Source of the DNA: Acidimicrobiia bacterium
GTDB lineage: Bacteria; Actinomycetota; Acidimicrobiia; Acidimicrobiales; Poriferisodalaceae
Length of the DNA stretch: 64,000 nucleotides
Direction: 5' to 3'
Assembly: GCA_022820925.1 (NCBI GenBank)
Contig: JAJEEO010000003.1
Span: 62,001 to 126,000, forward strand
Shown: positions 1 to 64,000 of the stretch, one piece after another
Layout: the number at the start of each line of letters is the position of its first letter
How positions within the stretch are numbered: the stretch's first letter is position 1
Notes under the pieces: generated by a model
Told to the model about the DNA's origin: nothing
Seen by the model: the letters and a program-made list of their open reading frames with translations, nothing else
The model's database searches: none
Position numbers and translations under genes: made by a program

Positions 1-105
1 CACCATGCCCGAGGTGATCATCATCACGCCAAAGACTCCGGCGAGCACGATCCAGCCCCGAACGAACCGTTGGCTGCGCTCAGCGGTCGCCACCGGCACA
101 TTCAC
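1..105 (-). CDS. MFS-like transporter, N-terminal fragment (runs off left edge)
   Basis: Reading the minus strand from a GTG at 103-105 gives 35 codons with no stop, ending exactly at the window edge. The peptide has a short polar, Arg-containing N-terminus (S-Q-R-F-V-R) followed by a hydrophobic stretch, G-W-I-V-L-A-G-V-F-G-V-M-M-I. That is the usual start of a major facilitator first membrane helix. A second possible start is the GTG at 97-99. A GAGGAAAG sequence lies upstream but rather far from either start. Only the first helix is visible, so substrate and family are inferred. The gene is divergent from the esterase lipoprotein gene. Confidence 0.5.
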   Translation of the reverse strand, partial: MNVPVATAERSQRFVRGWIVLAGVFGVMMITSGMV

Positions 106-135
106 GCCCGACAGCCTGCCAGCTAACTTTCCTCG

Positions 136-1251
136 ATGCGCCTGCTGTGGCACCGCAGCCTCATCGGTCCGCAGCGGGTCATGTGCGTGACGGTGCTGTG
201 CGCGCTTGCTGCTGCGGCGTGCACGTCAGGGGACGGCGCAGCCCGCACGACGGTCCGACCCACATCGTCGGCAGCCGTCGTAGAAGCACCAGCACCCGAG
301 ACATCGCAGGAGGCCGCACAGTCGACGAGCGCCTCTGCCTCAGCTGGCTGCGTACCGGATGCGGATGTCGTCGGTTCCCATGGCCGCCACCGCCTCGCCT
401 CGGGAGGCAACGAGTACGAGTACCTGCTCTATGTGCCGGCGTCGGCGTCGGGGTCGGCGCCCGCACCGCTGGTCGTGAACTTTCACGGCTTGGGTGGCGA
501 CGGACCCGGCCAGGCGGCCTACACGGGTTACGCCGATCTGGCCGATGATGAGGGCTTCGTGGTCGTCCACCCGTCCGGTCTGGGCGACAACGACTGGGGA
601 GGCGTCCGGAGTTGGGAGCTCGCCCACAGCGACACCTCGTCGCGTGACGATGTGCAGTTCGTCGGGGATCTGATCGATCGAGTCTCCGAACAAGCGTGCA
701 TCGACGAATCACGCGTCTATGCGACCGGATTCTCGAACGGGGGCTACTTCAGTGCGTACCTGGCCTGCAAATTGGCAGATCGGATTGCAGCAACGTTCTC
801 TGTCGGCGGCATCAGCCATCCCGAAGGGTGCCAGCCCGCCCGCCCCGTGGCGATGGCAGCCGTTCACGGCACCGACGACGAAGTTGTGCCCTTCGACGAC
901 CGCCGAGAATCGGTGTTGTTGCAGGGTGTGCAGATCGATGACGAGAAGGCCCGGGAGCTCGAAGCGTTCTTCGCGGAGATCATCCCCGACGAGCTCGCGG
1001 AGTTCGCAGCTGCATTCGGATGCGCGGTCGTGACTGAGAGCGAGTTTGACTCCACGACATCGCTCACGAGCTACACCGGCTGCGATGACGGTGTCGAACT
1101 GCGCTTCTACGCGGTCGAGGGCCTCGGCCACGTCTGGCCCGGCTCATCGTGGGGGAAAGGCAACGGCAAGAACGGTGCCGGTTCAGAAGCGGGCATCAGC
1201 GCCACCTCGGACGGCTGGGCGTTCATGAGCCAGTATTCGGTGAACCAATGA
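136..1251 (+). CDS. Secreted alpha/beta hydrolase lipoprotein, PHB-depolymerase/feruloyl-esterase-like (LpqC type)
   Basis: This is a 371-residue exported esterase-family protein. Residues 1-29 form a lipoprotein signal: Arg-rich n-region, hydrophobic core, and an A-A-A-C box with the lipidated Cys at about 29. A Ser/Thr/Ala-rich linker follows to about residue 70. The hydrolase core has an HG oxyanion segment near 117, the nucleophile motif G-F-S-N-G with Ser about 200, an Asp-containing H-G-T-D-D segment, and a late G-L-G-H-V-W histidine. This pattern matches the poly(3-hydroxybutyrate) depolymerase/LpqC esterase family, which cleaves ester bonds in polymers or plant-type esters. The first ATG is chosen because the later ATG at 181 would remove the positive n-region. 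The exact substrate is unknown. Confidence 0.85.
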   Translation: MRLLWHRSLIGPQRVMCVTVLCALAAAACTSGDGAARTTVRPTSSAAVVEAPAPETSQEAAQSTSASASAGCVPDADVVGSHGRHRLASGGNEYEYLLYVPASASGSAPAPLVVNFHGLGGDGPGQAAYTGYADLADDEGFVVVHPSGLGDNDWGGVRSWELAHSDTSSRDDVQFVGDLIDRVSEQACIDESRVYATGFSNGGYFSAYLACKLADRIAATFSVGGISHPEGCQPARPVAMAAVHGTDDEVVPFDDRRESVLLQGVQIDDEKARELEAFFAEIIPDELAEFAAAFGCAVVTESEFDSTTSLTSYTGCDDGVELRFYAVEGLGHVWPGSSWGKGNGKNGAGSEAGISATSDGWAFMSQYSVNQ

Positions 1252-1294
1252 GAATGATCGGCAGCAGGGCGTAGGGCAGAAAGCGAGCAGACGC

Positions 1295-2359
1295 ATGGAG
1301 ATGATGAAGGCGGGCCGGATGGTCGATGTGGGTCGCATGGTGTGCGAAGAGATCCCGGTGCCGCCATTGGAGGAGGCCTCGTCAGACGCCGCACCATCGT
1401 CCCGACCAGACGCCGCCTTGGGCATGACGGCGGTGAGCTACGACGTGCTTATCCGCTCGGAGATGGCGTCGATCTGCGGCAGTGACCTGCACATGGTGAT
1501 GATGGGCGCCGGCCTGGCTCACCGTCCACCCTGCCCGCATGGCTTCCCGGGCCACGAAGGCATCGGCATGGTGGTGGAGAGCCGGGCGCCCGGGCTTCCG
1601 GAGGGCACGCACGTGCTGACGTTCCCGAATCCGCCGGTGGGCGAATGCTTCTGCGCCTTCCAGCGGATCAACTCCAGCTACTGCGTGCCATTGCCGGCCA
1701 GCGACGTGCCTCGTTCCCACCTGCTCATGGGCCAGCAGCTCGGCACGGTGATCTACGCCATGCGCCAGCACCCACGTGATGTCACCGGCGAGACCGTCGT
1801 GGTCATGGGCCAGGGCTCGGCGGGGCTGTTCTTCACCTACCTGCTGAAGCGGGCAGGCGCCGAGCGGGTCATCGTCTCGGACCTGTCACCGACTCGTCTC
1901 GCCCTCGCCGAGGCATACGGCGCGGATGAGTGCCTGAATGCCGCTGAGCTCGGGAACGCCGGCGTCATCGAGGCGGTCAAAGACATGACAAACGGTCGCG
2001 GCGCCGACTATGTCGTGGAGGCGGTCGGCCGCTCGGACACCTTTCTCGACTCAGTCGAGCTCGTGCGCATGGACGGTCAGCTGCTGTGGTTTGGACTGCC
2101 GTCAACCGACGACAACATCCATGTCCGCTTCCAGAAGTTCTTCCGCAAGCGACTCTCTGCGGCGAGCACCTACGGAGCCCAGGACGAGCCCGGATCGATG
2201 TCATTTCGCCAGGCGCTGCAGCTCATCGCTTCGGGCGACATCGATGTGTCGCCGTTGCTCAGCCACGTGTACGACGTGAGCGAGATCGGCGACGCCTTCC
2301 GGATGGCCCACGAACCCCACGACGCCGGCGCACTGAAGGTCTCGATCAGCTTCGACTGA
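1295..2359 (+). CDS. Zinc-dependent alcohol dehydrogenase (MDR family, threonine/sorbitol-dehydrogenase-like)
   Basis: This 354-residue medium-chain dehydrogenase/reductase would oxidise an alcohol or polyol with NAD(P). The catalytic zinc site is visible as C-G-S-D (Cys about 61) and G-H-E (His 87, Glu 88). The Rossmann glycine motif G-Q-G-S-A-G is near residue 170. The four-cysteine structural zinc lobe is degenerate: only scattered cysteines (G-E-C-F-C, then Y-C-V) are present, so structural zinc binding is doubtful. There is a 25-residue polar insertion after the first strand. The start could instead be the ATG three codons in (M-K-A-G). It lies 43 bp behind the esterase and may be cotranscribed. 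The substrate cannot be told. Confidence 0.85.
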   Translation: MEMMKAGRMVDVGRMVCEEIPVPPLEEASSDAAPSSRPDAALGMTAVSYDVLIRSEMASICGSDLHMVMMGAGLAHRPPCPHGFPGHEGIGMVVESRAPGLPEGTHVLTFPNPPVGECFCAFQRINSSYCVPLPASDVPRSHLLMGQQLGTVIYAMRQHPRDVTGETVVVMGQGSAGLFFTYLLKRAGAERVIVSDLSPTRLALAEAYGADECLNAAELGNAGVIEAVKDMTNGRGADYVVEAVGRSDTFLDSVELVRMDGQLLWFGLPSTDDNIHVRFQKFFRKRLSAASTYGAQDEPGSMSFRQALQLIASGDIDVSPLLSHVYDVSEIGDAFRMAHEPHDAGALKVSISFD

Positions 2360-2443
2360 CCTCAGGGTGCAACCAGCAGATCGAGTTTGTACATGCTCGG
2401 CTACTGTGAGCCGGCTCCGTCTGTTTGGTATTGGAGAAGCGTC

Positions 2444-2450
2444 AGGAGGA
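2444..2450 (+). promoter_or_regulatory. Strong Shine-Dalgarno that sets the start of the PD-(D/E)XK gene
   Basis: AGGAGGA lies 3 nt before a GTG at 2454, in frame with the long ORF. This supports the GTG as start over the upstream ATG at 2367, whose extra 29 codons look non-conserved. Confidence 0.6.
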
Positions 2451-2453
2451 AGC

Positions 2454-3770
2454 GTGGAGTTCAGCGCACAGCAGGCACGTTTGATCCCTGTGGCCGGCAT
2501 GTCCGGCAGCCGGGATGCCGAGGCTCGTGCGGCATCTGCCCTTCTGGCAGTGCTTTCGATCGTACGGCCCTTCTCAAAAGCGCTGTTGACACCGCTGGGA
2601 GCAACTGGGGGTGCCAAAGCGACGGTGGAGGCGTTCACCGAGGTCAGCTTCGATCTGCCCGATGGACGGACGGTCAGACCAGACGGGCTGGTGAGCGTGT
2701 CCTTCGGCCGTCGCAACTTCGTAGCCCTCATTGAGGTGAAGACCGGCGAAGCGAAGCTGGACCTTGAGCAGATCAACGCATACGTCGAGATAGCTCGCCT
2801 GCACGACTATGACTGCGTAGTAACAGTCTCGAACGAGATCGCTCCGTCGCCAGGAGTGCATCCGACTGATGGACTGCGAATCAGATCCAACTCGAGGGTG
2901 CAGGTGCATCACATGTCGTGGTCCATGATCCTCGCCGAGGCAGTGAAGGAACACACTCATCGCGGTGTTGACGACCCGGAGCAGGCGTGGATTCTCGGAG
3001 AGCTGATTCGGTACCTTGAGCACCCATACTCAGGCGCGTTGGAGTTCGCCGACATGGGCACCAACTGGACGGCCGTTCGCGACAGTGCCCGTGAGGGAAC
3101 TCTTGACCGGCGAGACGGGGCGGTCATCGAGGTCTGCCAACGCTGGGACCAGCTCATCCGTTTCGCGGCGTTGAGGCTAGGAGCAGAGATCGGATCCGAT
3201 GTTCAAGAGGTGATTCCGAAGGCACACCGGGCTGATCGACAGCACCGCAACCGGGTCTTCGTGGAGTCGCTTTGCGACGGCGGCACTCTCATGGGCACGC
3301 TTCGGGTGCCTGACACGATCGCCGACATGGTTGTCATTGCAGACTTGAAGGCCCGGCTCGTGACCGTCAGTTCAACATTCGATGCACCTCGCGACCGAGG
3401 CGGAAGGGCCCGAATCTCGTGGCTCACCCGGCAGCTGCGCGACACCGAAGGTTCGCTGATCGTCGAGACGTACGCGCGGGGTGCAAGAGTCCCGGTCGTG
3501 TCGACTTTGGAGTGCCTGCTCGAGGATCCAAGACTGGGGCTTGGCGAGGAGCGCAAGGAACCGGTGCGGTTTCGCGTATTGCGGCGGTCCGAGATGGGTC
3601 GGGGCCGCCGCTCAGCCCGCAAGCCAGGTTTTATCGATGCGCTACTCGATGCCGTGAACATCTTCTACGGAGATGTCCTGCAGAACCTTCGTGCCGTCCT
3701 GCCGCCAGCACCGCGTCTTGAGCGTCGGACCGACGCCGAAATCGAGAACGATCCGGTGGTTGCCAGCTAG
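2454..3770 (+). CDS. PD-(D/E)XK nuclease-fold protein, actinobacterial stress-response-like family
   Basis: This is a 438-residue protein beginning at a GTG behind AGGAGGA. Near residue 75-110 a restriction-endonuclease-like core is visible: P-D-G, then a beta hairpin, I-E-V-K, and a following Q in the helix. That is the D...E-x-K metal site of the PD-(D/E)XK superfamily. The remaining 300 residues are mixed alpha/beta with no motif I recognise. Relatives in actinobacteria are commonly labelled stress response proteins without biochemical proof. It is convergent with the AAA/DUF4143 ATPase, which also ends in a PD-(D/E)XK-type segment, so the two may form a small defence or repair island. No restriction or methylase partner is present. 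Confidence 0.7.
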   Translation: MEFSAQQARLIPVAGMSGSRDAEARAASALLAVLSIVRPFSKALLTPLGATGGAKATVEAFTEVSFDLPDGRTVRPDGLVSVSFGRRNFVALIEVKTGEAKLDLEQINAYVEIARLHDYDCVVTVSNEIAPSPGVHPTDGLRIRSNSRVQVHHMSWSMILAEAVKEHTHRGVDDPEQAWILGELIRYLEHPYSGALEFADMGTNWTAVRDSAREGTLDRRDGAVIEVCQRWDQLIRFAALRLGAEIGSDVQEVIPKAHRADRQHRNRVFVESLCDGGTLMGTLRVPDTIADMVVIADLKARLVTVSSTFDAPRDRGGRARISWLTRQLRDTEGSLIVETYARGARVPVVSTLECLLEDPRLGLGEERKEPVRFRVLRRSEMGRGRRSARKPGFIDALLDAVNIFYGDVLQNLRAVLPPAPRLERRTDAEIENDPVVAS

Positions 3771-3780
3771 CGTCCCGCGG

Positions 3781-3804
3781 CCGTCACGGGCTTAAGGCCG
3801 ACGG
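3781..3804. terminator. Possible hairpin between convergent genes
   Basis: CCGTC at 3781-3785 can pair with GACGG at 3800-3804, with partial GG/CC pairing inside. There is no T tract. It sits between convergent stop codons, as expected for a bidirectional terminator, but the stem is short. Confidence 0.3.
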
Positions 3805-3822
3805 GTGTGATCCGGGCGCGGG

Positions 3823-5121
3823 TCATGGCCCCAACAAACCGGCGGGCACGACGGCGATGCCGTCGCCGTCTCGGTATGCAGCTTCGCCGGTGTTCACCAC
3901 CATGGCATCCAGCAGTGTCGGGCCGAGCCGGTCGCGCAGCCAGCGCAGGTGACGAGTGTCGCGGGCGGTCACCTCAGCACCAAGCTTGACCTCCACGGCT
4001 AGCACTCGCCCGCGGTGCTCGACGATGAGGTCCACCTCGCGCTCGTCGTTCCATGTGCGCATATGCGACACGCTGGCGCCCGTCCTGTGGGCGTGCACTC
4101 TCACGTCATGAGCCACCATCGATTCGAACAGCGCTCCGAGCAGGTTGGCGGCGGCCGGCGCAGCCCCAATTCCGCGCATGACGGCCGGGGCGCCGCCGAG
4201 CAGAGAGTCCACGTCAGCGTCGAGCAGACGCGCGGCAAGCGCGGTGTCAGCCAGGTGATGCTTGGGACCACGCTTGAGACGGCTCAGGTGGCTCCCGACC
4301 GGCAACCACGCGGGCAGTGGCTCCAGTACCCACATCGCTTCGAGCGTGTCGCGGAACGCAATCGTCGTCGTCTTTGCTGGCTTGTCGCTCTCGCCTGGTG
4401 TCGCTGCGTCACGGATCGTCTCGAAGGCGGCGGTCGTCGCGGTGGCCGCGGCATACGACCGCAACCATCGGCGCACAGCTGCCGGGTTGCGGACACGGTG
4501 ACCTGCAAGGCGAAAGTCGTGCTCGACGAGCTGGTGGAGATAGCTCTCGGCAAGGAGTTCTCGCACCTGACCGCTGACACCGGTCCAGCCGGGGAACCCT
4601 CCCGACACGATCTCCTCGGCATAGTCCTGCAGCGTGAGACTGGACTCACCAGAGATCTCGGGACGGTCCCCGCCGAGCAACGCTGCGAAGCTGACCGAGC
4701 TCTGGCCCCGATGCCGCTCAGCCAGAGTTGTGGTCCACATGCGCAGCGTGACCATGCGTCCTGCGCCCGAGTGCACCGGTTGCGTGCGAGGACGGGCGGA
4801 ACCGGTGAGAATGAACTGGCCTGGGCCGAAGTCTCGGTCCACTGCACGGCGCACGATGTCCCACGCCGAGCCAAGCCGCTGCCATTCGTCGATCAGTATC
4901 GGCGGCTCGCCCCGGGTGAGCATGTGCGGGTCGGCCTCGACGTCTGCGAACACCTCAGGGTCGTCGAGTGCATAGACGGTGTTGGCAAGTCTGCTGGCGG
5001 TCCAAGTCTTGCCCACGGCCCGAGGTCCCTCGATGCTCACGGCCGGCAGCGCGTTGAGAAGTTCGGCCAAATGATCATCGGCGATGCGTGGCTGATGTTC
5101 GACACCCGGAATCGTGGCCAT
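3823..5121 (-). CDS. AAA ATPase with DUF4143 domain
   Basis: This 432-residue protein belongs to the AAA_14/DUF4143 group. The N-terminal ATPase has Walker A G-P-R-A-V-G-K-T at about 32-39, Walker B I-L-I-D-E-W, and a sensor-like I-L-T-G-S-A. The middle and C-terminal part fits DUF4143 and ends in a PD-(D/E)XK-like E-V-D-L-I-V...V-E-V-K segment near 375-390. Such proteins are widespread, often laterally mobile, and of unproven role (suggested DNA-binding ATPase or antitoxin-like). The ATG at 5119-5121 follows an AT-rich leader, unlike the GC-rich surroundings, which suggests its own promoter and possible acquisition by transfer. Confidence 0.85.
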   Translation of the reverse strand: MATIPGVEHQPRIADDHLAELLNALPAVSIEGPRAVGKTWTASRLANTVYALDDPEVFADVEADPHMLTRGEPPILIDEWQRLGSAWDIVRRAVDRDFGPGQFILTGSARPRTQPVHSGAGRMVTLRMWTTTLAERHRGQSSVSFAALLGGDRPEISGESSLTLQDYAEEIVSGGFPGWTGVSGQVRELLAESYLHQLVEHDFRLAGHRVRNPAAVRRWLRSYAAATATTAAFETIRDAATPGESDKPAKTTTIAFRDTLEAMWVLEPLPAWLPVGSHLSRLKRGPKHHLADTALAARLLDADVDSLLGGAPAVMRGIGAAPAAANLLGALFESMVAHDVRVHAHRTGASVSHMRTWNDEREVDLIVEHRGRVLAVEVKLGAEVTARDTRHLRWLRDRLGPTLLDAMVVNTGEAAYRDGDGIAVVPAGLLGP

Positions 5122-5190
5122 CGGTAAAGGCTACCATTCCTCGGAAACACTACAAATTCTCTATTACGCTACTTTTCCTCATCTCGCGAG
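5122..5190 (-). promoter_or_regulatory. AT-rich leader, probable promoter of the DUF4143 ATPase gene
   Basis: This roughly 70-bp stretch is clearly AT-richer than its surroundings and lies directly upstream of the minus-strand ATPase start. On the minus strand TTGTAG and TAGCCT are 16 bp apart and could act as weak -35/-10 elements. No operator is obvious. Confidence 0.35.
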
Positions 5191-5221
5191 CGTCTGATCG
5201 CAGCGGGTCGGTGCAGCCGGC

Positions 5222-6511
5222 TCAGTCGAGGGCTTCGAGGGCCTCGACGAGGATGTCGAGCCCCTCGTCCAACTCGGCTTCGGTCACGTTCAGCATCGGG
5301 GTGATGCGGATGACGTTGCCGTACAGGCCGCCCTTGCCCACGAGCAGGCCACGGTCCTTGGCGGCCTCCACTACGGCCGTCGACGTCGGGGCGTCGGGTT
5401 CGATGCTGCCCGGGTGGCAGAACTCGATGCCCTGCATGAGGCCCTTGCCGCGCAGTTCGGCAACATGCGGCGACGCATCGCACACGGGCGCCAGCCGTTC
5501 GGCCATCTGCGCCCCCCGCGCAGCAGCATTGCCCTGCAAGTCGTTCTCCAGCACGTACCGCAGCGTGGCACGGCCCGCTGCCGTCGAGAGGGGGTTGCCG
5601 CCGAACGTGGTAAACGACGTGCGGGTCAGGCAGTTCATGAGCTCGGCACGCGCCACGATCCCCGCCAGCGTGATGCCGTTGCCGACACCCTTGGCGAACG
5701 TGATCGCGTCAGGGGTGATGCCGTGGGCCTCGTAACCCCAGAAGTTCTCCCCGGTGCGGCCCCAGCCGGTCTGCACCTCGTCGGAGATGAACAGGATTCC
5801 CTCGGAGTGCAGCACCTTGCCCAGCGCTCCGAAGAAGCCGTCCGGCGGCACGGCGAATCCCCCGACCCCTTGGATGGGCTCGGCGATCAATGCTGAGAAC
5901 CCTCCCGAGTCGGTCATGTCAATGAGCTGGACGAGATCCTCCACGCAAGCATTGGTGAACGCATCGTCGTCGAGGTCTCGGAACGGGCTGCGCAGCCGGT
6001 AGCCGCCTTGCACGAAGTGCACGTCGAGCCCGCTGTGGCTGGTGGTGGACCACCCCCGGTGGCTGGTGATGGCTTGGGCGGTGAGCGAGCGGCCGTGGTA
6101 GCTGTTGCGCATCGCCAGCACCTGATTGCTGTTCCGATAGTTGGTCGCCAGCAAGATCGCAGTGTCGTTCGCCTCGCTGCCCGAGGTGGTGAACAGCACG
6201 CGGGGATCCGCGATGCCAGAGACGGCGGCGACCTCCTCGGCGAACGAGATCATCTCCTCGTTCAGGTACAGCGTCGAAGTGTGCATCACCTTGGCTGCCT
6301 GGGACTGCACGGCCTCGACGACGGCGGGATTGGCGTGCCCGATCATGGTCGTGAGGACGCCGCCGAAGAAGTCCAGGTAGCGGTTGCCTTCGTTGTCGAA
6401 GACGTAGCTCCCCTCGCCGCGGTCAATCGAGATCGGCTCGGCGTACAAGGGGCTGATGAAGCCGGGCAGGACAGCCCGGTAGCGCTCCGCGAGGTCGGCG
6501 GTTGTGGCCAT
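5222..6511 (-). CDS. Class III pyridoxal-phosphate aminotransferase (AGXT2/omega-transaminase-like)
   Basis: This is a 429-residue fold-type I class III transaminase. Visible marks are the T-S-G-S-E-A-N-D phosphate-binding segment near 105, S-Y-H-G-R-S, the cofactor Asp in I-S-D-E-V-Q-T-G, and the Schiff-base lysine in T-F-A-K-G-V-G. Closest recognisable relatives are alanine-glyoxylate (AGXT2), beta-alanine/pyruvate and 4-aminobutyrate transaminases. The start M-A-T-T-A-D-L is chosen because upstream sequence is antisense to the oxidase gene. The divergent neighbour is an FMN 2-hydroxyacid oxidase, which can make 2-oxo acids such as glyoxylate. A glyoxylate-to-glycine amination role beside the demethylation genes is a reasonable inference. 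The amino donor is unknown. Confidence 0.9.
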   Translation of the reverse strand: MATTADLAERYRAVLPGFISPLYAEPISIDRGEGSYVFDNEGNRYLDFFGGVLTTMIGHANPAVVEAVQSQAAKVMHTSTLYLNEEMISFAEEVAAVSGIADPRVLFTTSGSEANDTAILLATNYRNSNQVLAMRNSYHGRSLTAQAITSHRGWSTTSHSGLDVHFVQGGYRLRSPFRDLDDDAFTNACVEDLVQLIDMTDSGGFSALIAEPIQGVGGFAVPPDGFFGALGKVLHSEGILFISDEVQTGWGRTGENFWGYEAHGITPDAITFAKGVGNGITLAGIVARAELMNCLTRTSFTTFGGNPLSTAAGRATLRYVLENDLQGNAAARGAQMAERLAPVCDASPHVAELRGKGLMQGIEFCHPGSIEPDAPTSTAVVEAAKDRGLLVGKGGLYGNVIRITPMLNVTEAELDEGLDILVEALEALD

Positions 6512-6535
6512 TGCGACATCGTAGAGTTCGCGTTT

Positions 6536-7774
6536 ATGGCGGGGTTGACGACATGGGTGTCGCAGGCCTACGAAACGGCCCGCAGCGTCATGCAGTTCGG
6601 CGAGTTCGAACGCGATGCGGACAAGCGGCACTTGGTCCGCGCCGCCGACGTATCCGACTTGCGCCGAATGGCCAAGCGCCGGATGCCGGGCGGGTGCTTC
6701 GACTACATCGACGGCGCCGCCGAGGACGAGATCAGCGCCGAACGCAGCGTCTCGGCCTACCACCGCTGGCAGTTCCGGCCCCGTGTGCTGCGCGACGTCA
6801 CCGAGGTGGACATCTCGGGCAAGGTGCTCGGCGCCGAGGTGCCGATCCCGCTCGTGATTGCGCCGACCGGCTTCGATCGCATCGCCCACTCTCAGGGAGA
6901 GCTGGCCGTGGCCCGCGCTGCCGAACGCGCCGGCATCCCGTACTCGCTGTCAACCATGGGGACGCGCTCGGTGGAGGAGGTCGCTGACGTCTGCGACGGC
7001 AGGAAGTTCTTCCAGGTGTACGTCTGGCGTGATCGCGAGCTGATGGCCGATCTGCTGAAGCGCTCTGCGGCGGCCGGCTACGAGGCGATCATGATCACGG
7101 TCGACACAGCGGTGCTGGGACGCCGCGAGCGCGATGTCCGGCACGGCTTCAGCCTGCCGCCCAAGCTGGGACCCGACACGATCATCGACGGGCTGATGCA
7201 TCCGCGCTGGCTTCTTGATTTCCTCAGCAATGAGCCCATCAAGTTCTCGAACTGCGAAGGCGCGGCTGGCGGCGACGGCGGCGATGCGGTGGCCTTGGCC
7301 GACTACATCAACAGCCAGTTCGACCCGTCGCTGTCATGGGACGACATCGAGTGGTTCCGTGAGCGCTGGGACGGCCCGGTGATGCTCAAGGGAGTGCTGT
7401 CGCCCGACGACGCCAAGATCGCCGCCGACATGGAGCTCGACGCAGTGATCGTGTCGAATCACGGCGGCCGCCAGCTCGACGGGGCGCCTGCCCCGGTGGA
7501 ATGTGTGCCTGCCATCCGCGAAGCCGTCGGCGACCGGTGCGAGGTGATCTGCGACGGCGGCATCCGGCGCGGCAGCGACATCGTGAAGGCGCTGGCCTTG
7601 GGCGCCGACTCGGCCATGATCGGGCGGGCGTACCTGTACGCCCTCGGTGCCGCCGGCGAGACCGGCGTCGACTGGGTGCTGAACTATTTCGTCGAGGGGA
7701 TGACCCGCACGATGCGCCTGAACGGCGTTCGTTCCACAGCGGACCTCACCCCCGACTTGCTCGAACGCGTTTGA
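6536..7774 (+). CDS. FMN-dependent alpha-hydroxy-acid oxidase/dehydrogenase (LldD/glycolate-oxidase family)
   Basis: This 412-residue TIM-barrel flavoprotein oxidises an L-2-hydroxy acid to the 2-oxo acid. The family start F-D-Y-I-D-G-A-A-E-D-E is at about 55-65. The FMN lysine is in M-L-K-G-V, and the catalytic S-N-H-G-G-R segment places His at 309. G-G-I-R-R-G-S-D and M-I-G-R-A complete the phosphate site. The start could be this ATG or the in-frame ATG at 6590 (18 codons later). With the former, the divergent start codons are only 24 bp apart. The stop is 10 bp before the first dehydrogenase flavoprotein, indicating one transcription unit. Lactate, glycolate or mandelate are all possible substrates. 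Confidence 0.9.
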   Translation: MAGLTTWVSQAYETARSVMQFGEFERDADKRHLVRAADVSDLRRMAKRRMPGGCFDYIDGAAEDEISAERSVSAYHRWQFRPRVLRDVTEVDISGKVLGAEVPIPLVIAPTGFDRIAHSQGELAVARAAERAGIPYSLSTMGTRSVEEVADVCDGRKFFQVYVWRDRELMADLLKRSAAAGYEAIMITVDTAVLGRRERDVRHGFSLPPKLGPDTIIDGLMHPRWLLDFLSNEPIKFSNCEGAAGGDGGDAVALADYINSQFDPSLSWDDIEWFRERWDGPVMLKGVLSPDDAKIAADMELDAVIVSNHGGRQLDGAPAPVECVPAIREAVGDRCEVICDGGIRRGSDIVKALALGADSAMIGRAYLYALGAAGETGVDWVLNYFVEGMTRTMRLNGVRSTADLTPDLLERV

Positions 7775-7784
7775 GGCGGCACTG

Positions 7785-10328
7785 ATGGCAGAACTGACAT
7801 CACCCGGGCGCGCCCTTGGCGATCGCTCGCTTCCAGATCGTGCTGAAGTCGTCGTGGTCGGTGGCGGCGTCGTGGGGTGCGCCGTCGCGTACCACTTGGT
7901 TCGCCGGGGCATCACCGACGTGCTGCTGCTGGAGCAGAACCAGCTCACTTCGGGCACCACCTGGCATGCCGCGGGCCTGGCAGCGCAGCTCAAATCCACC
8001 TACAGCCTGACCAAGCTGGCGACCTACACCGTGCGCCTCTTTGAGGCGCTCGAGGACGAGACGGGTCAGGCCACGGGATTCCGGGCGCCGGGCTCGATCT
8101 CGGTGGCATCCGACGGCGAGCGCTGGGAAGAGATCCTGCGCGGCGCATCCATGGGCAGGTCCATCGGTGTCGAGTCCCGCGAGCTCGACATGGACGAGCT
8201 GTCGCAGATGTGGCCGCTGATGCGGACCGACGATCTGGTCGGCGCGCTGTACCTGCCCGACGACGGGATGGTGTCGCCGGTCGACGTCACGATGGCGCTG
8301 GCCAAGGGCGCACGTGCTCGCGGGTGCCGCATCATCGAGGGCGTTGCCGTCACCGGGCTCGAGACCCGCAACGGTGCCGTCAGCGGCGTCCGGACTGAGC
8401 CGGCAGGCGGCGCCGCCGGGGGCGACCACCTCATCGAGACCGACACCGTCGTGCTGGCCACGGGCATGTGGACCCGTCATCTGGCTGCACAGATCGGCGT
8501 GAATGTTCCGCTGCAGGCGTGCGAGCACTTCTATGTGGTCACCGAGCCGCTCGAAGGGCTCGACACCTCCACGCCCATCGTGCGCGACCCCACCAACTAC
8601 ACGTACTTCAAGGAAGAGACCGGCAAGCTGATGGTCGGCTTCTTCGAGCCGGCAGCCAAGGTATGGCGCCTCGGCGGCATCCCGCGCAACTTCAAGTTCG
8701 GCACGCTGGACGAGGACTGGGACCATGTCGGCCCCGTCTACGAGCGTTCGTGCCACCGGGTGCCGGTGTTGGCGGACTGCGGAGTGCAGCTGTTCTTCAA
8801 CGGCCCCGAATCGTTCACTCCTGATGGCACCTACTACCTCGGCGAGGCACCCGAGGTCGACGGCTGCTTCGTGGCTGCGGGCTTCAACTCCGTGGGCATC
8901 CAGTCCGCCGGCGGGGCAGGCTGGGTGCTCGCCGACTGGATCGCTGACCGGCAGCCGCCGATGGACCTGTGCGCAGTGGACATCCGCCGGGCCATGCCGT
9001 TCCAGGCCGACGAGACGTATCTGGGCGAGCGCATCAGCGAGAGCCTCGGGCTGCTGTACGCGATGCACTGGCCGTTCTTCCAGTACACGAGCGCCCGTGA
9101 CCAGCGCCGCTCCGCGCTGCACGACGCGATGGATGCGGCGGGCGCCGTGTTCGGCGAGACGGCGGGCTGGGAGCGGGCCAACTGGTTTGCCGAGCCCGGC
9201 CAGGAACGGGAGTACCGCTACAGCTATGGCAAGCAGAACTGGTGGGCCAACGCAGGCAGCGAGTGTGACGCTGTCCGCAACGGCGTGGCGGTGTTCGACC
9301 AGTCGTCGTTCGTCAAGTTCACCGTGCGGGGCCCCGACGCACTGGATGTGCTCGACACGCTCAGCGTCGCCGACGTCGATGTGCCTGCCGGGCGTGCCGT
9401 CTACACCCAGTGGTGCAACGAGCGCGGCGGCATCGAGGCTGATCTGACCGTCACCCGGCTCGGCGACGACGAGTTCTGGGTGGTCACCTCGGCCGCCTGC
9501 CAGACCCGGGACTGGGCGTGGTTGCGGCGCCACTGTCGCGGCAGAGATGTCCAGATCGCCGATGTCACCGACGACTGGGCGGTGCTGGGGCTGATGGGTC
9601 CACGCTCGCGCGAGCTGCTGAGTCGCGTCACCGATGCCCCGCTCGACAACGAATCCTTCGGGTTCGGCAGTGCTCAGCACATCGACGTCGCGACAGCAGG
9701 CGGCCCGATGGAGGTGCTGGCCGTTCGCATGAGCTATGTGGGCGAGCTCGGCTGGGAGCTCTATGTGCCCAACCAGCGAGCGGTCGCGGTGTACGGCGCG
9801 TTGCGGGACGCCGCCGCAGCGGCCGACGGTCTGGATCTAGCGCACGCTGGCTATCACGCCATGAACACCCTGCGCCTGGAGTGCGGCTACCGCCACTGGG
9901 GCCACGACATCAGCGACGAGGACACGCCGCTGGAGGCCGGTCTGGGCTTCGCGATCGCGTGGGACAAGCAGCGGGACTTCATTGGCCGCGCCGCGCTGGA
10001 ATCGCAGCGTCACGAGCCCCGCACGCGGCGGCTCATCCAGTTCCGTCTCGAAGACCCCGACCTGCTCGCCTATCACGACGAACCGATCCGCCGCGACGGA
10101 GAGCTCGTCGGACGGGTCACCTCGGCCATGTGGAGCTACACCGAGGACCGCTGCCTGGCGATGGGTTACGTGACGCACCCGTCCGCGGCCGACCCCGAGC
10201 CGCAGGCCGTCACCAAGTCCTGGCTCGAAGCCGGCAGCTTCGACATCGAGATCGCCGGCCGCCGCATCGCCGCCACGCCGTCGATCCGCAGCTACTACGA
10301 CCCCACCAACCAGCGCGTCCGCATGTAG
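7785..10328 (+). CDS. Dimethylglycine/sarcosine dehydrogenase-like flavoprotein (DAO + GcvT-type domains), copy 1
   Basis: This 847-residue protein has the mitochondrial dimethylglycine/sarcosine dehydrogenase layout. A FAD-binding DAO domain (G-G-G-V-V-G at about 26-31) is followed by a FAO_M-type linker and a folate-binding aminomethyltransferase (GCV_T) half from about 450. S-G-T-T-W-H-A-A-G has the His (61) that carries covalent FAD in this family. The C-terminal half retains Y-V-G-E-L-G-W-E and an R-L-E-C-G-Y-R segment. It would oxidatively demethylate an N-methylated amine and pass the one-carbon unit to tetrahydrofolate. It lies downstream of the 2-hydroxyacid oxidase and is followed by a strong hairpin. 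The substrate (dimethylglycine, sarcosine or another N-methyl compound) is not determined by sequence. Confidence 0.9.
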   Translation: MAELTSPGRALGDRSLPDRAEVVVVGGGVVGCAVAYHLVRRGITDVLLLEQNQLTSGTTWHAAGLAAQLKSTYSLTKLATYTVRLFEALEDETGQATGFRAPGSISVASDGERWEEILRGASMGRSIGVESRELDMDELSQMWPLMRTDDLVGALYLPDDGMVSPVDVTMALAKGARARGCRIIEGVAVTGLETRNGAVSGVRTEPAGGAAGGDHLIETDTVVLATGMWTRHLAAQIGVNVPLQACEHFYVVTEPLEGLDTSTPIVRDPTNYTYFKEETGKLMVGFFEPAAKVWRLGGIPRNFKFGTLDEDWDHVGPVYERSCHRVPVLADCGVQLFFNGPESFTPDGTYYLGEAPEVDGCFVAAGFNSVGIQSAGGAGWVLADWIADRQPPMDLCAVDIRRAMPFQADETYLGERISESLGLLYAMHWPFFQYTSARDQRRSALHDAMDAAGAVFGETAGWERANWFAEPGQEREYRYSYGKQNWWANAGSECDAVRNGVAVFDQSSFVKFTVRGPDALDVLDTLSVADVDVPAGRAVYTQWCNERGGIEADLTVTRLGDDEFWVVTSAACQTRDWAWLRRHCRGRDVQIADVTDDWAVLGLMGPRSRELLSRVTDAPLDNESFGFGSAQHIDVATAGGPMEVLAVRMSYVGELGWELYVPNQRAVAVYGALRDAAAAADGLDLAHAGYHAMNTLRLECGYRHWGHDISDEDTPLEAGLGFAIAWDKQRDFIGRAALESQRHEPRTRRLIQFRLEDPDLLAYHDEPIRRDGELVGRVTSAMWSYTEDRCLAMGYVTHPSAADPEPQAVTKSWLEAGSFDIEIAGRRIAATPSIRSYYDPTNQRVRM

Positions 10329-10331
10329 CCC

Positions 10332-10362
10332 TGCAATCTGCAACCTGAACTTGCGGATTGCA
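10332..10362 (+). terminator. Strong hairpin after first dehydrogenase gene
   Basis: Four bases after the stop codon, TGCAATCTGCAA (10332-10343) pairs with TTGCGGATTGCA (10351-10362). The result is a 12-pair stem with one T/G wobble and a 7-nt loop. There is no T run, as is common for actinobacterial terminators. It may alternatively stabilise the mRNA 3' end. Confidence 0.6.
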
Positions 10363-10380
10363 TATTCAAGAGCGTCAAGA

Positions 10381-10424
10381 TGCGCGCAGTGGTGCGCGGA
10401 GCGGTGGTAATTTGCGCGCACCAC
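10381..10424. promoter_or_regulatory. Double palindrome / inverted repeat, candidate operator of second dehydrogenase gene
   Basis: TGCGCGCA, itself a palindrome, occurs at 10381-10388 and 10413-10420, 32 bp (about three helical turns) apart. Overlapping these is a perfect 10-bp inverted repeat, GTGGTGCGCG at 10389-10398 and CGCGCACCAC at 10415-10424. The sites lie 100-143 bp upstream of the ATG at 10524 and are not coding. Confidence 0.45.
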
Positions 10425-10523
10425 GTCGGCATGCCACGGGGTCGGTACCGGGGGGTTCGGCTCACGTTTGGCCTGGACAAATGGGGACCTGTGTATGTCT
10501 GAGCAGGCCCGGCATCGCTGAGC

Positions 10524-13034
10524 ATGCCTGAACACGCGCAATGCGTCATCATCGGCGGCGGAGCCATGGGGGCCGGCCTGCTGTACGCCCTCGCGCACGA
10601 AGGCTGGACTGACACGATCCTCGTCGAGAAGGGCGAGCTGACTTCTGGGTCCACTTGGCACGCAGCCGGCCTGATCCCGAACTTCATCGGCGATCTCAAC
10701 ATGGCCAAGGTGCACCAGGAAGCGGTGGCGCTCTACCCACGCCTGGAGGCCGAGACAGGACTGTCGGCGGGCTGGCATGGCTGCGGCGCCATCCGTCTGG
10801 CGCGCACGGCCGACGAGGCTGACTGGCACCACTACGTGCACGCCATGCTCACCCAGATCGGCGTCGAGTCGCATCTGATCGGCCCCGCGGAGATTGCCGA
10901 ACGGCACCCGCTGCTGACCGATCTCGACGACGTGCGACTCGGCTTCTACACACCCCATGACGGCTGGACCGATCCGTCGAGCTGCACGAACGCCATGGCC
11001 AAGGGTGCCCGCGACCTCGGCTGCCGGATCATGCGCCACACGCTCGTAACCGGCATGTCCCAGCGCCCCGACGGCAGCTGGGATGTCACGATCGTGCGCG
11101 GCGGTGCCGATCCGGCCCGTCGCCGCAACGGTTCGAACGGCCGCGACGAGCAGGACACCATCCACTGCGAGCACGTCGTGAACGCCGCCGGGCACTACGC
11201 ACCCCAGCTCGGCGCCATGATCGGGCTCGACGTTCCCATCGTGTCGGTCATCCACCAGTACTTGGTGACCGAGACCGTGCCCGAAGTCGAGGCCCTCGAT
11301 TTCGAACTGCCAGTGGTGCGCGATCCCCGCGCCTCGTGCTACTACCGCCAGGAGATCGACGGTCTGCTCATCGGACCGTACGAGATGTCGGGTTCCAGGT
11401 CGTACGGCGTCGACGGCATCGACTGGGACCTGCACTTCCACCTCCCCGGCGAGAACCTCGATGTGCTCGAAGAGTGCCTCGACTTCGCTCAGCAGCGCAT
11501 CGGCGTGCTGTCCGACGCAGGCATCAAGCAGGTGGTGTCAGGTCCGATCACCCACACCCCCGACTCGGGCTATCTCATGGGGCCCGCACCGGGCGTGCGC
11601 AACTACTGGCACTGCAACGGGGCCTCCATCGGGATCACCCAAGGCCCGGGCGCCGGGAAGTTCCTGGCCCAGTGGATGGTTCACGGCCAGACCGAGATCA
11701 ACGTGCGCGCCATGGATCCGCGCCGCTTCGGCGACCACACCGGCCCCAAGTCTCAGTTCGCTCTCGAGAAGGCCCTCGACGAGTACCACGAGATGTACCA
11801 AGTACGGCTGCCGGGCGAGCAGCGAGACGCCGGCAGGCCGGTCAAGACCACGCCGCTATGGGGCCGCTTCGACGCGCTCGGCGCGCAGTGGCAGGAGATC
11901 TACGGGTGGGAACGTCCCCAGTACTTCTCGCCCGACGGCACCCCAGAGGCCCACTCGTTCCGCCGCTCCAACGCGCATGACGTTGTCGGCGCCGAGGTGC
12001 GCGGCGTTCGCGAGCGCGTCGGGGTAGCCGACCTGAGCGCGTTCGCCAAGTTCGAGGTGACCGGGCCCGATGCGGCCGCCCTGCTGGATCGGCTGTCGGC
12101 CAACCGCCTGCCCGGGCGCGACGGCGGCATCCGCCTGACGCACATGCTCACCGAGCTGGGCGGCATCGAGTGCGAGATGACCATTGCACGACTGGCGCCG
12201 GACCGGTTCTGGCTGGCTTCCGCGATCATGGGCCAGAGCCATGACCTGGACTGGCTGCGCGATCACGTGCAGGCTGGCGAGCAGGTCGAGGTGCGTGACG
12301 CCACCGACGCCACCGCCATCTTGGGCGTGACCGGGCCGCGTGCACGTGACGTGCTGTCGCCGCTGGCTGATGCCGACTTGAGCAATGAGGCATTCAGCTG
12401 GCTGACAGCTCAGGAGATCACTGTGGCAGGCGTGCCCGTCATCGCGCTGCGGGTGTCCTACGTCGGCGAACTGGGCTGGGAGCTGTACTGCCCGATGGGC
12501 GACTTGGCCCGCGTGTATGACGCAGTCGCCGAAGCCGGCGAGCCCCACGGCCTCGTGCATTTCGGCAGCTACGCCATGAACGTCATGCGCATCGAGAAGG
12601 CCTACAAGGCATGGGGCAGCGAGCTGACCACCGAGATCACGCCGGTTGAGGCCCGACTCGGGCGGTTCGTGGACTACAGCCGCCCCTTCCTCGGCCGTGA
12701 CGCGGCGGTGGCTCGTCGCGAAGCCGAAGAACGCGGCGAGCCGCTGTCGATGGTGCTCGTGTACTGCGAGGTGGACACCGAGATGGGTCCGACGGGCAAC
12801 GACCTCCGCGGCAACGAGCCGGCCTTTGCGCCCGGCAGCAATGAGCCCATGGGCATCGGCACGAGCGGTGCCTGGGGTCACTCGGTGGGTCGCAGCCTCG
12901 CGTTCGTCTACGTCGATCCCCGCTTCGAAGCCCCCGGCAGCACCTTCGAGCTTGACCTGCTCGGCGAACGGCGCACCGCGACTGTGCTGGCCGAAGCGGC
13001 CTACGACCCACGCAATGCGACGCTGCGCGCCTGA
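10524..13034 (+). CDS. Dimethylglycine/sarcosine dehydrogenase-like flavoprotein (DAO + GcvT-type domains), copy 2
   Basis: This 836-residue paralog of the preceding flavoprotein has the same order: FAD Rossmann motif G-G-G-A-M-G near 11-16, T-S-G-S-T-W-H-A-A-G with covalent-FAD His at 46, a middle domain, and a C-terminal folate-binding aminomethyltransferase half. The catalytic halves differ clearly from copy 1 (for example Y-Y-R-Q-E-I-D-G versus Y-F-K-E-E-T-G), so the two probably act on different methylated substrates or successive steps. A 195-bp gap with a hairpin and a palindromic site separates the copies, suggesting separate control. The MttB homolog follows 102 bp later. No electron-transfer partner is seen in the window. 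Confidence 0.9.
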   Translation: MPEHAQCVIIGGGAMGAGLLYALAHEGWTDTILVEKGELTSGSTWHAAGLIPNFIGDLNMAKVHQEAVALYPRLEAETGLSAGWHGCGAIRLARTADEADWHHYVHAMLTQIGVESHLIGPAEIAERHPLLTDLDDVRLGFYTPHDGWTDPSSCTNAMAKGARDLGCRIMRHTLVTGMSQRPDGSWDVTIVRGGADPARRRNGSNGRDEQDTIHCEHVVNAAGHYAPQLGAMIGLDVPIVSVIHQYLVTETVPEVEALDFELPVVRDPRASCYYRQEIDGLLIGPYEMSGSRSYGVDGIDWDLHFHLPGENLDVLEECLDFAQQRIGVLSDAGIKQVVSGPITHTPDSGYLMGPAPGVRNYWHCNGASIGITQGPGAGKFLAQWMVHGQTEINVRAMDPRRFGDHTGPKSQFALEKALDEYHEMYQVRLPGEQRDAGRPVKTTPLWGRFDALGAQWQEIYGWERPQYFSPDGTPEAHSFRRSNAHDVVGAEVRGVRERVGVADLSAFAKFEVTGPDAAALLDRLSANRLPGRDGGIRLTHMLTELGGIECEMTIARLAPDRFWLASAIMGQSHDLDWLRDHVQAGEQVEVRDATDATAILGVTGPRARDVLSPLADADLSNEAFSWLTAQEITVAGVPVIALRVSYVGELGWELYCPMGDLARVYDAVAEAGEPHGLVHFGSYAMNVMRIEKAYKAWGSELTTEITPVEARLGRFVDYSRPFLGRDAAVARREAEERGEPLSMVLVYCEVDTEMGPTGNDLRGNEPAFAPGSNEPMGIGTSGAWGHSVGRSLAFVYVDPRFEAPGSTFELDLLGERRTATVLAEAAYDPRNATLRA

Positions 13035-13118
13035 ACCCGACATGGCTGCGCTGTCGCATCTCTGACCCTGAACCACAAGGACCCGGCGTACACCGTCACT
13101 CACAACACAGATTGCCCC

Positions 13119-13126
13119 AGGAGGTG
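13119..13126 (+). promoter_or_regulatory. Ribosome binding site of the mttB-like gene
   Basis: AGGAGGTG lies 10 nt before the ATG at 13137. A second AGGAG directly abuts the ATG and is too close to serve. The strong distal site supports this start. Confidence 0.5.
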
Positions 13127-13136
13127 CCGGCAGGAG

Positions 13137-14735
13137 ATGTCTGACACGGCTGCACCGTCACCCGAGACTGCTGAGGCTCCTCGGCGACGCCGCGGCGGCG
13201 GCCGGGCCGGCCGCATCGCCGTCCGCGAAGCTGCGCCCGAGCGCGATCGCAGGCCAGTTCGCCCCGGCCTGCCCGCGGGACGGTTCAAACCCCTGACCGA
13301 GAACGACATGCAGCAGGTGTACGACACCGCACTCGGACTGCTCGAAGACGTCGGCATGGGCGATCCCCTCGACGAATTCGTCGAGGCGGCGACGCCTGTG
13401 GGCGGGTGGGTCGACGACAACGGACGCATTCACCTGCCTCGCGGCGTCGTGGAGCGAGCCATCGAGACGGCGGCCAAGGAATGGATCTGGCACGGCTTCG
13501 ACGACGACCAGTCGGTGCACGTGGGCGGCGAGCATGTCTATTTCGGCACGTCCGGCGCCGCGGTGATGATGTACGACCACGAGACCGGCACGTTCCGCGA
13601 TTCGCTCGCGCAGGACGTGTACGACTGCGGCCGCTTGGTCGACACGCTCGACAACCTGCACTTCTACGTGCGCACGGTGGTGGCACGCGACATGGTCGAG
13701 ACCCGTGACCTCGACATGACCACGGCATACGCAGTGATGTGCAGCACCACCAAGCCGGGCGGATCGTCGTGGTTCGAGCCGGAGTGGGTGTACGAGTCGG
13801 TCGAGATGTTCGACCTCGTGCTCGGAGGCGAGGGCGAGTTCGCGAAGCGCCCGTTCATCGCGGCCAACAACACGTTCGTCGTGCCGCCGCTGCGCTTTGC
13901 CTACGACTCGGCGAGGTGCCTCGTCGCGCAGGTGCGCACCGGCATGCCCATCAACCTGCTGTCGGCTCTGCAGGCCGGTGCCACTGCGCCTGCGGCGCTC
14001 GCCGGCGCTCTGGCGCAGGCGGTGGCCGAGTGCCTCGGGGGGTTGACCTTCGTGAACCTGCTGTCGCCCGGGCATCCCTGCCTGTTGGGCTTGTGGCCGT
14101 TCGTGTCGGACCTGCGCACGGGTGCCATGAGCGGGGGATCGGGCGAGGAGGGAATCCTCAACGCCGCGGCGGCCGAAGTCGGTCACTGGCTCGGGCTGCC
14201 CACCGGCGTGGCGGCGGGAATGACGGACTCCAAGGTGAACGACGCCCAAGCCGGCTATGAGAAGGGCCTGAACGTCGGGCTGGCTGGCCATGCGGGCGCG
14301 AACATTGTCTATGAGTCGGCGGGGATGCTGGCGAGCCTGCTGGCGTGCTCGTACGAGGCGCTGGTGATCGACAACGACATGCTCGGTGCCATCAACCGCA
14401 CGGTGCGCGGCATCGAGGTGAACGCGGACACGCTGTCGGCTGAGCTCATCGGCGAGGTCATCGCCGGGCCGGGCCACTTCTTGGGCTCGCCGCAGACGCT
14501 CGAGCTCATGGAAACCGAGTACCTCTACCCGCTGGTGTCCAACCGGGACACTCCCGAGGACTGGACCGAGGCGGGCAGCCGGGCCGCGCACGATGTGGCC
14601 CACGACCATGTGGTGGCCACGCTCGAGAGCCACTGGCCGTCGCACATCAGCCCCGCCATTGACGCCGCCGTCCGCGACGCCTTCCCGATCGGCCTGCAGC
14701 CGCAAGGCCCTTCGACTACTGCAGTCGCCTCGTAG
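13137..14735 (+). CDS. MttB-family methyltransferase, non-pyrrolysine (trimethylamine/betaine methyltransferase homolog)
   Basis: This 532-residue TIM-barrel protein is of the trimethylamine methyltransferase family. No in-frame amber codon interrupts it, so it belongs to the non-pyrrolysine branch that includes glycine-betaine methyltransferase MtgB. A basic, low-complexity N-terminus of about 45 residues precedes the domain beginning near F-K-P-L-T. A conserved-looking S-G-G-S-G-E-E-G stretch lies near 340 and M-E-T-E-Y-L-Y-P near the end. Family members move a methyl group from a quaternary amine to a corrinoid protein, but no corrinoid protein or its reductive activator is present here. 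The two dehydrogenase-like demethylases just upstream suggest stepwise demethylation of a methylated amine, with this enzyme removing the first methyl. The substrate is an inference. Confidence 0.85.
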   Translation: MSDTAAPSPETAEAPRRRRGGGRAGRIAVREAAPERDRRPVRPGLPAGRFKPLTENDMQQVYDTALGLLEDVGMGDPLDEFVEAATPVGGWVDDNGRIHLPRGVVERAIETAAKEWIWHGFDDDQSVHVGGEHVYFGTSGAAVMMYDHETGTFRDSLAQDVYDCGRLVDTLDNLHFYVRTVVARDMVETRDLDMTTAYAVMCSTTKPGGSSWFEPEWVYESVEMFDLVLGGEGEFAKRPFIAANNTFVVPPLRFAYDSARCLVAQVRTGMPINLLSALQAGATAPAALAGALAQAVAECLGGLTFVNLLSPGHPCLLGLWPFVSDLRTGAMSGGSGEEGILNAAAAEVGHWLGLPTGVAAGMTDSKVNDAQAGYEKGLNVGLAGHAGANIVYESAGMLASLLACSYEALVIDNDMLGAINRTVRGIEVNADTLSAELIGEVIAGPGHFLGSPQTLELMETEYLYPLVSNRDTPEDWTEAGSRAAHDVAHDHVVATLESHWPSHISPAIDAAVRDAFPIGLQPQGPSTTAVAS

Positions 14736-14765
14736 CGCTGCGACGTGCGCCGCCTGGCGCAGTGA

Positions 14766-15470
14766 CTAGGCCGCCGCAGGGATATTCAGCGTTGCGAGCA
14801 GCGCGCCGACACGTTGGCCGATGTCGTCGCGTACCCCGCGTACGACCTCGATCGGCTGGCCGGCGGGGTCGGTGAGCTCCCAGTCTTCGTAGCGCTTGCC
14901 CGCAAAGATGGGGCAGGCATCGCCGCAGCCCATCGTGACGATGACGTCGGCAGCCCGGGCAATCTCATCGGTCCACGGCTTGGGGTACTCACCGGTGATG
15001 TCAATGCCGATCTCGCCCATGGCCTCGATGACGGCAGCGTTGGTCTCGAGCCCGGGATCCGAACCGCCGGAGAACACGTCGACGCGGCTGCCGGCGAGGT
15101 GCCGCAACCAACCTGCCGCCATCTGAGACCGGCCGGCGTTGTGGGTGCACAGAAACAGCACCGCTGGCACGTCCAGCGATCCGACCTCGAGCCGCTTGAG
15201 CGCACGCAGCCGGTCGCGCGTGAAGCGCTCGATCAGCAGCGGCAGCCAGTCCAGCAACCGGGCACCGGCCTTCAGCTTGGTTCGCGAATCAACCATGTAG
15301 CGCTCGATGGTCTCGGCGTTGAACACGCCTTCGAACTCGTCGCGAAGCCTGGCCGCGCCCTGCTTGATCAGCAGCAGCTGCTCGGTCGTGAATTCCGGCA
15401 AGCCGATCTCGTGATCCTCCGCAGTGAAGTTGTGCGGCGCGGTGCCGTCCGGTGTCGAGTTGGTGGACAA
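14766..15470 (-). CDS. Low-molecular-weight phosphatase-type arsenate reductase with N-terminal helical domain
   Basis: This 234-residue protein combines a helical N-terminal domain (about 20-95) with a low-molecular-weight phosphotyrosine phosphatase fold. The active-site loop C-T-H-N-A-G-R-S is at about 108-115 and the general-acid Asp is in L-T-D-P-A-G. Extra cysteines in M-G-C-G-D-A-C-P are typical of arsenate reductases. The same two-part layout occurs in actinobacterial mycothiol-dependent arsenate reductases, so conversion of arsenate to arsenite is the likely reaction. I chose a TTG start at 15468-15470 because AGGAG sits 5 nt before it. An ATG at 15503 would add 11 residues. No ars operon partner (ArsB, Acr3, ArsR) is adjacent. 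Confidence 0.8.
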   Translation of the reverse strand: MSTNSTPDGTAPHNFTAEDHEIGLPEFTTEQLLLIKQGAARLRDEFEGVFNAETIERYMVDSRTKLKAGARLLDWLPLLIERFTRDRLRALKRLEVGSLDVPAVLFLCTHNAGRSQMAAGWLRHLAGSRVDVFSGGSDPGLETNAAVIEAMGEIGIDITGEYPKPWTDEIARAADVIVTMGCGDACPIFAGKRYEDWELTDPAGQPIEVVRGVRDDIGQRVGALLATLNIPAAA

Positions 15471-15654
15471 GGGCGCTCCTGGGCTACGACCGCGCATCGG
15501 CACCGGCGCGGCATCCGGCTCAGCGTCGTAGGTAAGCGGCGGCCGTGCGAGGGATCAAGCGATGTCGCGGCATCGTTGGCCGATGTTTGCGCGATGTTCG
15601 CGTTGAGCTTCGCTGCGTCGCCGCCATGGCGCCGACCGTCTCTAGCGTGTACCC

Positions 15655-16176
15655 GTGACACGAGCCTCCGATCAGAACGTGGTGCTGACCGGCTTCATGG
15701 GAACGGGCAAGACGACCGTGGGCCGGCTCATTGCGCGCGAGCTGGGCTGGGCGTTCGTGGACACCGATGACGTGATCGTGGCCCGGCATGGGCCCATCGA
15801 CGCCATCTTTGCCGAGCAGGGCGAGAGTGGTTTCCGAGCAATTGAGCGGGAGGTGGCTGCCGAAGTTGCCCGCAGCCGGCACCACGTCATCGCCACCGGC
15901 GGCCGGATGCTGCTCGATCGGGCAAATGCCGATGCGCTGACCGTCGCAGGTCGGGTCTTCTGCCTCGTCGCCAGTACGGATGAGATCATCCGCCGCTTGC
16001 GAGCCGATGTCGATGGACCTGTGCGGCCGCTGCTCTCGGGCGACGATCCGGCTGCCGCAGTCGCTCGCCTCTTGGACGAGCGGGCGGCTGGCTACGGGCA
16101 GTTCGAGCAAGTCCGCACAACGGGCCGTCCACCACGGGACATAGCGGCAGACATCATCGAACGCCTCGGGGTCTGA
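15655..16176 (+). CDS. aroK: Shikimate kinase-like protein
   Basis: This 173-residue P-loop kinase matches shikimate kinase, which phosphorylates shikimate in aromatic amino-acid synthesis. The Walker A G-F-M-G-T-G-K-T-T is at 13-21, D-T-D-D near 36-39 binds Mg and substrate, F-R-A-I-E-R-E carries the substrate Arg, and A-T-G-G is near 81. The lid contains an R-P-L-L segment. It starts at GTG. It stands alone, without other aro genes nearby, and is divergent from the arsenate reductase gene. A related gluconate-type kinase is less likely given D-T-D-D and the G-G motif. Confidence 0.8.
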   Translation: MTRASDQNVVLTGFMGTGKTTVGRLIARELGWAFVDTDDVIVARHGPIDAIFAEQGESGFRAIEREVAAEVARSRHHVIATGGRMLLDRANADALTVAGRVFCLVASTDEIIRRLRADVDGPVRPLLSGDDPAAAVARLLDERAAGYGQFEQVRTTGRPPRDIAADIIERLGV

Positions 16177-16194
16177 CCTGAGACAGCGCGGTTC

Positions 16195-16219
16195 CCTCGG
16201 CGGCCGAAGGCCGGCGAGG
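16195..16219. terminator. Bidirectional terminator hairpin
   Basis: CCTCG (16195-16199) pairs with CGAGG (16215-16219). Inside that, GGCC (16202-16205) pairs with GGCC (16209-16212) around a GAA loop. It lies between the convergent shikimate kinase and CoA-transferase genes. Confidence 0.6.
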
Positions 16220-16232
16220 CACCGCGGCACGT

Positions 16233-17456
16233 TCAGTCCGAGGCGACGACGCCCCGCTCGGTCAGGTCCGCAATCTCGTCATCGCCGAGCCCCAGTACCT
16301 CGGACAGCACCGCTGCGGTGTGCTCACCGGCTCGCGGGGCCGGTCCGCGCACGCCCACGTCGGGCGAGTTGTGCATCCGGAACGGCGCAGCAACCGTCTC
16401 GAAATCGCCGGTCTCGGGATGGTGGATGGTCTCGAACGCGCCGGTAGCGCGCACCTGCGGATCCTGTGCTGCTTGGGCTGTGTCGTTGATGGGCGCCCAG
16501 ATGCAGCGGTGTTCGTCGAGGCGGGGCATCCAGTAGTCCGATGGCTGCGACTTGAGCGTGTCGTCGATGTCGGCGAGCAGGGCGCGCATGGCCCTGAAGC
16601 GCTGCCGGCCGGTCTGGTAGTCGGGGTTGGACAGCAGATCCTCCCGCTCGATGGCCTTGCAGAAGCGCTCCCACGCATCACCGGTGTCGGGCATCGTGAA
16701 GTGCAGCCAGCGCCCGTCTGCGCACTCGAAGGCTTCGAGCATCGGCGACAGGCCGCTCTCGCGGGGCCGTTCTGTGTTGGGGCGACCGTCCACGAGCGAC
16801 GTGGCCATGTCGATGGCGATGGTCCATGTCGCTGTGCGCAGCAGCGAGGACTCCACGATCTGGCCCTCGCCGGTCACGTCTCGGGCCCGCAGCCCGGACA
16901 TGATCGCGCCGAAGAACGCCAGGCTCGTGGTGTGGTCTCCCTGACCGGGTCGAGCATGCGGCGGGGCACCGCCAGGTGGCGTCGAGGCGCCGTAGAGGCC
17001 TGACCGGGAAAAGAACGCCGTCACGTCATAGCCGGGCCGGTCGATCTCCTCGCCTACCTCGCCATAGCCCGAGAGCAAGCCGATCACTAAGTCGGGCTTC
17101 ATCGCGAGCAGATCGTCAGTGTTGAGACCGAACCGGTCACGGCGCTCGGGCAGCAGGTTCATCACGACGACATCTGACGCAGCGACGAGGCGACGGGCGA
17201 TCGCTGAGCCATCGGGATCTTCGAGGTTCAACTGGATCGACTGCTTGCCCCGATTGATGAACTGGAACGCCACGTCAGGGTTGTGGACGCCCTCGGGCAC
17301 TTTGGCCTGCTTCATCAGCCCGCGAATCGGATCGCCGCCGATGGCCTCCACCTTGATCACGTCGGCACCGAGGTCGGCCATGATCGCCACGGCGGACGGC
17401 GCAGCCGCGAAGTTGGCGAACTCGGTGACGCGGATGCCCTCGAGGGGTGATGTCAT
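16233..17456 (-). CDS. CaiB/BaiF (family III) CoA-transferase
   Basis: This 407-residue single-unit family III CoA-transferase moves CoA between carboxylic acids. The start L-E-G-I-R-V-T-E-F-A and D-L-G-A-D-V-I-K-V-E at about 30-40 are characteristic, as are N-R-G-K-Q-S-I and the G-E-G-Q-I-V-E-S-S helix near 195. The true start is M-T-S-P-L at 17454-17456. Its ATGA overlaps the stop of the upstream ferredoxin-like gene by 4 bp, implying translational coupling. Pairing with an iron-sulfur protein is unusual. Substrate acids cannot be predicted. Confidence 0.9.
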   Translation of the reverse strand: MTSPLEGIRVTEFANFAAAPSAVAIMADLGADVIKVEAIGGDPIRGLMKQAKVPEGVHNPDVAFQFINRGKQSIQLNLEDPDGSAIARRLVAASDVVVMNLLPERRDRFGLNTDDLLAMKPDLVIGLLSGYGEVGEEIDRPGYDVTAFFSRSGLYGASTPPGGAPPHARPGQGDHTTSLAFFGAIMSGLRARDVTGEGQIVESSLLRTATWTIAIDMATSLVDGRPNTERPRESGLSPMLEAFECADGRWLHFTMPDTGDAWERFCKAIEREDLLSNPDYQTGRQRFRAMRALLADIDDTLKSQPSDYWMPRLDEHRCIWAPINDTAQAAQDPQVRATGAFETIHHPETGDFETVAAPFRMHNSPDVGVRGPAPRAGEHTAAVLSEVLGLGDDEIADLTERGVVASD

Positions 17457-18547
17457 CTTCGTTGCTCCTGAATGTCGGTAACGATGAACTCGGTCGCCGG
17501 CTTGGCGGGCAAACCGCCCATCGCACGGCACGCAATGGTCGGCACAGTCCGCCCTTCGTGCACTGTCACGGTCCAGGAACGTCCCGCGGATGTTGCGATC
17601 ACGTCGACTGCCCAGGCGTCAGGGGTGCGTCGGAAGCGCACCTCACGCGCGATCGATTCGAGCGACCACCCGATCTCGGCCAACACGGCCCGTTCGCCCA
17701 CCTGGGCCGGCCCGGTTGCAGCCCCCCACCAGCCGCGACAGCGTGGCGCCAAGGCGGATACGTCTGCGGTCCGGTCCAAGATCGAGGCCAGCTCCCCGGC
17801 CTCGATGCCGGCCCACATGCGGCCGTCCGGCAGCGTCATTGCGGTGGGGGCAAATCGATGCCCCCCGGTGTGGCTGACCCGGTACACGGAGATCCGTCCG
17901 CTGGCAGTCGGCGCGCCCGGATAGGGCTCGTCGACATCTGCGCGGCGGTACGCACGCAGAACTCCTTCGAAGTCGGCTGCGAGGCGAGTGCCCTCGCTGC
18001 CGCAGCACACGTCGTGGCTCCCCTGGGTGCAGATCAGCACTGCCCGCTCGTCTTCGGTGCAGCCGAACGATGCGAATCCCTGCCCGTCTGGAATCGGATC
18101 GGATGGCAGTTTGCGCTCCAGGTGTGCGAAGAGCTGGCGCAGTCCGGCGGAGTCGGCGGCTTCGAAGTACGCGGAGTGGATCCCGGCACCGGCGCGCGAA
18201 TGGAGCACGACGGGAATCCGATCGGACCTCGTGCGCTCGTCCGGCGGCACCGTGGCGAGGACGCGCGTCGGGCCCGTCGCCAGATCGATCATCGGTCTGA
18301 ACCCTTCTAGCAGGCCGGAGGCGAAGACCGGCTTTGGCCAGGGCAGCGGTGTCTCGACCAGCGCTACCGCCTGGGCGCTGATGGCGGTCCCGCCAGGGTC
18401 TGTGCCGATGCCGGCAGCGTGCGCGGAGCAGCGCGGCGCCTCGTCGGCAGCCGGCAGCAGCGCCAGCACATCGGGCTCAAGCGGCGGCAGGGTCCCCACG
18501 GTCGGCTGCGCCAGTCGGGACACTGTTCCCTCCGGTGCCGCTGCCAT
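17453..18547 (-). CDS. Apd1/sucrase-ferredoxin-like thioredoxin-fold [2Fe-2S] protein
   Basis: This 364-residue protein is of the sucrase/ferredoxin-like family. Two signature pieces are clear: C-T-Q-G-S-H-D-V-C-C (Cys 173, with Cys 181/182) and H-T-G-G-H (His 226 and 230). The C-x8-C plus H-x3-H pattern is the one that binds a His/Cys-ligated [2Fe-2S] cluster in Apd1-type proteins. The role is probably redox or iron-sulfur signalling. The start M-A-A-A-P-E is chosen because sequence upstream is low-complexity. It overlaps the CoA-transferase by 4 bp, so the two form an operon. It is divergent from the GOGAT-domain gene. Confidence 0.85.
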   Translation of the reverse strand: MAAAPEGTVSRLAQPTVGTLPPLEPDVLALLPAADEAPRCSAHAAGIGTDPGGTAISAQAVALVETPLPWPKPVFASGLLEGFRPMIDLATGPTRVLATVPPDERTRSDRIPVVLHSRAGAGIHSAYFEAADSAGLRQLFAHLERKLPSDPIPDGQGFASFGCTEDERAVLICTQGSHDVCCGSEGTRLAADFEGVLRAYRRADVDEPYPGAPTASGRISVYRVSHTGGHRFAPTAMTLPDGRMWAGIEAGELASILDRTADVSALAPRCRGWWGAATGPAQVGERAVLAEIGWSLESIAREVRFRRTPDAWAVDVIATSAGRSWTVTVHEGRTVPTIACRAMGGLPAKPATEFIVTDIQEQRR

Positions 18548-18680
18548 CGGGCCAGCATAGGAAGCCGTTCTGGCTGGGGCCCGATGAACTCTGCGCCGAG
18601 CGGTCGTTCCCGGAGCCGTCGGGAGAGGTTCGCCATGGCGCTGCTCAAGCGTTGTGCGGGCTCGCGGTAGGTTCGGGTGC

Positions 18681-20264
18681 GTGCCGTGGTGGCTGTGGTT
18701 GTTGATCAGCATCGGGGCCTTTCTTGGGATCGTGTTCATTCACGACAGCATCCAGAAACGGCACTCGATCCTGCGCACGTACCCGGTCATCGGCCATCTC
18801 CGTTTCCTGCTGGAGAAGATCGGCCCCGAGCTGCGGCAGTACATCGTGGCTCACAACGAGGAAGAGCGGCCCTTCAACCGGGACGAGCGACGCTGGGTGT
18901 ACTCGACAGCCAAAGAGCAGAACACGTACTTCGGCTTCGGCACCGATGACGAGATCGACAAGCCGGGTCACATCACGTTCCGTCACAGTCCGTTCCCGCT
19001 GGGCCGCACCGTGCCGGTTGATGCCCCGCTGCCGTGCGGCAAGGTCATGGGCGCGTGGAGCGGCCGGGCCAAGGCGTTCCGCCCGGCTTCGATTGTGAAC
19101 GTCTCGGCAATGAGCTTCGGCTCGCTGTCCGGCACGGCGATCGAGGCGCTCAACCGTGGGGCGAAGATGGCCGGCTGCATGCACAACACGGGCGAGGGCG
19201 GCATCTCGAAGTACCACCGCAGCGGCGGCGACCTGGTCTTCCAGATGGGAACCGGCTACTTCGGGTGCAGGAACCCCGACGGCACCTTCTCGATGGACCG
19301 CTTGCTGGAGACGATCGACAGCGCGCCGGTTCGCTCCATCGAAGTGAAGCTGTCACAGGGAGCCAAGCCCGGCGTCGGCGGCCTGTTGCCCGGCGCCAAG
19401 GTGAGCCCCGAGATCGCAGAGGCACGAGGCGTCCCGGTCGGCGAGGACGTGGTGAGTCCCAGCCGCCACTCGGCATTCGGCAGCGTCGCGGAGCTGGTGG
19501 ACTTCGTGGAGGAAGTGGCCCGGGAGACCGGACTGCCGGTGGGCATCAAGTCGGCGGTGGGCCAGGAGGCCTTCTGGACCGAGCTGGCCCAGCACATGGC
19601 CGAGACCCGCCGCGGACCCGACTTCGTGACCGTGGACGGCGCAGAGGGGGGAACAGGCGCAGGACCGCTGGTGTTCACCGATCACGTCGCGCTGCCGTTC
19701 TGGCGGGCGTTCGGCATCGTGCACCGGGCATTCGGCGAGGCCGGCCTGTCCGACCAGATCGTGATGATCGGCTCGGCCAAGCTGGGCTTTCCGGCTCCCG
19801 CAGCACTGGCATTCAACATCGGGGTCGACATGATCGGTGTGGCTCGCGAGCCGATGATGGCGATTGGCTGCATCCAGGCTCAGCGCTGCCACACCGACCA
19901 TTGCCCGACTGGGGTGGCGACGCAGAACACATGGCTCTCTCGCGGCCTCGATCCGACGCTCAAGAGCGTGCGGCTCGCGAACTACGTCATCGGGTTGCGC
20001 AAGGAGCTGTTCAGGCTGGCCGATGCCTGCGGCGTCGAGCACCCGGGCCTCATCGGGGGCGACAACGTCAACGTGGTAAGCCCATTCGGCGACCTCATTC
20101 CTGCCCACCACGCCTTCGGCGTCACCCCCGAGCGCACCCACAGCCCGGCCCGCATCGCCGGCCTGCTGGAGGCGGTGAGCGCCCGCACGGCAGACGGCGC
20201 GCAAGCCGACGCCGAAGCGCTGGCAGACTCTCTCGCATCGGATTCGTCAGTGGACGCCGCCTAG
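18681..20264 (+). CDS. FMN-binding glutamate synthase (GOGAT) domain protein, membrane-anchored
   Basis: This 527-residue protein begins with one N-terminal membrane helix (W-W-L-W-L-L-I-S-I-G-A-F-L-G). It then has a complete glutamate-synthase large-subunit-type FMN domain: V-S-A-M-S-F-G-S-L-S near 140, N-T-G-E-G-G, K-P-G-V-G-G, and D-G-A-E-G-G-T-G-A. A C-x5-C-x4-C cluster (G-C-I-Q-A-Q-R-C-H-T-D-H-C) fits the [3Fe-4S] site. The amidotransferase domain of true glutamate synthase is missing, so the reaction is uncertain. Archaeal-type stand-alone GOGAT domain proteins share this layout. GTG at 18681 is chosen because it places the hydrophobic helix at the N-terminus. Confidence 0.85.
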   Translation: MPWWLWLLISIGAFLGIVFIHDSIQKRHSILRTYPVIGHLRFLLEKIGPELRQYIVAHNEEERPFNRDERRWVYSTAKEQNTYFGFGTDDEIDKPGHITFRHSPFPLGRTVPVDAPLPCGKVMGAWSGRAKAFRPASIVNVSAMSFGSLSGTAIEALNRGAKMAGCMHNTGEGGISKYHRSGGDLVFQMGTGYFGCRNPDGTFSMDRLLETIDSAPVRSIEVKLSQGAKPGVGGLLPGAKVSPEIAEARGVPVGEDVVSPSRHSAFGSVAELVDFVEEVARETGLPVGIKSAVGQEAFWTELAQHMAETRRGPDFVTVDGAEGGTGAGPLVFTDHVALPFWRAFGIVHRAFGEAGLSDQIVMIGSAKLGFPAPAALAFNIGVDMIGVAREPMMAIGCIQAQRCHTDHCPTGVATQNTWLSRGLDPTLKSVRLANYVIGLRKELFRLADACGVEHPGLIGGDNVNVVSPFGDLIPAHHAFGVTPERTHSPARIAGLLEAVSARTADGAQADAEALADSLASDSSVDAA

Positions 20265-20301
20265 CCGCAGCCAAACCCGGCGTTCTCGTCGAGGAGGAGC
20301 C

Positions 20302-21153
20302 ATGAGTCGCCCCTACGGCCACCCGATCCAGGCCAGCTCGCATGCCGCCGAGCGCATCACCGACGAGCACAAGGCGGTGTTCGCGGCAGACGGCGTGGTG
20401 AAGGTGACACATGCGGTGTCGGACGCGTGGGTCGAACGGGTGCTCGACGTGGCCGACCAGCAGCTGCGCGAGCCCGGCAAGTGGGTGTCAGACACAAATC
20501 CAGGAGCGCCGGAGAACCGGCTGTTCACCAGCAGGTACCGGTGGGAGATCGATCCGGTCATCGGCGATTTCGTCTTCAACTCGGGCATGGCGCAGATGGC
20601 CGCGGCGTTGATGGGTTCGGACACCGCGCGCTTCTACTTCGACCACCTGCTCATCAAGGAGCCGCGGACTGCCAACCCCACGCCGTGGCATCAGGACATC
20701 CCCTACTGGCCCTTCCTGGGCAAGCAGATCTGCTCTGCGTGGGTGGCGATGACGCCGGTCACCGTGGCGGAGAGCTCGCTCGAGTTCGTGCGCGGCTCGC
20801 ACAGCTGGGATGCCTACTACGCGCCGGAATCCTTCGACGGCAAGAAGGGCTTCATGGCCGACTTCGAGGGCGAGAAGATGCCCGACGTGGAGGCCGACCG
20901 GGCCGCGTACGACATCATCGGGTTCGACGTCGAGCCCGGAGATGCGCTGTTCTTCTCGTCGTGGATCATCCACGGCTCGCCGGGCAATGCCGGCGACCAC
21001 CGGCGGGTGGCCTTGTCCACCCGCTGGCTGGGCGACGACGCGGTGTGGTACCCCCATGCGGGGTGCGATCCCATCGTGGGCGACGACGACACAACCTCGG
21101 TCGCCGGCGAGTATCCCGGCGACAACGACAAGTTCCCCCTCGTCGCCGCGTAG
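20302..21153 (+). CDS. Phytanoyl-CoA dioxygenase (PhyH) family protein
   Basis: This 283-residue Fe(II)/2-oxoglutarate oxygenase has W-H-Q-D-I-P near residue 130, giving the His-x-Asp iron ligands. I-I-H-G-S-P-G supplies the distal His near 225, and R-R-V-A-L-S-T-R supplies the 2-oxoglutarate Arg. An excellent GAGGAGGAG ribosome site sits just before the ATG. It follows the GOGAT-domain gene by 37 bp and is probably cotranscribed. PhyH enzymes hydroxylate branched acyl-CoAs, ectoine or other small molecules, and the substrate here is open. Confidence 0.9.
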   Translation: MSRPYGHPIQASSHAAERITDEHKAVFAADGVVKVTHAVSDAWVERVLDVADQQLREPGKWVSDTNPGAPENRLFTSRYRWEIDPVIGDFVFNSGMAQMAAALMGSDTARFYFDHLLIKEPRTANPTPWHQDIPYWPFLGKQICSAWVAMTPVTVAESSLEFVRGSHSWDAYYAPESFDGKKGFMADFEGEKMPDVEADRAAYDIIGFDVEPGDALFFSSWIIHGSPGNAGDHRRVALSTRWLGDDAVWYPHAGCDPIVGDDDTTSVAGEYPGDNDKFPLVAA

Positions 21154-21213
21154 AGCAGTCGCCGTGCCCGAATGGGTCACGGGTGCCGGTGGCAGTGCGA
21201 GTAGTTTCGGGGT

Positions 21214-21798
21214 ATGGACTATCCGGCTTCTTTAACTGTCCAGCCCTCAGAGCGCGTGGCGAACTGGCGTCCATTGGTCCACTGGATCATGCTGATCCCG
21301 CACTTTGTGGTCCTCGCCGTGTTCCACGTCGTGGCTTGGCTGCTCGCGATCTTGACCATGCTAGTGATTCTCGTCACCGGCAAGCTGCCGGCAGGCATCG
21401 CGAGCTTCCAAGCGATGTACATCCGCTACTACCCCCGTGTGCTGTCGTACGTGCACATCATCCACGACCAGTACCCGCCATTCGAATTCCCCTCGTCGGA
21501 GGAGGATCCGGGCGGTTCGCCGGTGGCGGTGAATGTCGCAGTGGAGCCGGGGAACCGCAATCGTCTGGCAGCACTGTTCCGTCCGATCTACGGGCTGCCG
21601 CAGATCGTTTTCGTCACCCTCTACTCGTATCTCGTCGTCGCAGTGGTGACGATCGCCTACTTCATCATCCTGTTCACCGGCCGCTGGCCTGCAGGCATGC
21701 GCGATTTCGTGATCGGGTTCTACCGGGTCCATGCGCGCTACCTGACCTTCATCTACATGCTGACCGACAAGTACCCGCCCTTCAGCACCGCCGAATAG
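21214..21798 (+). CDS. DUF4389 membrane protein, copy 1
   Basis: This 194-residue protein has two similar halves. Each holds a hydrophobic helix pair followed by a T-G-(K/R)-(L/W)-P segment and an aromatic ending Y-P-P-F. Helices lie near 22-52 and 125-155. This is the DUF4389 pattern, whose function is unknown. It is followed 68 bp later by a close paralog, so the pair arose by tandem duplication. Confidence 0.8.
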   Translation: MDYPASLTVQPSERVANWRPLVHWIMLIPHFVVLAVFHVVAWLLAILTMLVILVTGKLPAGIASFQAMYIRYYPRVLSYVHIIHDQYPPFEFPSSEEDPGGSPVAVNVAVEPGNRNRLAALFRPIYGLPQIVFVTLYSYLVVAVVTIAYFIILFTGRWPAGMRDFVIGFYRVHARYLTFIYMLTDKYPPFSTAE

Positions 21799-21818
21799 GC
21801 CCAACCCCCCGCCCCTCG

Positions 21819-21833
21819 CCGGGCGATGCCCGG
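21819..21833. terminator. Short GC hairpin between DUF4389 copies
   Basis: CCGGGC (21819-21824), loop GAT, GCCCGG (21828-21833) form a perfect 6-bp stem. There is no T tract, so it may be a weak terminator or processing site. Confidence 0.35.
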
Positions 21834-21865
21834 ACTGATCCGAGCCTCCAAGTAGGTTCGGCGGC

Positions 21866-22450
21866 ATGGCTTACCCGGCTTCCGTCACCGTCGAGTCACC
21901 GGAGCGGATCGCCAACTGGCGACCCTTGGTGCACTGGCTGCTGCTGATCCCGCACCTGATCATCTTCGAGATCCTGCAGCACATCGCGTGGCTGCTGAAC
22001 CTGTTCGGCTGGATCGCCATCGTGTTCACCGGCAAGATGCCCAAGGGCTTGGCGGATTTCCAGTCCATGTACTTGCGCTACAGCATCCGGCTGTACGCCT
22101 ACTTCGACTGTCTGCACGAGCGCTACCCGCCATTCGAGTTCGACATGTCTGCACCCGAGCCCGGAGGCACTCCGGTCGCTGTCGACATCGAACCTCAGCT
22201 CACCGACCGCAACCGGCTCACGGTCGCATTCCGGCTGATCCTGGTGATTCCGGCCCTGATCTTCACTGCGATCACCGGTCTCATCACAGCGGTGCTGGTC
22301 GTGCTCGGCTTCTTCGCAGTGCTGTTCACCGGCCGCTGGCCCGACGGAATGCGCGGGTGGGTCGTCTCGTGGTTCGGTGTGAACCTGCGCATGAACGCGT
22401 ATCTGCACCTGCTGACCGATCAGTACCCGCCGTTCAGCCTCGACGCCTGA
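21866..22450 (+). CDS. DUF4389 membrane protein, copy 2
   Basis: This 194-residue paralog of the preceding gene has identical length and the same repeated architecture (N-W-R-P-L-V-H-W near the start, T-G-R-W-P and Y-P-P-F-S-L near the end). Hydrophobic segments are near 22-52 and 118-150. Conservation of the W-R-P-L-V-H-W and Y-P-P-F motifs between copies marks the likely functional surface. The function is unknown. The copies may form a heteromer in the membrane. Confidence 0.8.
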   Translation: MAYPASVTVESPERIANWRPLVHWLLLIPHLIIFEILQHIAWLLNLFGWIAIVFTGKMPKGLADFQSMYLRYSIRLYAYFDCLHERYPPFEFDMSAPEPGGTPVAVDIEPQLTDRNRLTVAFRLILVIPALIFTAITGLITAVLVVLGFFAVLFTGRWPDGMRGWVVSWFGVNLRMNAYLHLLTDQYPPFSLDA

Positions 22451-22572
22451 TCCGTCAGTTGGGCGGCGGGCCGCGGCGGCGCCGAACTCAGGACCTCCTG
22501 CACGTCGGGCGGCTGGCGCCACCGCAGGGCTACCGTGCGGGCGATGAGCGAGGCCCGAGGTGAGTGACTGCC

Positions 22573-24246
22573 ATGAGTGAGATGACCGGCGGCGAGGCCG
22601 TCGCGGCGACGCTGGCGCGCCTGGGCGTGCGGCACGTGTTCGGGATCGTCAGCGTCCACAACCTGCCGATGTACGAGGCGCTGTCGGTGCGCGACGACAT
22701 CGAGGTTGTGAAAGTCCGCCACGAGCAGGCGGCTGCACATGCTGCGGATGCCTACTACCGCGCCACCGGAGAGATGGGTGTGCTGCTCACCTCCACCGGC
22801 CCCGGCGCCGCCAACGCTGTGCCGGGTCTCTATGAGGCATCGTTCACCAGTTCGGCCGTGCTGATGGTGACCGGCCAGACGGAGTCACGGTTTTACGGCA
22901 AGGGGAAGGGCTTCCTGCACGAGAACGATCAGCAGGTCGACATGCTGCGCTCGGTGTGTCGCAGCGTGGCCTCCGTGCGGCATCCCGGCGAGATCTCTGC
23001 CGAGATCGCCCGCGTCGCCGACGACATCCGCACTGGTCGCCCCCAGCCCGGCGCCGTGGAGATCCCGATCGATTTCCAGTACGCCAAGGTCGGCGACGGG
23101 CGCATCGCCGGCTCACCCGAGGTGCCCCGCCTTCGGCCGGATGCATCGCTGCTCGACGACGCAGCCGAGCGTCTCGCCAGCGCGCAGCGACCTCTCATCT
23201 GGGCGGGCGGCGGCGTCGTCAGTGCCGATGCCTCGGCTGAGCTCACCGCGCTGGCCGAGCGGCTCGGTGCCCCCGTCGTCACCACCATCGAGGGCCGCAG
23301 CGCCCTGAGCGAGCTGCACCCGCTGTCGCTGGGCTTCCGCTCGGACCGTCCCCAGGTGGCCGACGTCTTTGCTGAGGCTGACCTGCTGCTGGCCGTGGGC
23401 ACCCGTTTCCAGAACTACGCCACGCGGGTGTGGGCGCTGCGCTTGCCCGAGGAGCTGATCCACCTCGACGCTGACCCGGGCGTGATCGGTCTGAACTACC
23501 CGGCGTCGTTGGCCGTCGTGGGCGACGCGAAGCTCAGCCTGGCCGGGCTGCTCGAACGGCTGGGTGACGGCGCGCCCACCATCGACGACGGCTACGTCGA
23601 GCGGGCCCGCAAGCACCGCGCCGCCGACATCGAGGCAATGCGCGAAGAGATTGGCCCCGACCACGCGGCGATCTGCGACGCGATCCGCCGGATGCTTCCC
23701 GATGAGGCCCGCATCGTCCGTGACACCACTGTGCCCGGCTACATGTGGGGCAACCGGCTGCTGCCGATAGTGGCGCCGCGCACATCCATCCGGGCGGCCA
23801 ATGCCGCCATCGGCCCCGGTGTGCCGATGGCCGTCGGTGCGGCGCTCGCCTCCGGCCAACCGACCGTCGTGATCCAGGGCGACGGCGGGCTGATGCTGTC
23901 GGTCGGAGAGATCTCGACGCTCGCCGAGCACGGCCTGCCCGTCATCGTGTGCGTCTTCAACGACGGCGGCTACGGCGTGCTGCGCATCATCCAGGACGCG
24001 CTCTGGGACTCCCACCACGGCACCGAGATCGGCGGCATCGACTTCGTCGCGGTGGCCGAGGCCATGAGCGTGCCCGCCCAGCGGGTGAGCAGCGTCGCAG
24101 AGTTCGAGGCCGCATTCGCCGACGCGGTCTCCCGCGCCAGCGGCGAATCAGGCCCTGTGGGACCGTCGCTGATCGACATCGACCTGACCGCGCTCATCCC
24201 GATCACGTTCCCTCTCCCGGCACACCAGCGCCGCCGCGAGAACTGA
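22573..24246 (+). CDS. Thiamine-diphosphate-dependent enzyme (acetolactate synthase/benzoylformate decarboxylase-like)
   Basis: This 557-residue protein has the three ThDP-enzyme domains. The catalytic Glu is in R-H-E-Q-A-A-A-H near 50, and a central FAD/nucleotide-like domain follows. The C-terminal ThDP/Mg motif runs from G-D-G-G (near 437) to N-D-G-G-Y-G. ATG 22573 has GAGGTGAG 8 nt upstream. An upstream GTG would add three residues. The Q-T-E-S and G-K-G-K-G-F-L-H-E segments resemble sulfoacetaldehyde- or acetolactate-type relatives, but no partner gene (regulatory subunit, Pta) is adjacent, so the reaction is open: 2-oxo acid decarboxylation or condensation. Confidence 0.85.
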   Translation: MSEMTGGEAVAATLARLGVRHVFGIVSVHNLPMYEALSVRDDIEVVKVRHEQAAAHAADAYYRATGEMGVLLTSTGPGAANAVPGLYEASFTSSAVLMVTGQTESRFYGKGKGFLHENDQQVDMLRSVCRSVASVRHPGEISAEIARVADDIRTGRPQPGAVEIPIDFQYAKVGDGRIAGSPEVPRLRPDASLLDDAAERLASAQRPLIWAGGGVVSADASAELTALAERLGAPVVTTIEGRSALSELHPLSLGFRSDRPQVADVFAEADLLLAVGTRFQNYATRVWALRLPEELIHLDADPGVIGLNYPASLAVVGDAKLSLAGLLERLGDGAPTIDDGYVERARKHRAADIEAMREEIGPDHAAICDAIRRMLPDEARIVRDTTVPGYMWGNRLLPIVAPRTSIRAANAAIGPGVPMAVGAALASGQPTVVIQGDGGLMLSVGEISTLAEHGLPVIVCVFNDGGYGVLRIIQDALWDSHHGTEIGGIDFVAVAEAMSVPAQRVSSVAEFEAAFADAVSRASGESGPVGPSLIDIDLTALIPITFPLPAHQRRREN

Positions 24247-24268
24247 GCACGAGCCCAGGCTGCAGTGC

Positions 24269-25444
24269 CTAAAGGCCCGAGGTGTCGGCTTCTGGGTCGA
24301 AGAAGGTGCGACCCGCCAGCTCCATGACCGGCATGGCCACCATGAAGTGAGCCGATGCGGTCTGGGCATCACGCAGGTGACGCTGCAACGGCGACTCCTC
24401 GAACACCGCCGTGCCGCCCATGGCCGCGTTCATCGACTGGATGACCCGCAGGCCTGTCTGCATCGCATGGGTGGTCGCCGTGCGCAGGTCACGGCGCAGC
24501 TCCAGATCGCACAGGCCGTGCTGAGCGCGCTCCCATGCAGCTTCGATCGTCGAATACAGCAGCCGCCGCGCTGCACGCACTTCAGTGTCTGCCACCGCCA
24601 CGGCGGAGTGCAGCGCGGGCCGTTGGCTCAGGGTCCGGCGTGAGCCCTGGGGCACCTTCGATTTGGCCACGTCGATGACCTCGTCCACGCACGCCCGGGC
24701 CATCCCCAGCGCTATAGCGCCGATGGGCAGCGCCAGCAGGCCGAACAGCGGCATCCGGTACAGCGGCTCGGCGGCGTACGACGACTTCAGGATGGAGCGC
24801 TCGTAGGCGATGCGCGATGCAGGCAGCCAGACATTGTGAGCCTCGAACGTGCTCGAACCCGAACCGCGCAGCCCGCTGGTGTACCAGTCGTCGTGCAGTT
24901 CGATGTCGTCGGGCCGGAAGAACGCCCGGCCGAGCGCCGGCTGCGGGCCGTCGCCACCGCGACCAGCGGCATCGTCATCGTCGATCTGCACGCCTGCGGA
25001 GATCCACGCCGCGTTGTGCGAACCCGAGGCCCATGCCCAGCGCCCGCTCACCATGTACCCGTCGGCGCCGTCGGGCCCGGGTGCAGCCGTGGCTGTCCCC
25101 GAGTGTGCGAAGACGCCGGCCGTGATGACGTCGGGGTTCTCCAGCAACTCCGCGAGCTGGGCCGGCTCGAGCGCGGCGAACATGATCTGCGAGGTTGCGC
25201 CGATGAACGTGCACCACGCTGCCGAGGCGTTGCCCCTGGCGAGCACTTCGCTGATCTCGGCGACCATCGCCGGTGGAAGCCCCATCCCGCCGAGTGCAGG
25301 CGGCACCAGCGTCCGGTAGAAGCCATCGGCTGCCAGCGCATCGGCCAAGTCCTGCGGCAGCTGCCGCAACGAATCGATCTCGACGCTGCGCCCCCGCAAG
25401 GTCGGGCCCCACTCGGCGGCCAGCTTCAGCATCTTGTTGCTCAT
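24269..25444 (-). CDS. Acyl-CoA-dehydrogenase-fold flavin monooxygenase (HsaA/HpaB-type hydroxylase)
   Basis: This 391-residue protein has the acyl-CoA dehydrogenase fold but resembles the two-component hydroxylase branch. It shows S-G-R-W-A-W-A-S-G-S-H-N-A-A-W near 130 and an N-V-W-L-P-A strand. It lacks the usual acyl-CoA dehydrogenase catalytic Glu context near R-G-S-G-S. A flavin reductase would be needed but is not adjacent. The ATG at 25442-25444 overlaps the stop of the upstream Ldh-family gene by 4 bp, so they are coupled. A GTG start at 25465 is possible. Confidence 0.75.
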   Translation of the reverse strand: MSNKMLKLAAEWGPTLRGRSVEIDSLRQLPQDLADALAADGFYRTLVPPALGGMGLPPAMVAEISEVLARGNASAAWCTFIGATSQIMFAALEPAQLAELLENPDVITAGVFAHSGTATAAPGPDGADGYMVSGRWAWASGSHNAAWISAGVQIDDDDAAGRGGDGPQPALGRAFFRPDDIELHDDWYTSGLRGSGSSTFEAHNVWLPASRIAYERSILKSSYAAEPLYRMPLFGLLALPIGAIALGMARACVDEVIDVAKSKVPQGSRRTLSQRPALHSAVAVADTEVRAARRLLYSTIEAAWERAQHGLCDLELRRDLRTATTHAMQTGLRVIQSMNAAMGGTAVFEESPLQRHLRDAQTASAHFMVAMPVMELAGRTFFDPEADTSGL

Positions 25445-26571
25445 GACGCCCCCTCCGGCACGCACTCGAACGGCACGCCCAGCTCGTCGCCGACACGCCG
25501 CAGCGAGCGGACCACTGACGCGGGATAGCTGACGGTGCCTGCCGCAGTGCGCCGGTCCATCTCGAGTTGTTCGAGCTCGCCCGGCAGGTACACGGTCTGG
25601 CCCGGCAGCACATCCTCTTCGCCGGCCGCGCGGATCTGGGCGACCATGTCCTCGATGTCGTCGTAGTAGCCCTCACGGTCCCGGAACACACCGGGGTCCA
25701 TCAGCAGGAAGAACTGCCCCCGCCGACCCACGGCCACATCGCCGGTGTGGGCCGAGCCGCCCAGGATCCCCGCGGCGATGTTCGAGGCCGTGATCATGCC
25801 GATCCCCTTGTAGCCGCCGATGGCCGGCACGATGCCGCGCATCGCCACGTCAGGATCGACGGTGGGGTTGCCGTCGCGGTCCAGGAATCCCCACTCCACC
25901 GGGATCTCCGAGCCCTCGGAGCGGGCCCGCAGCACCTTGCCGAGCGCCACGGGCGTGATGGCCATGTCGAGCACGATCGGCGGATCGTCGCGGCGGGGGA
26001 ACGTCCACACGATCGGGTTGTTGCCGAACAGCTTGCGGCGGCTGCCGAACGGCGCCAGGTTCGGCACCGACGTGGTGGTGCCGTAGCAGACAAAGCCGGC
26101 CTCGGCGGCCTGGTACGGGTAGTTCGCCCCGCAGCCCCAATCGTTGGAGTTGCGGATCACGCCCACCACCAACCCGCTCTCGCGAGCCGCCTCGATGAGC
26201 TGCTCCATGAACCGGGTGATCACGAGCTGGCCGAGACCGTGGTGCCCGTCAGCTACGAGCACTGACGGCGTGCGGGTGACGATCTCGCACTGTGCAGTCG
26301 GATCGGTGGTGCCGTCGCGGAACCAGTTGACGTACCAGCTCACCCGCTGGAAGCCGTGGGTGTCGACGCCGCGCCGGTCCGACCAGAGCTGGTTGTCGAC
26401 GACGGTCGCCGCGTCGTCTTCGGCCATGCCGGCCGCCACGTACGCCGCAATGCCCCATGGCCGAAGCTCGTCCAGGCGAAACGACACCGGCGCGCTGTCG
26501 TCGCCGTCTGCGGGCCGGTCATCGGGAATTCCCCGAGGCAGTGTCTCGTTGCGTGTGCTTTGGTCGCTCAT
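25441..26571 (-). CDS. Ldh-family (malate/L-lactate/ureidoglycolate type) NAD(P) oxidoreductase
   Basis: This 376-residue member of the Ldh_2 family (AllD, YlbC, ComC) catalyses NAD(P)-linked oxidation of a 2-hydroxy acid or a related reduction. It keeps the T-H-G-F-Q-R-V segment (His and Arg) near 71-77, N-P-I-V near 184, and G-Y-K-G-I-G-M near 250. The usual S-N-H-F-G-type motif reads S-N-D-W-G here (near 142-146), so a normally conserved His appears to be Asp. It lies between an isopropylmalate-dehydrogenase-like gene and the flavin hydroxylase, all on one strand. Confidence 0.85.
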   Translation of the reverse strand: MSDQSTRNETLPRGIPDDRPADGDDSAPVSFRLDELRPWGIAAYVAAGMAEDDAATVVDNQLWSDRRGVDTHGFQRVSWYVNWFRDGTTDPTAQCEIVTRTPSVLVADGHHGLGQLVITRFMEQLIEAARESGLVVGVIRNSNDWGCGANYPYQAAEAGFVCYGTTTSVPNLAPFGSRRKLFGNNPIVWTFPRRDDPPIVLDMAITPVALGKVLRARSEGSEIPVEWGFLDRDGNPTVDPDVAMRGIVPAIGGYKGIGMITASNIAAGILGGSAHTGDVAVGRRGQFFLLMDPGVFRDREGYYDDIEDMVAQIRAAGEEDVLPGQTVYLPGELEQLEMDRRTAAGTVSYPASVVRSLRRVGDELGVPFECVPEGAS

Positions 26572-26637
26572 GTCCGGTCGCTCACCCCTCCGCTGAGTTC
26601 GATGCGTGTGTCTATCCGCGGACCCGCTGCACGACCG

Positions 26638-27693
26638 CTACAGCGCGTCGACGACGGCGCTGGCGAAGTCCTCCGTGCCCGACGTGCCGCCCTGGTCCGG
26701 CGTCAGATTCTCGCCGTGTTCGTACACCTGGGCCAAGGCTCGGTCCAACCGGTCTGCTGGTGTCGCGAGCCCCAGGTGGCGCAGCATCATCTCGGCCGAC
26801 TCCAGCGTGGCGGTCGGGTTGATGATGCCCTGGCCGGCGATGTCGGGTGCCGTGCCGTGGGCCGACTCGAAATACGCCCAATCGTCGCCGTAACAGCCCG
26901 AGGGCGCTAAGCCCATTCCCCCGATCGTGCCCGCGCCCTGGTCGGACAGGATGTCGCCGTAGAGGTTCGGCAGCAGCAGCACGTCGAGGTCGTGGGGCCG
27001 TACCACCAGGCGGTGCGCCATGTCGTCGATGATGAACTGCTCATATTCCAGGCCGGGGTATTCCTGCGCCACCTCGCGGGCGATGTCGCAGAACCACCTG
27101 TCGGTCGCAGGAAGCATGTTCGTCTTGGCCGAGACGGTGAGCTTGCCGCCCCGGCTCAGCGCCAGCTCGGCGGCGAAGCGGGTGACCTGCTCGGTGCCGG
27201 GGCGGGTGATGATCTTCGCCGCGAAGCGGCCGTTGGCAGCATCGGGCGGGACGCGGGAACGGCCCTCGGTCAGTCCCGCATCCAGCAGCCGTTGCGCCGG
27301 TCCCATGACGCCGACATACATGTCCTCAAGATTTTCCCTGACGATCACGTAGTCGATCCCCTCGGGCCGAGCCAGCGGCGAGGCATAGCCCGGCCGCCAG
27401 CGCACCGGTCGCACGTTGGCGTAGGTGCGTTTGCCCCAGCGCATGAAGCCGGCCCCCGGCGTGGTGCCGTTCGACGATCCGAACAGCACCGTGTCGGCAG
27501 CGTCGATGCGCCCGCCGACCAGCGCTTCCCGCTCGGCGGGCGTGAGCGCCGCGAGCTCGTCGCCCACCGGAACGTGGTCCCACTCGATCGGCAGATCCAG
27601 CGCGTCCAGCACACGGAGTGAAGCCGACATCGCCTCGGGAGCTGCATCGTCACCCGGAATGACGCACACGCGGTGCCGTCGCTGCTCGGTCAT
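26638..27693 (-). CDS. Isocitrate/isopropylmalate dehydrogenase family protein (tartrate-dehydrogenase-like)
   Basis: This 351-residue beta-decarboxylating dehydrogenase has P-G-D-D near the N-terminus, R-E-N-L-E-D-M-Y near 115 (the usual R-E-N-x-E-G is altered), and S-A-K-T-N near 190 supplying Lys. It also has P-N-L-Y-G-D-I-L-S-D near 240 for metal binding and E-S-A-H-G-T-A-P-D-I-A-G for the cofactor. It would oxidise a 2-hydroxy (di)acid with NAD and decarboxylate. The Ldh-family gene lies 66 bp downstream, so a three-gene hydroxy-acid operon is likely. Leucine synthesis is unlikely, since no leu genes are present. Confidence 0.85.
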   Translation of the reverse strand: MTEQRRHRVCVIPGDDAAPEAMSASLRVLDALDLPIEWDHVPVGDELAALTPAEREALVGGRIDAADTVLFGSSNGTTPGAGFMRWGKRTYANVRPVRWRPGYASPLARPEGIDYVIVRENLEDMYVGVMGPAQRLLDAGLTEGRSRVPPDAANGRFAAKIITRPGTEQVTRFAAELALSRGGKLTVSAKTNMLPATDRWFCDIAREVAQEYPGLEYEQFIIDDMAHRLVVRPHDLDVLLLPNLYGDILSDQGAGTIGGMGLAPSGCYGDDWAYFESAHGTAPDIAGQGIINPTATLESAEMMLRHLGLATPADRLDRALAQVYEHGENLTPDQGGTSGTEDFASAVVDAL

Positions 27694-27742
27694 GCGCGCC
27701 GACGCTACGCGGCGGGGCTCGCGGCCGCGTGGGCCACTGCAG

Positions 27743-28243
27743 CTACAGGCCGGGCTTGGTGACCATTACGGCGATAGCGGCCACGATCACCAGGTTGCTT
27801 GCCATAGCCCACATCTCGGCTCGCCGCCGCAAGCGCAGGGCGTCATCGGCCCGTTCGTCACCCGCTTCCAAGGCCTCGGCCAGCTTGGCGCTCGTCGGCC
27901 GCAACGCGCCGTGTGCGATGCCCGCCCAGGCGAAGTAGAGGATGAACGCGGTCGTCACCCAGCCCTGGCGGAGATCCCACCGGTCATCGATGAGCACCGC
28001 GACGAGCCCGGCGATGCCCGCGAGGTACGCCGCCATGTCAGTCAGCCGGTTCGATGCGAAATCGAATGACCGGCGTACCACGCTGGCTGCATCGGGCCCG
28101 TCGGTCCACGCCCGGCGCAGCATCACCGTGCCGAGCGCGCTCCCGCCGAAACCCACCACCGCGCCGACCAAGTGGACGACCAGCATCGCCTGATACCAGC
28201 CGGAGTTGAAGCTCACGCCAACCAGCGATTCGCCGACAGTCAT
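27743..28243 (-). CDS. Four-helix integral membrane protein (DUF2269-like)
   Basis: This 166-residue protein has hydrophobic segments near 18-40, 70-86, 98-115 and 145-162, with polar charged loops between. The helix with H-L-V-G-A-V-V-G-F-G-G-S resembles predicted integral membrane proteins of the DUF2269 kind, but the match is only by eye. The start M-T-V-G-E-S is chosen over upstream codons because the hydrophobic topology begins there. The function is unknown. Confidence 0.65.
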   Translation of the reverse strand: MTVGESLVGVSFNSGWYQAMLVVHLVGAVVGFGGSALGTVMLRRAWTDGPDAASVVRRSFDFASNRLTDMAAYLAGIAGLVAVLIDDRWDLRQGWVTTAFILYFAWAGIAHGALRPTSAKLAEALEAGDERADDALRLRRRAEMWAMASNLVIVAAIAVMVTKPGL

Positions 28244-28346
28244 GACCGCGAGTATCGCTCGCTCTGGGGCGAAAGTGACGGCGGCGTCGACAGGAAGATT
28301 CAAGCCCGGGTGACGCTCAGTGTCGGCGCCGCTTCCGGGGCGGTGT

Positions 28347-29486
28347 TCAGTCCGCCGGCGGGGCCAGGGAGTCTTCGATGAGTGCCTGCATCACCTCGTG
28401 CAGTGCCTCGTTGCTGTCAGCTCCGGCGTCGGTTGCCGCGCAGTAGGTGGCCAGCTGCCGGTCCGCCGAGGTGCCTCGCCGGCAGATCGTTCGCAGGTGC
28501 TCGATCTCGGTGACGCAGTCGAGCGCTTCGGCGTCCGGGCGCACCATGTCCACGATGCGCTCGACGGCGCGGGGGACCGGCTCGAGTTCTCCGCTCTCGA
28601 AGTCGATCAGCTCGCCCTCGATGCCATGCCGCTCCGCCAGCCACTTGTTCTGCCCGACCAGGAAGTTGCTGTGCTCGCGCCAGCTCAGGTGCTGGGTGCG
28701 CAGTCGCCACAGCATCCGCAGCAGGCATGCGTACGCAGCGGCCACGGCGACGGTGTCTTCCATCCTGGTCGGCAGGTCGGTGACCCGCATCTCCAAGGTC
28801 GGGTAGGAATTCGATGGCCGGATGTCCCACCACACCTTGGAGGCGTCCTCGATGACGCCGGCGCGCACCAGCACGTTGATGTGCCGCTCATACTCGGCCC
28901 ACGAGCTGAACCGCTCGGGCAGGCCCGTGCGCGGCAGCGTGCAGAACACCGCCGATCGGTAGCTCTTGAGCCCGGTGTCCTCGCCGCGCCAGAACGGCGA
29001 CGACGTGGACAGCGCCAGCAGGTACGGCAGGAAGGCAGTCATCTGACCCATCAGGTCGATGCGCAGCTCAGGATCCTCGATGCCGACGTGGACATGCAGC
29101 CCCGAGATGATGAGCTGTCGCGAGACCCCTTGGAGATCCGCGGCGAGCGCCCGGTAGCGCTCCTTGTCGGTGATGTGCGCTTCCTCTGCACGGGCGCTGG
29201 GATGGGTCGAGGCTGCGATCGGCGCCAGCCCGTACTCGGCGGCGGCTTCGGTCACGGCGAGGCGCAGGAGGCCGATGTCCGCCCGCAGGCTGCGGAAGTC
29301 GTCGCAGATGCCAGTGCCGATCTCGATCTGCGCGCTGAACAGCTCGGGGCTGACCTGCCCGTGACGCAGCTCAGCCACCCGTTCGATCAGCCCCGGAGGC
29401 TGCTCGACGACTAACTCGCCGCTCTCGCGGTCGACGAGGAGGTACTCCTCCTCGACACCCATCGTCCAGCTCGGTTCGTCCAGCAC
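28347..29486 (-). CDS. Glutamate-cysteine-ligase family 2 (YbdK-type carboxylate-amine ligase)
   Basis: This 379-residue ATP-grasp-like ligase of the GCS2 family joins a glutamate-like carboxylate to an amine. The hallmark G-V-E-E-E-Y near 10-15 is present, with I-E-I-G-T near 55, G-L-H-V-H-V-G near 130, and R-P-S-N-S-Y-P-T-L-E-M-R near 240 for ATP and metal. The start is uncertain: a GTG at 29484-29486 gives the nine-residue lead V-L-D-E-P-S-W-T-M typical of the family, while an ATG at 29462 would cut eight residues. Actinobacteria usually make mycothiol rather than glutathione, so a weak GCS or another amide product is likely. It is divergent from the molybdopterin oxidoreductase gene. Confidence 0.85.
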   Translation of the reverse strand: MLDEPSWTMGVEEEYLLVDRESGELVVEQPPGLIERVAELRHGQVSPELFSAQIEIGTGICDDFRSLRADIGLLRLAVTEAAAEYGLAPIAASTHPSARAEEAHITDKERYRALAADLQGVSRQLIISGLHVHVGIEDPELRIDLMGQMTAFLPYLLALSTSSPFWRGEDTGLKSYRSAVFCTLPRTGLPERFSSWAEYERHINVLVRAGVIEDASKVWWDIRPSNSYPTLEMRVTDLPTRMEDTVAVAAAYACLLRMLWRLRTQHLSWREHSNFLVGQNKWLAERHGIEGELIDFESGELEPVPRAVERIVDMVRPDAEALDCVTEIEHLRTICRRGTSADRQLATYCAATDAGADSNEALHEVMQALIEDSLAPPAD

Positions 29487-29604
29487 TGCGGCCGATGATG
29501 GCAGATGGAGCAGGCTGCGCCGATAGTCCGCGCCGAATGCAGGCAGCCGCGCAACCAAGCGCCGTAATCTCGGGCACTCCGGCTGTCGCCCATGAAAGGC
29601 CCGC

Positions 29605-31815
29605 ATGACTGATCGCCAGATCCATATTCGAAGCTGCTCGCTGTGCGAGGCGATGTGCGGCCTCGAGGTGCACCACGCTGACGGCGAGGTGAAGCTTATC
29701 CGGCCGAATCGCAACGACGTCTGGTCGAAGGGCTACATCTGCCCCAAGGGCACCGTGCTCGGCCACATGTACGCCGATCCCGATCGCGTGCGCAGACCGC
29801 TCGTCCGCGGAGCGTCCGGCGAGTTTGCCGAGGCCAGCTGGGGAGCCGCCTTCGAGCGCTGTGCCGAGCTGATCGGCGGCGTCCGGGACACCTACGGCGT
29901 CGAGGCGATCACCGCTTACCTCGGCAACGCCACCGGCTTCAACTACTCCATCAGCCGCTATGCCGGCATGTTCCTGCAGCTCGCCGGGATACCGACCGTG
30001 TACTCGTCCGGCACGGTCGACACGTGGTCCAAGAACGTGTGCTGCCAGCTCATGTACGGGCACTCGTGGCGCATCCCGGTGCCCGACATCGATCGCACCG
30101 ACTTCATGGTTGTGCAGGGCGCAAACCCATCCGCCAGCCAGGGCAGCTTCATGGGCTGCCCCGACGTTCCCGGGTCGCTGGACCGTGTGCGCGAGCGAGG
30201 CAAGGTGGTGGTCATCGACCCGCGCCGCAGCGAGACGTGCGCGCACGCCGACCAGTGGCTGCCGGTGCGGCCCGGCACCGATGCGCTGCTGCAGCTCGCC
30301 GTGGTGAATGTGCTGTTCGACGAGGGCCTCGTGCGGCTCGGGCACCTGGCCGGTCGGCTCAAGGGTGTGGACGAGGTACGGGCCATTGCTGCTGGGTTCC
30401 CGCCGGAGCGGGTAGCCGGAGCGTGCGGTGCGGACGCCGAGGCGATCCGCACCCTGGCCCGCGAGTTCGCCGCCGCTGAGCGGGCCGCGTGGTACGCCCG
30501 CATCGGCACCTGCAACCAGGAGTTCGGCACGCTGGCGTCGTGGCTGCCTGATGTGATCTGCGCGCTCACCGGCAACCTGGACTCAGTCGGCGGGATGATG
30601 TGGGCGAAGCCCGTGGCGTGGTCGATGCTGCAGCAGGACTGGGGCTTCGAAGGCGGATTCGACCGCTGGCGGAGCAGGGTCCGCGACATCCCCGAGGTGC
30701 TGGGGCAGTTCCCGATGGGATGTCTCGCCGAGGAGATCGACACGCCCGGCGATGGTCAGCTCAAAGGGCTGGTGGTGGTCGGCGGCAACCCGGTGCTGTC
30801 GGCCCCTAACTCCGAGCGCCTCGACAACGCGTTGCCGCTGCTGGAGGCGATGATCTCGGTGGACAATGCGCTGAACGAGACCTCCCGCCACGCTCATGTC
30901 GTCTTGCCGGGGCTGGCTGCGCTCGAGCAGCACTTCTACTCCGAGATGCTGTGGGGCTGGGCCAAGCGCTCGGCGGCGAAATACGCCCCGCCGCTGTTCC
31001 CGCCCTCTGATGATCGGCCCGACGAATGGGAGATCCTGACGCGGCTCGGTGCGATGTGCGCCGGCCTGGGAGAGGTGAACGTCGCAGAGTTCGACGACCT
31101 GTACTTCTCGGCCTTGGCGGAGCTCGCCGGCGTGGATCCGGCGGTGGCACTGGAGGCATCGCCCGCGCCAGGTCCCGAGCGGTTGAACGACCTGGCCATC
31201 CGCACCGGTCCGTGGGGCGACCGCTACGGCGAGAACCCTGACGGCTTGAACCTCGACAGGCTGAAGGACTTGCCGGACGGGCTCGACATGGGCCCGATGG
31301 TCCCCCAGGTCGACGACATCGTCGTGCACCCCGACGGCAAGATCGACCTTGCGCCCGAACGCGTCACCTCCGACGTTGCGCGACTCGAGGCGAGCCTCGA
31401 CCGATCTGATGCTGCGCTGAAGCTCATCAGCCGGCGCCACGTGCGTTCCAACAACTCGTGGATGCACAACGTGGAGGTGCTGGTGCGGGGCAAGGACCGC
31501 TGCACGCTGCTGATGCACCCGGACGACGCAGCGGATGCAGGTGTGGCAGACGGCGAGCTCGCCAGGGTTTCGTCGTCGAGCGGCGCCGTCGAGGTGGCGG
31601 TGGAGGTCAGCGACCAGATGTACCCGGGCGTCGTGTCACTGCCCCATGGCTGGGGACACGACAAGCCCGGAACCCGCCAATCGGTGGCGAGCCGCTACGC
31701 CGGGGTCAACTACAACCTGCTGGTCCCGCCAGACTTCGTCGATGTGCCCTCGGGCAACGCCGCCGTCAACGGCGTGCCGGTGACGGTCGCACCGGCATCC
31801 GGCGTGCCGGCTTGA
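29605..31815 (+). CDS. Molybdopterin-dependent oxidoreductase (formate-dehydrogenase/DMSO-reductase superfamily)
   Basis: This 736-residue protein has an N-terminal [4Fe-4S] motif: Cys 11, 14, 18 and 46 (C-x2-C-x3-C, then I-C-P-K-G). A full set of bis-MGD enzyme domains follows. Near 146, N-V-C-C-Q-L-M-Y-G offers a cysteine as the molybdenum/tungsten ligand, in the place of the selenocysteine used by some formate dehydrogenases. The C-terminal molybdopterin-binding segment includes R-R-H-V-R-S-N-N-S-W-M-H-N and L-P-H-G-W-G-H. No twin-Arg signal, iron-sulfur or membrane subunit is adjacent, so it is probably cytoplasmic with an unknown electron partner. Its stop overlaps the TTG start of an MFS gene. 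Confidence 0.9.
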   Translation: MTDRQIHIRSCSLCEAMCGLEVHHADGEVKLIRPNRNDVWSKGYICPKGTVLGHMYADPDRVRRPLVRGASGEFAEASWGAAFERCAELIGGVRDTYGVEAITAYLGNATGFNYSISRYAGMFLQLAGIPTVYSSGTVDTWSKNVCCQLMYGHSWRIPVPDIDRTDFMVVQGANPSASQGSFMGCPDVPGSLDRVRERGKVVVIDPRRSETCAHADQWLPVRPGTDALLQLAVVNVLFDEGLVRLGHLAGRLKGVDEVRAIAAGFPPERVAGACGADAEAIRTLAREFAAAERAAWYARIGTCNQEFGTLASWLPDVICALTGNLDSVGGMMWAKPVAWSMLQQDWGFEGGFDRWRSRVRDIPEVLGQFPMGCLAEEIDTPGDGQLKGLVVVGGNPVLSAPNSERLDNALPLLEAMISVDNALNETSRHAHVVLPGLAALEQHFYSEMLWGWAKRSAAKYAPPLFPPSDDRPDEWEILTRLGAMCAGLGEVNVAEFDDLYFSALAELAGVDPAVALEASPAPGPERLNDLAIRTGPWGDRYGENPDGLNLDRLKDLPDGLDMGPMVPQVDDIVVHPDGKIDLAPERVTSDVARLEASLDRSDAALKLISRRHVRSNNSWMHNVEVLVRGKDRCTLLMHPDDAADAGVADGELARVSSSSGAVEVAVEVSDQMYPGVVSLPHGWGHDKPGTRQSVASRYAGVNYNLLVPPDFVDVPSGNAAVNGVPVTVAPASGVPA

Positions 31816-33026
31816 CCGACCGTCGCAGCCCCTTCTCGGCCAAGGGCTTCCTGCCGCTCTGGCTGAGCGGCCTGTGCTGGCACTGGAGCCGCTGGGCTAT
31901 CGCATTCCTGGCCGGATACCACGTCAACGTCGTCACCGGTTCGCCCCGGCTGGTACAGCTCACGGGCACCGTCATGTGGGCGCCGCTGCTGCTGGGCGGC
32001 GCCATGGGCGGGGTCATCTCGGACCGCCTCGACCGGCGCCGCACGGTTCGCTGGCAGACAGCGCTGCTGATCCCGCTGGCTGTCATCGTCGGGCTAGCCG
32101 AGCGCGCGGGCCAGCTCGGCCTGTGGCTGCTGTACCCGTTCCTGCTGTTCGCAGGCATCGGCTGGGTCGTCGATATGACCAGCCGGCGAGCGCTGCTGCT
32201 CGACATCGTCGGACCGCAGCGGATCGGCGGGGCCATGGCCTGGGAGACGATGGCGCTCGCGTCAGGTCTGGCCGCAGGGCAGCTGCTCGGAGGTGTCATC
32301 ACAGGCCGAGCAGGCGTCGGCACCGCGTTCTTGGGCATCGGCGGGGTGCTGTGCGTTGCCCTGGTGCTGCTGATGTGGGTGCCCAAGGTGGCCCGAGTCG
32401 CGGTCGAGGAGACGCGCTCGTCGGTCGGCGCCGAGCTGCGGGCGGGGCTGCGACTGGCGCGCACCAATCGCGGTTTGCTCAGCATCCTGGGTGTCACCGT
32501 GATGGCGAACTTCTTCATGTTCGCCTACTTCCCGGCGGTGCAGCTCATCGGCAAGGAAGTCGATGCGACGGCATCCCAGATCGGGCTGATCGGTTCGATG
32601 ACGGGCTTCGGCATGATCACCAGCTCCTTCATCACCTCGGTGGCCAGCGCTCGGCGCTGGGGGATCCTCTACGTCAGCGGCGTATTCATCACGATGGCCA
32701 TGCTCATCGTGTGGGCGCTCTCGCCGAATGTGCCTTTCGCCGTCCTGACGCTCTATCTCGCCAGCTGCGGCAGCGGCCTGTTCGCTGCCACCCAATCCAC
32801 GCTGGTGCTCACGGTGGTGCCCGAGGCGATGCGCGGGCGGGCCATGGGTCTGCTGTCGATGGCCATCGGAGCCTTGCCGATCGGCACCTATCTCCTCGGC
32901 GAGGTCGCTCAAGCGCTCGGGCCCCGCACGGCGGTCATCACCATGGCCTCGATGGGCTTCGTGGCGCTCACGCTCTGGCTCGTCTGCCGGCCAGAAGTCG
33001 TGCGACGCGGCAACCCGACGCCCTGA
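31812..33026 (+). CDS. MFS transporter (MdtH/ProP-less efflux-type, 12-helix)
   Basis: This 404-residue major facilitator protein starts at a TTG overlapping the oxidoreductase stop (TTGA). Twelve hydrophobic segments are visible. The loop 2-3 signature G-G-V-I-S-D-R-L-D-R-R-R near 65-76 is the classical MFS D-R-x-x-R-R motif. The C-terminal half has M-R-G-R-A-M-G-L-L. It is translationally coupled to the molybdoenzyme, so it may import that enzyme's substrate or export its product. The family resembles the MFS_3/EntS exporter-type group. Substrate is not predictable. Confidence 0.85.
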   Translation: MTDRRSPFSAKGFLPLWLSGLCWHWSRWAIAFLAGYHVNVVTGSPRLVQLTGTVMWAPLLLGGAMGGVISDRLDRRRTVRWQTALLIPLAVIVGLAERAGQLGLWLLYPFLLFAGIGWVVDMTSRRALLLDIVGPQRIGGAMAWETMALASGLAAGQLLGGVITGRAGVGTAFLGIGGVLCVALVLLMWVPKVARVAVEETRSSVGAELRAGLRLARTNRGLLSILGVTVMANFFMFAYFPAVQLIGKEVDATASQIGLIGSMTGFGMITSSFITSVASARRWGILYVSGVFITMAMLIVWALSPNVPFAVLTLYLASCGSGLFAATQSTLVLTVVPEAMRGRAMGLLSMAIGALPIGTYLLGEVAQALGPRTAVITMASMGFVALTLWLVCRPEVVRRGNPTP

Positions 33027-33119
33027 GCAGATGCGGACCGAGCGCCCGACGGCCGTTCGCTACGCTGCGGCGTGGCCGAGTCGCGCCGCCGCTGTGCGTG
33101 ACGGGAGGGGAAGCCGACC

Positions 33120-34211
33120 ATGAAAGCTGCAGTGCTCAACGAGATTCCGGGCGAACTCGAGATCGAGGACATCTCAGTCGATGCGCCCGCTCCCGACGAG
33201 GTCCTGATCGAAGTGCGCCACGCCGGACTCTGTCACAGCGACCTGCACTTCATGGACGCCCATTGGCCTTACCAACTGCCGGCGGTGATGGGCCACGAGA
33301 GCGCAGGCGTGGTGACCGCCGTCGGCGACAACGTCTCGTATTGCGCGCCAGGCGATCACGTCATCACCTGCCTGTCGGTCTTCTGCGGCCACTGCGAGCG
33401 CTGCCTCACCGGCCGCCCGAACATCTGCGCCAATCCCGCTGCTGTCGCTCGGGCTTCCGGTGCCGCACCGCGGCTGGCCAAGCCCGATGGCACCGAGGTG
33501 GGACAGTTCGCCCGGCTCGGCGGATTCGCCGAGGAGATGCTGATCCACCAGAACGCTGTCGTGAAGATCCGCGACGACATGCCGCTCGACCGCGCAGCGC
33601 TCATCGGCTGCGGCGTCACCACGGGGCTGGGCGCGGTGTTCAAGACGGCCCGCATCGAGCCCGGCGCGACCGTGGCGGTGTACGGCGCGGGCGGCATCGG
33701 CCTGTCGGCTGTGCAGGGTGCGCGCATCGCCGGTGCCGGTCGGGTCATCTCGGTGGACGTCGAGGACTCGAAGCTCGAGACGGCCCGCCAGGTGGGTGCA
33801 ACCGACACGGTCAACGCTTCCGACGGCGACCCGGTTGAGGCGATCAAGGAGCTCACGAGCGGTGGTGTCGATTACGCGTTTGAGTGCATCGGGCTGAAGC
33901 AGACCTGCGAACAGGCCTGGTCGTCGTCGCGGCCCGGCGGCACCACGGTCATCGTGGGGATGATGCCGTTCGGCGAGAAGATCGAGATCACCGGCTACGA
34001 GGTGTTCATGCTCGAGAAGCGGCTGCAGGGCTCGATGATGGGCTCGAACGCCTTCCGGGTGGACATGCCCCGCTACGTCGACATGTATCTCGACGGCCGC
34101 CTGATGCTCGACGAGATGATCTCGGCGCACATGCCGCTGGAAGACATCAACGCCGGCTACGAGCAGATGCGCCAGCGGGTCGGCACCCGTACGGTCATCG
34201 ACTTCGACTAG
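33120..34211 (+). CDS. Zinc-dependent alcohol dehydrogenase (NDMA-type/class III-like MDR)
   Basis: This 363-residue MDR enzyme has catalytic zinc ligands in G-L-C-H-S-D (Cys 38) and G-H-E-S near 59. The structural zinc lobe is intact: C-G-H-C-E-R-C with a later C in R-P-N-I-C (near 90-105). The Rossmann glycines are G-A-G-G-I-G-L near 190. It resembles actinobacterial NDMA-dependent or class III-type alcohol dehydrogenases acting on alcohols or formaldehyde conjugates. GGAGGGG lies about 10 nt upstream. The SDR gene follows 140 bp later on the same strand. Confidence 0.9.
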   Translation: MKAAVLNEIPGELEIEDISVDAPAPDEVLIEVRHAGLCHSDLHFMDAHWPYQLPAVMGHESAGVVTAVGDNVSYCAPGDHVITCLSVFCGHCERCLTGRPNICANPAAVARASGAAPRLAKPDGTEVGQFARLGGFAEEMLIHQNAVVKIRDDMPLDRAALIGCGVTTGLGAVFKTARIEPGATVAVYGAGGIGLSAVQGARIAGAGRVISVDVEDSKLETARQVGATDTVNASDGDPVEAIKELTSGGVDYAFECIGLKQTCEQAWSSSRPGGTTVIVGMMPFGEKIEITGYEVFMLEKRLQGSMMGSNAFRVDMPRYVDMYLDGRLMLDEMISAHMPLEDINAGYEQMRQRVGTRTVIDFD

Positions 34212-34351
34212 CCGTCGTTGCGCCGAAGCCAGGGGGCACAGGGCGCTAGAGGCTGCCCGCGAGGGTGCGCGGGCCGGGCGGACCGTCTGGGTCGTGCGCC
34301 TGTCACACATCCGAGCCAGAATGACCGCACGAGCGACGGAGCGGAGGGGCC

Positions 34352-35176
34352 ATGGAGGTCGAGGGCAGAGTTGCCGTAGTGACAGGCGCGGCGAGCGGCA
34401 TGGGCCGTGCGATGGCCGACACGTTCGCGGCAGCGGGCATGAATGTGGTGCTGGCCGATATCGAGGAAGCGCCGCTGAACGACGCCGCAGCCGAGGTACG
34501 TGCGACCGGTGCGGAAGCCATCGCGGTGCGCACCGACGTATCGCAGCTGGCGCAGATCGAGGCACTTGCCGAGGCTGCTGTGGATCGGTTCGGCACCGTG
34601 CACGTGCTGTGCAACAACGCTGGTGTCGGCATCCCGGGACCCGTCGGGGATATGTCGCTCGAGGACTGGCGCTGGACCCTCGACATCAACCTGTGGGGGC
34701 CGATCTACGGCTGCCACGTGTTCCTGCCGATCATTGAGGCGACCGGGGAGGGCCACATCAACTCGACTGCCTCGGTGGCCGGGCTGTACGGCGGTGCCTC
34801 GCTGGGCGCGTACAACGTGTCCAAGCACGGTGTCGTGGCGCTGATGGCCACGCTGGAACGCGACCTTCGGCTGCGCAACTCGCCGGTGCATGCCTCGGTG
34901 CTGTGCCCCGGGCCGATCAACACCAACATCGTGTACAGCCAGCGCAACCGTGACCCCGAAGATGCCGCCCACCACGTGCGCACCGATCAGGGCGACAAGT
35001 TCTGGGACATGCTCAAGGGCTACCTGTCTGAAGGCATGGACCCTGCGGAGGTGGGCCCGATGGTGCTGGACGCCGTGCGCACGAATCGCTTCTGGGTGCT
35101 GACCCATCCCGAGATGGGCAAGATCGCCCGCTACCAGGCGGACGCGATGCTCGATGACGGGCACCTGACGCGCTGA
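34352..35176 (+). CDS. Short-chain dehydrogenase/reductase (SDR)
   Basis: This 274-residue classical SDR has T-G-A-A-S-G-M-G near 11-18 for cofactor, N-N-A-G near 90, and the active site Ser (S-V-A-G) with Y-N-V-S-K near 153-157. The D-I-E after strand 2 suggests NAD preference. A C-terminal R-F-W-V-L-T-H-P segment is common in a broad actinobacterial SDR group. It may work with the alcohol dehydrogenase immediately upstream. Substrate is unknown. Confidence 0.9.
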   Translation: MEVEGRVAVVTGAASGMGRAMADTFAAAGMNVVLADIEEAPLNDAAAEVRATGAEAIAVRTDVSQLAQIEALAEAAVDRFGTVHVLCNNAGVGIPGPVGDMSLEDWRWTLDINLWGPIYGCHVFLPIIEATGEGHINSTASVAGLYGGASLGAYNVSKHGVVALMATLERDLRLRNSPVHASVLCPGPINTNIVYSQRNRDPEDAAHHVRTDQGDKFWDMLKGYLSEGMDPAEVGPMVLDAVRTNRFWVLTHPEMGKIARYQADAMLDDGHLTR

Positions 35177-35289
35177 ACGACTGTTGAGCGTCGGTCACCT
35201 GTGGCGGCCATACAGACTCCGCTGCGGGAGATGAGCCAGCCGCGCAGCAGCACGCTCGGTTTGCTCGTACGGCGACGCTGAGGCAAACC

Positions 35290-35312
35290 GCTCAGTAAGG
35301 CGTTTACTGAGC
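35290..35312. promoter_or_regulatory. Perfect 9-bp palindrome, TetR-like operator
   Basis: GCTCAGTAA (35290-35298) and TTACTGAGC (35304-35312) are perfect inverted repeats around a 5-bp spacer. The AT core and dyad spacing resemble operators bound by TetR-family repressors of efflux pumps. It is 70 bp upstream of the DHA2-like transporter start. No regulator gene is adjacent. Confidence 0.6.
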
Positions 35313-35381
35313 CCGTGACACCGACCGCGCCGCCAGGGGCGAAACGCTCGCACGAAGCGCTGCCCGGTCGGCCCTGAGCAC

Positions 35382-36953
35382 GTGAAGCCAGCGGGACCCA
35401 ACGCGCGCGCGCGAGCGCGGCTGGCTGCAGAGCGGCCGTCGGTGTTCACCGTCGTCCCGCAGATTCTCGATGCCGCTGGCCGGCCGCTCGACCCATCGGT
35501 GGCACCCCCTATCCCGCGGCCTGCCCCGTCTCCCGTTGTGCCCATCGATCGTCCTGCCCCTGCAGCCGACGCGCCGGTGTCGGACAGCTACCGGTGGCGG
35601 CTGCTCGGCGTGATCGGGCTGGCGGTACTCGGGTTCGGTTCGTTGATGACCTTGGTGGGCGTTTCGCTGACGCCGATCTCCGAAGACCTGGGAACGACGC
35701 TGCCCACCGCCGGCTGGGTCATCACCGGCCTCATGCTGGCCATGGCCGTCTCGACTCCCGCCGGCGGCAAGCTGGCCGACCGGTTCGGGCACCGCCGCAT
35801 CTTCCTCATCGGCATCGTCGGGATGACCGCGACGATGATCGCCAACTACTGGGTGCCTGACATCGGCACGTTCATCGCCGTGCGGGTGGTATTCGGGCTG
35901 TGCGGCGGTCTGCTCATGCCCTCGGGCATGGCATTGCTCATGCATGCGTTCGGCCCGGCCGAGCGGGCGCGGGCCGTCGGCTGGTTCCAGTTCGCCATGA
36001 CCGGTGCGCCGACGATCGGCGTCGTCGTCGGCGGTCCGCTGCTGAACGTCTTCGGGTGGCGGGGAATCTTCTTGCTGTTCGGCGTGATCAGCCTCGTGTC
36101 GCTGATCTTCGCGGCCGTGGTCGTGAAGCCGATTCCCCGGGGCGAGCGGGTGCCGATCGACATCCTGGGGGCGCTGCTGCTCGCAGGCGGAACGTTGCTG
36201 GTGCTGTGGGCGATCACTCGGCTGCCGATGCTCCTGCGGGCAGGCGACGGGTTGCTGTCAGATCAGACGCTGATGCTGATGCTCGGCGGGGCGGTGGCCT
36301 GCTTCGTGCTGTTCGTACTGTGGGAGCGCCGCGCTCCCGCCCCCTTCTTGGATCTGCGCCTGTTCCGCCGGGCCAGCTTCACCTTGCCGCTGCTGTCGGC
36401 GCCGGCGAATCAGTTCGCGTACATGGGCGGCTTCATGGTGGTGCCCTGGGTGCTGCAGGAGCGATACGGGTACTCGGTGGGCATCGCTGCGATGCTCATG
36501 GTGCCCCGGCCTGGCGCATTCGCAGTGGCGTCGCCGCTGGGCGGCACGCTGGTGACCAAGATCGGCGCCCGGATCCCGATGTTCTTCGGCACCTCCGCGA
36601 TGATCGGCTCGATGATCGCCTTCGCCCTGGGCGCCAAGCCGGTGGGCTGGGGCCTCGCGGCGATCATGGTGGGGCTGGTGCTGTCGGGTGTCTCCGCAGG
36701 CGTCGGCTCGCCGGCCTACCAGGTGCTGGTCGCCAACTCGGTGGAGGACAAGGACCTCGGCATGGCCAACGGCATGAACCAGACGGTCATGTGGATGGGC
36801 ATCATCCTGGGGATCCAGTCGATGCTGGCCTTCACCGGCGAGGATCCCTCGCTGGGCCGGCTGCGAGCCACGTTCCTGTTCGGCGCCGCAGTGGCGGCGA
36901 TCGGCTTCGTGGCGCCCCTGTTCGCCACCCGGCGAGCCACCCGCCTGGCCTAG
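35382..36953 (+). CDS. MFS transporter, DHA2-like multidrug-efflux type
   Basis: This 523-residue transporter has a Pro-rich, charged N-terminal extension of about 70 residues, then 12-14 hydrophobic helices. The first loop contains G-G-K-L-A-D-R-F-G-H-R-R (near 125-136), the MFS signature. G-V-V-V-G-G-P-L-L lies in helix 5, typical of drug/proton antiporters, followed by the long central helices of the DHA2 class. It starts at GTG. The upstream 205-bp region holds the TetR-like palindrome, so inducible efflux is inferred. It converges with the epoxide-hydrolase-like gene only 7 bp away. Confidence 0.85.
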   Translation: MKPAGPNARARARLAAERPSVFTVVPQILDAAGRPLDPSVAPPIPRPAPSPVVPIDRPAPAADAPVSDSYRWRLLGVIGLAVLGFGSLMTLVGVSLTPISEDLGTTLPTAGWVITGLMLAMAVSTPAGGKLADRFGHRRIFLIGIVGMTATMIANYWVPDIGTFIAVRVVFGLCGGLLMPSGMALLMHAFGPAERARAVGWFQFAMTGAPTIGVVVGGPLLNVFGWRGIFLLFGVISLVSLIFAAVVVKPIPRGERVPIDILGALLLAGGTLLVLWAITRLPMLLRAGDGLLSDQTLMLMLGGAVACFVLFVLWERRAPAPFLDLRLFRRASFTLPLLSAPANQFAYMGGFMVVPWVLQERYGYSVGIAAMLMVPRPGAFAVASPLGGTLVTKIGARIPMFFGTSAMIGSMIAFALGAKPVGWGLAAIMVGLVLSGVSAGVGSPAYQVLVANSVEDKDLGMANGMNQTVMWMGIILGIQSMLAFTGEDPSLGRLRATFLFGAAVAAIGFVAPLFATRRATRLA

Positions 36954-36960
36954 CTGTGCG

Positions 36961-37989
36961 CTAGAGCGCGGCGAGGAAGTCGAGCAGTTCGGCGTTGAGC
37001 TCGGCGGCGGCTTCCTGCTGGACCCAGTGGCCGATGCCGTCAAGGATCACCGACTTGTGCAGGTTGGGCATGGTCTCGCCGAACTTGGCGATCGAGCCGG
37101 CGCCCCACACGGTCGGTCCGTCGACCTCGCCGCCGACGAACAGGCTCGGCTGGGTGATGGCTGCGCCGTCGAAGGCGGCCATGTCCTCCCAATCGCGGTC
37201 CACGTTGCGATAGCGGTTCAGCCCGCCCGACATGCCGGTGCGGGTGAACTCCGAGGTGTAGTAGGCAAAGTCGGCCTCAGACATCCAGTGGGGCCAGGAG
37301 CCCTCTTCGGGCCAGATGAAGTTGTCCGAGAGCTTGCCGCCGGGCGCGACGCCGAAGCCCCCGCCTGATGAGTCGCCCGATGCCTGCCGGGCCCGCACGC
37401 CGTCGCCCGAGGCGGCGTAGTACATGCCGAGCAGCCAGTGGGGAAGGTCGATCTCCATCTCAGCCTCGGCACGACCTGGCTCCTGGAAGTACTCGATGTA
37501 GAACTCCTTGTCGCCGCCCATCATGCGGAAGGCGGCGCTGGGCTTGAAGTCGCTGCGGGCGTTGTACGGCACGCTCACCAAGCCGAGCGCGGTGAAGATG
37601 TCGGGCCGCACCAGGGCTGAGCTCCAAGCGATGGGTGCGCCCCAGTCGTGGCCCACGATGACGGCGGTGTCCTCGCCGAGCGCCCGCACCACGCCCACGT
37701 TGTCAGCGACGTGGCGCACCATGCGGTAATCGTCTACGGCGCTTGGCGACGAGGAGCGCCCATAGCCACGCACATCGATCGCCACCGCCCGATACCCAGC
37801 CGCAGCCACCGCGGGGAGCTGGTGGCGCCACGAGTACCACGACTCGGGAAAGCCATGGACGAACAGCACCATCGGCCCCTCGCCCATCTCCGCCACATGA
37901 ATCCGCGTACCCAGCGCATCCACGTCGTAATGCTTCACCCCGGACAGGTCAGGGGTGGATGTGCCATTGCTCTCACTCATGGCCGACAT
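36961..37989 (-). CDS. Alpha/beta hydrolase, epoxide-hydrolase-like
   Basis: This 342-residue protein has the soluble epoxide hydrolase pattern: oxyanion H-G-F-P-E-S-W-Y near 45-52, nucleophile G-H-D-W-G-A (Asp) near 114, a cap domain with several tyrosines (E-F-Y-I-E-Y-F; Y-Y-T), and a late G-I-G-H-W-V His near 322. It would open epoxides by adding water. A haloalkane dehalogenase is a less likely alternative because H-G-x-P-E and G-H-D-W-G fit both. It is divergent from vapB. Confidence 0.85.
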   Translation of the reverse strand: MSAMSESNGTSTPDLSGVKHYDVDALGTRIHVAEMGEGPMVLFVHGFPESWYSWRHQLPAVAAAGYRAVAIDVRGYGRSSSPSAVDDYRMVRHVADNVGVVRALGEDTAVIVGHDWGAPIAWSSALVRPDIFTALGLVSVPYNARSDFKPSAAFRMMGGDKEFYIEYFQEPGRAEAEMEIDLPHWLLGMYYAASGDGVRARQASGDSSGGGFGVAPGGKLSDNFIWPEEGSWPHWMSEADFAYYTSEFTRTGMSGGLNRYRNVDRDWEDMAAFDGAAITQPSLFVGGEVDGPTVWGAGSIAKFGETMPNLHKSVILDGIGHWVQQEAAAELNAELLDFLAAL

Positions 37990-38093
37990 TCTGGCCCCCG
38001 AATGCGTTGGTCGGCGCGTGGCAATCGAAATTGAGTTGCGTGAGATCGACGCGTCGCGCGAGGTTCAGCAGATGTGCGCTGGTCAATGTGCAG

Positions 38094-38132
38094 TGCTTGC
38101 AGAATGCGGGCAATGCTGGCAGAATGCGGGCA
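38094..38132. repeat. 20-bp-period direct repeat at the vapB start, candidate autoregulatory operator
   Basis: TGCTTGCAGAATGCGGGCA (38094-38112) and TGCTGGCAGAATGCGGGCA (38114-38132) are 19-bp direct repeats with one mismatch, repeating every 20 bp. The second repeat ends at the A of the antitoxin ATG. Spacing of about two helical turns puts both on one DNA face, as antitoxin binding would need. Confidence 0.6.
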
Positions 38133-38368
38133 TGGCTAAGCAGATCACCATCCGGAACGTGCCCGATGACGTTTGCGACGAGCTCGCTGCTAGGGCTGCC
38201 GAGCAGCGCCAGTCGATGCAGGAATACCTGCGGGGGGAACTCGAGCACCTCGTTGCGAAGCCGTCGGTGGCGTCGTTGCTGGAGGAGATCCGACGGCGCA
38301 AGGAAGCTGCGGGCACTCGGGTCTCGGCCGCCACGATCCTCGCGGCACGCGACGCAGACAGGAAGTGA
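38132..38368 (+). CDS. vapB: VapB/FitA-type ribbon-helix-helix antitoxin
   Basis: This 78-residue antitoxin has an N-terminal ribbon-helix-helix (K-Q-I-T-I-R-N-V-P-D-D then two helices) like FitA. A C-terminal toxin-binding tail (S-L-L-E-E-I-R-R-R-K-E) follows. It neutralises the adjoining PIN-domain nuclease and should repress its own promoter. The stop overlaps the toxin GTG by 4 bp (GTGA). Confidence 0.85.
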   Translation: MAKQITIRNVPDDVCDELAARAAEQRQSMQEYLRGELEHLVAKPSVASLLEEIRRRKEAAGTRVSAATILAARDADRK

Positions 38369-38787
38369 GCGAAGTGGGCGCAGTCATTGATGCTTCGACT
38401 CTGTTGGCTGCGCTCATCGACGACGGCGATGACGGCCGGTGGGCGCTTGAGCAGCTCGCACAGAAACCGATGGCCGCACCTGAGCTGCTGCCCGCCGAGA
38501 CGTCGAACATCCTGCGCCGTCTGGAACTCTCGCACGAGATAACACGACTCGAAGCAACGGCATCCCAGCGTGAGCTCACCCGATTCGGCCTCGACCTATA
38601 CCCGTTAGGCCCGTTCGCCGATCGCGTCTGGGAGCTTCGCTTCAATTTCACCGCCTACGACGCGTGGTACGTCGCCCTCGCGGAGAGGCTCGACTGGCCC
38701 CTCGTCACGCTCGACCGCAAGGCAGCAAGAGCCAGCGGATCGCGCTGCGAATTCCGGGTCCCGCCGTGGCCCGAACCGGCTGCCTGA
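38365..38787 (+). CDS. vapC: VapC-type PIN-domain ribonuclease toxin
   Basis: This 140-residue PIN-domain protein has the four acidic residues expected for Mg binding: V-I-D-A-S (Asp about 9), A-E-T-S-N (Glu about 45), Y-D-A-W-Y (Asp about 98) and T-L-D-R-K (Asp about 116). VapC toxins cut tRNA or rRNA. The GTG start overlaps the antitoxin stop, so both are made together. Confidence 0.9.
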   Translation: MSEVGAVIDASTLLAALIDDGDDGRWALEQLAQKPMAAPELLPAETSNILRRLELSHEITRLEATASQRELTRFGLDLYPLGPFADRVWELRFNFTAYDAWYVALAERLDWPLVTLDRKAARASGSRCEFRVPPWPEPAA

Positions 38788-38882
38788 CAGCGGAAGCTGG
38801 GAGGCCCCGTTTCCAACCGGCTTGCACGACCCGGGCGCAGCGCGTTCGCGACTTGTCACACCCCAGCGCGAGGCTGGCGACC

Positions 38883-39266
38883 ATGGGCAGGCAACTGACC
38901 GAACTCCTCCAGGACGCGCCGTGGCGCGAGGCCGTGACTTACCGGGACACGTGGCCGCACGAGTACGTGCTGAGCGAGAAGGACGAGCAGCGGGAGCTGC
39001 TCGCAGCGGTCTGCGCCCGGTTCCACGCCGGCGAGGGCGTCACGGGGCGCTTCTTCCGCATGTCGAATACGTACCTGTTCGTCGGCGATCACAAGTACTG
39101 GCTGATGACCGACTACCGCAAGATCAGCCCGCTCGCCGGCGAAGACAACTACGTCATCAACCGAGCCCGCCTGTACCGCGACCGGCGAGACTTCGTGATC
39201 CAGCCCGGCGACACCGGCCGCCACGACGACTACCCGACATCGCCGGCGACGCAGCCCATCGACTGA
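38883..39266 (+). CDS. Unknown 127-residue protein
   Basis: The ORF begins at an ATG near 38883 and encodes a compact alpha/beta protein with no membrane helix or signal. Conspicuous pieces are W-P-H-E-Y near 25, R-F-F-R-M-S near 57 and Y-R-K-I-S-P-L near 80, with many charged and aromatic residues. I do not recognise the family. It sits between vapBC and the PD-(D/E)XK gene, and its last codons and stop are repeated 73 bp downstream. Confidence 0.65.
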   Translation: MGRQLTELLQDAPWREAVTYRDTWPHEYVLSEKDEQRELLAAVCARFHAGEGVTGRFFRMSNTYLFVGDHKYWLMTDYRKISPLAGEDNYVINRARLYRDRRDFVIQPGDTGRHDDYPTSPATQPID

Positions 39267-39346
39267 GAGAGAACGTCGCACTGCACTGCGCTAATGAATA
39301 CTTGCGCGAAATAGATTCTGCGGCACCGCTCATCGACTGAGAGAGA
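39257..39346. repeat. Direct repeat of a stop/leader junction
   Basis: CATCGACTGAGAGAGA occurs at 39257-39272 and again at 39331-39346. The first copy contains the stop of the unknown gene. The second lies just before the GTG of the next gene and supplies its GA-rich ribosome site. The 58 bp between is AT-richer than its surroundings. Confidence 0.6.
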
Positions 39347-39354
39347 GCATCACC

Positions 39355-40449
39355 GTGGATGACGATCACTCGCTGCTGGCGCACCTAGTTTCCAAACTGA
39401 CTCCCCAGGTGGAAGACGCCGCGACCGATGCGCTCGCATACATCCTGAACCAGTCGGAGTTGTGCCGAGCGGCGCTTGGCTCACTCGTGAGCGAGAGCGG
39501 ACATCAGATGCGGTCCATGCACCGGGCAAGTACCCAGGTGACCGTCTTCGATGGGGGACGGCTAGATCTCGTCGGCTACGACGCCGACGGCGCGATTCGG
39601 CTGATCATTGAATCGAAGTTCTGGGCAGCGTTGCTGAGCGGCCAGGCAAGCGGATATGTCAAGCACCTGGCAGCCGACAAAGCCGGCGCGACCTTGTTGT
39701 TCGTAGCACCCGAGGTTCGACGTGAGACGCTCTGGGCCAAGATCCGAGGGCAATTCGACGATGCACCAGATCTGAGTCTCGGGTCGGATCGCGCCGTCGG
39801 CCCGTTGAAGGTGGCGGATGTCAGCGACTCCCAGCGGACCGATGCCCAATGGCGCGTGGCGCTAACTAGTTGGTACGCGCTGCTCAACCACCTTGAGCCC
39901 GTTGATTTGTCGATGACGTCCAACATTCGGCAGCTGAGGAGCCTGGCGAACGCCGAGGATGACAAGGCGATCGCGCCCCTGCACGCAGAGGACTTCAATC
40001 CGGCAATACCTCGCCGACACTTGGATTTCTGCCGGATCGTCGATGACGTCGTGGATGCGCACGGTCGACGGCAAGGCTGGATGACGACGGAGGGGCTGAG
40101 GGCGACGCCTCAATACGACGGTTATCTGCGGTTCTTCAGGTTCTGCACAAGCGACGGCAGTCTCCGGTCATCAGATCTTGCGCTGTACTTCAGCTGTCAC
40201 CAGTGGGCGAAGACGAGTACCACTCCACTCTGGCTGCGGGTCTGGCGCAACAGGGACAAGGAAATCGACGCCATTCGCAGTGCAGAACCCGAAGTCGAAC
40301 ACTCCTGGACCCCAGGCGATCACCTATGGATAGCGCTGCGGTTGCTGACCGGTATCGAGTACGCCGATGTTCTCGAAGACGTCGTTGAACAGGTGGAGCG
40401 TGTCCGCGACATCATTATTCAGGCTCTTGAGAGTGGCGAGACGAGCTAG
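39355..40449 (+). CDS. PD-(D/E)XK-fold protein
   Basis: This 364-residue protein starts at GTG. Near 64-90 it has G-R-L-D-L-V then a strand with I-I-E-S-K-F, giving the D...E-x-K metal site of PD-(D/E)XK nucleases. The rest is helical and mixed, with no recognised domain. Its base composition is a little AT-richer than the surrounding operons. With vapBC and the unknown protein upstream it makes an island resembling a defence or addiction module. Nuclease activity is inferred only from the motif. Confidence 0.65.
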   Translation: MDDDHSLLAHLVSKLTPQVEDAATDALAYILNQSELCRAALGSLVSESGHQMRSMHRASTQVTVFDGGRLDLVGYDADGAIRLIIESKFWAALLSGQASGYVKHLAADKAGATLLFVAPEVRRETLWAKIRGQFDDAPDLSLGSDRAVGPLKVADVSDSQRTDAQWRVALTSWYALLNHLEPVDLSMTSNIRQLRSLANAEDDKAIAPLHAEDFNPAIPRRHLDFCRIVDDVVDAHGRRQGWMTTEGLRATPQYDGYLRFFRFCTSDGSLRSSDLALYFSCHQWAKTSTTPLWLRVWRNRDKEIDAIRSAEPEVEHSWTPGDHLWIALRLLTGIEYADVLEDVVEQVERVRDIIIQALESGETS

Positions 40450-40562
40450 CTGGCTGTTGGCGCAGGTGAGGAAGCCGGGAGAGCCGATCAGGCTGCCGGG
40501 TCCGTAACTGACCCGGACTAGTCCCGCTGCGGGCTTCATCGTCGTCGGCAAGGATGGGCGGC

Positions 40563-41345
40563 ATGAGTTTGTTGTCGTTTGAGCTGCCTTCGTTGGAGAC
40601 GATTGAGCTGGAGCCTGATGGGGAGACGCTTCGGGTTTGGTTGAACCGGCCGGAGTCGCGCAATGCGCACAACCAGCTGATGATCCGCGAGGTGGGGGAT
40701 CTGTTTCTGGCCCTGAATGGGCAGACGCAGCATCGGGTGGTGGTGCTCGGTGGGCGGGGGAAGTCGTTCTGCGCCGGTGCTGATCGCAAGGAGCAGCCGC
40801 CTTCTGCAGCGAACGACCGCGAGGCCCGCTACATCAACCAGCTGGGGCGGCGGGCGGCCCGGGCCATCGAGGATTGCGAAGCGGTCACGATCGCTCGGGT
40901 GCAGGGGCATGCCATCGGCGGCGGGTGCTGCTTCGCAACCAGCTGCGATTTCCGCATCAGCGAGGCCGATGCGATGTGGTACGTGCCCGAGGTGGAGCTC
41001 GGCGTGCCGCTGCCGTGGGGTGCCACGCCCCGCCTGATCGCGGAGCTCGGTATGTCACGGGCACGCCAGTTCGTCATGACCAGCGAGCGCATCGACGGGC
41101 GCAAGGCGGCCGAGTGGGGATTGGCGCACGAGGTGTGCGACGGCGATGAGGAGCTGGATGCGGCCGTCGAGCGGTGGGCGGCGCGCTTGCTCGACCTTCC
41201 GTCGCTGTCAGTGCAGATGGCCAAGCACCAGCTGCGCGGCTATGCCCAGATCACGCGGCTCGGCGACCTCTCCGAATTCGACGGCGACGCCTCGGCCCGG
41301 TCCATCACTAGCGAGGATGCCCAGGCCCGCTTCGGCACGTTCTAG
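40563..41345 (+). CDS. Enoyl-CoA hydratase/isomerase family protein
   Basis: This 260-residue crotonase-fold protein has the oxyanion-hole segments G-K-S-F-C-A-G-A-D near 65-75 and G-H-A-I-G-G-G-C near 113-120. The usual catalytic Glu region reads V-E-L-G-V-P, keeping one Glu. It would hydrate or isomerise an acyl-CoA. AAGGA lies 8 nt before the chosen ATG, and an ATG nine bases upstream is possible. Confidence 0.9.
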   Translation: MSLLSFELPSLETIELEPDGETLRVWLNRPESRNAHNQLMIREVGDLFLALNGQTQHRVVVLGGRGKSFCAGADRKEQPPSAANDREARYINQLGRRAARAIEDCEAVTIARVQGHAIGGGCCFATSCDFRISEADAMWYVPEVELGVPLPWGATPRLIAELGMSRARQFVMTSERIDGRKAAEWGLAHEVCDGDEELDAAVERWAARLLDLPSLSVQMAKHQLRGYAQITRLGDLSEFDGDASARSITSEDAQARFGTF

Positions 41346-41428
41346 CTGAGGGCGTCGATCACGACGATCCCGTCGCAGCGCCAGCTGTGGGCATGAGACT
41401 TGTGCAGCGTTAGCTGCGGGCGTCGATC
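41343..41428. repeat. 18-bp imperfect direct repeat at convergent gene ends
   Basis: TAGCTGAGGGCGTCGATC (41343-41360) and TAGCTGCGGGCGTCGATC (41411-41428) differ at one base. Each copy includes or adjoins a stop codon of a converging gene. Confidence 0.5.
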
Positions 41429-42252
41429 TTGTCGTAGGCCTTCTTCATTGCTTGGTAGCCCTCGACGGCGCGGGGGATGCCGCCGTAGATGGTCATCTGC
41501 ACCATGATCTCTTCGATCTCGGTGCGTGACAGGCCGTGGTTGAGGCCTGCCGGCACGTGGAACGCCAACTCGTCGGTGCGGCTCAGCACCGTGAGAATGG
41601 CGATGACCACGATGCTGCGATCACGGCGGGACAGTTCGTCCCGTGACCAGAGGTCGCCGAACGCCCAGTGATAGGCGATGCGCCCGACTTCGCCGAGGTG
41701 CTCGACGAGGCGTGCCATGTCCTCGGAGGGATCGCTCGACGCCCGACCTGCAGTGAGCGTTGCGCGTACCTCAGCCGCCCGTCGCTCTCGCTCGTCGTCG
41801 TCCAGCTCAGCGGCGCCCGAACGCTCGGGCAGCCGGTCCACCCCGTCGAGCGTGCGGAAGCGATCGTCGACCACGCGCGACGCTGCCATCGCCATCGGGA
41901 AGCCGGCGTAGGCGGCCACCTGGATCAGGATCTCTTCGATCTCGGTGCGTGTCAGGCCGTGATTGAGCCCAACCTCGGTGTGCAGCGACAGCTCCTCGCT
42001 CGAACCGATCGTGGCAAGCACCGTGATCACGATCAGGCTGCGGTCCCGGCGCGACAGTTGCGGCCGTGACCACACATCTCCCATCACCACGTCGAACGCG
42101 AAGGTGCCCAGCGCTCCCTGCCGACGAGTCATCGCACGCTGTGCGCGCTCGGCATCCACCTCCCCGTTGGTGAAGCGCTCGAACACCTCGAGTGCAGCGG
42201 CCCGCCGCTCGGCGTGCGTGCGTGATCCTGCGCTTGTCTCGGTCGTCGCCAT
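41410..42252 (-). CDS. Carboxymuconolactone-decarboxylase (CMD) family protein with two CMD domains
   Basis: This 280-residue all-helical protein has two CMD repeats. Each carries S-R-R-D-R-S, then an E-x-L-(S/A)-(L/F)-H and G-L-N-H-G-L-(T/S)-R-T-E-I-E-E segment. It has no C-x-x-C pair, so it is unlike AhpD peroxidases and closer to gamma-carboxymuconolactone decarboxylase. GGGGAG precedes the ATG. Relatives act in aromatic breakdown, but no protocatechuate-pathway genes lie near it, so the reaction is uncertain. Confidence 0.8.
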   Translation of the reverse strand: MATTETSAGSRTHAERRAAALEVFERFTNGEVDAERAQRAMTRRQGALGTFAFDVVMGDVWSRPQLSRRDRSLIVITVLATIGSSEELSLHTEVGLNHGLTRTEIEEILIQVAAYAGFPMAMAASRVVDDRFRTLDGVDRLPERSGAAELDDDERERRAAEVRATLTAGRASSDPSEDMARLVEHLGEVGRIAYHWAFGDLWSRDELSRRDRSIVVIAILTVLSRTDELAFHVPAGLNHGLSRTEIEEIMVQMTIYGGIPRAVEGYQAMKKAYDKIDARS

Positions 42253-42377
42253 GTTCACTCCCCGTGCTGGCCGATTCGCGTCTCGGCGCCCGTCATCATC
42301 GCCGCGAACGCGCCCGTCGTGCCCGACTTGCAGACGTGAGCAGCGGGCGCGCTGTTCGAAGCGAGCCGATAACGCGG

Positions 42378-43142
42378 CTACAGCTCGCCGGGTTCCTTGC
42401 CGGGCAAGTAGGTGACTGGCAGCCTCGTCAGCCGGCGCACCCGCGAGGGGAGATCGGCCCCCACCAGCCGGGATGCCCCGGCGGGAAGCGTCGACAGGAT
42501 GATCCCGTCGAAGCTGGCACGTGACAGCACCGCCTGGATCGCCCGCATCGGATCGGGGTCGCCCAGCTCTCCGGAGGCCGCGTACGACGCCGCAGCAATC
42601 TTCGCGAGCTGGGCATCCAGCCGCTTCTGTGCCTGCTCCATGCCCAGCGTGTCGGGACCCAGGTAGTCGGCCGCCGGCACATGCTCGGACGGGATGCCTG
42701 TCACCGGATCGGCAGCCAGCATCGACAGCCGCCGGGCCCGGGCATAGCTCTTCGAATGCGTCATCGGCACCAGCAGGTGGAACTCGCAGGGGCCGTGACT
42801 GTTCAGGCGCTCGATCTCTGCGACAACCTCGCCAGTGCCCAGCGTCTGGTTGGCCACGATGAGCCAGCGGGTCACTTCGACATCCGGCGCACCGGGCGTC
42901 AGGCCCGGACGCATCCGGTCAACCTGGAAGGCAAGGCGGAGCTTGATGCGGTAGAGCGCAATCTCGCCGTCCACGAGCATCACGTCGCGTTCTTCGACAT
43001 GTGCCACCGACAGATCACGGATGGTCTTGGTGGCCTCGGCCACTCCCCGCCGCGCCGCGTCCTCCCACGAGATCCGGCTCGCCGCGACCAGCGTGATCAC
43101 CTTCTCGACCGAGTTGCGGTTGCGTTGGGGTGCTTCGTTCAA
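42378..43142 (-). CDS. Dodecin-domain protein fused to a universal-stress-like domain
   Basis: From a TTG at 43142 this 254-residue protein has an N-terminal dodecin-like domain (about 10-75; S-W-E-D-A-A then R-D-L-S-V-A-H-V). A C-terminal alpha/beta domain (about 90-254) has a nucleotide-type strand W-L-I-V-A-N and G-D-P-D-P...S-T-L-P-A-G-A-S near the end, like UspA-related proteins. Dodecins are small flavin or CoA-binding dodecamers, and the fusion would display 12 stress-type domains. A GTG at 43220 is an alternative start. The stand-alone dodecin is divergent from it. Confidence 0.65.
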   Translation of the reverse strand: MNEAPQRNRNSVEKVITLVAASRISWEDAARRGVAEATKTIRDLSVAHVEERDVMLVDGEIALYRIKLRLAFQVDRMRPGLTPGAPDVEVTRWLIVANQTLGTGEVVAEIERLNSHGPCEFHLLVPMTHSKSYARARRLSMLAADPVTGIPSEHVPAADYLGPDTLGMEQAQKRLDAQLAKIAAASYAASGELGDPDPMRAIQAVLSRASFDGIILSTLPAGASRLVGADLPSRVRRLTRLPVTYLPGKEPGEL

Positions 43143-43258
43143 GTTTCGAACCCGTTCGCTGAGCGGCTCGTCCCAGTGGGCGGAGAGCGATGTGCTTCGG
43201 TGGGGCAGACTGTAGGTCACACCGCGAACGTGCGGCACAATGCGCGTGCGAGGGATCC

Positions 43259-43266
43259 AAGGAGGA
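43259..43266 (+). promoter_or_regulatory. Ribosome binding site of dodecin gene
   Basis: AAGGAGGA ends 4 nt before the ATG at 43271. This fixes the start of a very short gene that is otherwise easy to miss. Confidence 0.6.
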
Positions 43267-43270
43267 TTCA

Positions 43271-43480
43271 ATGAGCAGCGTCTACAACGTGATCGAGCTG
43301 ATCGGCACGAGTGACGAATCGTGGGAGAAGGCGACGCAGAACGCGATCACCGAAGCCTCCAAGACTCTGCGGGATCTCCGGGTTGCAGAGGTAGTCGAAC
43401 AGGACGTCGTGATCGAAGGGGGCGCCATCGCGGCGTTCCGCACCAAGGTCCGGCTGTCCTTCAAGCACGAGTCGCCTTGA
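43271..43480 (+). CDS. Dodecin-like flavin/CoA-binding protein
   Basis: This 69-residue protein has the dodecin strand-helix-strand-strand fold: V-Y-N-V-I-E-L-I-G-T-S at the N-terminus, a helix with S-W-E-K-A, and two C-terminal strands ending V-R-L-S-F-K. The Trp that sandwiches flavin in archaeal dodecin (L-D-W-F-E-V) is Val here (L-R-V-A-E-V), and the partner Gln is Arg. It belongs to the R-D-L-R-V-A-E-V subtype, whose ligand may differ. It is divergent from the dodecin-fusion gene. Confidence 0.8.
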   Translation: MSSVYNVIELIGTSDESWEKATQNAITEASKTLRDLRVAEVVEQDVVIEGGAIAAFRTKVRLSFKHESP

Positions 43481-43559
43481 GCTCCTGCCCCCTCTCTACA
43501 GCGAGCTTCCCGCGCGGTCTCGGGGGAGCGCGCGTCCTGCGCAGGCGCCCGGCGATTCG

Positions 43560-45962
43560 ATGACGGAGCGCGGGCTCGACGGCATCCGTGTCGTCGAGAT
43601 GGGCCAGATGGTGGCTGCGCCGTGGACGGCCAAGCTGCTCGCCGATCTGGGCGCTGAGGTCATCAAGGTCGAGCCCCCCAGCGGCGATCGGGCACGCCAG
43701 CGCGGGCCATTGCCGCAGGGTGAGACAGGCCCGGATCCGGTGGGTGGGCTGTTCGCTGCCATCAACACGAACAAGCGCAGCGTGACCGCGGACCTCTCCT
43801 GCACAGAAGGCCGTTCGACGCTGGATCGCCTGCTCGCCGACGCCGATCTGTTCGTCCACGACCTCGCCCCGGACACCGCCGAAGAATGCGGGCTGGCGGC
43901 AGCAGCGCTGCGGGCGCGACATCCGTCGCTCGTGACGTTGTCGATCACTCCGTTCGGCCAGAGCGGGCTCTATGCGAACTGGCGGGCCGAAGAACTGCAG
44001 GTCGTGCACGGCGGCGGCTGGGGCTGGCTGACCCCTGGCTGTGTGGCCGATCCCGAGCTGGCGCCGCTGAAGCCGCACGGCCACCAAGCTGCCTTCCAAT
44101 CCGGATTCGCGGCCGCCTGCGCATCGCTGGCTGCCGTCGACCGGGCACAGCGCACCGGCCACGGCGAGCACATCGACTTCGCCCAGATGTCCTACGTCGT
44201 GGGGATGCTGGAAGCAGCGTTCATCATCTGGTCATACACCGCCGACAACCCCAGCCGACTTGGGGCGCGCATCCTCAACCCGTGGGGGATCTTCCCGACC
44301 AGCGACGGGCACATCTTCCTGGTGTGCGTCGAGGCCGACCAGTGGGAGCGGCTGAAGGACTTCATGGGCCGCCCGGACTGGGCCGACATGGACCTCTTCG
44401 AAACGCTCGAGGGTCGCTTCGAGAACGAGGACCTGCTGCGCCTGTGGCTCGGCGAGTGGATCGCTGCGCAGCCGGCGATGGAGCTGTTCCACCGGGGCCA
44501 GGCAGAGCGGCTGGCATTCGCGCCGGTCAACACGGTGGCGCAGATGGCCGCCGACCCGCACCTGGCTGCCCGAGACTTCCTGGTCACCTACGACCAGCCG
44601 GGGCTGGGCAGCATCACCGTGCCCGGCGCGCCGTCCCGGCTGGCCAAGCCTTGGTGGTCCATCCGCCGTCCGGCTCCCCGCCTCGGCGAGCACAACGGCA
44701 CCCGATTCGATGGCTCAACCAACTCGGTACCCGCACAAGCTGCCTCGAAGCCGACCGACCGGCCGCTCGACGGCATCACCGTCGCCGATTTCAGCTGGGT
44801 CTGGGCCGGCCCGTACTGCACGGTCCAGCTCGCCCACCTCGGCGCCACTGTCATCAAGATCGAATCGTCGGCCCGGCCCGACCTGGGTCGCCGTCTGCCC
44901 ACGCAATCTGTGCACCACGAACCGACGCTCGACACCAACGGCTACTTCAACCAGTACGGCCAGGGCAAGAAGAGCATCGCCATCGACATGGGCACCGCCG
45001 AGGGGCGTTCGTTGGCCAAGCGACTGGCACTGCAATGCGACCTGGTGGTGTCCAACTACGCCACCGGTGTCATGGATGCGTGGGGTCTCGGCTACGAGGC
45101 GCTGTCCGCGGAGCGTCCCGACGTGATCGTGGGCGCCATCAGCGGGTACGGCCACCACGGGCCGTACAAGTCGTACATGGGCTACGGACCGACCACCGGG
45201 CCACTGTCGGGCCTTGCGTCCATGACCGGCTACCCGGGCAGCGCCGCCGACGAGTTGGGCGTGTCGCTCGGCGACCCGGCCGCCGGCATCGCCACGGCCT
45301 TCGCGCTGGTGGCCGCTCTGGTCGCCCGGCGGCGCACCGGCGAGGGCCAGTTCATCGACACCTCCATGTGGGAGGCCACCACCGCATGCACAGCCGAGGG
45401 CTGGATGGAGTGGGTGCTCAGCGGTTCGCAGCCGTCGCCGATGGGCAACTGGGATCCGCTGTGGTCGCCGCACAACCTGTACCGCTGCGCCGGCGATGAC
45501 GACTGGGTGGCCATCTGCTGCACCGACGAGAACGAATGGGCAGCGCTGGCGCGTGTGGTCGGCATCGACAGCAGCGATGAACGCTTCGCGATGGCAGCAG
45601 ATCGGAAATCCAGCGAGGTCGAACTCGACAAGGTCATCGGCGCATGGACCCGCGAGCGAGACCAATGGGATGTCACCGAGCTGCTGCAAGAGGCAGGAGT
45701 GCCGGCGCTTCCGTCGCTCAGCTCACGCTCACTCGAGCAGAACCCGCACTTGGCCGCCCGTGGGCTCATCGAGCGCCTGCATCATCCCGTCGTCGGCCAG
45801 ATGAGCCACGTCGGCATCCCGTGGCTGTTGACCGACGGCACCAACGGCGTGCGCTCGCCCGCTCCGACGCTCGGCCAGCACACCCACGAAGTGCTCACCG
45901 ATTTCCTGGGCCTGGATGAGTCCGAGATCGCAGCCCTCGAAGCGGCAGGCGCCCTGCGCTGA
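43560..45962 (+). CDS. Double CaiB/BaiF (family III) CoA-transferase
   Basis: This 800-residue protein contains two complete family III CoA-transferase units in tandem, roughly 1-385 and 400-800. Each begins with L-D-G-I-(R/T)-V and has D-L-G-A-E-V-I-K-V-E or L-G-A-T-V-I-K-I-E. At the catalytic helix the second unit has S-M-W-E-A-T with an acid, while the first has F-A-Q-M-S-Y with none, so one unit may be structural. Normal enzymes are intertwined dimers, so the fusion may make an asymmetric single-chain dimer. The dodecin gene is 79 bp upstream. Substrate unknown. Confidence 0.85.
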   Translation: MTERGLDGIRVVEMGQMVAAPWTAKLLADLGAEVIKVEPPSGDRARQRGPLPQGETGPDPVGGLFAAINTNKRSVTADLSCTEGRSTLDRLLADADLFVHDLAPDTAEECGLAAAALRARHPSLVTLSITPFGQSGLYANWRAEELQVVHGGGWGWLTPGCVADPELAPLKPHGHQAAFQSGFAAACASLAAVDRAQRTGHGEHIDFAQMSYVVGMLEAAFIIWSYTADNPSRLGARILNPWGIFPTSDGHIFLVCVEADQWERLKDFMGRPDWADMDLFETLEGRFENEDLLRLWLGEWIAAQPAMELFHRGQAERLAFAPVNTVAQMAADPHLAARDFLVTYDQPGLGSITVPGAPSRLAKPWWSIRRPAPRLGEHNGTRFDGSTNSVPAQAASKPTDRPLDGITVADFSWVWAGPYCTVQLAHLGATVIKIESSARPDLGRRLPTQSVHHEPTLDTNGYFNQYGQGKKSIAIDMGTAEGRSLAKRLALQCDLVVSNYATGVMDAWGLGYEALSAERPDVIVGAISGYGHHGPYKSYMGYGPTTGPLSGLASMTGYPGSAADELGVSLGDPAAGIATAFALVAALVARRRTGEGQFIDTSMWEATTACTAEGWMEWVLSGSQPSPMGNWDPLWSPHNLYRCAGDDDWVAICCTDENEWAALARVVGIDSSDERFAMAADRKSSEVELDKVIGAWTRERDQWDVTELLQEAGVPALPSLSSRSLEQNPHLAARGLIERLHHPVVGQMSHVGIPWLLTDGTNGVRSPAPTLGQHTHEVLTDFLGLDESEIAALEAAGALR

Positions 45963-45965
45963 GCG

Positions 45966-46763
45966 CTACTCGGGCCAGTCGGTGAGGGTGACGACGTCGA
46001 AGGTCGCGCCGACGGGGTCGGCGATCGTGGCCATGCGGCCCGGGCCCCAGTCGAAGGGCGGAACGATCACGTTGCCGCCGTTGGCCGTCGCTGCAGCGCA
46101 GGCGGCGTCGACGTCGTTCACCCCGAAGCTCACCCGCCAGTGCGGCGGAACGCCGGGAGGCAACGGTTCAACCGACGTGCTCGCCACCGGGTCTCCGTCG
46201 AGTGTGAACACCGTCGGAGAGTCGGGCACGCCTTCCATCGATCCCGCTTCCCAGCCGAACAGTTCGCAGTAGAAGGCTTCTGCGGCCTCGTCGTCGTGCG
46301 TGGCGACTTCGGCCCACGTGAACGCACCCGGGGCGTTCACGATTCCCGCGCCGATCGCGGTGATCGGCGTCCAGGTGCAGAACACGGCTCCCGTTGGGTC
46401 GGCTGCGATGACCATGCGGCCCGCGGCGTTCGGACCCGGCTCGGGCACATCGATGGCCGGCCGCATGACCGCTCCGCCGGCTGCCGCAACCTGACCGGCG
46501 AATTCGTCGGCATCGTCCACGGTGACGTAGACGTTCCAGCAGGGCGGCACGCCTTCGCTGAGCATCTCGGCGGGGATGTCGAAGACCCCTGCGGCAGGGT
46601 GCCCGTCCACGACGGCCATGACGTAACTGACCTCGCCGGTGGGGTCGCGCTCGTAGTCCCAGCCCATGACCGCTCCGTAGAAGTCGATGGCGCCCTCCAC
46701 GTCGGTGGTCGCCAAGTCGACCCAGGAGGGAGTCCCGGCCGGGTGGCTGTTTCGTATCGGCAT
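45966..46763 (-). CDS. VOC-superfamily protein with two glyoxalase-type domains
   Basis: This 265-residue protein has two glyoxalase/bleomycin-resistance folds (about 10-130 and 140-260). Each has a beta-alpha-beta start (S-W-V-D-L-A-T then A-I-D-F-Y; T-W-A-E-V-A-T then A-E-A-F-Y) and a closing A-(D/I)-P-x-G-A strand. GGAAG lies close to the ATG. Actinobacterial members often bind hydrophobic antibiotics or act as dioxygenases. No metal ligand set is convincing. Confidence 0.8.
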   Translation of the reverse strand: MPIRNSHPAGTPSWVDLATTDVEGAIDFYGAVMGWDYERDPTGEVSYVMAVVDGHPAAGVFDIPAEMLSEGVPPCWNVYVTVDDADEFAGQVAAAGGAVMRPAIDVPEPGPNAAGRMVIAADPTGAVFCTWTPITAIGAGIVNAPGAFTWAEVATHDDEAAEAFYCELFGWEAGSMEGVPDSPTVFTLDGDPVASTSVEPLPPGVPPHWRVSFGVNDVDAACAAATANGGNVIVPPFDWGPGRMATIADPVGATFDVVTLTDWPE

Positions 46764-46818
46764 GTCTTCCGTCGCTCCTCGTTGTTCTTGCTGCGTCTGG
46801 CTCCGCGGTTGTCTTCGG

Positions 46819-47808
46819 TCAGTCGGCCGCGGGGGCTGCGAGGGCACGCCGCATCGCGATGGCGGTCAGTTCCTGAGCCTCGTGTGCCTGGTCCAAGAAG
46901 CGGGTCATGCCGAAGAAGCCGTGGAACTGGCCCGGGTACTCGATGAGCGTCGTGGGCACTCCGGCATCGGCGAGCTTCTGTGCGTATTCGACGCCCTCGT
47001 CGCGCAGCGGATCGTGACCGGCCACGATGACCAAGGCGGGCGCGGCACCCGATGCGTCGTCCACCGCGAGCGGAGCTGCGTACGGGTTGCTGCGCTCGGA
47101 CGGCGGGCAGTAGAGATCGTCGAACCAGGCCATCGTGTCGCGGGTCAGCAGGTAGCCCTCGGCGTTGGCGATCATCGAATGGGTGTCGCGGTCGAAGTCG
47201 GTCACGGGGTAGATCAGCACCTGCAGCGCCGGCTGGCCGCAAGCGTCGCCGTTCGCAGCGCCGTCCCGGCACATGAGCGCCACAGCGGCGGCGAGATTGC
47301 CACCTGCGCTGTCGCCGCCGATCGCCACGCGAGCCGGGTCGACGCCCAACGACGCAGCGTTGTCGATCACCCACTGCGTGGCAGCACAGCAGTCATCAGC
47401 CGGTGCTGGGAACGGATCCTCGGGTGCGAGGCGGTAGTCCACCGACACCGTCACGACGCCGGCCAGCATGGTCAGGGCCCGGCACGTGCGGTCGTGGGTC
47501 TCGATGCTGCCGACCACCCAGCCGCCGCCGTGGAAGTACACGAGGCAGCCGAGCGTGCCGCTTGCATCGGCATTGGCCGCGCCGTCGCCAGGCCGGTAGA
47601 TGCGTACGGCGATCTCGTTGCCGTCGGGGCCCGGAATCGTCCGGTCCTCGGTGGTGGCAACCTCGACGAATTCGCCGGCGGGCGGCATCTCCTCGAAGCC
47701 CGCCCGGGCACGTTCGTGACCGACATCCTGGAATGACGGTCGGCCCAGCGCGTTCAGCTGGTCGATGACTTGGGATGCTTCTGCTTCAAGTGTCACGGCG
47801 CGCAGCAT
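46819..47808 (-). CDS. Hormone-sensitive-lipase family esterase
   Basis: This 329-residue alpha/beta hydrolase has the HSL oxyanion motif F-H-G-G-G-W near 92, nucleophile G-D-S-A-G-G-N near 165, Asp in G-H-D-P-L-R-D-E near 255, and His in Q-F-H-G-F near 293. It would cut short-chain esters. The start at 47808 is chosen, and an in-frame GTG four codons later is possible. It lies 55 bp upstream of, and in line with, the VOC gene. Confidence 0.85.
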   Translation of the reverse strand: MLRAVTLEAEASQVIDQLNALGRPSFQDVGHERARAGFEEMPPAGEFVEVATTEDRTIPGPDGNEIAVRIYRPGDGAANADASGTLGCLVYFHGGGWVVGSIETHDRTCRALTMLAGVVTVSVDYRLAPEDPFPAPADDCCAATQWVIDNAASLGVDPARVAIGGDSAGGNLAAAVALMCRDGAANGDACGQPALQVLIYPVTDFDRDTHSMIANAEGYLLTRDTMAWFDDLYCPPSERSNPYAAPLAVDDASGAAPALVIVAGHDPLRDEGVEYAQKLADAGVPTTLIEYPGQFHGFFGMTRFLDQAHEAQELTAIAMRRALAAPAAD

Positions 47809-47822
47809 AGGAGGCTGAGCCT

Positions 47823-47918
47823 CGGGCCCAAGCGGCCTGCGAGCGAAGGGAGCTAGAGCGGCAAGCACGGGGCGAAGCCGGGGCCCGAGCGGCCCGCGAG
47901 CAAAGCGAGCTAGAGCGG
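47823..47918. repeat. Imperfect tandem repeat, 57-bp period
   Basis: About 39 bp beginning at 47823 recurs from 47880 with a few changes. GCTAGAGCGG and GCGAGC(G/A)AAG(G/C)GAG are the conserved parts. It fills most of the 242-bp divergent gap upstream of the esterase and contains no ORF. Confidence 0.5.
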
Positions 47919-47954
47919 GAGACTTGGCGGGGGCGGGAGCCTCGCGGGGCGGTT

Positions 47955-47969
47955 GGAAGCCGAGCTTCC
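47955..47969. other. Short perfect hairpin in divergent region
   Basis: GGAAGC (47955-47960), CGA loop, GCTTCC (47964-47969) form a perfect 6-bp stem about 80 bp before the amidohydrolase ATG. It may affect that gene's leader. Confidence 0.3.
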
Positions 47970-48050
47970 GCCGGTGCCCGACCTCCCGCTGCCGTACGCT
48001 GATGCGGGCACGGCCGCAAGCGGAAGCGGCGGCGATGACGGGGGCATGAC

Positions 48051-49769
48051 ATGGGTGATCTGCTGATCTCAGGCGGGAGTCTGATCGACGGGACGGGCGC
48101 TGAGCCGCGCCGGGCCGACGTGCTCATCTCCGACGGCGTCGTGGCTGAGATCGGCGAGTCGCCCGGCGATCTCGCCGGCCGTCGGGTCGACCGCACCATC
48201 GACGCCGAGGGCCACGTCGTCACGCCCGGGTTCATCGACGTGCACACCCACATGGATGCCCAGATCGCCTGGGATCCAATGGGCGAGAGCTCGTGCTTCC
48301 ACGGCGTGACCACCGCCGTGATGGGCAACTGCGGCTTCACGCTGGCACCTGCCCGACCCGACGCCCGCCATCTGGTGGTGCGCAATCTCGAACGGGCCGA
48401 GGACATCTCCGCCGAGGCGATGGCCGCAGGCATCGACTGGACATGGGAGACCTTCCCCGAATACCTCGACTTCGTGGACGCCACGCCCAAGGGCATCAAC
48501 TACGCCGGCTACCTCGGCCACTCGGCGCTGCGCACGTGGGCCATGGGCGAGGCGGCCTTCGACCGGGGCGCCAACGATGACGAGCTGGCGTTGATGCTGC
48601 AGCAGCTGCGCGATTCGCTGCACGCCGGCGCCATCGGCTTCACCACTTCCATCTCCTACAACCACGAGACCGCCGACGACCGCCCGGTTGCCTCTCGTCT
48701 GGCCGAGTGGTCGGAGATCGACGCCCTGGTCAGCGAGATGGGCGTCATGGGCGCAGGCATCTTCGAGCTGGCCAACCACGGAGATCTGCGCTCGCGTGAC
48801 GCAGAGCGCAACGACGCGTATGTCGCCAAGATCGTCGAACTGGGCGCCCGTACCGGCGTCCCGATCACCTACGGCATGCTCGCCCCTTCCAGCCAAGACC
48901 ACCACTGGAAGCCGGTGCTCAAGCTGCTCGACGGCATCAACGCAGCGGGCGGCGTCTCGTGGGGTCAGGCGCACACTCGCTGCCTAGGGACCTTGCTGTC
49001 GTTCAAGACCTCGCTGCCGTTCGATGCGCTGCCGCTGTGGCGTGAGGTGCGCGCGAGATCGCGGGGTGAGCAGTGGGCTGCGTTGCGGGACCCCGAGATC
49101 CGGCGGCGCCTCGTCGACGAGGCCGAGAACGGCGACTACGGCAGAGCCCTCGGCCCCGAGGCGCGCAAGCCCGTCTGGGAGCACATCTACCCGCTGACCC
49201 GACCGCTGCCGCCGTTCCGCACCATGGACGTGATCGCAGCCGAGCGCGGCACGACGCCGATGGAGGCGTTCGTCGATCTCGCGCTCGACAGCGATCTGGA
49301 GATGTTTTTCGTCCAGGCCCTCGCCAACCAGGACCAGGACTTGGTGCTGCATCTGCTGAGGCACCCCCGGGCGATCCCCACGTTCTCCGACAGCGGGGCG
49401 CACGTCACCCAGATCATGGACTCGTCGCTGCAGACCCACCTGCTCGGCCACTGGGTGCGTGACCGCCAAGAGTTCACGCTGGAAGACGCAGTGCACCGCA
49501 TCACCCAGCTGCCGGCGCAGGCATGGGGCTTCGATGACCGTGGGGTGCTGGCGGTCGGCAAGGCCGCCGATGTCAACGTGTTCGACCCCGAGACGGTGTC
49601 GCCGGACATGCCCAGGCTGGTGCACGACCTGCCGGCAGGGGCGTCCCGCCTGCGCCAGACGGCCACCGGCTTCGCCGCCACCATCGTCAACGGCGAAGTC
49701 ATCACCGAGAACGGCAAGGTGACCGGCGCAGTGCCGGGTCAGCTCCTGCGCGGCCCGCTGGCCCGCTGA
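48051..49769 (+). CDS. Amidohydrolase, N-acyl-D-amino-acid deacylase-like
   Basis: This 572-residue metal-dependent amidohydrolase has H-T-H-M-D near 64-68 for metal, G-N-C-G-F-T near 93 with a Cys ligand, and S-D-S-G-A-H near 446 with the catalytic Asp. This is the D-aminoacylase pattern, hydrolysing N-acyl-D-amino acids (or N-acyl-D-glutamate) to D-amino acid and fatty acid. The ATG at 48051 follows a region of repeats. A close alternative is a hydantoinase-like imidase. Confidence 0.85.
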   Translation: MGDLLISGGSLIDGTGAEPRRADVLISDGVVAEIGESPGDLAGRRVDRTIDAEGHVVTPGFIDVHTHMDAQIAWDPMGESSCFHGVTTAVMGNCGFTLAPARPDARHLVVRNLERAEDISAEAMAAGIDWTWETFPEYLDFVDATPKGINYAGYLGHSALRTWAMGEAAFDRGANDDELALMLQQLRDSLHAGAIGFTTSISYNHETADDRPVASRLAEWSEIDALVSEMGVMGAGIFELANHGDLRSRDAERNDAYVAKIVELGARTGVPITYGMLAPSSQDHHWKPVLKLLDGINAAGGVSWGQAHTRCLGTLLSFKTSLPFDALPLWREVRARSRGEQWAALRDPEIRRRLVDEAENGDYGRALGPEARKPVWEHIYPLTRPLPPFRTMDVIAAERGTTPMEAFVDLALDSDLEMFFVQALANQDQDLVLHLLRHPRAIPTFSDSGAHVTQIMDSSLQTHLLGHWVRDRQEFTLEDAVHRITQLPAQAWGFDDRGVLAVGKAADVNVFDPETVSPDMPRLVHDLPAGASRLRQTATGFAATIVNGEVITENGKVTGAVPGQLLRGPLAR

Positions 49770-49775
49770 ACGGCC

Positions 49776-49794
49776 CCGCGAAGCTCGCTCGCGG
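49776..49794. terminator. Hairpin between convergent genes
   Basis: CCGCGA (49776-49781) and TCGCGG (49789-49794) form a perfect 6-bp stem with a 7-nt loop between the converging amidohydrolase and epimerase genes. Confidence 0.45.
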
Positions 49795-49800
49795 ATCGGC

Positions 49801-50967
49801 TCAACGGCTGGCCGGCCTGACCGGCAACTCGGCTGCGTTCAAGCTCTGCCGCTTCTCTGTGATGCCTGGGTTGGGACGGTTGCCGACGTAGGCGCTGCCG
49901 TAGTTCGGCTCGCTGGCCCATTCGATGCTGTCCAGCGCTGTCCCGAGTCCGCGGCGGGCGTCATTCCAGGCCTCGACGAGGCGATCCTCGGCGTCGTAGT
50001 CGAAGGGGTCGCCCAGCCGCTGTTCGAGCGCTCCGCCGCGTTCGAGCGGGTTCTCGGCCAGCCAGCGTGCGGCGGCCCGCCACGCATCGACGGGCGCCAG
50101 CACATCGCGGTAGCCGAGATCCCGCACGGTCGGACCGATGTCGAGCACCCGGTGCGTGGTGGACCAACTGCCCACCAGCGGACGTGCCGATGCCGCCAGG
50201 TCGTAGGGCAGCGACACCAGTTCCCAGCGATGGCCAAGCTCGTCCGCGATGACTTCGGCGATCTGGGCGATCGACAGCGCTGACGAGTCGGCGACGTTGT
50301 AGATGCCGCCGAGCGCGGCGGCAGGCGCATCGCACGCCAGCAGCGTGGCGTGTGCGGCATTGCCGATCCATCCCTGGCTCTTCACCGTCAAGCCCCCATC
50401 GGCCACGACGAGGTGTGGCCTCCGGTCGAGCGCCCTGCGCACGAGCGGCCATTCGCGGGGTAGTGGCTGGCGCGGACCGTAGAGCTGGGGATAGCGCAGG
50501 TGGATCGCCCCCGGGTGGTGCTCGAAGACGGCCTCCTCGGTGACCCGGATCATCCGCAGCTTGCGGAACTCCTCGCCGTCGCCGACCAGCGGCGCATCGT
50601 GGGGCAGCGGCACCGGCATGCCGAGCGGGAACAGGTCGTCGGGGCTGCCGAAGCCCCGGTACACGCCGACACCGCCGATCGACACGAAGTGGCCGCAGCG
50701 TCCCGCCAGCAGCGGCGCCAGCATCCGCAGCCGCCCGTACATGGCCACGACGAGATCGAACGACTCGCCGCCGAGCGCACCGGCGGCGGCCTCGCTGTCG
50801 AAGGGGTCGGAGTGGATGTGGCGGACCTCGGGACCGATCAGGTCGGTCTCGTGACGTCCCGTGTGCAGGATCGTCACGTCGCAGCCGCGCTCGATCAGCC
50901 CGTTGACGACAAGTGGCCCAGTCGGGCCGGTGCCCCCGACCACTAACGCTGTGCGGTGCGACGTCAC
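49801..50967 (-). CDS. NAD-dependent epimerase/dehydratase family protein
   Basis: This 388-residue Rossmann-fold protein has the dinucleotide motif V-G-G-T-G-P-T-G near 8-15. An R-Y-P-Q-L-Y-G-P segment near 180 resembles extended SDRs, and I-Y-N-V-A-D-S near 235 a substrate region. The usual Y-x-x-x-K is not clear (G-V-Y-R-G-F), so it may be an atypical or non-catalytic reductase. GTG at 50967 begins directly at the Rossmann strand. Upstream codons to 51087 look non-coding. Function unknown. Confidence 0.75.
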   Translation of the reverse strand: MTSHRTALVVGGTGPTGPLVVNGLIERGCDVTILHTGRHETDLIGPEVRHIHSDPFDSEAAAGALGGESFDLVVAMYGRLRMLAPLLAGRCGHFVSIGGVGVYRGFGSPDDLFPLGMPVPLPHDAPLVGDGEEFRKLRMIRVTEEAVFEHHPGAIHLRYPQLYGPRQPLPREWPLVRRALDRRPHLVVADGGLTVKSQGWIGNAAHATLLACDAPAAALGGIYNVADSSALSIAQIAEVIADELGHRWELVSLPYDLAASARPLVGSWSTTHRVLDIGPTVRDLGYRDVLAPVDAWRAAARWLAENPLERGGALEQRLGDPFDYDAEDRLVEAWNDARRGLGTALDSIEWASEPNYGSAYVGNRPNPGITEKRQSLNAAELPVRPASR

Positions 50968-51107
50968 CGGATCATTGTGCCGTGTGGTCTCGAACGGATC
51001 TGGTTCGCCTGGTTCGCGTGGGCTTGAGGCGAGGTAACGGCGCAGCGCGGCGTGTAGCTTCATACGGACCACATTTCGCATTGACACGATGAGACCAGGG
51101 GGATGCT

Positions 51108-51350
51108 GTGGCGACCAAGGCTGGAGAGCGTCTGGACTTCGACGGCGGCGTACAGGTCATCGTCACCAAGGGTGGCGAGGCCGATATTTCTGCGTCGTCT
51201 GGCGGCGAGGGACTCAAGGTCGGCAAGCGCTACCAGGATGAGGATTCCGGTATCGAGGTGCTCGTCACCAAGCCGGGCGCGGTGACCTTGCAGTGCAACG
51301 GCAAGGACATGGCGCTGCAGGAGCCCAAGAAGACCAAGTCGGCCGACTGA
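51108..51350 (+). CDS. Small beta-rich hypothetical protein with repeated V-x-V-T-K motif
   Basis: This 80-residue ORF starts at GTG after GGGGGA. It has two related segments, V-Q-V-I-V-T-K-G-G and I-E-V-L-V-T-K-P-G, separated by a Gly/Ser/Asp stretch, and ends in a Lys-rich tail. No signal peptide or membrane helix is present. The internal repeat and good ribosome site argue it is real. I do not recognise the family. Confidence 0.65.
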   Translation: MATKAGERLDFDGGVQVIVTKGGEADISASSGGEGLKVGKRYQDEDSGIEVLVTKPGAVTLQCNGKDMALQEPKKTKSAD

Positions 51351-51419
51351 GGCCGATCATCAGGCACGGGGCCGACTGAGGGACAACCTGCGCCGGCCAC
51401 CCGAGGGGGTGGTGGCACC

Positions 51420-52115
51420 CTGAAACGCATCGAGCACACACTGCGAGGCGGCGCGCTGGACCGCGCCGCAGCGCGTGCACTGACTGATCTGTGCGCGTCG
51501 GTGCGCGAAGCGCGCGAGCCGGCGGTGCTGGTGCTGCGCAACGAGCCCGGCAGCGACTTCTGCTCGGGCATCGGCTTCGACCCGCTGGAGCTGCAGCCCG
51601 ACCCGGCGTCGGCGTTGGCAGCAGTTCGGAGCCCGGTGGTGTGCGCCATCTCGGGTGAATGCACCGGCGCGGGCCTCGAGATCGCGCTGGCCTGCGATGT
51701 GCGCCTGTGTGACGGGAGCGCCCGGTTCGCGATGCGCGAAGCGCTGGAAGGTCGGCTCCCGGCGTGGGGCGGCACCCAACGCCTGCCGCGGGCGATAGGT
51801 GCCTCGCGGGCGAGTTCGCTGCTGCTGCTGGGAACCGAGGTCGAGGCAGCGACCGCGCTGGAGTGGGGGCTCGTACACGCCGTCGAGGATGATCTGGACG
51901 AAGCAGTGGATCGCTGGCTGGACGAGCTGGCCGGCGCAGGGCCGCTGGCGCTGGAGTTCGCCAAGGAGGCCGTGCACCGGGGCTCTGAGCTGCCGCTGGC
52001 CGACGGCCTGCGCCTCGAAGGCGACCTGAACCACCAGCTCGCCGCCACCGAGGATCGTGCCGAGGGACTCGCCGCCTTCTTCGACAAGCGCCCGCCCGAC
52101 TTCTCAGGGCGTTAG
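51420..52115 (+). CDS. Enoyl-CoA hydratase/isomerase-like protein, probable CTG start
   Basis: This crotonase-fold protein has S-D-F-C-S-G-I-G-F near 40 and A-G-L-E-I near 77 as oxyanion segments, with a W-G-G-T-Q-R stretch near 115. The only ATG/GTG/TTG start in frame (51501) would delete the first beta strand. A CTG at 51420 behind GAGGGGG restores it and gives 231 residues. The crotonase N-terminus is still short for the family. The reading frame is the same as the small protein upstream, separated by its TGA at 51348-51350. Substrate unknown. Confidence 0.7.
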   Translation: MKRIEHTLRGGALDRAAARALTDLCASVREAREPAVLVLRNEPGSDFCSGIGFDPLELQPDPASALAAVRSPVVCAISGECTGAGLEIALACDVRLCDGSARFAMREALEGRLPAWGGTQRLPRAIGASRASSLLLLGTEVEAATALEWGLVHAVEDDLDEAVDRWLDELAGAGPLALEFAKEAVHRGSELPLADGLRLEGDLNHQLAATEDRAEGLAAFFDKRPPDFSGR

Positions 52116-52191
52116 CCGTGAGAAGCATCGGACACAGTTCGGGGCGTTAGCCGTGAAGAGCATCAGACACAGTTCGGGGCGTTAGCCGTGA
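52107..52191. repeat. 35-bp tandem repeat duplicating a stop/start junction (2.4 copies)
   Basis: Unit 52107-52141 is repeated at 52142-52176 (three mismatches) and partly at 52177-52191. Each copy holds GGGCGTTAGCCGTGA, that is a TAG stop, CC, then GTG. The first TAG ends the enoyl-CoA hydratase gene and the last GTG starts the next gene. The two inner GTGs open 10-codon ORFs reading MRSIGHSSGR and MKSIRHSSGR, each ending in TAG. Confidence 0.8.
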
Positions 52192-53240
52192 GCGATTGGC
52201 TGCCGCCGGGCCTGTTCGAATACGGCACCGAGCTGGCAGCTGCCGTCGATCGCCGGCTGGGCACCAGGGTCGTGGGCGAGGCAGATCGGTGGATCGAGAT
52301 GCCCCGGCGGGTCGGGGCTGCTGACGCGGCAACCCGACCGGTCCCGTGGGGCACCGGCGCGCTGTGTGTCGACCTCGGCCCAGACGACGCGGAGACCTGG
52401 GAACGCTTCGCCGAGGTGCACAAGGACGAACCCGATCCAGAAGCCGTTGCCGCAGCGGCCCAAGAGTGGCGCCTGCCGGTAACGCCGTACCGCCGGCTGC
52501 CCGCAGCGTCCATCCAGCGAGCTGGGATCTCGGCGGCGAGCACGGCGCCGACAACGTCAGGCATCGACCCCAGCACGGCCGGCGCGAAACGGGCCGCGTC
52601 CGGCATCGGCGGTGTGAACCTGGTGGACCTCACCTCGATGTGGGCCGGCCCGCTGTGCACCGAGCTGCTGGGCCGAGCGGGCGCAGAGGTGCGCAAGGTC
52701 AGCTCAGCGGCACGGCCAGACGGCCTCGTAGGCACGCCGATGTACGACGAGCTGAACGCACACAAGACCGCTGTCGAGCTCGATCCCCGGCATCGAGCAG
52801 GCCGTCGGGGCCTTGACGAGCTCTTGGCGACGGCAGACCTTCTGGTCACATCGTTGTCGCTACGGGCGCTCGCCAATCTGGGCCTGCTGCCGTCGCAGCT
52901 GTGCGCCCGCCACCCACGGCTGCTCACGTTGGCGATCACTGCATTCGAGCCGGATTCGCCGGAGCGCGACTGGATCGCCTACGGCACGGGCGTGCACGCC
53001 GTCTCGGGCTTGGGCTGGCTGGGAGACGAACCGCGGGAACCGGCGTATTCCTATCCCGATCCGCTCGCCGGACTGCAGGCGGCAAGCGTCGCGGTCGATC
53101 AGCTTGCGGGTGTCGCACCCCAGCACACGCGCGTGTCGCTGGCGGGCGCCATTGCGCCGCTCACCGCCTGGGCGACGTGTCGCAGCGCGGCGAACGCTCC
53201 GGTTCCCGCTGCCGGATCGGCTGGTGATCGGCATGGCTGA
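52188..53240 (+). CDS. Short atypical CaiB/BaiF-like CoA-transferase
   Basis: This 350-residue protein starts at the GTG of the third repeat unit. Its first 140 residues match nothing I recognise. From about 143 (V-N-L-V-D-L-T-S-M-W-A-G-P-L-C) it follows the family III N-terminal lobe, including L-L-G-R-A-G-A-E-V-R-K-V. The C-terminal lobe of normal enzymes is missing or very reduced. It may be a truncated partner needing another subunit, or have a new role. Its end overlaps the following hydratase gene by 8 bp. Confidence 0.65.
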   Translation: MSDWLPPGLFEYGTELAAAVDRRLGTRVVGEADRWIEMPRRVGAADAATRPVPWGTGALCVDLGPDDAETWERFAEVHKDEPDPEAVAAAAQEWRLPVTPYRRLPAASIQRAGISAASTAPTTSGIDPSTAGAKRAASGIGGVNLVDLTSMWAGPLCTELLGRAGAEVRKVSSAARPDGLVGTPMYDELNAHKTAVELDPRHRAGRRGLDELLATADLLVTSLSLRALANLGLLPSQLCARHPRLLTLAITAFEPDSPERDWIAYGTGVHAVSGLGWLGDEPREPAYSYPDPLAGLQAASVAVDQLAGVAPQHTRVSLAGAIAPLTAWATCRSAANAPVPAAGSAGDRHG

Positions 53241-53946
53241 GCGGGTGCGGCTGGTGTTCGGCCATGACGGCGTGGCCACGATCACGCTGTGCCATCCGCC
53301 GCTCAACATCTACGACCTGGACATGCGCGACGGGCTCATCGAGGCGATCACTGCCGTGCGCGATGTCCCCGACGTGCGCTGCGTGGTGCTCGCCGCCGAC
53401 GGCAAGCACTTCAGCGCTGGCGCCGACCTGTCCGAGTTCGGCACCGCGGAGTCGATCTTCGATGCACGCCGCATCCGCTGGGACCGCGATCCGTGGCTGC
53501 CGCTGGTGAACTTGCCAGTGCCCACCCTGTGCGCGCTGCACGGCTACGCGCTCGGCTCGGGGCTGGAGATGTCGCTGCTGTGCGACCTGCGCATCGCCAG
53601 CGAAGACTCGGTGATGGGCCTGCCAGAAACCAAGCTCGGCATGCTTCCCGCTGCCGGCGGCACCCAGAGCCTCACCGCGGCCATCGGACCTGTGGCTGCC
53701 TTGCCGCTGGTGCTCAGCGGCAGAAACATCGACGCAGCCGAGGCTCTCCGGCTCGGCATCGTCGCCGAGGTCGTGCCGCCCGACGATCTCGACAGCCGCA
53801 CAGCGGAATTGGCCGGTCAGCTCGCCCGGATCGATCTGCCCGTGGCGCGAGCGCTCCGCCGTTGCCTGCGAGCCGCGAACGACCTCCCGCTCAGCGACGG
53901 CTTGGCTGTCGAGAGGCGCTCGGCCCGCCTCGTTGCCGACCACTAG
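53233..53946 (+). CDS. Enoyl-CoA hydratase/isomerase family protein
   Basis: This 237-residue crotonase has K-H-F-S-A-G-A-D-L near 57-65 and G-Y-A-L-G-S-G-L-E near 100-108 as oxyanion segments, and P-E-T-K-L-G near 126 with catalytic Glu. It overlaps the atypical CoA-transferase gene by 8 bp, which points to coupled translation. The third hydratase-like gene in the window, it probably serves the same pathway as its upstream neighbours. Confidence 0.85.
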   Translation: MAERVRLVFGHDGVATITLCHPPLNIYDLDMRDGLIEAITAVRDVPDVRCVVLAADGKHFSAGADLSEFGTAESIFDARRIRWDRDPWLPLVNLPVPTLCALHGYALGSGLEMSLLCDLRIASEDSVMGLPETKLGMLPAAGGTQSLTAAIGPVAALPLVLSGRNIDAAEALRLGIVAEVVPPDDLDSRTAELAGQLARIDLPVARALRRCLRAANDLPLSDGLAVERRSARLVADH

Positions 53947-54009
53947 CTCTCGGGCACAGCCCCACCGGACGACACGCAGCAGCTCACTGACCGAATTGGG
54001 TGTGGATCT

Positions 54010-54024
54010 GCCGCCTCGGGCGGC
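54010..54024. terminator. Hairpin between convergent genes
   Basis: GCCGCC (54010-54015), TCG loop, GGCGGC (54019-54024) form a perfect 6-bp stem in the 132-bp gap between the hydratase and VOC genes. Confidence 0.45.
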
Positions 54025-54078
54025 CCCATTGCACGCAGAAGCAGCGCAGTCGTCGGTGAACTGCGAACTCTCGCGACC

Positions 54079-54504
54079 TCAGCGGGAGACGACGCAGAAT
54101 TCGGAGCCCTCGGGGTCGGCCATGACGGTGGCCCGGAAACCGAGGTGGCCGGCGCCCTCCTCCGCGGCGGGCACCAGCACGGTTGCCCCAAGCGACACGA
54201 GGCGGGCGACCTCGGTTTCCATGTCACCGGTGAACAGGTCGAGATGTGCCCGCAGCTTCGCAGTCTTCGCTTCGGGAACCCGCTGGATGGTCAGGTGGTT
54301 CAGCATCCGGCCACCGCCGGCCTCCGACAGCGTGATGTAGGGACGCCCGTTGCCGACCCGCGTATTGAAGCCGATGGCGGATTGCCAGAAGTCGGCGATG
54401 CGCTCGGGGTCGGCGCAGTCAATCGTCACGCCCACGGCCCGCAATTGCGGCGCGTCGGCCATGTCATCGGTCGTGTCAGATGTCGCAGCGGCCGTCTCGC
54501 TCAT
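54079..54504 (-). CDS. VOC-family (glyoxalase-fold) protein
   Basis: This 141-residue single-domain VOC protein (V-G-V-T-I-D-C-A-D-P-E near 24-34; M-A-D-P-E-G-S-E-F near 128) looks like an antibiotic-resistance/dioxygenase relative of unknown substrate. It lies 11 bp after the ADC-like gene on the same strand, so it is the last gene of that operon. Confidence 0.8.
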   Translation of the reverse strand: MSETAAATSDTTDDMADAPQLRAVGVTIDCADPERIADFWQSAIGFNTRVGNGRPYITLSEAGGGRMLNHLTIQRVPEAKTAKLRAHLDLFTGDMETEVARLVSLGATVLVPAAEEGAGHLGFRATVMADPEGSEFCVVSR

Positions 54505-54515
54505 GTCAGCGGAAA

Positions 54516-55316
54516 TTACTGCACCCGTTCGGTGCCCTCTGCGGCGGGCAACGCTGGATCGCAGACGAATCGGCTGGCGGGAATCTCGATGTCCTCCAGC
54601 GACACAGAGCAGCTCACGACCCAGTACGGATCCAGCAGCGGCTGCCCCCAAGCGGCCGCATCGAAAGCATCGATCCGGGCCGCCAGCCGCTCGACACGCG
54701 ACGGCTCGTGATGCGTCTCGACCTGGACGAGCCGGAGCCCCAGCGGCGTGTGCGCCAGGTTCATCGAGCCGACGTGCTGGAGATCGCCGACCGACAGCGG
54801 ATCGGGGTCGAGTGCGCTGAGGGCCAGCATCAGTCTGTTGCTTCTGCCGTTGCTGCCGGCGCTGCCGCCCTCGCCGCCGCCGTGACTCCCGCCGTCGTCG
54901 TCTTCGGCTGACACCCGCAGATCGACCTCGTCGTAGTGCCGTCGCAGCGAGATTTCGGCCTGGCGGGTCGGGAAGCCGAACTGCGACCGCAAGCCTGCAA
55001 CGGCGTCGTGGGTGGAAGCGGCTGCGCCGACGCAGAACGTCCGGGCGCGGGCGCCGCTGCGGCACACCACTCGCACGAACGCAGCGCTGAAAGCTCCCCA
55101 CGGGCTCTCGGACACGTCCCACGCCAGCAGGGACATAGCGGGCGGCACGATGGGGTGCAGTCCTGGCGGCAGTACTGCTTCACGCGCTGGGCGCCGCAGC
55201 TCGGCAACCAGCGACAGGCCCGTCACCCCGCAGAGCCGCACCGACTCCGTGCCGAAGGCAGCGATCTCGGGTGCACCGGCGGCCAGCTCGTCGACCGATG
55301 CCGTTCCCGAGATCAT
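54516..55316 (-). CDS. Acetoacetate-decarboxylase-fold protein
   Basis: This 266-residue protein has a beta-barrel-like series of strands with L-P-P-G-L-H-P-I-V-P-P near 45 and a Gly/Ser-rich loop near 150-165. It resembles the acetoacetate decarboxylase (ADC/DUF2071) superfamily. A clear catalytic Lys is not evident, so another reaction or a binding role is possible. The ATG overlaps the LLM oxidoreductase stop by 4 bp. Confidence 0.55.
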   Translation of the reverse strand: MISGTASVDELAAGAPEIAAFGTESVRLCGVTGLSLVAELRRPAREAVLPPGLHPIVPPAMSLLAWDVSESPWGAFSAAFVRVVCRSGARARTFCVGAAASTHDAVAGLRSQFGFPTRQAEISLRRHYDEVDLRVSAEDDDGGSHGGGEGGSAGSNGRSNRLMLALSALDPDPLSVGDLQHVGSMNLAHTPLGLRLVQVETHHEPSRVERLAARIDAFDAAAWGQPLLDPYWVVSCSVSLEDIEIPASRFVCDPALPAAEGTERVQ

Positions 55317-56518
55317 CGGCCCGCCCCGGCGGGCATCGTGGATGGCACGGGCGTACCAGAAGCGCCGACGTCGGGAACGGTGGTCGGCGCCTGAACGCGG
55401 GCCGCCCGCTCGTCCGGCGTCCGGAACTGCGGGATCACCTCGGTCGCGAACAACCGCAGGCTGTCGAGCACCTGCTCCTGGGGGATCATCTCCATGGCGT
55501 TGAGCAGGAAGTTGATGCCGGTCACGCCGACGTCCTCCCACTTGCGGATGGTCCGCACGAGATGGTCGGGGTCGCCGATGCCGACGCCTTCCGGCAAGCC
55601 CTTGGCAGCGCTCGGGTCGTCGGCGGGCGCGCTGCCATTCGGGGTCCCGCGGCTGCGCAGCGCAGCACCCGCGTTGCCGAGGGTCTGGTACGCCCGGGTC
55701 GGGTACGCCTCGCGGGTGAAGTACAGATGGGCGTTCGACATGCTGAATGCACCCACCATCGGCAGGCCCAGCGCTGCCGCCTGGCGGTAGTCCTCGTGGC
55801 AGTAGAGGAAGTTGAGCGTGTGGACCTGGTCGTTCACGAAGCTGCCGACCGGATCGCAGTTCGCCACCCGTCGGTAGTACTCCTTGGTGCGGCGCTCCTG
55901 CTCGGCAAACGGGGCGGCGCTCACGCCCAAACACCCCAGCCCACGCTCGGCGGCGTCCAGCTCGGTGCCCGGCGTGGTCACGGTCACCCACATCGGCGGG
56001 TGCGGTTCTTGGAACGGCTTGGGGATGACGTTGCGGGCGGGCATCTCGAAGCGGGCGCCCTCCCAGCCGAAGTCGTCGTCGGTCCACATCTGCGGGATCA
56101 CCCGACAGAACTCGTCCCACGTCTTCTTGGTGTCGTCGGGATCGGCGCAGAACCCGCCCAGCTCGGTCCAGGTGCTCGACCGGGCCGTGCCCAGCTCCAG
56201 GCGGCCGTTCGAGATGATGTCGAGCGCGGCCGCCCGCTCGGCAACCCGGATCGGGTTGTTCATCTCGGGCACGCACACCACGGCACCGTGGCCCACCCGG
56301 ATGCGCCGGGTCTGCGCAGCGACGGCCGTCAGGAACACCTCAGGCGCAGGGCAGTGCGAGTACTCCTCGAGGAAGTGATGCTCCACCGCCCAGACGTGGT
56401 CGAATCCCAGCTCGTCGGCCACCCGGCACTGTTCGAGCGCGTTGTGGTACGTCAGCCACTCATTCGCCCGGCTGAACGGCCGCGGCACCGACAGCTCGTA
56501 GAAGATCCCAAACTTCAT
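55313..56518 (-). CDS. LLM-class flavin-dependent oxidoreductase
   Basis: This 401-residue luciferase-like monooxygenase-fold protein starts M-K-F-G-I-F-Y-E and has V-E-H-H-F near 45 and an R-L-E-L-G-T-A-R phosphate/FMN region near 106. It would use reduced FMN or F420 to oxidise an organic substrate. F420 use is possible in actinobacteria but not proven by sequence. It is translationally linked with the ADC-like gene and lies in a minus-strand operon with an amidohydrolase. Confidence 0.85.
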   Translation of the reverse strand: MKFGIFYELSVPRPFSRANEWLTYHNALEQCRVADELGFDHVWAVEHHFLEEYSHCPAPEVFLTAVAAQTRRIRVGHGAVVCVPEMNNPIRVAERAAALDIISNGRLELGTARSSTWTELGGFCADPDDTKKTWDEFCRVIPQMWTDDDFGWEGARFEMPARNVIPKPFQEPHPPMWVTVTTPGTELDAAERGLGCLGVSAAPFAEQERRTKEYYRRVANCDPVGSFVNDQVHTLNFLYCHEDYRQAAALGLPMVGAFSMSNAHLYFTREAYPTRAYQTLGNAGAALRSRGTPNGSAPADDPSAAKGLPEGVGIGDPDHLVRTIRKWEDVGVTGINFLLNAMEMIPQEQVLDSLRLFATEVIPQFRTPDERAARVQAPTTVPDVGASGTPVPSTMPAGAGR

Positions 56519-56585
56519 GGCGCAGTTCTAGCCCAGCTGGGTCCGCCGTCGTCGGGACGGCTACCGATCGCTGAGCAGAGTTGCG

Positions 56586-57758
56586 CTAGATGTTGATGCG
56601 GTAGAGCTCGGCTGCGTTGAGGGACATGATGCGCTCGATGTCGTCGCGGGGGATTCCCTCGAGTGCTTTGACTAGGTCGTGGTCGTCGCGGGGGTAGAGG
56701 CAGGTGGGGTGGGGGAAGTCGGTCTCGAACATGAGCGACTGGGCGCCGACGTACTCAAGCGTGGGCCTAACCGTTGAACGCTCGAACCAGAAGCAGCCGT
56801 AGAACTGGCGGCGGAAGTAGTCGGAGGGCAGCATCGAGAGCTCCGCCAACTCGTTCGGCGCCGTCTCCGCCATCTGGTGGTCGAGCACTTCGAGGAAGAA
56901 CGGCAGCCAGCCCACCCCGCTCTCGACCGAGACGAACTTCACGTCCGGAAAGCGCTCGGGCACGCCGGAGTAGATCATGTTGCCGACCACCCGGGCGTTG
57001 CCCATGAACAGGTTCGCCGAGCCCACCGCCAGACGCCGCTCGGGCCCGAACGACGGCCACGGCGCCTTGCCGTAGTAGTCGAGGTTCCCCTTGGAGGAGC
57101 CGATGTGGAAGTTGACCGGCATCGCCAGGTCTGAGCACACCTGCCACACCGGATCCCAGTGGGGCATCGCCATGTCGGGCAGCCCCGCTTCTTCAGGGTT
57201 GGAGCAGGTCACGATGCCGCGCAGGCCGTTGGCGTGACAGCGCTCGATCTCGCGCACCGCTGCGTCGAGGTCCCACCACGGCAGCAACGCCATGCCGAAT
57301 ACCCGCTGACCGCTGGCTTCCTGGAACTCGGCGAGGGCATCGTTGTAGATCTCCACCGAGATGAGCCGCAGGGCGTCGTCGGGCGACTTCAGGAAGTTCT
57401 GGTTGCCGAAGCCGGCCACGTTCGGGTACATGATCTGCGCATCGAGGCCGAGCTCGTCGAGCATGGCAACCCGGGCCTCCGCGTCGTAACTGGCGCGGTG
57501 CACCATCTCGTTGTCGAAGTCGAAGAACACCGTGCCGGTGACCTTCTGACCGTCAGGATCGACGACCGACGAGGCGATCGGCAGCCCAATAGGAATGGCG
57601 TCGTCGAACCACCAGCGGCGCTTGCCGTCGCGCTCAGCCATGCGCGGCACGCGGTCGCGGTACTTCGCGGGTGCCCGCGACGTCCACAGGTCGTATGGCT
57701 CCGACCAGTGGCTGTCGGTGTCGATGATCTTGAGGTCGTCGAGAATCGTGCCGCTCAT
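56586..57758 (-). CDS. Amidohydrolase_2 family (ACMSD-like) hydrolase/decarboxylase
   Basis: This 390-residue TIM-barrel amidohydrolase has I-D-T-D-S-H-W near 12-18 for metal, N-F-H-I-G near 215, S-V-E-S-G-V-G near 270, and M-F-E-T-D-F-P-H near 345 with the catalytic Asp. Family members decarboxylate or hydrolyse aromatic or 2-pyrone-type acids. It is 25 bp downstream of the DsbA-like selenoprotein gene and upstream of the LLM flavoprotein gene, suggesting one catabolic operon. Confidence 0.85.
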   Translation of the reverse strand: MSGTILDDLKIIDTDSHWSEPYDLWTSRAPAKYRDRVPRMAERDGKRRWWFDDAIPIGLPIASSVVDPDGQKVTGTVFFDFDNEMVHRASYDAEARVAMLDELGLDAQIMYPNVAGFGNQNFLKSPDDALRLISVEIYNDALAEFQEASGQRVFGMALLPWWDLDAAVREIERCHANGLRGIVTCSNPEEAGLPDMAMPHWDPVWQVCSDLAMPVNFHIGSSKGNLDYYGKAPWPSFGPERRLAVGSANLFMGNARVVGNMIYSGVPERFPDVKFVSVESGVGWLPFFLEVLDHQMAETAPNELAELSMLPSDYFRRQFYGCFWFERSTVRPTLEYVGAQSLMFETDFPHPTCLYPRDDHDLVKALEGIPRDDIERIMSLNAAELYRINI

Positions 57759-57783
57759 CGACCTAGAACCTCTGCAGGGATCC

Positions 57784-58446
57784 TCAGCCGACTGGCGGGA
57801 CGGTGACCGGGCGTTCGCCGAACTCGGGACGCTCGGTGCGGGTCTTCTTCAGCTCCCAGAAGCCGTCGATGTCCATCATGGCCACCATGCCGTCCCACAG
57901 CTTCAGGGCTTCTTCGCCCTTGGGTGCGCGGGTGATCACGGGACCGAAGATGCCCACGCGCTCGCCGTCGCTGCGGTTGAGGGCGATGATCGGCGTGCCG
58001 ACATCGGTGCCCACGAGCACCAAGCCCTCGTCCATGCGGGTGCGGATCTCGGCATCCCACTTCTCGTCCGTGGCTGCCTTGGCGTGCTCGGGATCGATAC
58101 CGAGATCTTCGAGTGCTTTCGCGATGTCGAAGTCGCGGTCACCGTCGTGGTGGATGCGGCTGGCAAAGTCCCAGTACACGCCGAACACGGCGTCATCGCC
58201 CTCGGCGGCCCGGATCGACTCCATCACCCGCAGTTGGCCGTGCGTGCCGACCACTGCGTCGTAGTACGGGCTGTCTGTCGGGGGCTCATTCTTGAAGAGC
58301 AGGCTGATCGGCTGCCACTTCACCTTCAGGTTCCGTTCGGAAGCAACGTCATCGACGACCCACCTGGCCGTCACCCAGCACCAAGGTCAGATGGGGTCTA
58401 CCCAGAACTCGATCTCGGCGGCTTCGGTTCCCGTGTCAGTTGACAT
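57784..58446 (-). CDS. Candidate selenoprotein: DsbA-like, Rv2466c-type mycothiol-dependent reductase with U-P-W-C active site
   Basis: Reading from an ATG at 58444-58446, the frame stays open to 57784 except for one TGA at 58387-58389. Translating it as selenocysteine gives 220 residues. Sec is at 20 and Cys at 23, in F-W-V-D-P-I-U-P-W-C-W. Rv2466c-type DsbA proteins have C-P-W-C with Cys in both positions. The first, nucleophilic Cys attacks disulfides or mycothiol, so Sec falls exactly at the catalytic position. Downstream W-Q-P-I-S-L-L-F-K-N-E, T-D-V-G-T-P and I-F-G-P-V-I match the family. An SECIS-like hairpin follows. Ordinary calling starts at GTG 58374 and loses the active site. Alternatives are a sequencing error or pseudogene, but the intact remainder argues against a pseudogene. 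Confidence 0.82.
58353..58373 (-). promoter_or_regulatory. Candidate bacterial SECIS hairpin
   Basis: In the mRNA, UGACGGCC (58373-58366) pairs with GGUCGUCG (58360-58353) in an 8-bp stem with two G-U pairs. The loop is AGGUG (58365-58361). The loop begins 21 nt after the UGA, and a G occupies its second and third positions. Known bacterial SECIS elements have an apical loop G and lie at about this distance; the E. coli fdhF loop is AGGUCU. Confidence 0.7.
58387..58389 (-). other. Recoded TGA codon, predicted selenocysteine 20
   Basis: TGA replaces the N-terminal Cys codon of a C-P-W-C motif. It is the only in-frame stop in the gene, flanked by well-conserved D-P-I and P-W-C-W. Insertion needs SelA, SelB, SelC and SelD, none of which lie in this window. 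Confidence 0.8.
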
Positions 58447-58493
58447 GCGGGCAATCTACCTGCGACGCGACGCCCCCATCCGGGGAGCAGGTG

Positions 58494-61187
58494 CTACATC
58501 GACGTCCCGTCGGGGTTGAGGTAGTCGCGGGTGATGTGGCCTTCGTCGCACAGTGCCTGCCATTCGGCCTCGTCGAGGCCCAGCAGGTCGCGGTACACGT
58601 ACTCGTTGGCGTCGCCGAGGATGCCGATGGGCCGCCACGGCATCTCGGGGCCGTCCCAGCGCCATTGCCGTCCGGGAAAGCTGTGCCAGCCCTGCTCGAC
58701 GGAGCCGTTTTCGCGGAACCAAGCTCGGTCGCCCATCTGCGGGTCGGCTCGCAACTGCGACTCTCGCAGCACCCCGCCGGCGGGCACGCCGGCTTGCTGG
58801 CACCGATGGAACACCTCGTCGGAGGTGCGAGCCGAGGTCCAGGCGCCGATACGGGCATCGATGTGATCGTGGTGCTCGAGGCGGCCGGCGAGGGTCACGA
58901 GCCGGTCGTCTTTTGCGAGCGGCACATCGGCAGTGGTGAGGTCTTGGTCGATCAGCCGCGCCAAGGCACGCCAGTCGTCGTCGGTCTCGCAGGCGATCAC
59001 CGCCCACTCGTCGTCGTGATCGGGCCGGGCGGGGTCGACAGCGCACGGATAGCAGCCCTGCGGGGCGCGCGCGATCGAGCGGTTGCCGACGGGCCGATGG
59101 CGAGTGCCGGTGGCCGCAGCGTCGATGAAGTACTCCCCGATGTGCTGCATGACGTTCTCCGATTGGGAGAACTCGATCAGCTCGCCGACGCCCGTGCCCC
59201 CGTTCCCGTCAGCGCCGTCGCGGCGCCGCAGCACGGCCAGCAGTGCAAACGCTGCGGTCGCGGCACTGGCGGGATCCATGTGGAAGACAGACGTCAGGCT
59301 CGTGGGATCCTCGTCGGCGTAGCCGCGCAGCCCGGTCAGTCCGCAGAGCGCCTCGAAGTTGGCGCCGAAGCCGACCCAATCCGAATACGGGCCTTCGAGG
59401 CCCATGGGCGGCATCCGCAGCACGATCGTCCGTGGGTTGACCGAATGCACGGTGTCCCAGTCGAGGCCCAGCTTCGGCAGCACGCCGAGCGAGTTGTTCT
59501 CGACGATCACGTCGCACTCGCGCACGAGGCGGTGCAGGGTGTCGCGCCCGAGCTCCGTCCGAGGGTCGAGCGTGCAGCTCAGCTTGCCCCGGGCGTGGGC
59601 GCTGAACAGGTTCTGGCGGTTCCAGGGGCGTCGACCCGGGTCGTGGTCGGGGTAGCCCGAAAGAGGGCCCAGTTCGGGGTTGATCTCCCGCGGCGGGCGG
59701 GGCATCAACCCCCGGGTGGCGGTGGGGAAGACGAATGGGTTGTCCACTCGGATGACCTGGGCGCCGAGATCTCCCAGGTACATCGTGCAGGCAGGCCCGG
59801 CCCACACCACCGTCAGGTCCAGCACTCGTATGCCGTCCAGCGGCAAGCGCGTGGGCGGGCGACCGCCGGCGGCCATGGCGATGCCATTTCCGCTCGGCGT
59901 TGTCCTTCCTGCTGGCACTTCTGCGTTCGCTGAGTCGGCGACGGCTCGGCGCACTTCGGTGTCGTGCTCGCCCAACAGGGGTGCGGGCCGAACGGCGGTG
60001 CGCTGGTCGCCTGAAGGTTCGGCATCGGGCCCGAGCGCCCGATGGACACGAAACGGCGCATCCAGCTGAGTGACCTTTCCCGCCGCCGGATGCTCGACAG
60101 GCACGAAGAAGCCGCGGGCAGCGAAGTGCGGATCGTCGAGCAGATCGATGGGCGCATTCAGAGGCGTCACGCCCCACTTGTTGACCTGCGCTGCGGCTGC
60201 CACGGTGTCCTGTGTGTGCCCTGCCAGCCAAACGAACAACGACGTCTCGACGATGTCGGGCAGATCCGGATCGGCGATCCAAGCTGGGCTCGAGAACCGC
60301 TCGACCAGCGAATCGCCGTCGCCCTCATCGCCTCCCAGACCGGCTTCGGTGAGCGTCTTCACCATGCGCGGCGCCCATGACGGCAAGGTGAACACCAAGG
60401 CCCAGCCGTTCGAAGTGGGGTAGAAGCCCACCGGCGATGCCCGCTGCGGCTGCCGGGCGTCACGGCCCACATCCGAGCCGGTGTAGGCCTCATAGAGCAG
60501 GTACGACGCGCGGCGGTCGATCGTGCCCGCCTGCGCTTCGAAGGCCGACACGTCGATGTGCGCCGAGCGCCCGCTGCGCTGGCTGGTCATCAGCGCGGCC
60601 AGCGTCGGCACCGCTGCCAGGTTGCCCACCTGGTAGGAGGTGACGTCGCTGCTGAGCTTGACGGGTTCGCGCTCTTCGATGCCGGTGCCCCACATCGGGC
60701 CGCCCATGGCGTAGGTGACTATGTCGCTGCCTCGATAGCCGGCCTCGGCATAGGGGCCGGTCTGGCCGAACGGCGTGATCGAGGTGAGCACGATGCCCGG
60801 CCGCAGACTGCGCAGCACTTCGTAGCCCAGCCCGACAGCCTCGAGATGACCGGGCGGGAAGTCCTCGATCACGATGTCGGACTCGGCTGCGAGCGACCGG
60901 ACCAACTCGATGTCGTCTGTGTTGGGCGCATCGCTGCCCACATCCGCGATCACGCTGCGCTTGTTGGTGTTCAGGTGAAGGAAAAGCGGCGACCGCTCCG
61001 AGCTGTCGGTGCCTTGTGGCGGCGTCGCATTCTCGCCCCACGGGCCGTGACGGCGGGACGGGTCCCCGCCGGGTGGCTCGACCTTGATGACGTCGGCGCC
61101 GTGGTCGGCGAAGAGCTTTCCCAGGTACGGACCCGAGATTCCCGAAGCGAGCTCCAGCACCTGGATGCTGGCCAACAACTGACTCAC
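58494..61187 (-). CDS. Double CaiB/BaiF (family III) CoA-transferase
   Basis: This 897-residue protein has two family III CoA-transferase units (about 1-410 and 450-897). Unit 1 has L-F-A-D-H-G-A-D-V-I-K-V-E and N-T-N-K-R-S. Unit 2 begins L-P-L-D-G-I-R-V-L-D and has Y-L-G-D-L-G-A-Q-V-I-R-V-D. It resembles the other double enzyme in the window but is longer and not close in sequence. The stop is 47 bp before the selenoprotein ATG, so the two genes probably share an operon. The substrate acid is unknown. Confidence 0.85.
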   Translation of the reverse strand: MSQLLASIQVLELASGISGPYLGKLFADHGADVIKVEPPGGDPSRRHGPWGENATPPQGTDSSERSPLFLHLNTNKRSVIADVGSDAPNTDDIELVRSLAAESDIVIEDFPPGHLEAVGLGYEVLRSLRPGIVLTSITPFGQTGPYAEAGYRGSDIVTYAMGGPMWGTGIEEREPVKLSSDVTSYQVGNLAAVPTLAALMTSQRSGRSAHIDVSAFEAQAGTIDRRASYLLYEAYTGSDVGRDARQPQRASPVGFYPTSNGWALVFTLPSWAPRMVKTLTEAGLGGDEGDGDSLVERFSSPAWIADPDLPDIVETSLFVWLAGHTQDTVAAAAQVNKWGVTPLNAPIDLLDDPHFAARGFFVPVEHPAAGKVTQLDAPFRVHRALGPDAEPSGDQRTAVRPAPLLGEHDTEVRRAVADSANAEVPAGRTTPSGNGIAMAAGGRPPTRLPLDGIRVLDLTVVWAGPACTMYLGDLGAQVIRVDNPFVFPTATRGLMPRPPREINPELGPLSGYPDHDPGRRPWNRQNLFSAHARGKLSCTLDPRTELGRDTLHRLVRECDVIVENNSLGVLPKLGLDWDTVHSVNPRTIVLRMPPMGLEGPYSDWVGFGANFEALCGLTGLRGYADEDPTSLTSVFHMDPASAATAAFALLAVLRRRDGADGNGGTGVGELIEFSQSENVMQHIGEYFIDAAATGTRHRPVGNRSIARAPQGCYPCAVDPARPDHDDEWAVIACETDDDWRALARLIDQDLTTADVPLAKDDRLVTLAGRLEHHDHIDARIGAWTSARTSDEVFHRCQQAGVPAGGVLRESQLRADPQMGDRAWFRENGSVEQGWHSFPGRQWRWDGPEMPWRPIGILGDANEYVYRDLLGLDEAEWQALCDEGHITRDYLNPDGTSM

Positions 61188-61275
61188 TGCTGCCCCCTTG
61201 CCCGGCTCCGAGGACCGGTCGGACGGGGAAAGTATGGCTGATCGCCTCGAGCGGCTCGCTGGCCTGCCGCCGCCT

Positions 61276-62637
61276 TCAGTTCATTGCAGCCAGGATCGGG
61301 GCGAGCGCTTCCAGCAGGCCCCCGACATCGTCGTCACCCTCGAGACCCAGCAGGTTGGTGGTCAGCGCGATGCCGAGGTCGAATGCCGGCGCATAGGCCG
61401 CAATGGTGCGGAAGCCCGGCACGCCGCCCCCATGGGTATAGATGGTCAGACCCAGAATCTCATCGGTCGAGATGCCTAAGCCATAGCTGTTGGCGGGATC
61501 GGGGTGACCCGCCGTCATGAGAGCGACCTGGTCGTCATCGAGGATGTCAGTTGCGAAGAGCCCACGGATCAGCAGCGCCACGTCACCGATCTGCGCTTCG
61601 ATGCCGCCGCCGGTCCATCCCGCGGAACGGGCGAAGTCGCTCGGCACGGTGCCGATGTCCACGAAGATCGCGTCGTTGTGAGAGATCTGGTTGTCGGTGG
61701 TGAGCCCCAGCAGCGGTCCCATCAGGTAGCCGATCGTCCCGCCGACGTACCCGTTCGCGGTGGGCTCGGGCGGGAACTCCTCCGGCGTCAGGTACGTGTG
61801 CTCGAGTCCGAGCGGCTCGAACACGCGAGCCCGCAGCTCCGCGGCTGCCGAATTGCCCGTCACCGCCTCGATGAGCAGCCCCGCAGCGAGATAGCCGGTG
61901 GTGTTGTAGTGGAACTCGGTCCCCAGCTCAGCCACGGGTCCGTACTGGGAAGCGAACTCCAAGATCTCCTCGGGTGAGATCTGCTCGGCCAACCTGGGCG
62001 CGGCAAGTTGGTAGAAGCTGATGTCGAACGCGTACTCGACGAAGCCCGAGGTGTGCCCGAGCAAGTCACGCACGGTCACGGCGGCGGCGTGTTCGTACCC
62101 CGGTGCCCAGCCATCGCCCAGGTACTGCGCAACCGGCGCGTCGAGCTCGACCAGGCCTTCGGAGACGAGCTGCAGCACGACAGCAGCAGTGACCGACTTG
62201 GTGACCGAGCCGATGCGCACATGGTGATCGACCGTCATGGAAGTGCCAGTGGCGAGGTCGCTCACACCCCAAGCGAACGTGCTGGGCTGGGCACCGCCGC
62301 GGGTGATACCCAGCACGATGCCGGGCGCCCCGGTGCGGTCCATCCAGTCTCCGATAGCGGCGCTGAGCGGATCGAGTTGCTCGCCCGTGTCGGACTCAGC
62401 CTCCGGCTCGTCCTGTGGCACAGCCGTCGTGGTCGGCGCGGCGGTGGTGGCAGGCGGTGCCTCGGTGGTGGCCGGAGGCGGGGCGTCAGTGGTGGGCGCC
62501 GGGGCAGCGGTCGTCGGCGCCGGTGCTTCGGTAGTGGTCGGGGGCGGGACGGTATTGGCCGGCGTTGTCTCGTCGGTACTGCTGCAGGCGGTTGCCAGCA
62601 GGCCCAGGCTCAGCAAGATCGATGCGAGTCGCTGCAT
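61276..62637 (-). CDS. Beta-lactamase-family serine hydrolase lipoprotein
   Basis: This 453-residue lipoprotein has a short signal and L-A-T-A-C lipobox (Cys 18), then a long Thr/Pro/Ala linker to about 80 made of repeated T-T-x-A-P units. The class C beta-lactamase/D-Ala-D-Ala peptidase fold follows: S-V-T-K near 145, H-Y-N-T-T near 247, and T-H-G-G-G near 408. It acts on an ester, amide or peptide outside the cell. It is on the minus strand upstream of the double CoA-transferase gene and divergent from the acyl-CoA ligase. Confidence 0.88.
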   Translation of the reverse strand: MQRLASILLSLGLLATACSSTDETTPANTVPPPTTTEAPAPTTAAPAPTTDAPPPATTEAPPATTAAPTTTAVPQDEPEAESDTGEQLDPLSAAIGDWMDRTGAPGIVLGITRGGAQPSTFAWGVSDLATGTSMTVDHHVRIGSVTKSVTAAVVLQLVSEGLVELDAPVAQYLGDGWAPGYEHAAAVTVRDLLGHTSGFVEYAFDISFYQLAAPRLAEQISPEEILEFASQYGPVAELGTEFHYNTTGYLAAGLLIEAVTGNSAAAELRARVFEPLGLEHTYLTPEEFPPEPTANGYVGGTIGYLMGPLLGLTTDNQISHNDAIFVDIGTVPSDFARSAGWTGGGIEAQIGDVALLIRGLFATDILDDDQVALMTAGHPDPANSYGLGISTDEILGLTIYTHGGGVPGFRTIAAYAPAFDLGIALTTNLLGLEGDDDVGGLLEALAPILAAMN

Positions 62638-62689
62638 GCAGTCAGCGTAAGGGGCTGATATATCTGCTTGGACGAGCCAGGGGGCCGAT
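62638..62689. promoter_or_regulatory. Divergent promoter gap (lipoprotein / acyl-CoA ligase)
   Basis: The 52-bp gap contains CTGATATATC, an AT-rich -10-like stretch, and AGGGGG that serves as the ligase ribosome site. Promoters for both directions must fit in this short space or in the genes. Confidence 0.35.
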
Positions 62690-64000
62690 GTGAATCTTGG
62701 AATGCTGCTCTTCATGCCGGCGACCATCGCCGGAGAACAGGTCATCCTGATCGACACCTCGACGGAGGCCGGCGGCGGCACCGCCCGCGAGGTCACCTAC
62801 CAGGAGCTGCTCGACAACGTGGGACGGGTGGCCGGGATGCTGACCACGCTCGGGGTCGGCGTCGGCGACCGGGTCGGCATCTTCGCCACCAACAGCGTCG
62901 AGTGCGTCGAGGCCATATTCGGCGGCGCGTTCTGCGGCGCTTCGGTCGTGCCGATGAACTTCCGGGCCGGCCAGGAGGAGACAGCGCATCTGCTCAGCGA
63001 CAGCGGCATCAGCGTGCTGTTCACCGAGTCGCGCTACCTCGATCTCATCAACGAGAACAAGCCCGACGATCTCGAGCACGTTTACGTGCTGGACGACCCG
63101 GATTCGTTCGCAGCTGCCCGCGACGAGTCCTTCGAGCTGCCAGTCCCCGAGGACGTCGAATTCGACGGGCTGTGCACGCTGCTGTACACCAGCGGCACAA
63201 CGGCGATGCCCAAGGGCGTCAAGCTGACCAACGGCGCGATCACCGGGTACGTCATGGGCACCAACGACGCCGCGACCGGCGAGGACATGGGCCGGATGGC
63301 CGTGGCCGCGCCGCTGTACCACATCGCCGGGCTGACCTCGATGCTCAACGCGCTCTACAGCGGGCGTGTCGTGGTGCTGTTGCCGCAGTTCCAGGCCGAG
63401 TCGTGGATCGAGTGCATCCAGCGCCACGATGTGACTCATGCGTTCCTGGTGCCCACGATGCTGGCGCGGGTGCTGCATGCATCGAACTTCTCGCCGGACG
63501 CGTTCGCCAGCCTCGAGGCGGTCACCTACGGCGCGGCACCGATGCCGCCGTCGGTCATCCGCCATGCAATCGACGAGTTCCCGCCGAACGTGTCGTTCGC
63601 GGGGGCCTACGGCCAGACCGAGACCACCTCTACCGTGGCCGTTCTGGATCCCGACGACCACCGCATCGACGGCACGCCCGAAGAGCAGGAGCGCAAGCTG
63701 CACCGGCTCTCGTCAGTGGGCCAGGTGCTCGAGGACGTGCAGGTGCGCATCGTGGACGCCGACAGCGGCGAGCCGGTCGAGCCCGGCGTGATCGGCGAGG
63801 TGCAGCTGTGGACCGACCGGGCGATGGACGGCTACTGGGGCCAGGACGAGAAGACCCGGGTCACCATCGACGACGAGGGCTGGGTGCACACCGGCGACCT
63901 CGGCTACCTCGACGACGATGACTACCTGTTCCTGCATGGCCGCACCGGTGACATGATCATCAGGGGCGGCGAGAACGTGCTGCCCGATGAGGTCGAGGCG
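62690..64000 (+). CDS. Acyl-CoA ligase (AMP-forming), truncated by right edge
   Basis: From a GTG at 62690 (AGGGGG 5 nt upstream) 437 codons run to the window end without a stop. The class I adenylate-forming motifs are clear: Y-T-S-G-T-T-A-M-P-K-G near 165 (A3), Y-G-Q-T-E near 306 (A5), G-W-V-H-T-G-D near 396 (A7), and R-G-G-E-N-V near 427 (A8). The C-terminal lobe with the catalytic Lys lies outside the window. It would activate a carboxylic acid to its CoA ester, consistent with the nearby CoA-transferases. Confidence 0.9.
   Translation, partial: MNLGMLLFMPATIAGEQVILIDTSTEAGGGTAREVTYQELLDNVGRVAGMLTTLGVGVGDRVGIFATNSVECVEAIFGGAFCGASVVPMNFRAGQEETAHLLSDSGISVLFTESRYLDLINENKPDDLEHVYVLDDPDSFAAARDESFELPVPEDVEFDGLCTLLYTSGTTAMPKGVKLTNGAITGYVMGTNDAATGEDMGRMAVAAPLYHIAGLTSMLNALYSGRVVVLLPQFQAESWIECIQRHDVTHAFLVPTMLARVLHASNFSPDAFASLEAVTYGAAPMPPSVIRHAIDEFPPNVSFAGAYGQTETTSTVAVLDPDDHRIDGTPEEQERKLHRLSSVGQVLEDVQVRIVDADSGEPVEPGVIGEVQLWTDRAMDGYWGQDEKTRVTIDDEGWVHTGDLGYLDDDDYLFLHGRTGDMIIRGGENVLPDEVEA

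Follow-up and report, generated by a model that had tools for sequence, protein, structure and literature searches.

The closest described relatives of the gene studied here form the Rv2466c/NCgl2339/NCgl2478 DsbA-Mrx1 group. According to the passages of PMC8280269 that cite Rosado 2017, Rv2466c has a nucleophilic Cys19 and a resolving Cys22, acts in the mycothiol pathway, and has no oxidase activity. DsbA-like selenoproteins with a UxxC motif are a second known class: excerpts of the surveys describe them from the Sargasso Sea (COG2761, nine sequences; PMC1088965) and from GOS (DsbA 1, 2 and 3; PMC2398784), and they also appear in parts of PMC5029168, PMC1794560, PMC9402790 and PMC9312934. 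A 2026 review counts 119 selenoprotein families and subfamilies, and the available portion of its text makes no mention of mycothiol, nitroreductase, actinobacter or Actinomycetota (PMC13188914).

Here we describe a gene at 57784..58446 of the window, by which we mean the whole 64,000-nucleotide stretch of Acidimicrobiia DNA that was analyzed. Its product matches PF22234 (Rv2466c-like) over residues 19-201, spanning positions 1-180 of the 180 in the profile, with 148.6 bits (2.8e-43) against a cut-off of 27, a score that upholds the family first proposed for it. The protein has the Rv2466c fold, and Rv2466c is its closest match in both fold and sequence. It also shares with the described group the position of the C-P-W-C motif and the resolving cysteine; the difference lies at the first residue of the C-P-W/F-C site of PF22234, which is cysteine in the described proteins and here is a UGA, predicted to encode selenocysteine, ahead of a predicted SECIS hairpin and the conserved P-W-C. 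None of the NCBIfam models reaches its cut-off on this protein. PF01323 exceeds its own cut-off (35.4 bits versus 25.6) but falls below PF22234, and we therefore rejected FrnE/PF01323 as the best family. Two other PF22234 proteins of the source genome carry the motifs C-P-F-A and C-P-W-A, without a resolving cysteine, implying that roles vary inside the family.

The DsbA-like selenoproteins of the PF01323 type (Sargasso Sea COG2761, GOS DsbA 1, and "DsbA-like form 1") have in common with this protein, as far as the excerpts describe them, membership of the DsbA superfamily, the UxxC motif, and a bacterial SECIS. They differ in family, and one PF01323-type U-P-W-C protein, L071, aligns with ours over only 47 residues around the motif. 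That gene (L071 1019-1645, G021:C66) and L276 (G032:C42) come from two related genomes; both are of the PF01323 DsbA type with U-P-W-C in the context SDYL-U-PWC-W, and a hairpin that passes the SECIS criteria is found in L071 and not in L276. They probably belong to the known DsbA-like selenoprotein class.

GOS "DsbA 2" (18 sequences; PMC2398784), which we compared by description only, has UxxC and a weak pfam01323 match and would fit an Rv2466c-type family. Its description, in the available part of that paper, draws no link to Rv2466c or mycothiol, and the set may contain an Rv2466c-type member that went unnamed. In the open-access literature we found no paper joining a selenoprotein with Rv2466c, nor one joining selenocysteine, UGA and Acidimicrobi; the open-access papers on selenoproteins and FrnE were unrelated, judged by title. 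The DsbA-like UxxC class is known; no earlier description of its Rv2466c-type member turned up in the open-access literature searched. The initial annotation knew of no description of this selenoprotein type for the lineage: the Rv2466c type does prove to be unnamed in that literature, but novelty is lower than hoped because the DsbA-like UxxC class had already been catalogued.

We conclude, with a probability of about 0.9, that 57784..58446 encodes a selenoprotein of the Rv2466c family, in which UGA is decoded as selenocysteine by the organism's own SelA, SelB, SelC and SelD, likely under direction of the hairpin, and selenocysteine would serve as the nucleophile in a reduction. Insertion of selenocysteine at codon 20 is very well supported by sequence comparison; that it would be the nucleophile in a mycothiol-type reduction we infer from homology. 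The gene adds a widespread selenoprotein subfamily whose public records, where examined, truncate away the active site, and it would tie selenium to a mycothiol-associated redox family.

Reading frame and public annotation

The features of the locus are as follows.

57784..58446, minus strand: predicted Rv2466c-like selenoprotein gene, from ATG to terminal TGA, 220 residues with U20 (open frame, PF22234 match, TGA orthologs)
58387..58389, minus strand: in-frame TGA, codon 20, predicted selenocysteine at the first position of C-P-W-C (TGA in 109 distinct genes, TGC/TGT in homologs)
58378..58380, minus strand: TGC codon of Cys23, predicted resolving cysteine (Cys in 109/109 TGA orthologs; role taken from Rv2466c Cys22 as given in the passages of PMC8280269)
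58354..58372, minus strand: predicted SECIS hairpin, loop AGGUG, 21 nt from the UGA (criteria scan, codon freezing, and covariation)
58372..58374, minus strand: internal GTG, start of the standard-code ORF and of the public records P0003 and P0014
57784..57786, minus strand: terminal TGA of the gene, with no SECIS-like hairpin after it
56586..57758, minus strand: amidohydrolase (PF04909), 25 nt downstream of the selenoprotein gene

Read from 58446 to 57784 on the minus strand, the DNA is one open frame, and its sole internal stop is the TGA at codon 20. This bears out the coordinates and the 220-residue length of a frame that had been described as complete from its ATG but for one TGA. The TGA (58389-58387) lies, as was also claimed, at the first position of C-P-W-C and gives U-P-W-C, in the context DPI-U-PWC-W when it is translated as U. 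The gene ends in TGA too, implying that UGA keeps its meaning as a stop. A second TGA in many relatives was considered as a second selenocysteine codon and rejected, since it was the terminal stop in the loci read.

The same TGA occurs in 109 distinct genes, which remained when identical genes were removed from three overlapping sources: a set of relatives, a survey of the class, and named genomes. Beside them stand 15 Cys orthologs (alignment score >500), and the protein is conserved both before and after the UGA. Asp(-3) and Pro(-2) never change across the 109 genes, although their codons vary (for Pro(-2), CCC in 54, CCG in 29, CCT in 20 and CCA in 6), which implies protein-level selection on either side of the UGA. 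The codon directly before the UGA is itself biased. In the 109 orthologs it ends in T, A or C, never G; where it encodes Ile (58390-58392 and orthologs), 66 of 79 codons are ATA or ATT, compared with 198 of 1092 Ile codons in the rest of these genes. This bias is possibly a UGA context effect, with statistics inflated by the kinship of the genes.

Ordinary gene finding yields a standard-code ORF of 196 aa from the internal GTG at 58374. Two public proteins, P0003 (97% identity to the selenoprotein) and P0014 (94%), carry the name Candidatus Poriferisodalis and start exactly at this GTG, with MTARWVV, and the record P0032 likewise begins at the same position. Candidatus Poriferisodalis is linked to sponges. 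Judged by these two records, the source organism probably belongs to this group or is closely related to it, and it is likely an uncultured actinobacterium of marine or sponge-associated habit. The active site is consequently lost from the public proteins examined, just as the initial annotation had said of ordinary annotation, that it begins 24 codons late. The records and the ORF agree with one another, and taken at face value they would make the 196-aa protein the true product and leave the upstream frame with its UGA untranslated. We regard this as exceedingly unlikely: such a product has no active site, the Cys homologs are translated through the active-site position, and Asp(-3) and Pro(-2), both upstream of the UGA, are invariant despite their variable codons. 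Moreover, the internal GTG sits in the predicted SECIS, and of the 107 genes that encode Val at +5, 106 use GTG, which the hairpin demands.

The hairpin and the selenocysteine genes

Published criteria for a bSECIS, as set out in the available part of PMC13188914, are a loop of 3-9 nt, a stem of 4-16 bp, G in the first two loop positions, a spacing of 16-37 nt, and an energy of -7.5 kcal/mol or below. A hairpin 21-22 nt after the UGA conforms to them in 108 of the 109 TGA genes and fails in one. That of 57784..58446 has an energy of -10.9 kcal/mol, a spacing of 21, and the loop AGGUG. The controls passed far less often: 3 hairpins behind 73 terminal TGAs, 1 among the 15 Cys orthologs, and 6 among 69 wider Cys homologs.

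We also compared synonymous codon use across 55 representatives that share less than 80% identity. In the stretch from +5 to +11 (Val-Thr-Ala-Arg-Trp-Val-Val) synonymous variation is frozen, with a codon entropy of 8-55% of expectation. At the other 13 testable invariant positions it is mostly near or above expectation; lowered values were also seen at Ser+28 (61%), Lys+32 and Asp-3 (69% each), and Val+54 (79%). The frozen bases produce a stem of 7-9 bp and a loop in which G takes one of the first two positions and the next base is U or G. Because the loop needs these bases, the Arg codon in the frozen stretch is only CGT (70 of the 109 genes), AGG (24) or CGG (15), and the other three are absent.

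Against a null of synonymous resampling, 7.76 of 8 pairs form (null 6.35) and the energy is -12.98 kcal/mol (null -7.71). In the 45 distinct rows among the 55 representatives, 96.4% of cells pair. Covariation there scores 0.119; none of 500 shuffles reached this value, and sliding by 1-3 columns gave 0.055 at most. The third-position pair of Thr+6 and Val+10 illustrates this: it is GC in 35 rows, AU in 4, GU in 2, UA in 2, CG in 1, and mismatched in 1. One of five covariation measures, pairs changed on both sides, was weak (37/500 shuffles), and the closing pair 25-29 fails in 11 of the 45 rows, those with AGG. Folding of single sequences is not significantly better than that of shuffles (z 0.18), with the exception of a putative fossil hairpin in the gene L080 (z -2.46); for 57784..58446 alone, z is -1.20 and 26 of 200 shuffles are as good. 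The case for a SECIS is comparative.

The initial annotation had pointed to the sel genes, and selA, selB, selC and selD are all present in the source genome (3.28 Mb in 19 contigs, 95.6% complete). The tRNA-Sec (selC) lies at C10:239314, with 67 bits and the anticodon TCA. On the same contig are selA (C10:251023) and selB (C10:252608), about 0.4 kb apart; the C-terminal region of SelB gave a short separate match only. The selD gene at C13:426129 has an in-frame TGA of its own (SHGAG-U-ACK; L021 1531-1533, G000:C13), and the hairpin after it, at 33 nt, passes the SECIS criteria.

Might the UGA nevertheless be read without selenium, as near-cognate Trp or Cys, or be a sequencing error or the mark of a pseudogene? 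Selenocysteine at codon 20 is a call made from sequence, which leaves some room for such readings, but we consider them very unlikely. The same TGA stands in 109 distinct genes where homologs have TGC or TGT, it is the only in-frame stop inside 57784..58446, the hairpin follows the internal TGA and not the terminal one, and the genome carries the genes for selenocysteine. Decoding as selenocysteine is the reading that we retain.

Two side observations concern recoding more broadly. The available part of a sponge microbiome study reports SelA together with SelB in the majority of symbiont bins, and their absence from most close references (PMC5649159). A match to the Rfam model PYLIS_3 at 14220-14319 (49.1 bits, cut-off 38) was followed up as a pyrrolysine case and rejected; the MttB-like ORF there has a single TAG, near its end, and is probably a non-pyrrolysine paralog.

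Chemistry and the mycothiol question

In the mechanism that we propose, SelB would bind the hairpin loop (G, then G or U) and deliver Sec-tRNA(Sec). The selenolate of Sec20 would then be the nucleophile that attacks either an oxidised substrate or a mixed disulfide of the mycothiol type, Cys23 would resolve through a Sec-Cys bond, and this bond would be re-reduced by a low-molecular-weight thiol. The protein would thus be an oxidative-stress reductase rather than an oxidase.

Two genes of the source genome are MshC-like (G000:C7:190502-191677 and G000:C1:112804-113892). MshC is their best NCBIfam family, at 408 and 401 bits, under the cut-off of 485; on CysS, the MshC-like genes of this genome score 354 and 341 bits, below their MshC scores. 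None of the 61 relatives passes the MshC cut-off of 485. These matches make it plausible that the source organism makes mycothiol. Selenocysteine in MshC/CysS-like genes of relatives was also considered and rejected, as the TGAs lie outside the gene in L272-L275 and L278, the flagged cases covered by this check, from which the flagged G008 and G002 were left out.

The sub-threshold MshC scores are in keeping with a selenoprotein that uses some other thiol or substrate, perhaps one tied to the neighbouring amidohydrolase or CoA-transferase genes. Of the 80 named loci (the best of 205), 26 have an amidohydrolase next to the gene on the same strand, at 29-130 nt, and function varies in the family, as the genome's two PF22234 proteins without a resolving cysteine indicate. 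We hold this to be a somewhat unlikely alternative. Rv2466c is nearest in fold as well as in sequence, MshC is the top-scoring NCBIfam family for two genes of the genome, and the amidohydrolase was not found in the other 54 of the 80 loci (some of them short), 52 of which still have the TGA. A mycothiol-type reduction is the chemistry that we favor.

Distribution and evolution of the Sec and Cys forms

The search of other genomes that the initial annotation called for recovered the same gene with TGA or, less often, with TGC/TGT. In the relatives set, 35 of 61 genomes have the TGA gene, including 10 of 10 congeners; a selA match is present in all 35, and the TGA gene in none of the 11 genomes without selA (Fisher 1.8e-5, only indicative because the genomes are related). 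In the class survey it occurs in at least 44 of 395 genomes, among the matches listed at an E limit of 1e-30. Here selA is found in 42 of the 44 TGA-gene genomes listed versus 260 of 395 overall (Fisher 2.1e-6, again indicative for the same reason). The exceptions without selA are G341, which has a tRNA-Sec of 77 bits on the same contig, and G393, 68% complete, with no clear tRNA-Sec. Thirteen further, weaker class-survey matches, including two with two TGAs, are all Cys forms. Named genomes gave 205 confirmed loci; of the 80 best, 78 have TGA and 2 have TGT, and the titles are of Acidimicrobiia, Acidimicrobiales, and other, mostly actinobacterial, metagenome-assembled genomes. A survey of the phylum (396 genomes, 38 matches listed at E up to 1e-40) found no TGA at this codon outside the class; there it is TGC or TGT.

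A careful tree of 73 rows, with the site masked, needs five changes between Sec and Cys, and its starred branches force at least four. Holding all Sec genes together on this tree was rejected (p-AU 7e-5, with the bootstrap not fully settled). A quick tree of 85 rows unites the 53 Sec genes with 8 of the 15 Cys orthologs in a single supported group, inside which the Cys genes are nested. The root is not firm, because in neither tree does the outgroup fall on one side of a branch. We read these trees as a likely single gain of selenocysteine in an ancestor of the Cys type, followed by several reversions to cysteine. The gene L080 (G086) is a Cys gene nested in the Sec group that keeps the full hairpin, in a genome with selA and tRNA-Sec; its hairpin is likely a fossil SECIS.

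We lean slightly toward a broader reading, that these genes represent a selenol branch of the mycothiol reductases: a single Sec swap in a large Acidimicrobiia group, kept across many genera, lost to Cys several times in genomes with Sec genes, and surviving in one case as a fossil SECIS. If true, selenium in mycothiol redox chemistry would be described here for the first time. Together, the Sec genes, the reversions to Cys and the single fossil-like SECIS provide a natural series that makes the cost and benefit of selenocysteine versus cysteine testable at one catalytic position.

Finally, an Rv2466c-like gene of a distant subgroup (L063 953-1606, G040:C126; 37% identity), excluded from the 109 TGA genes, likewise carries a TGA at the motif (DPL-U-PWC-Y), and its genome has selA. 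No hairpin at this TGA passes the strict SECIS criteria. The gene is possibly an independent gain of selenocysteine.
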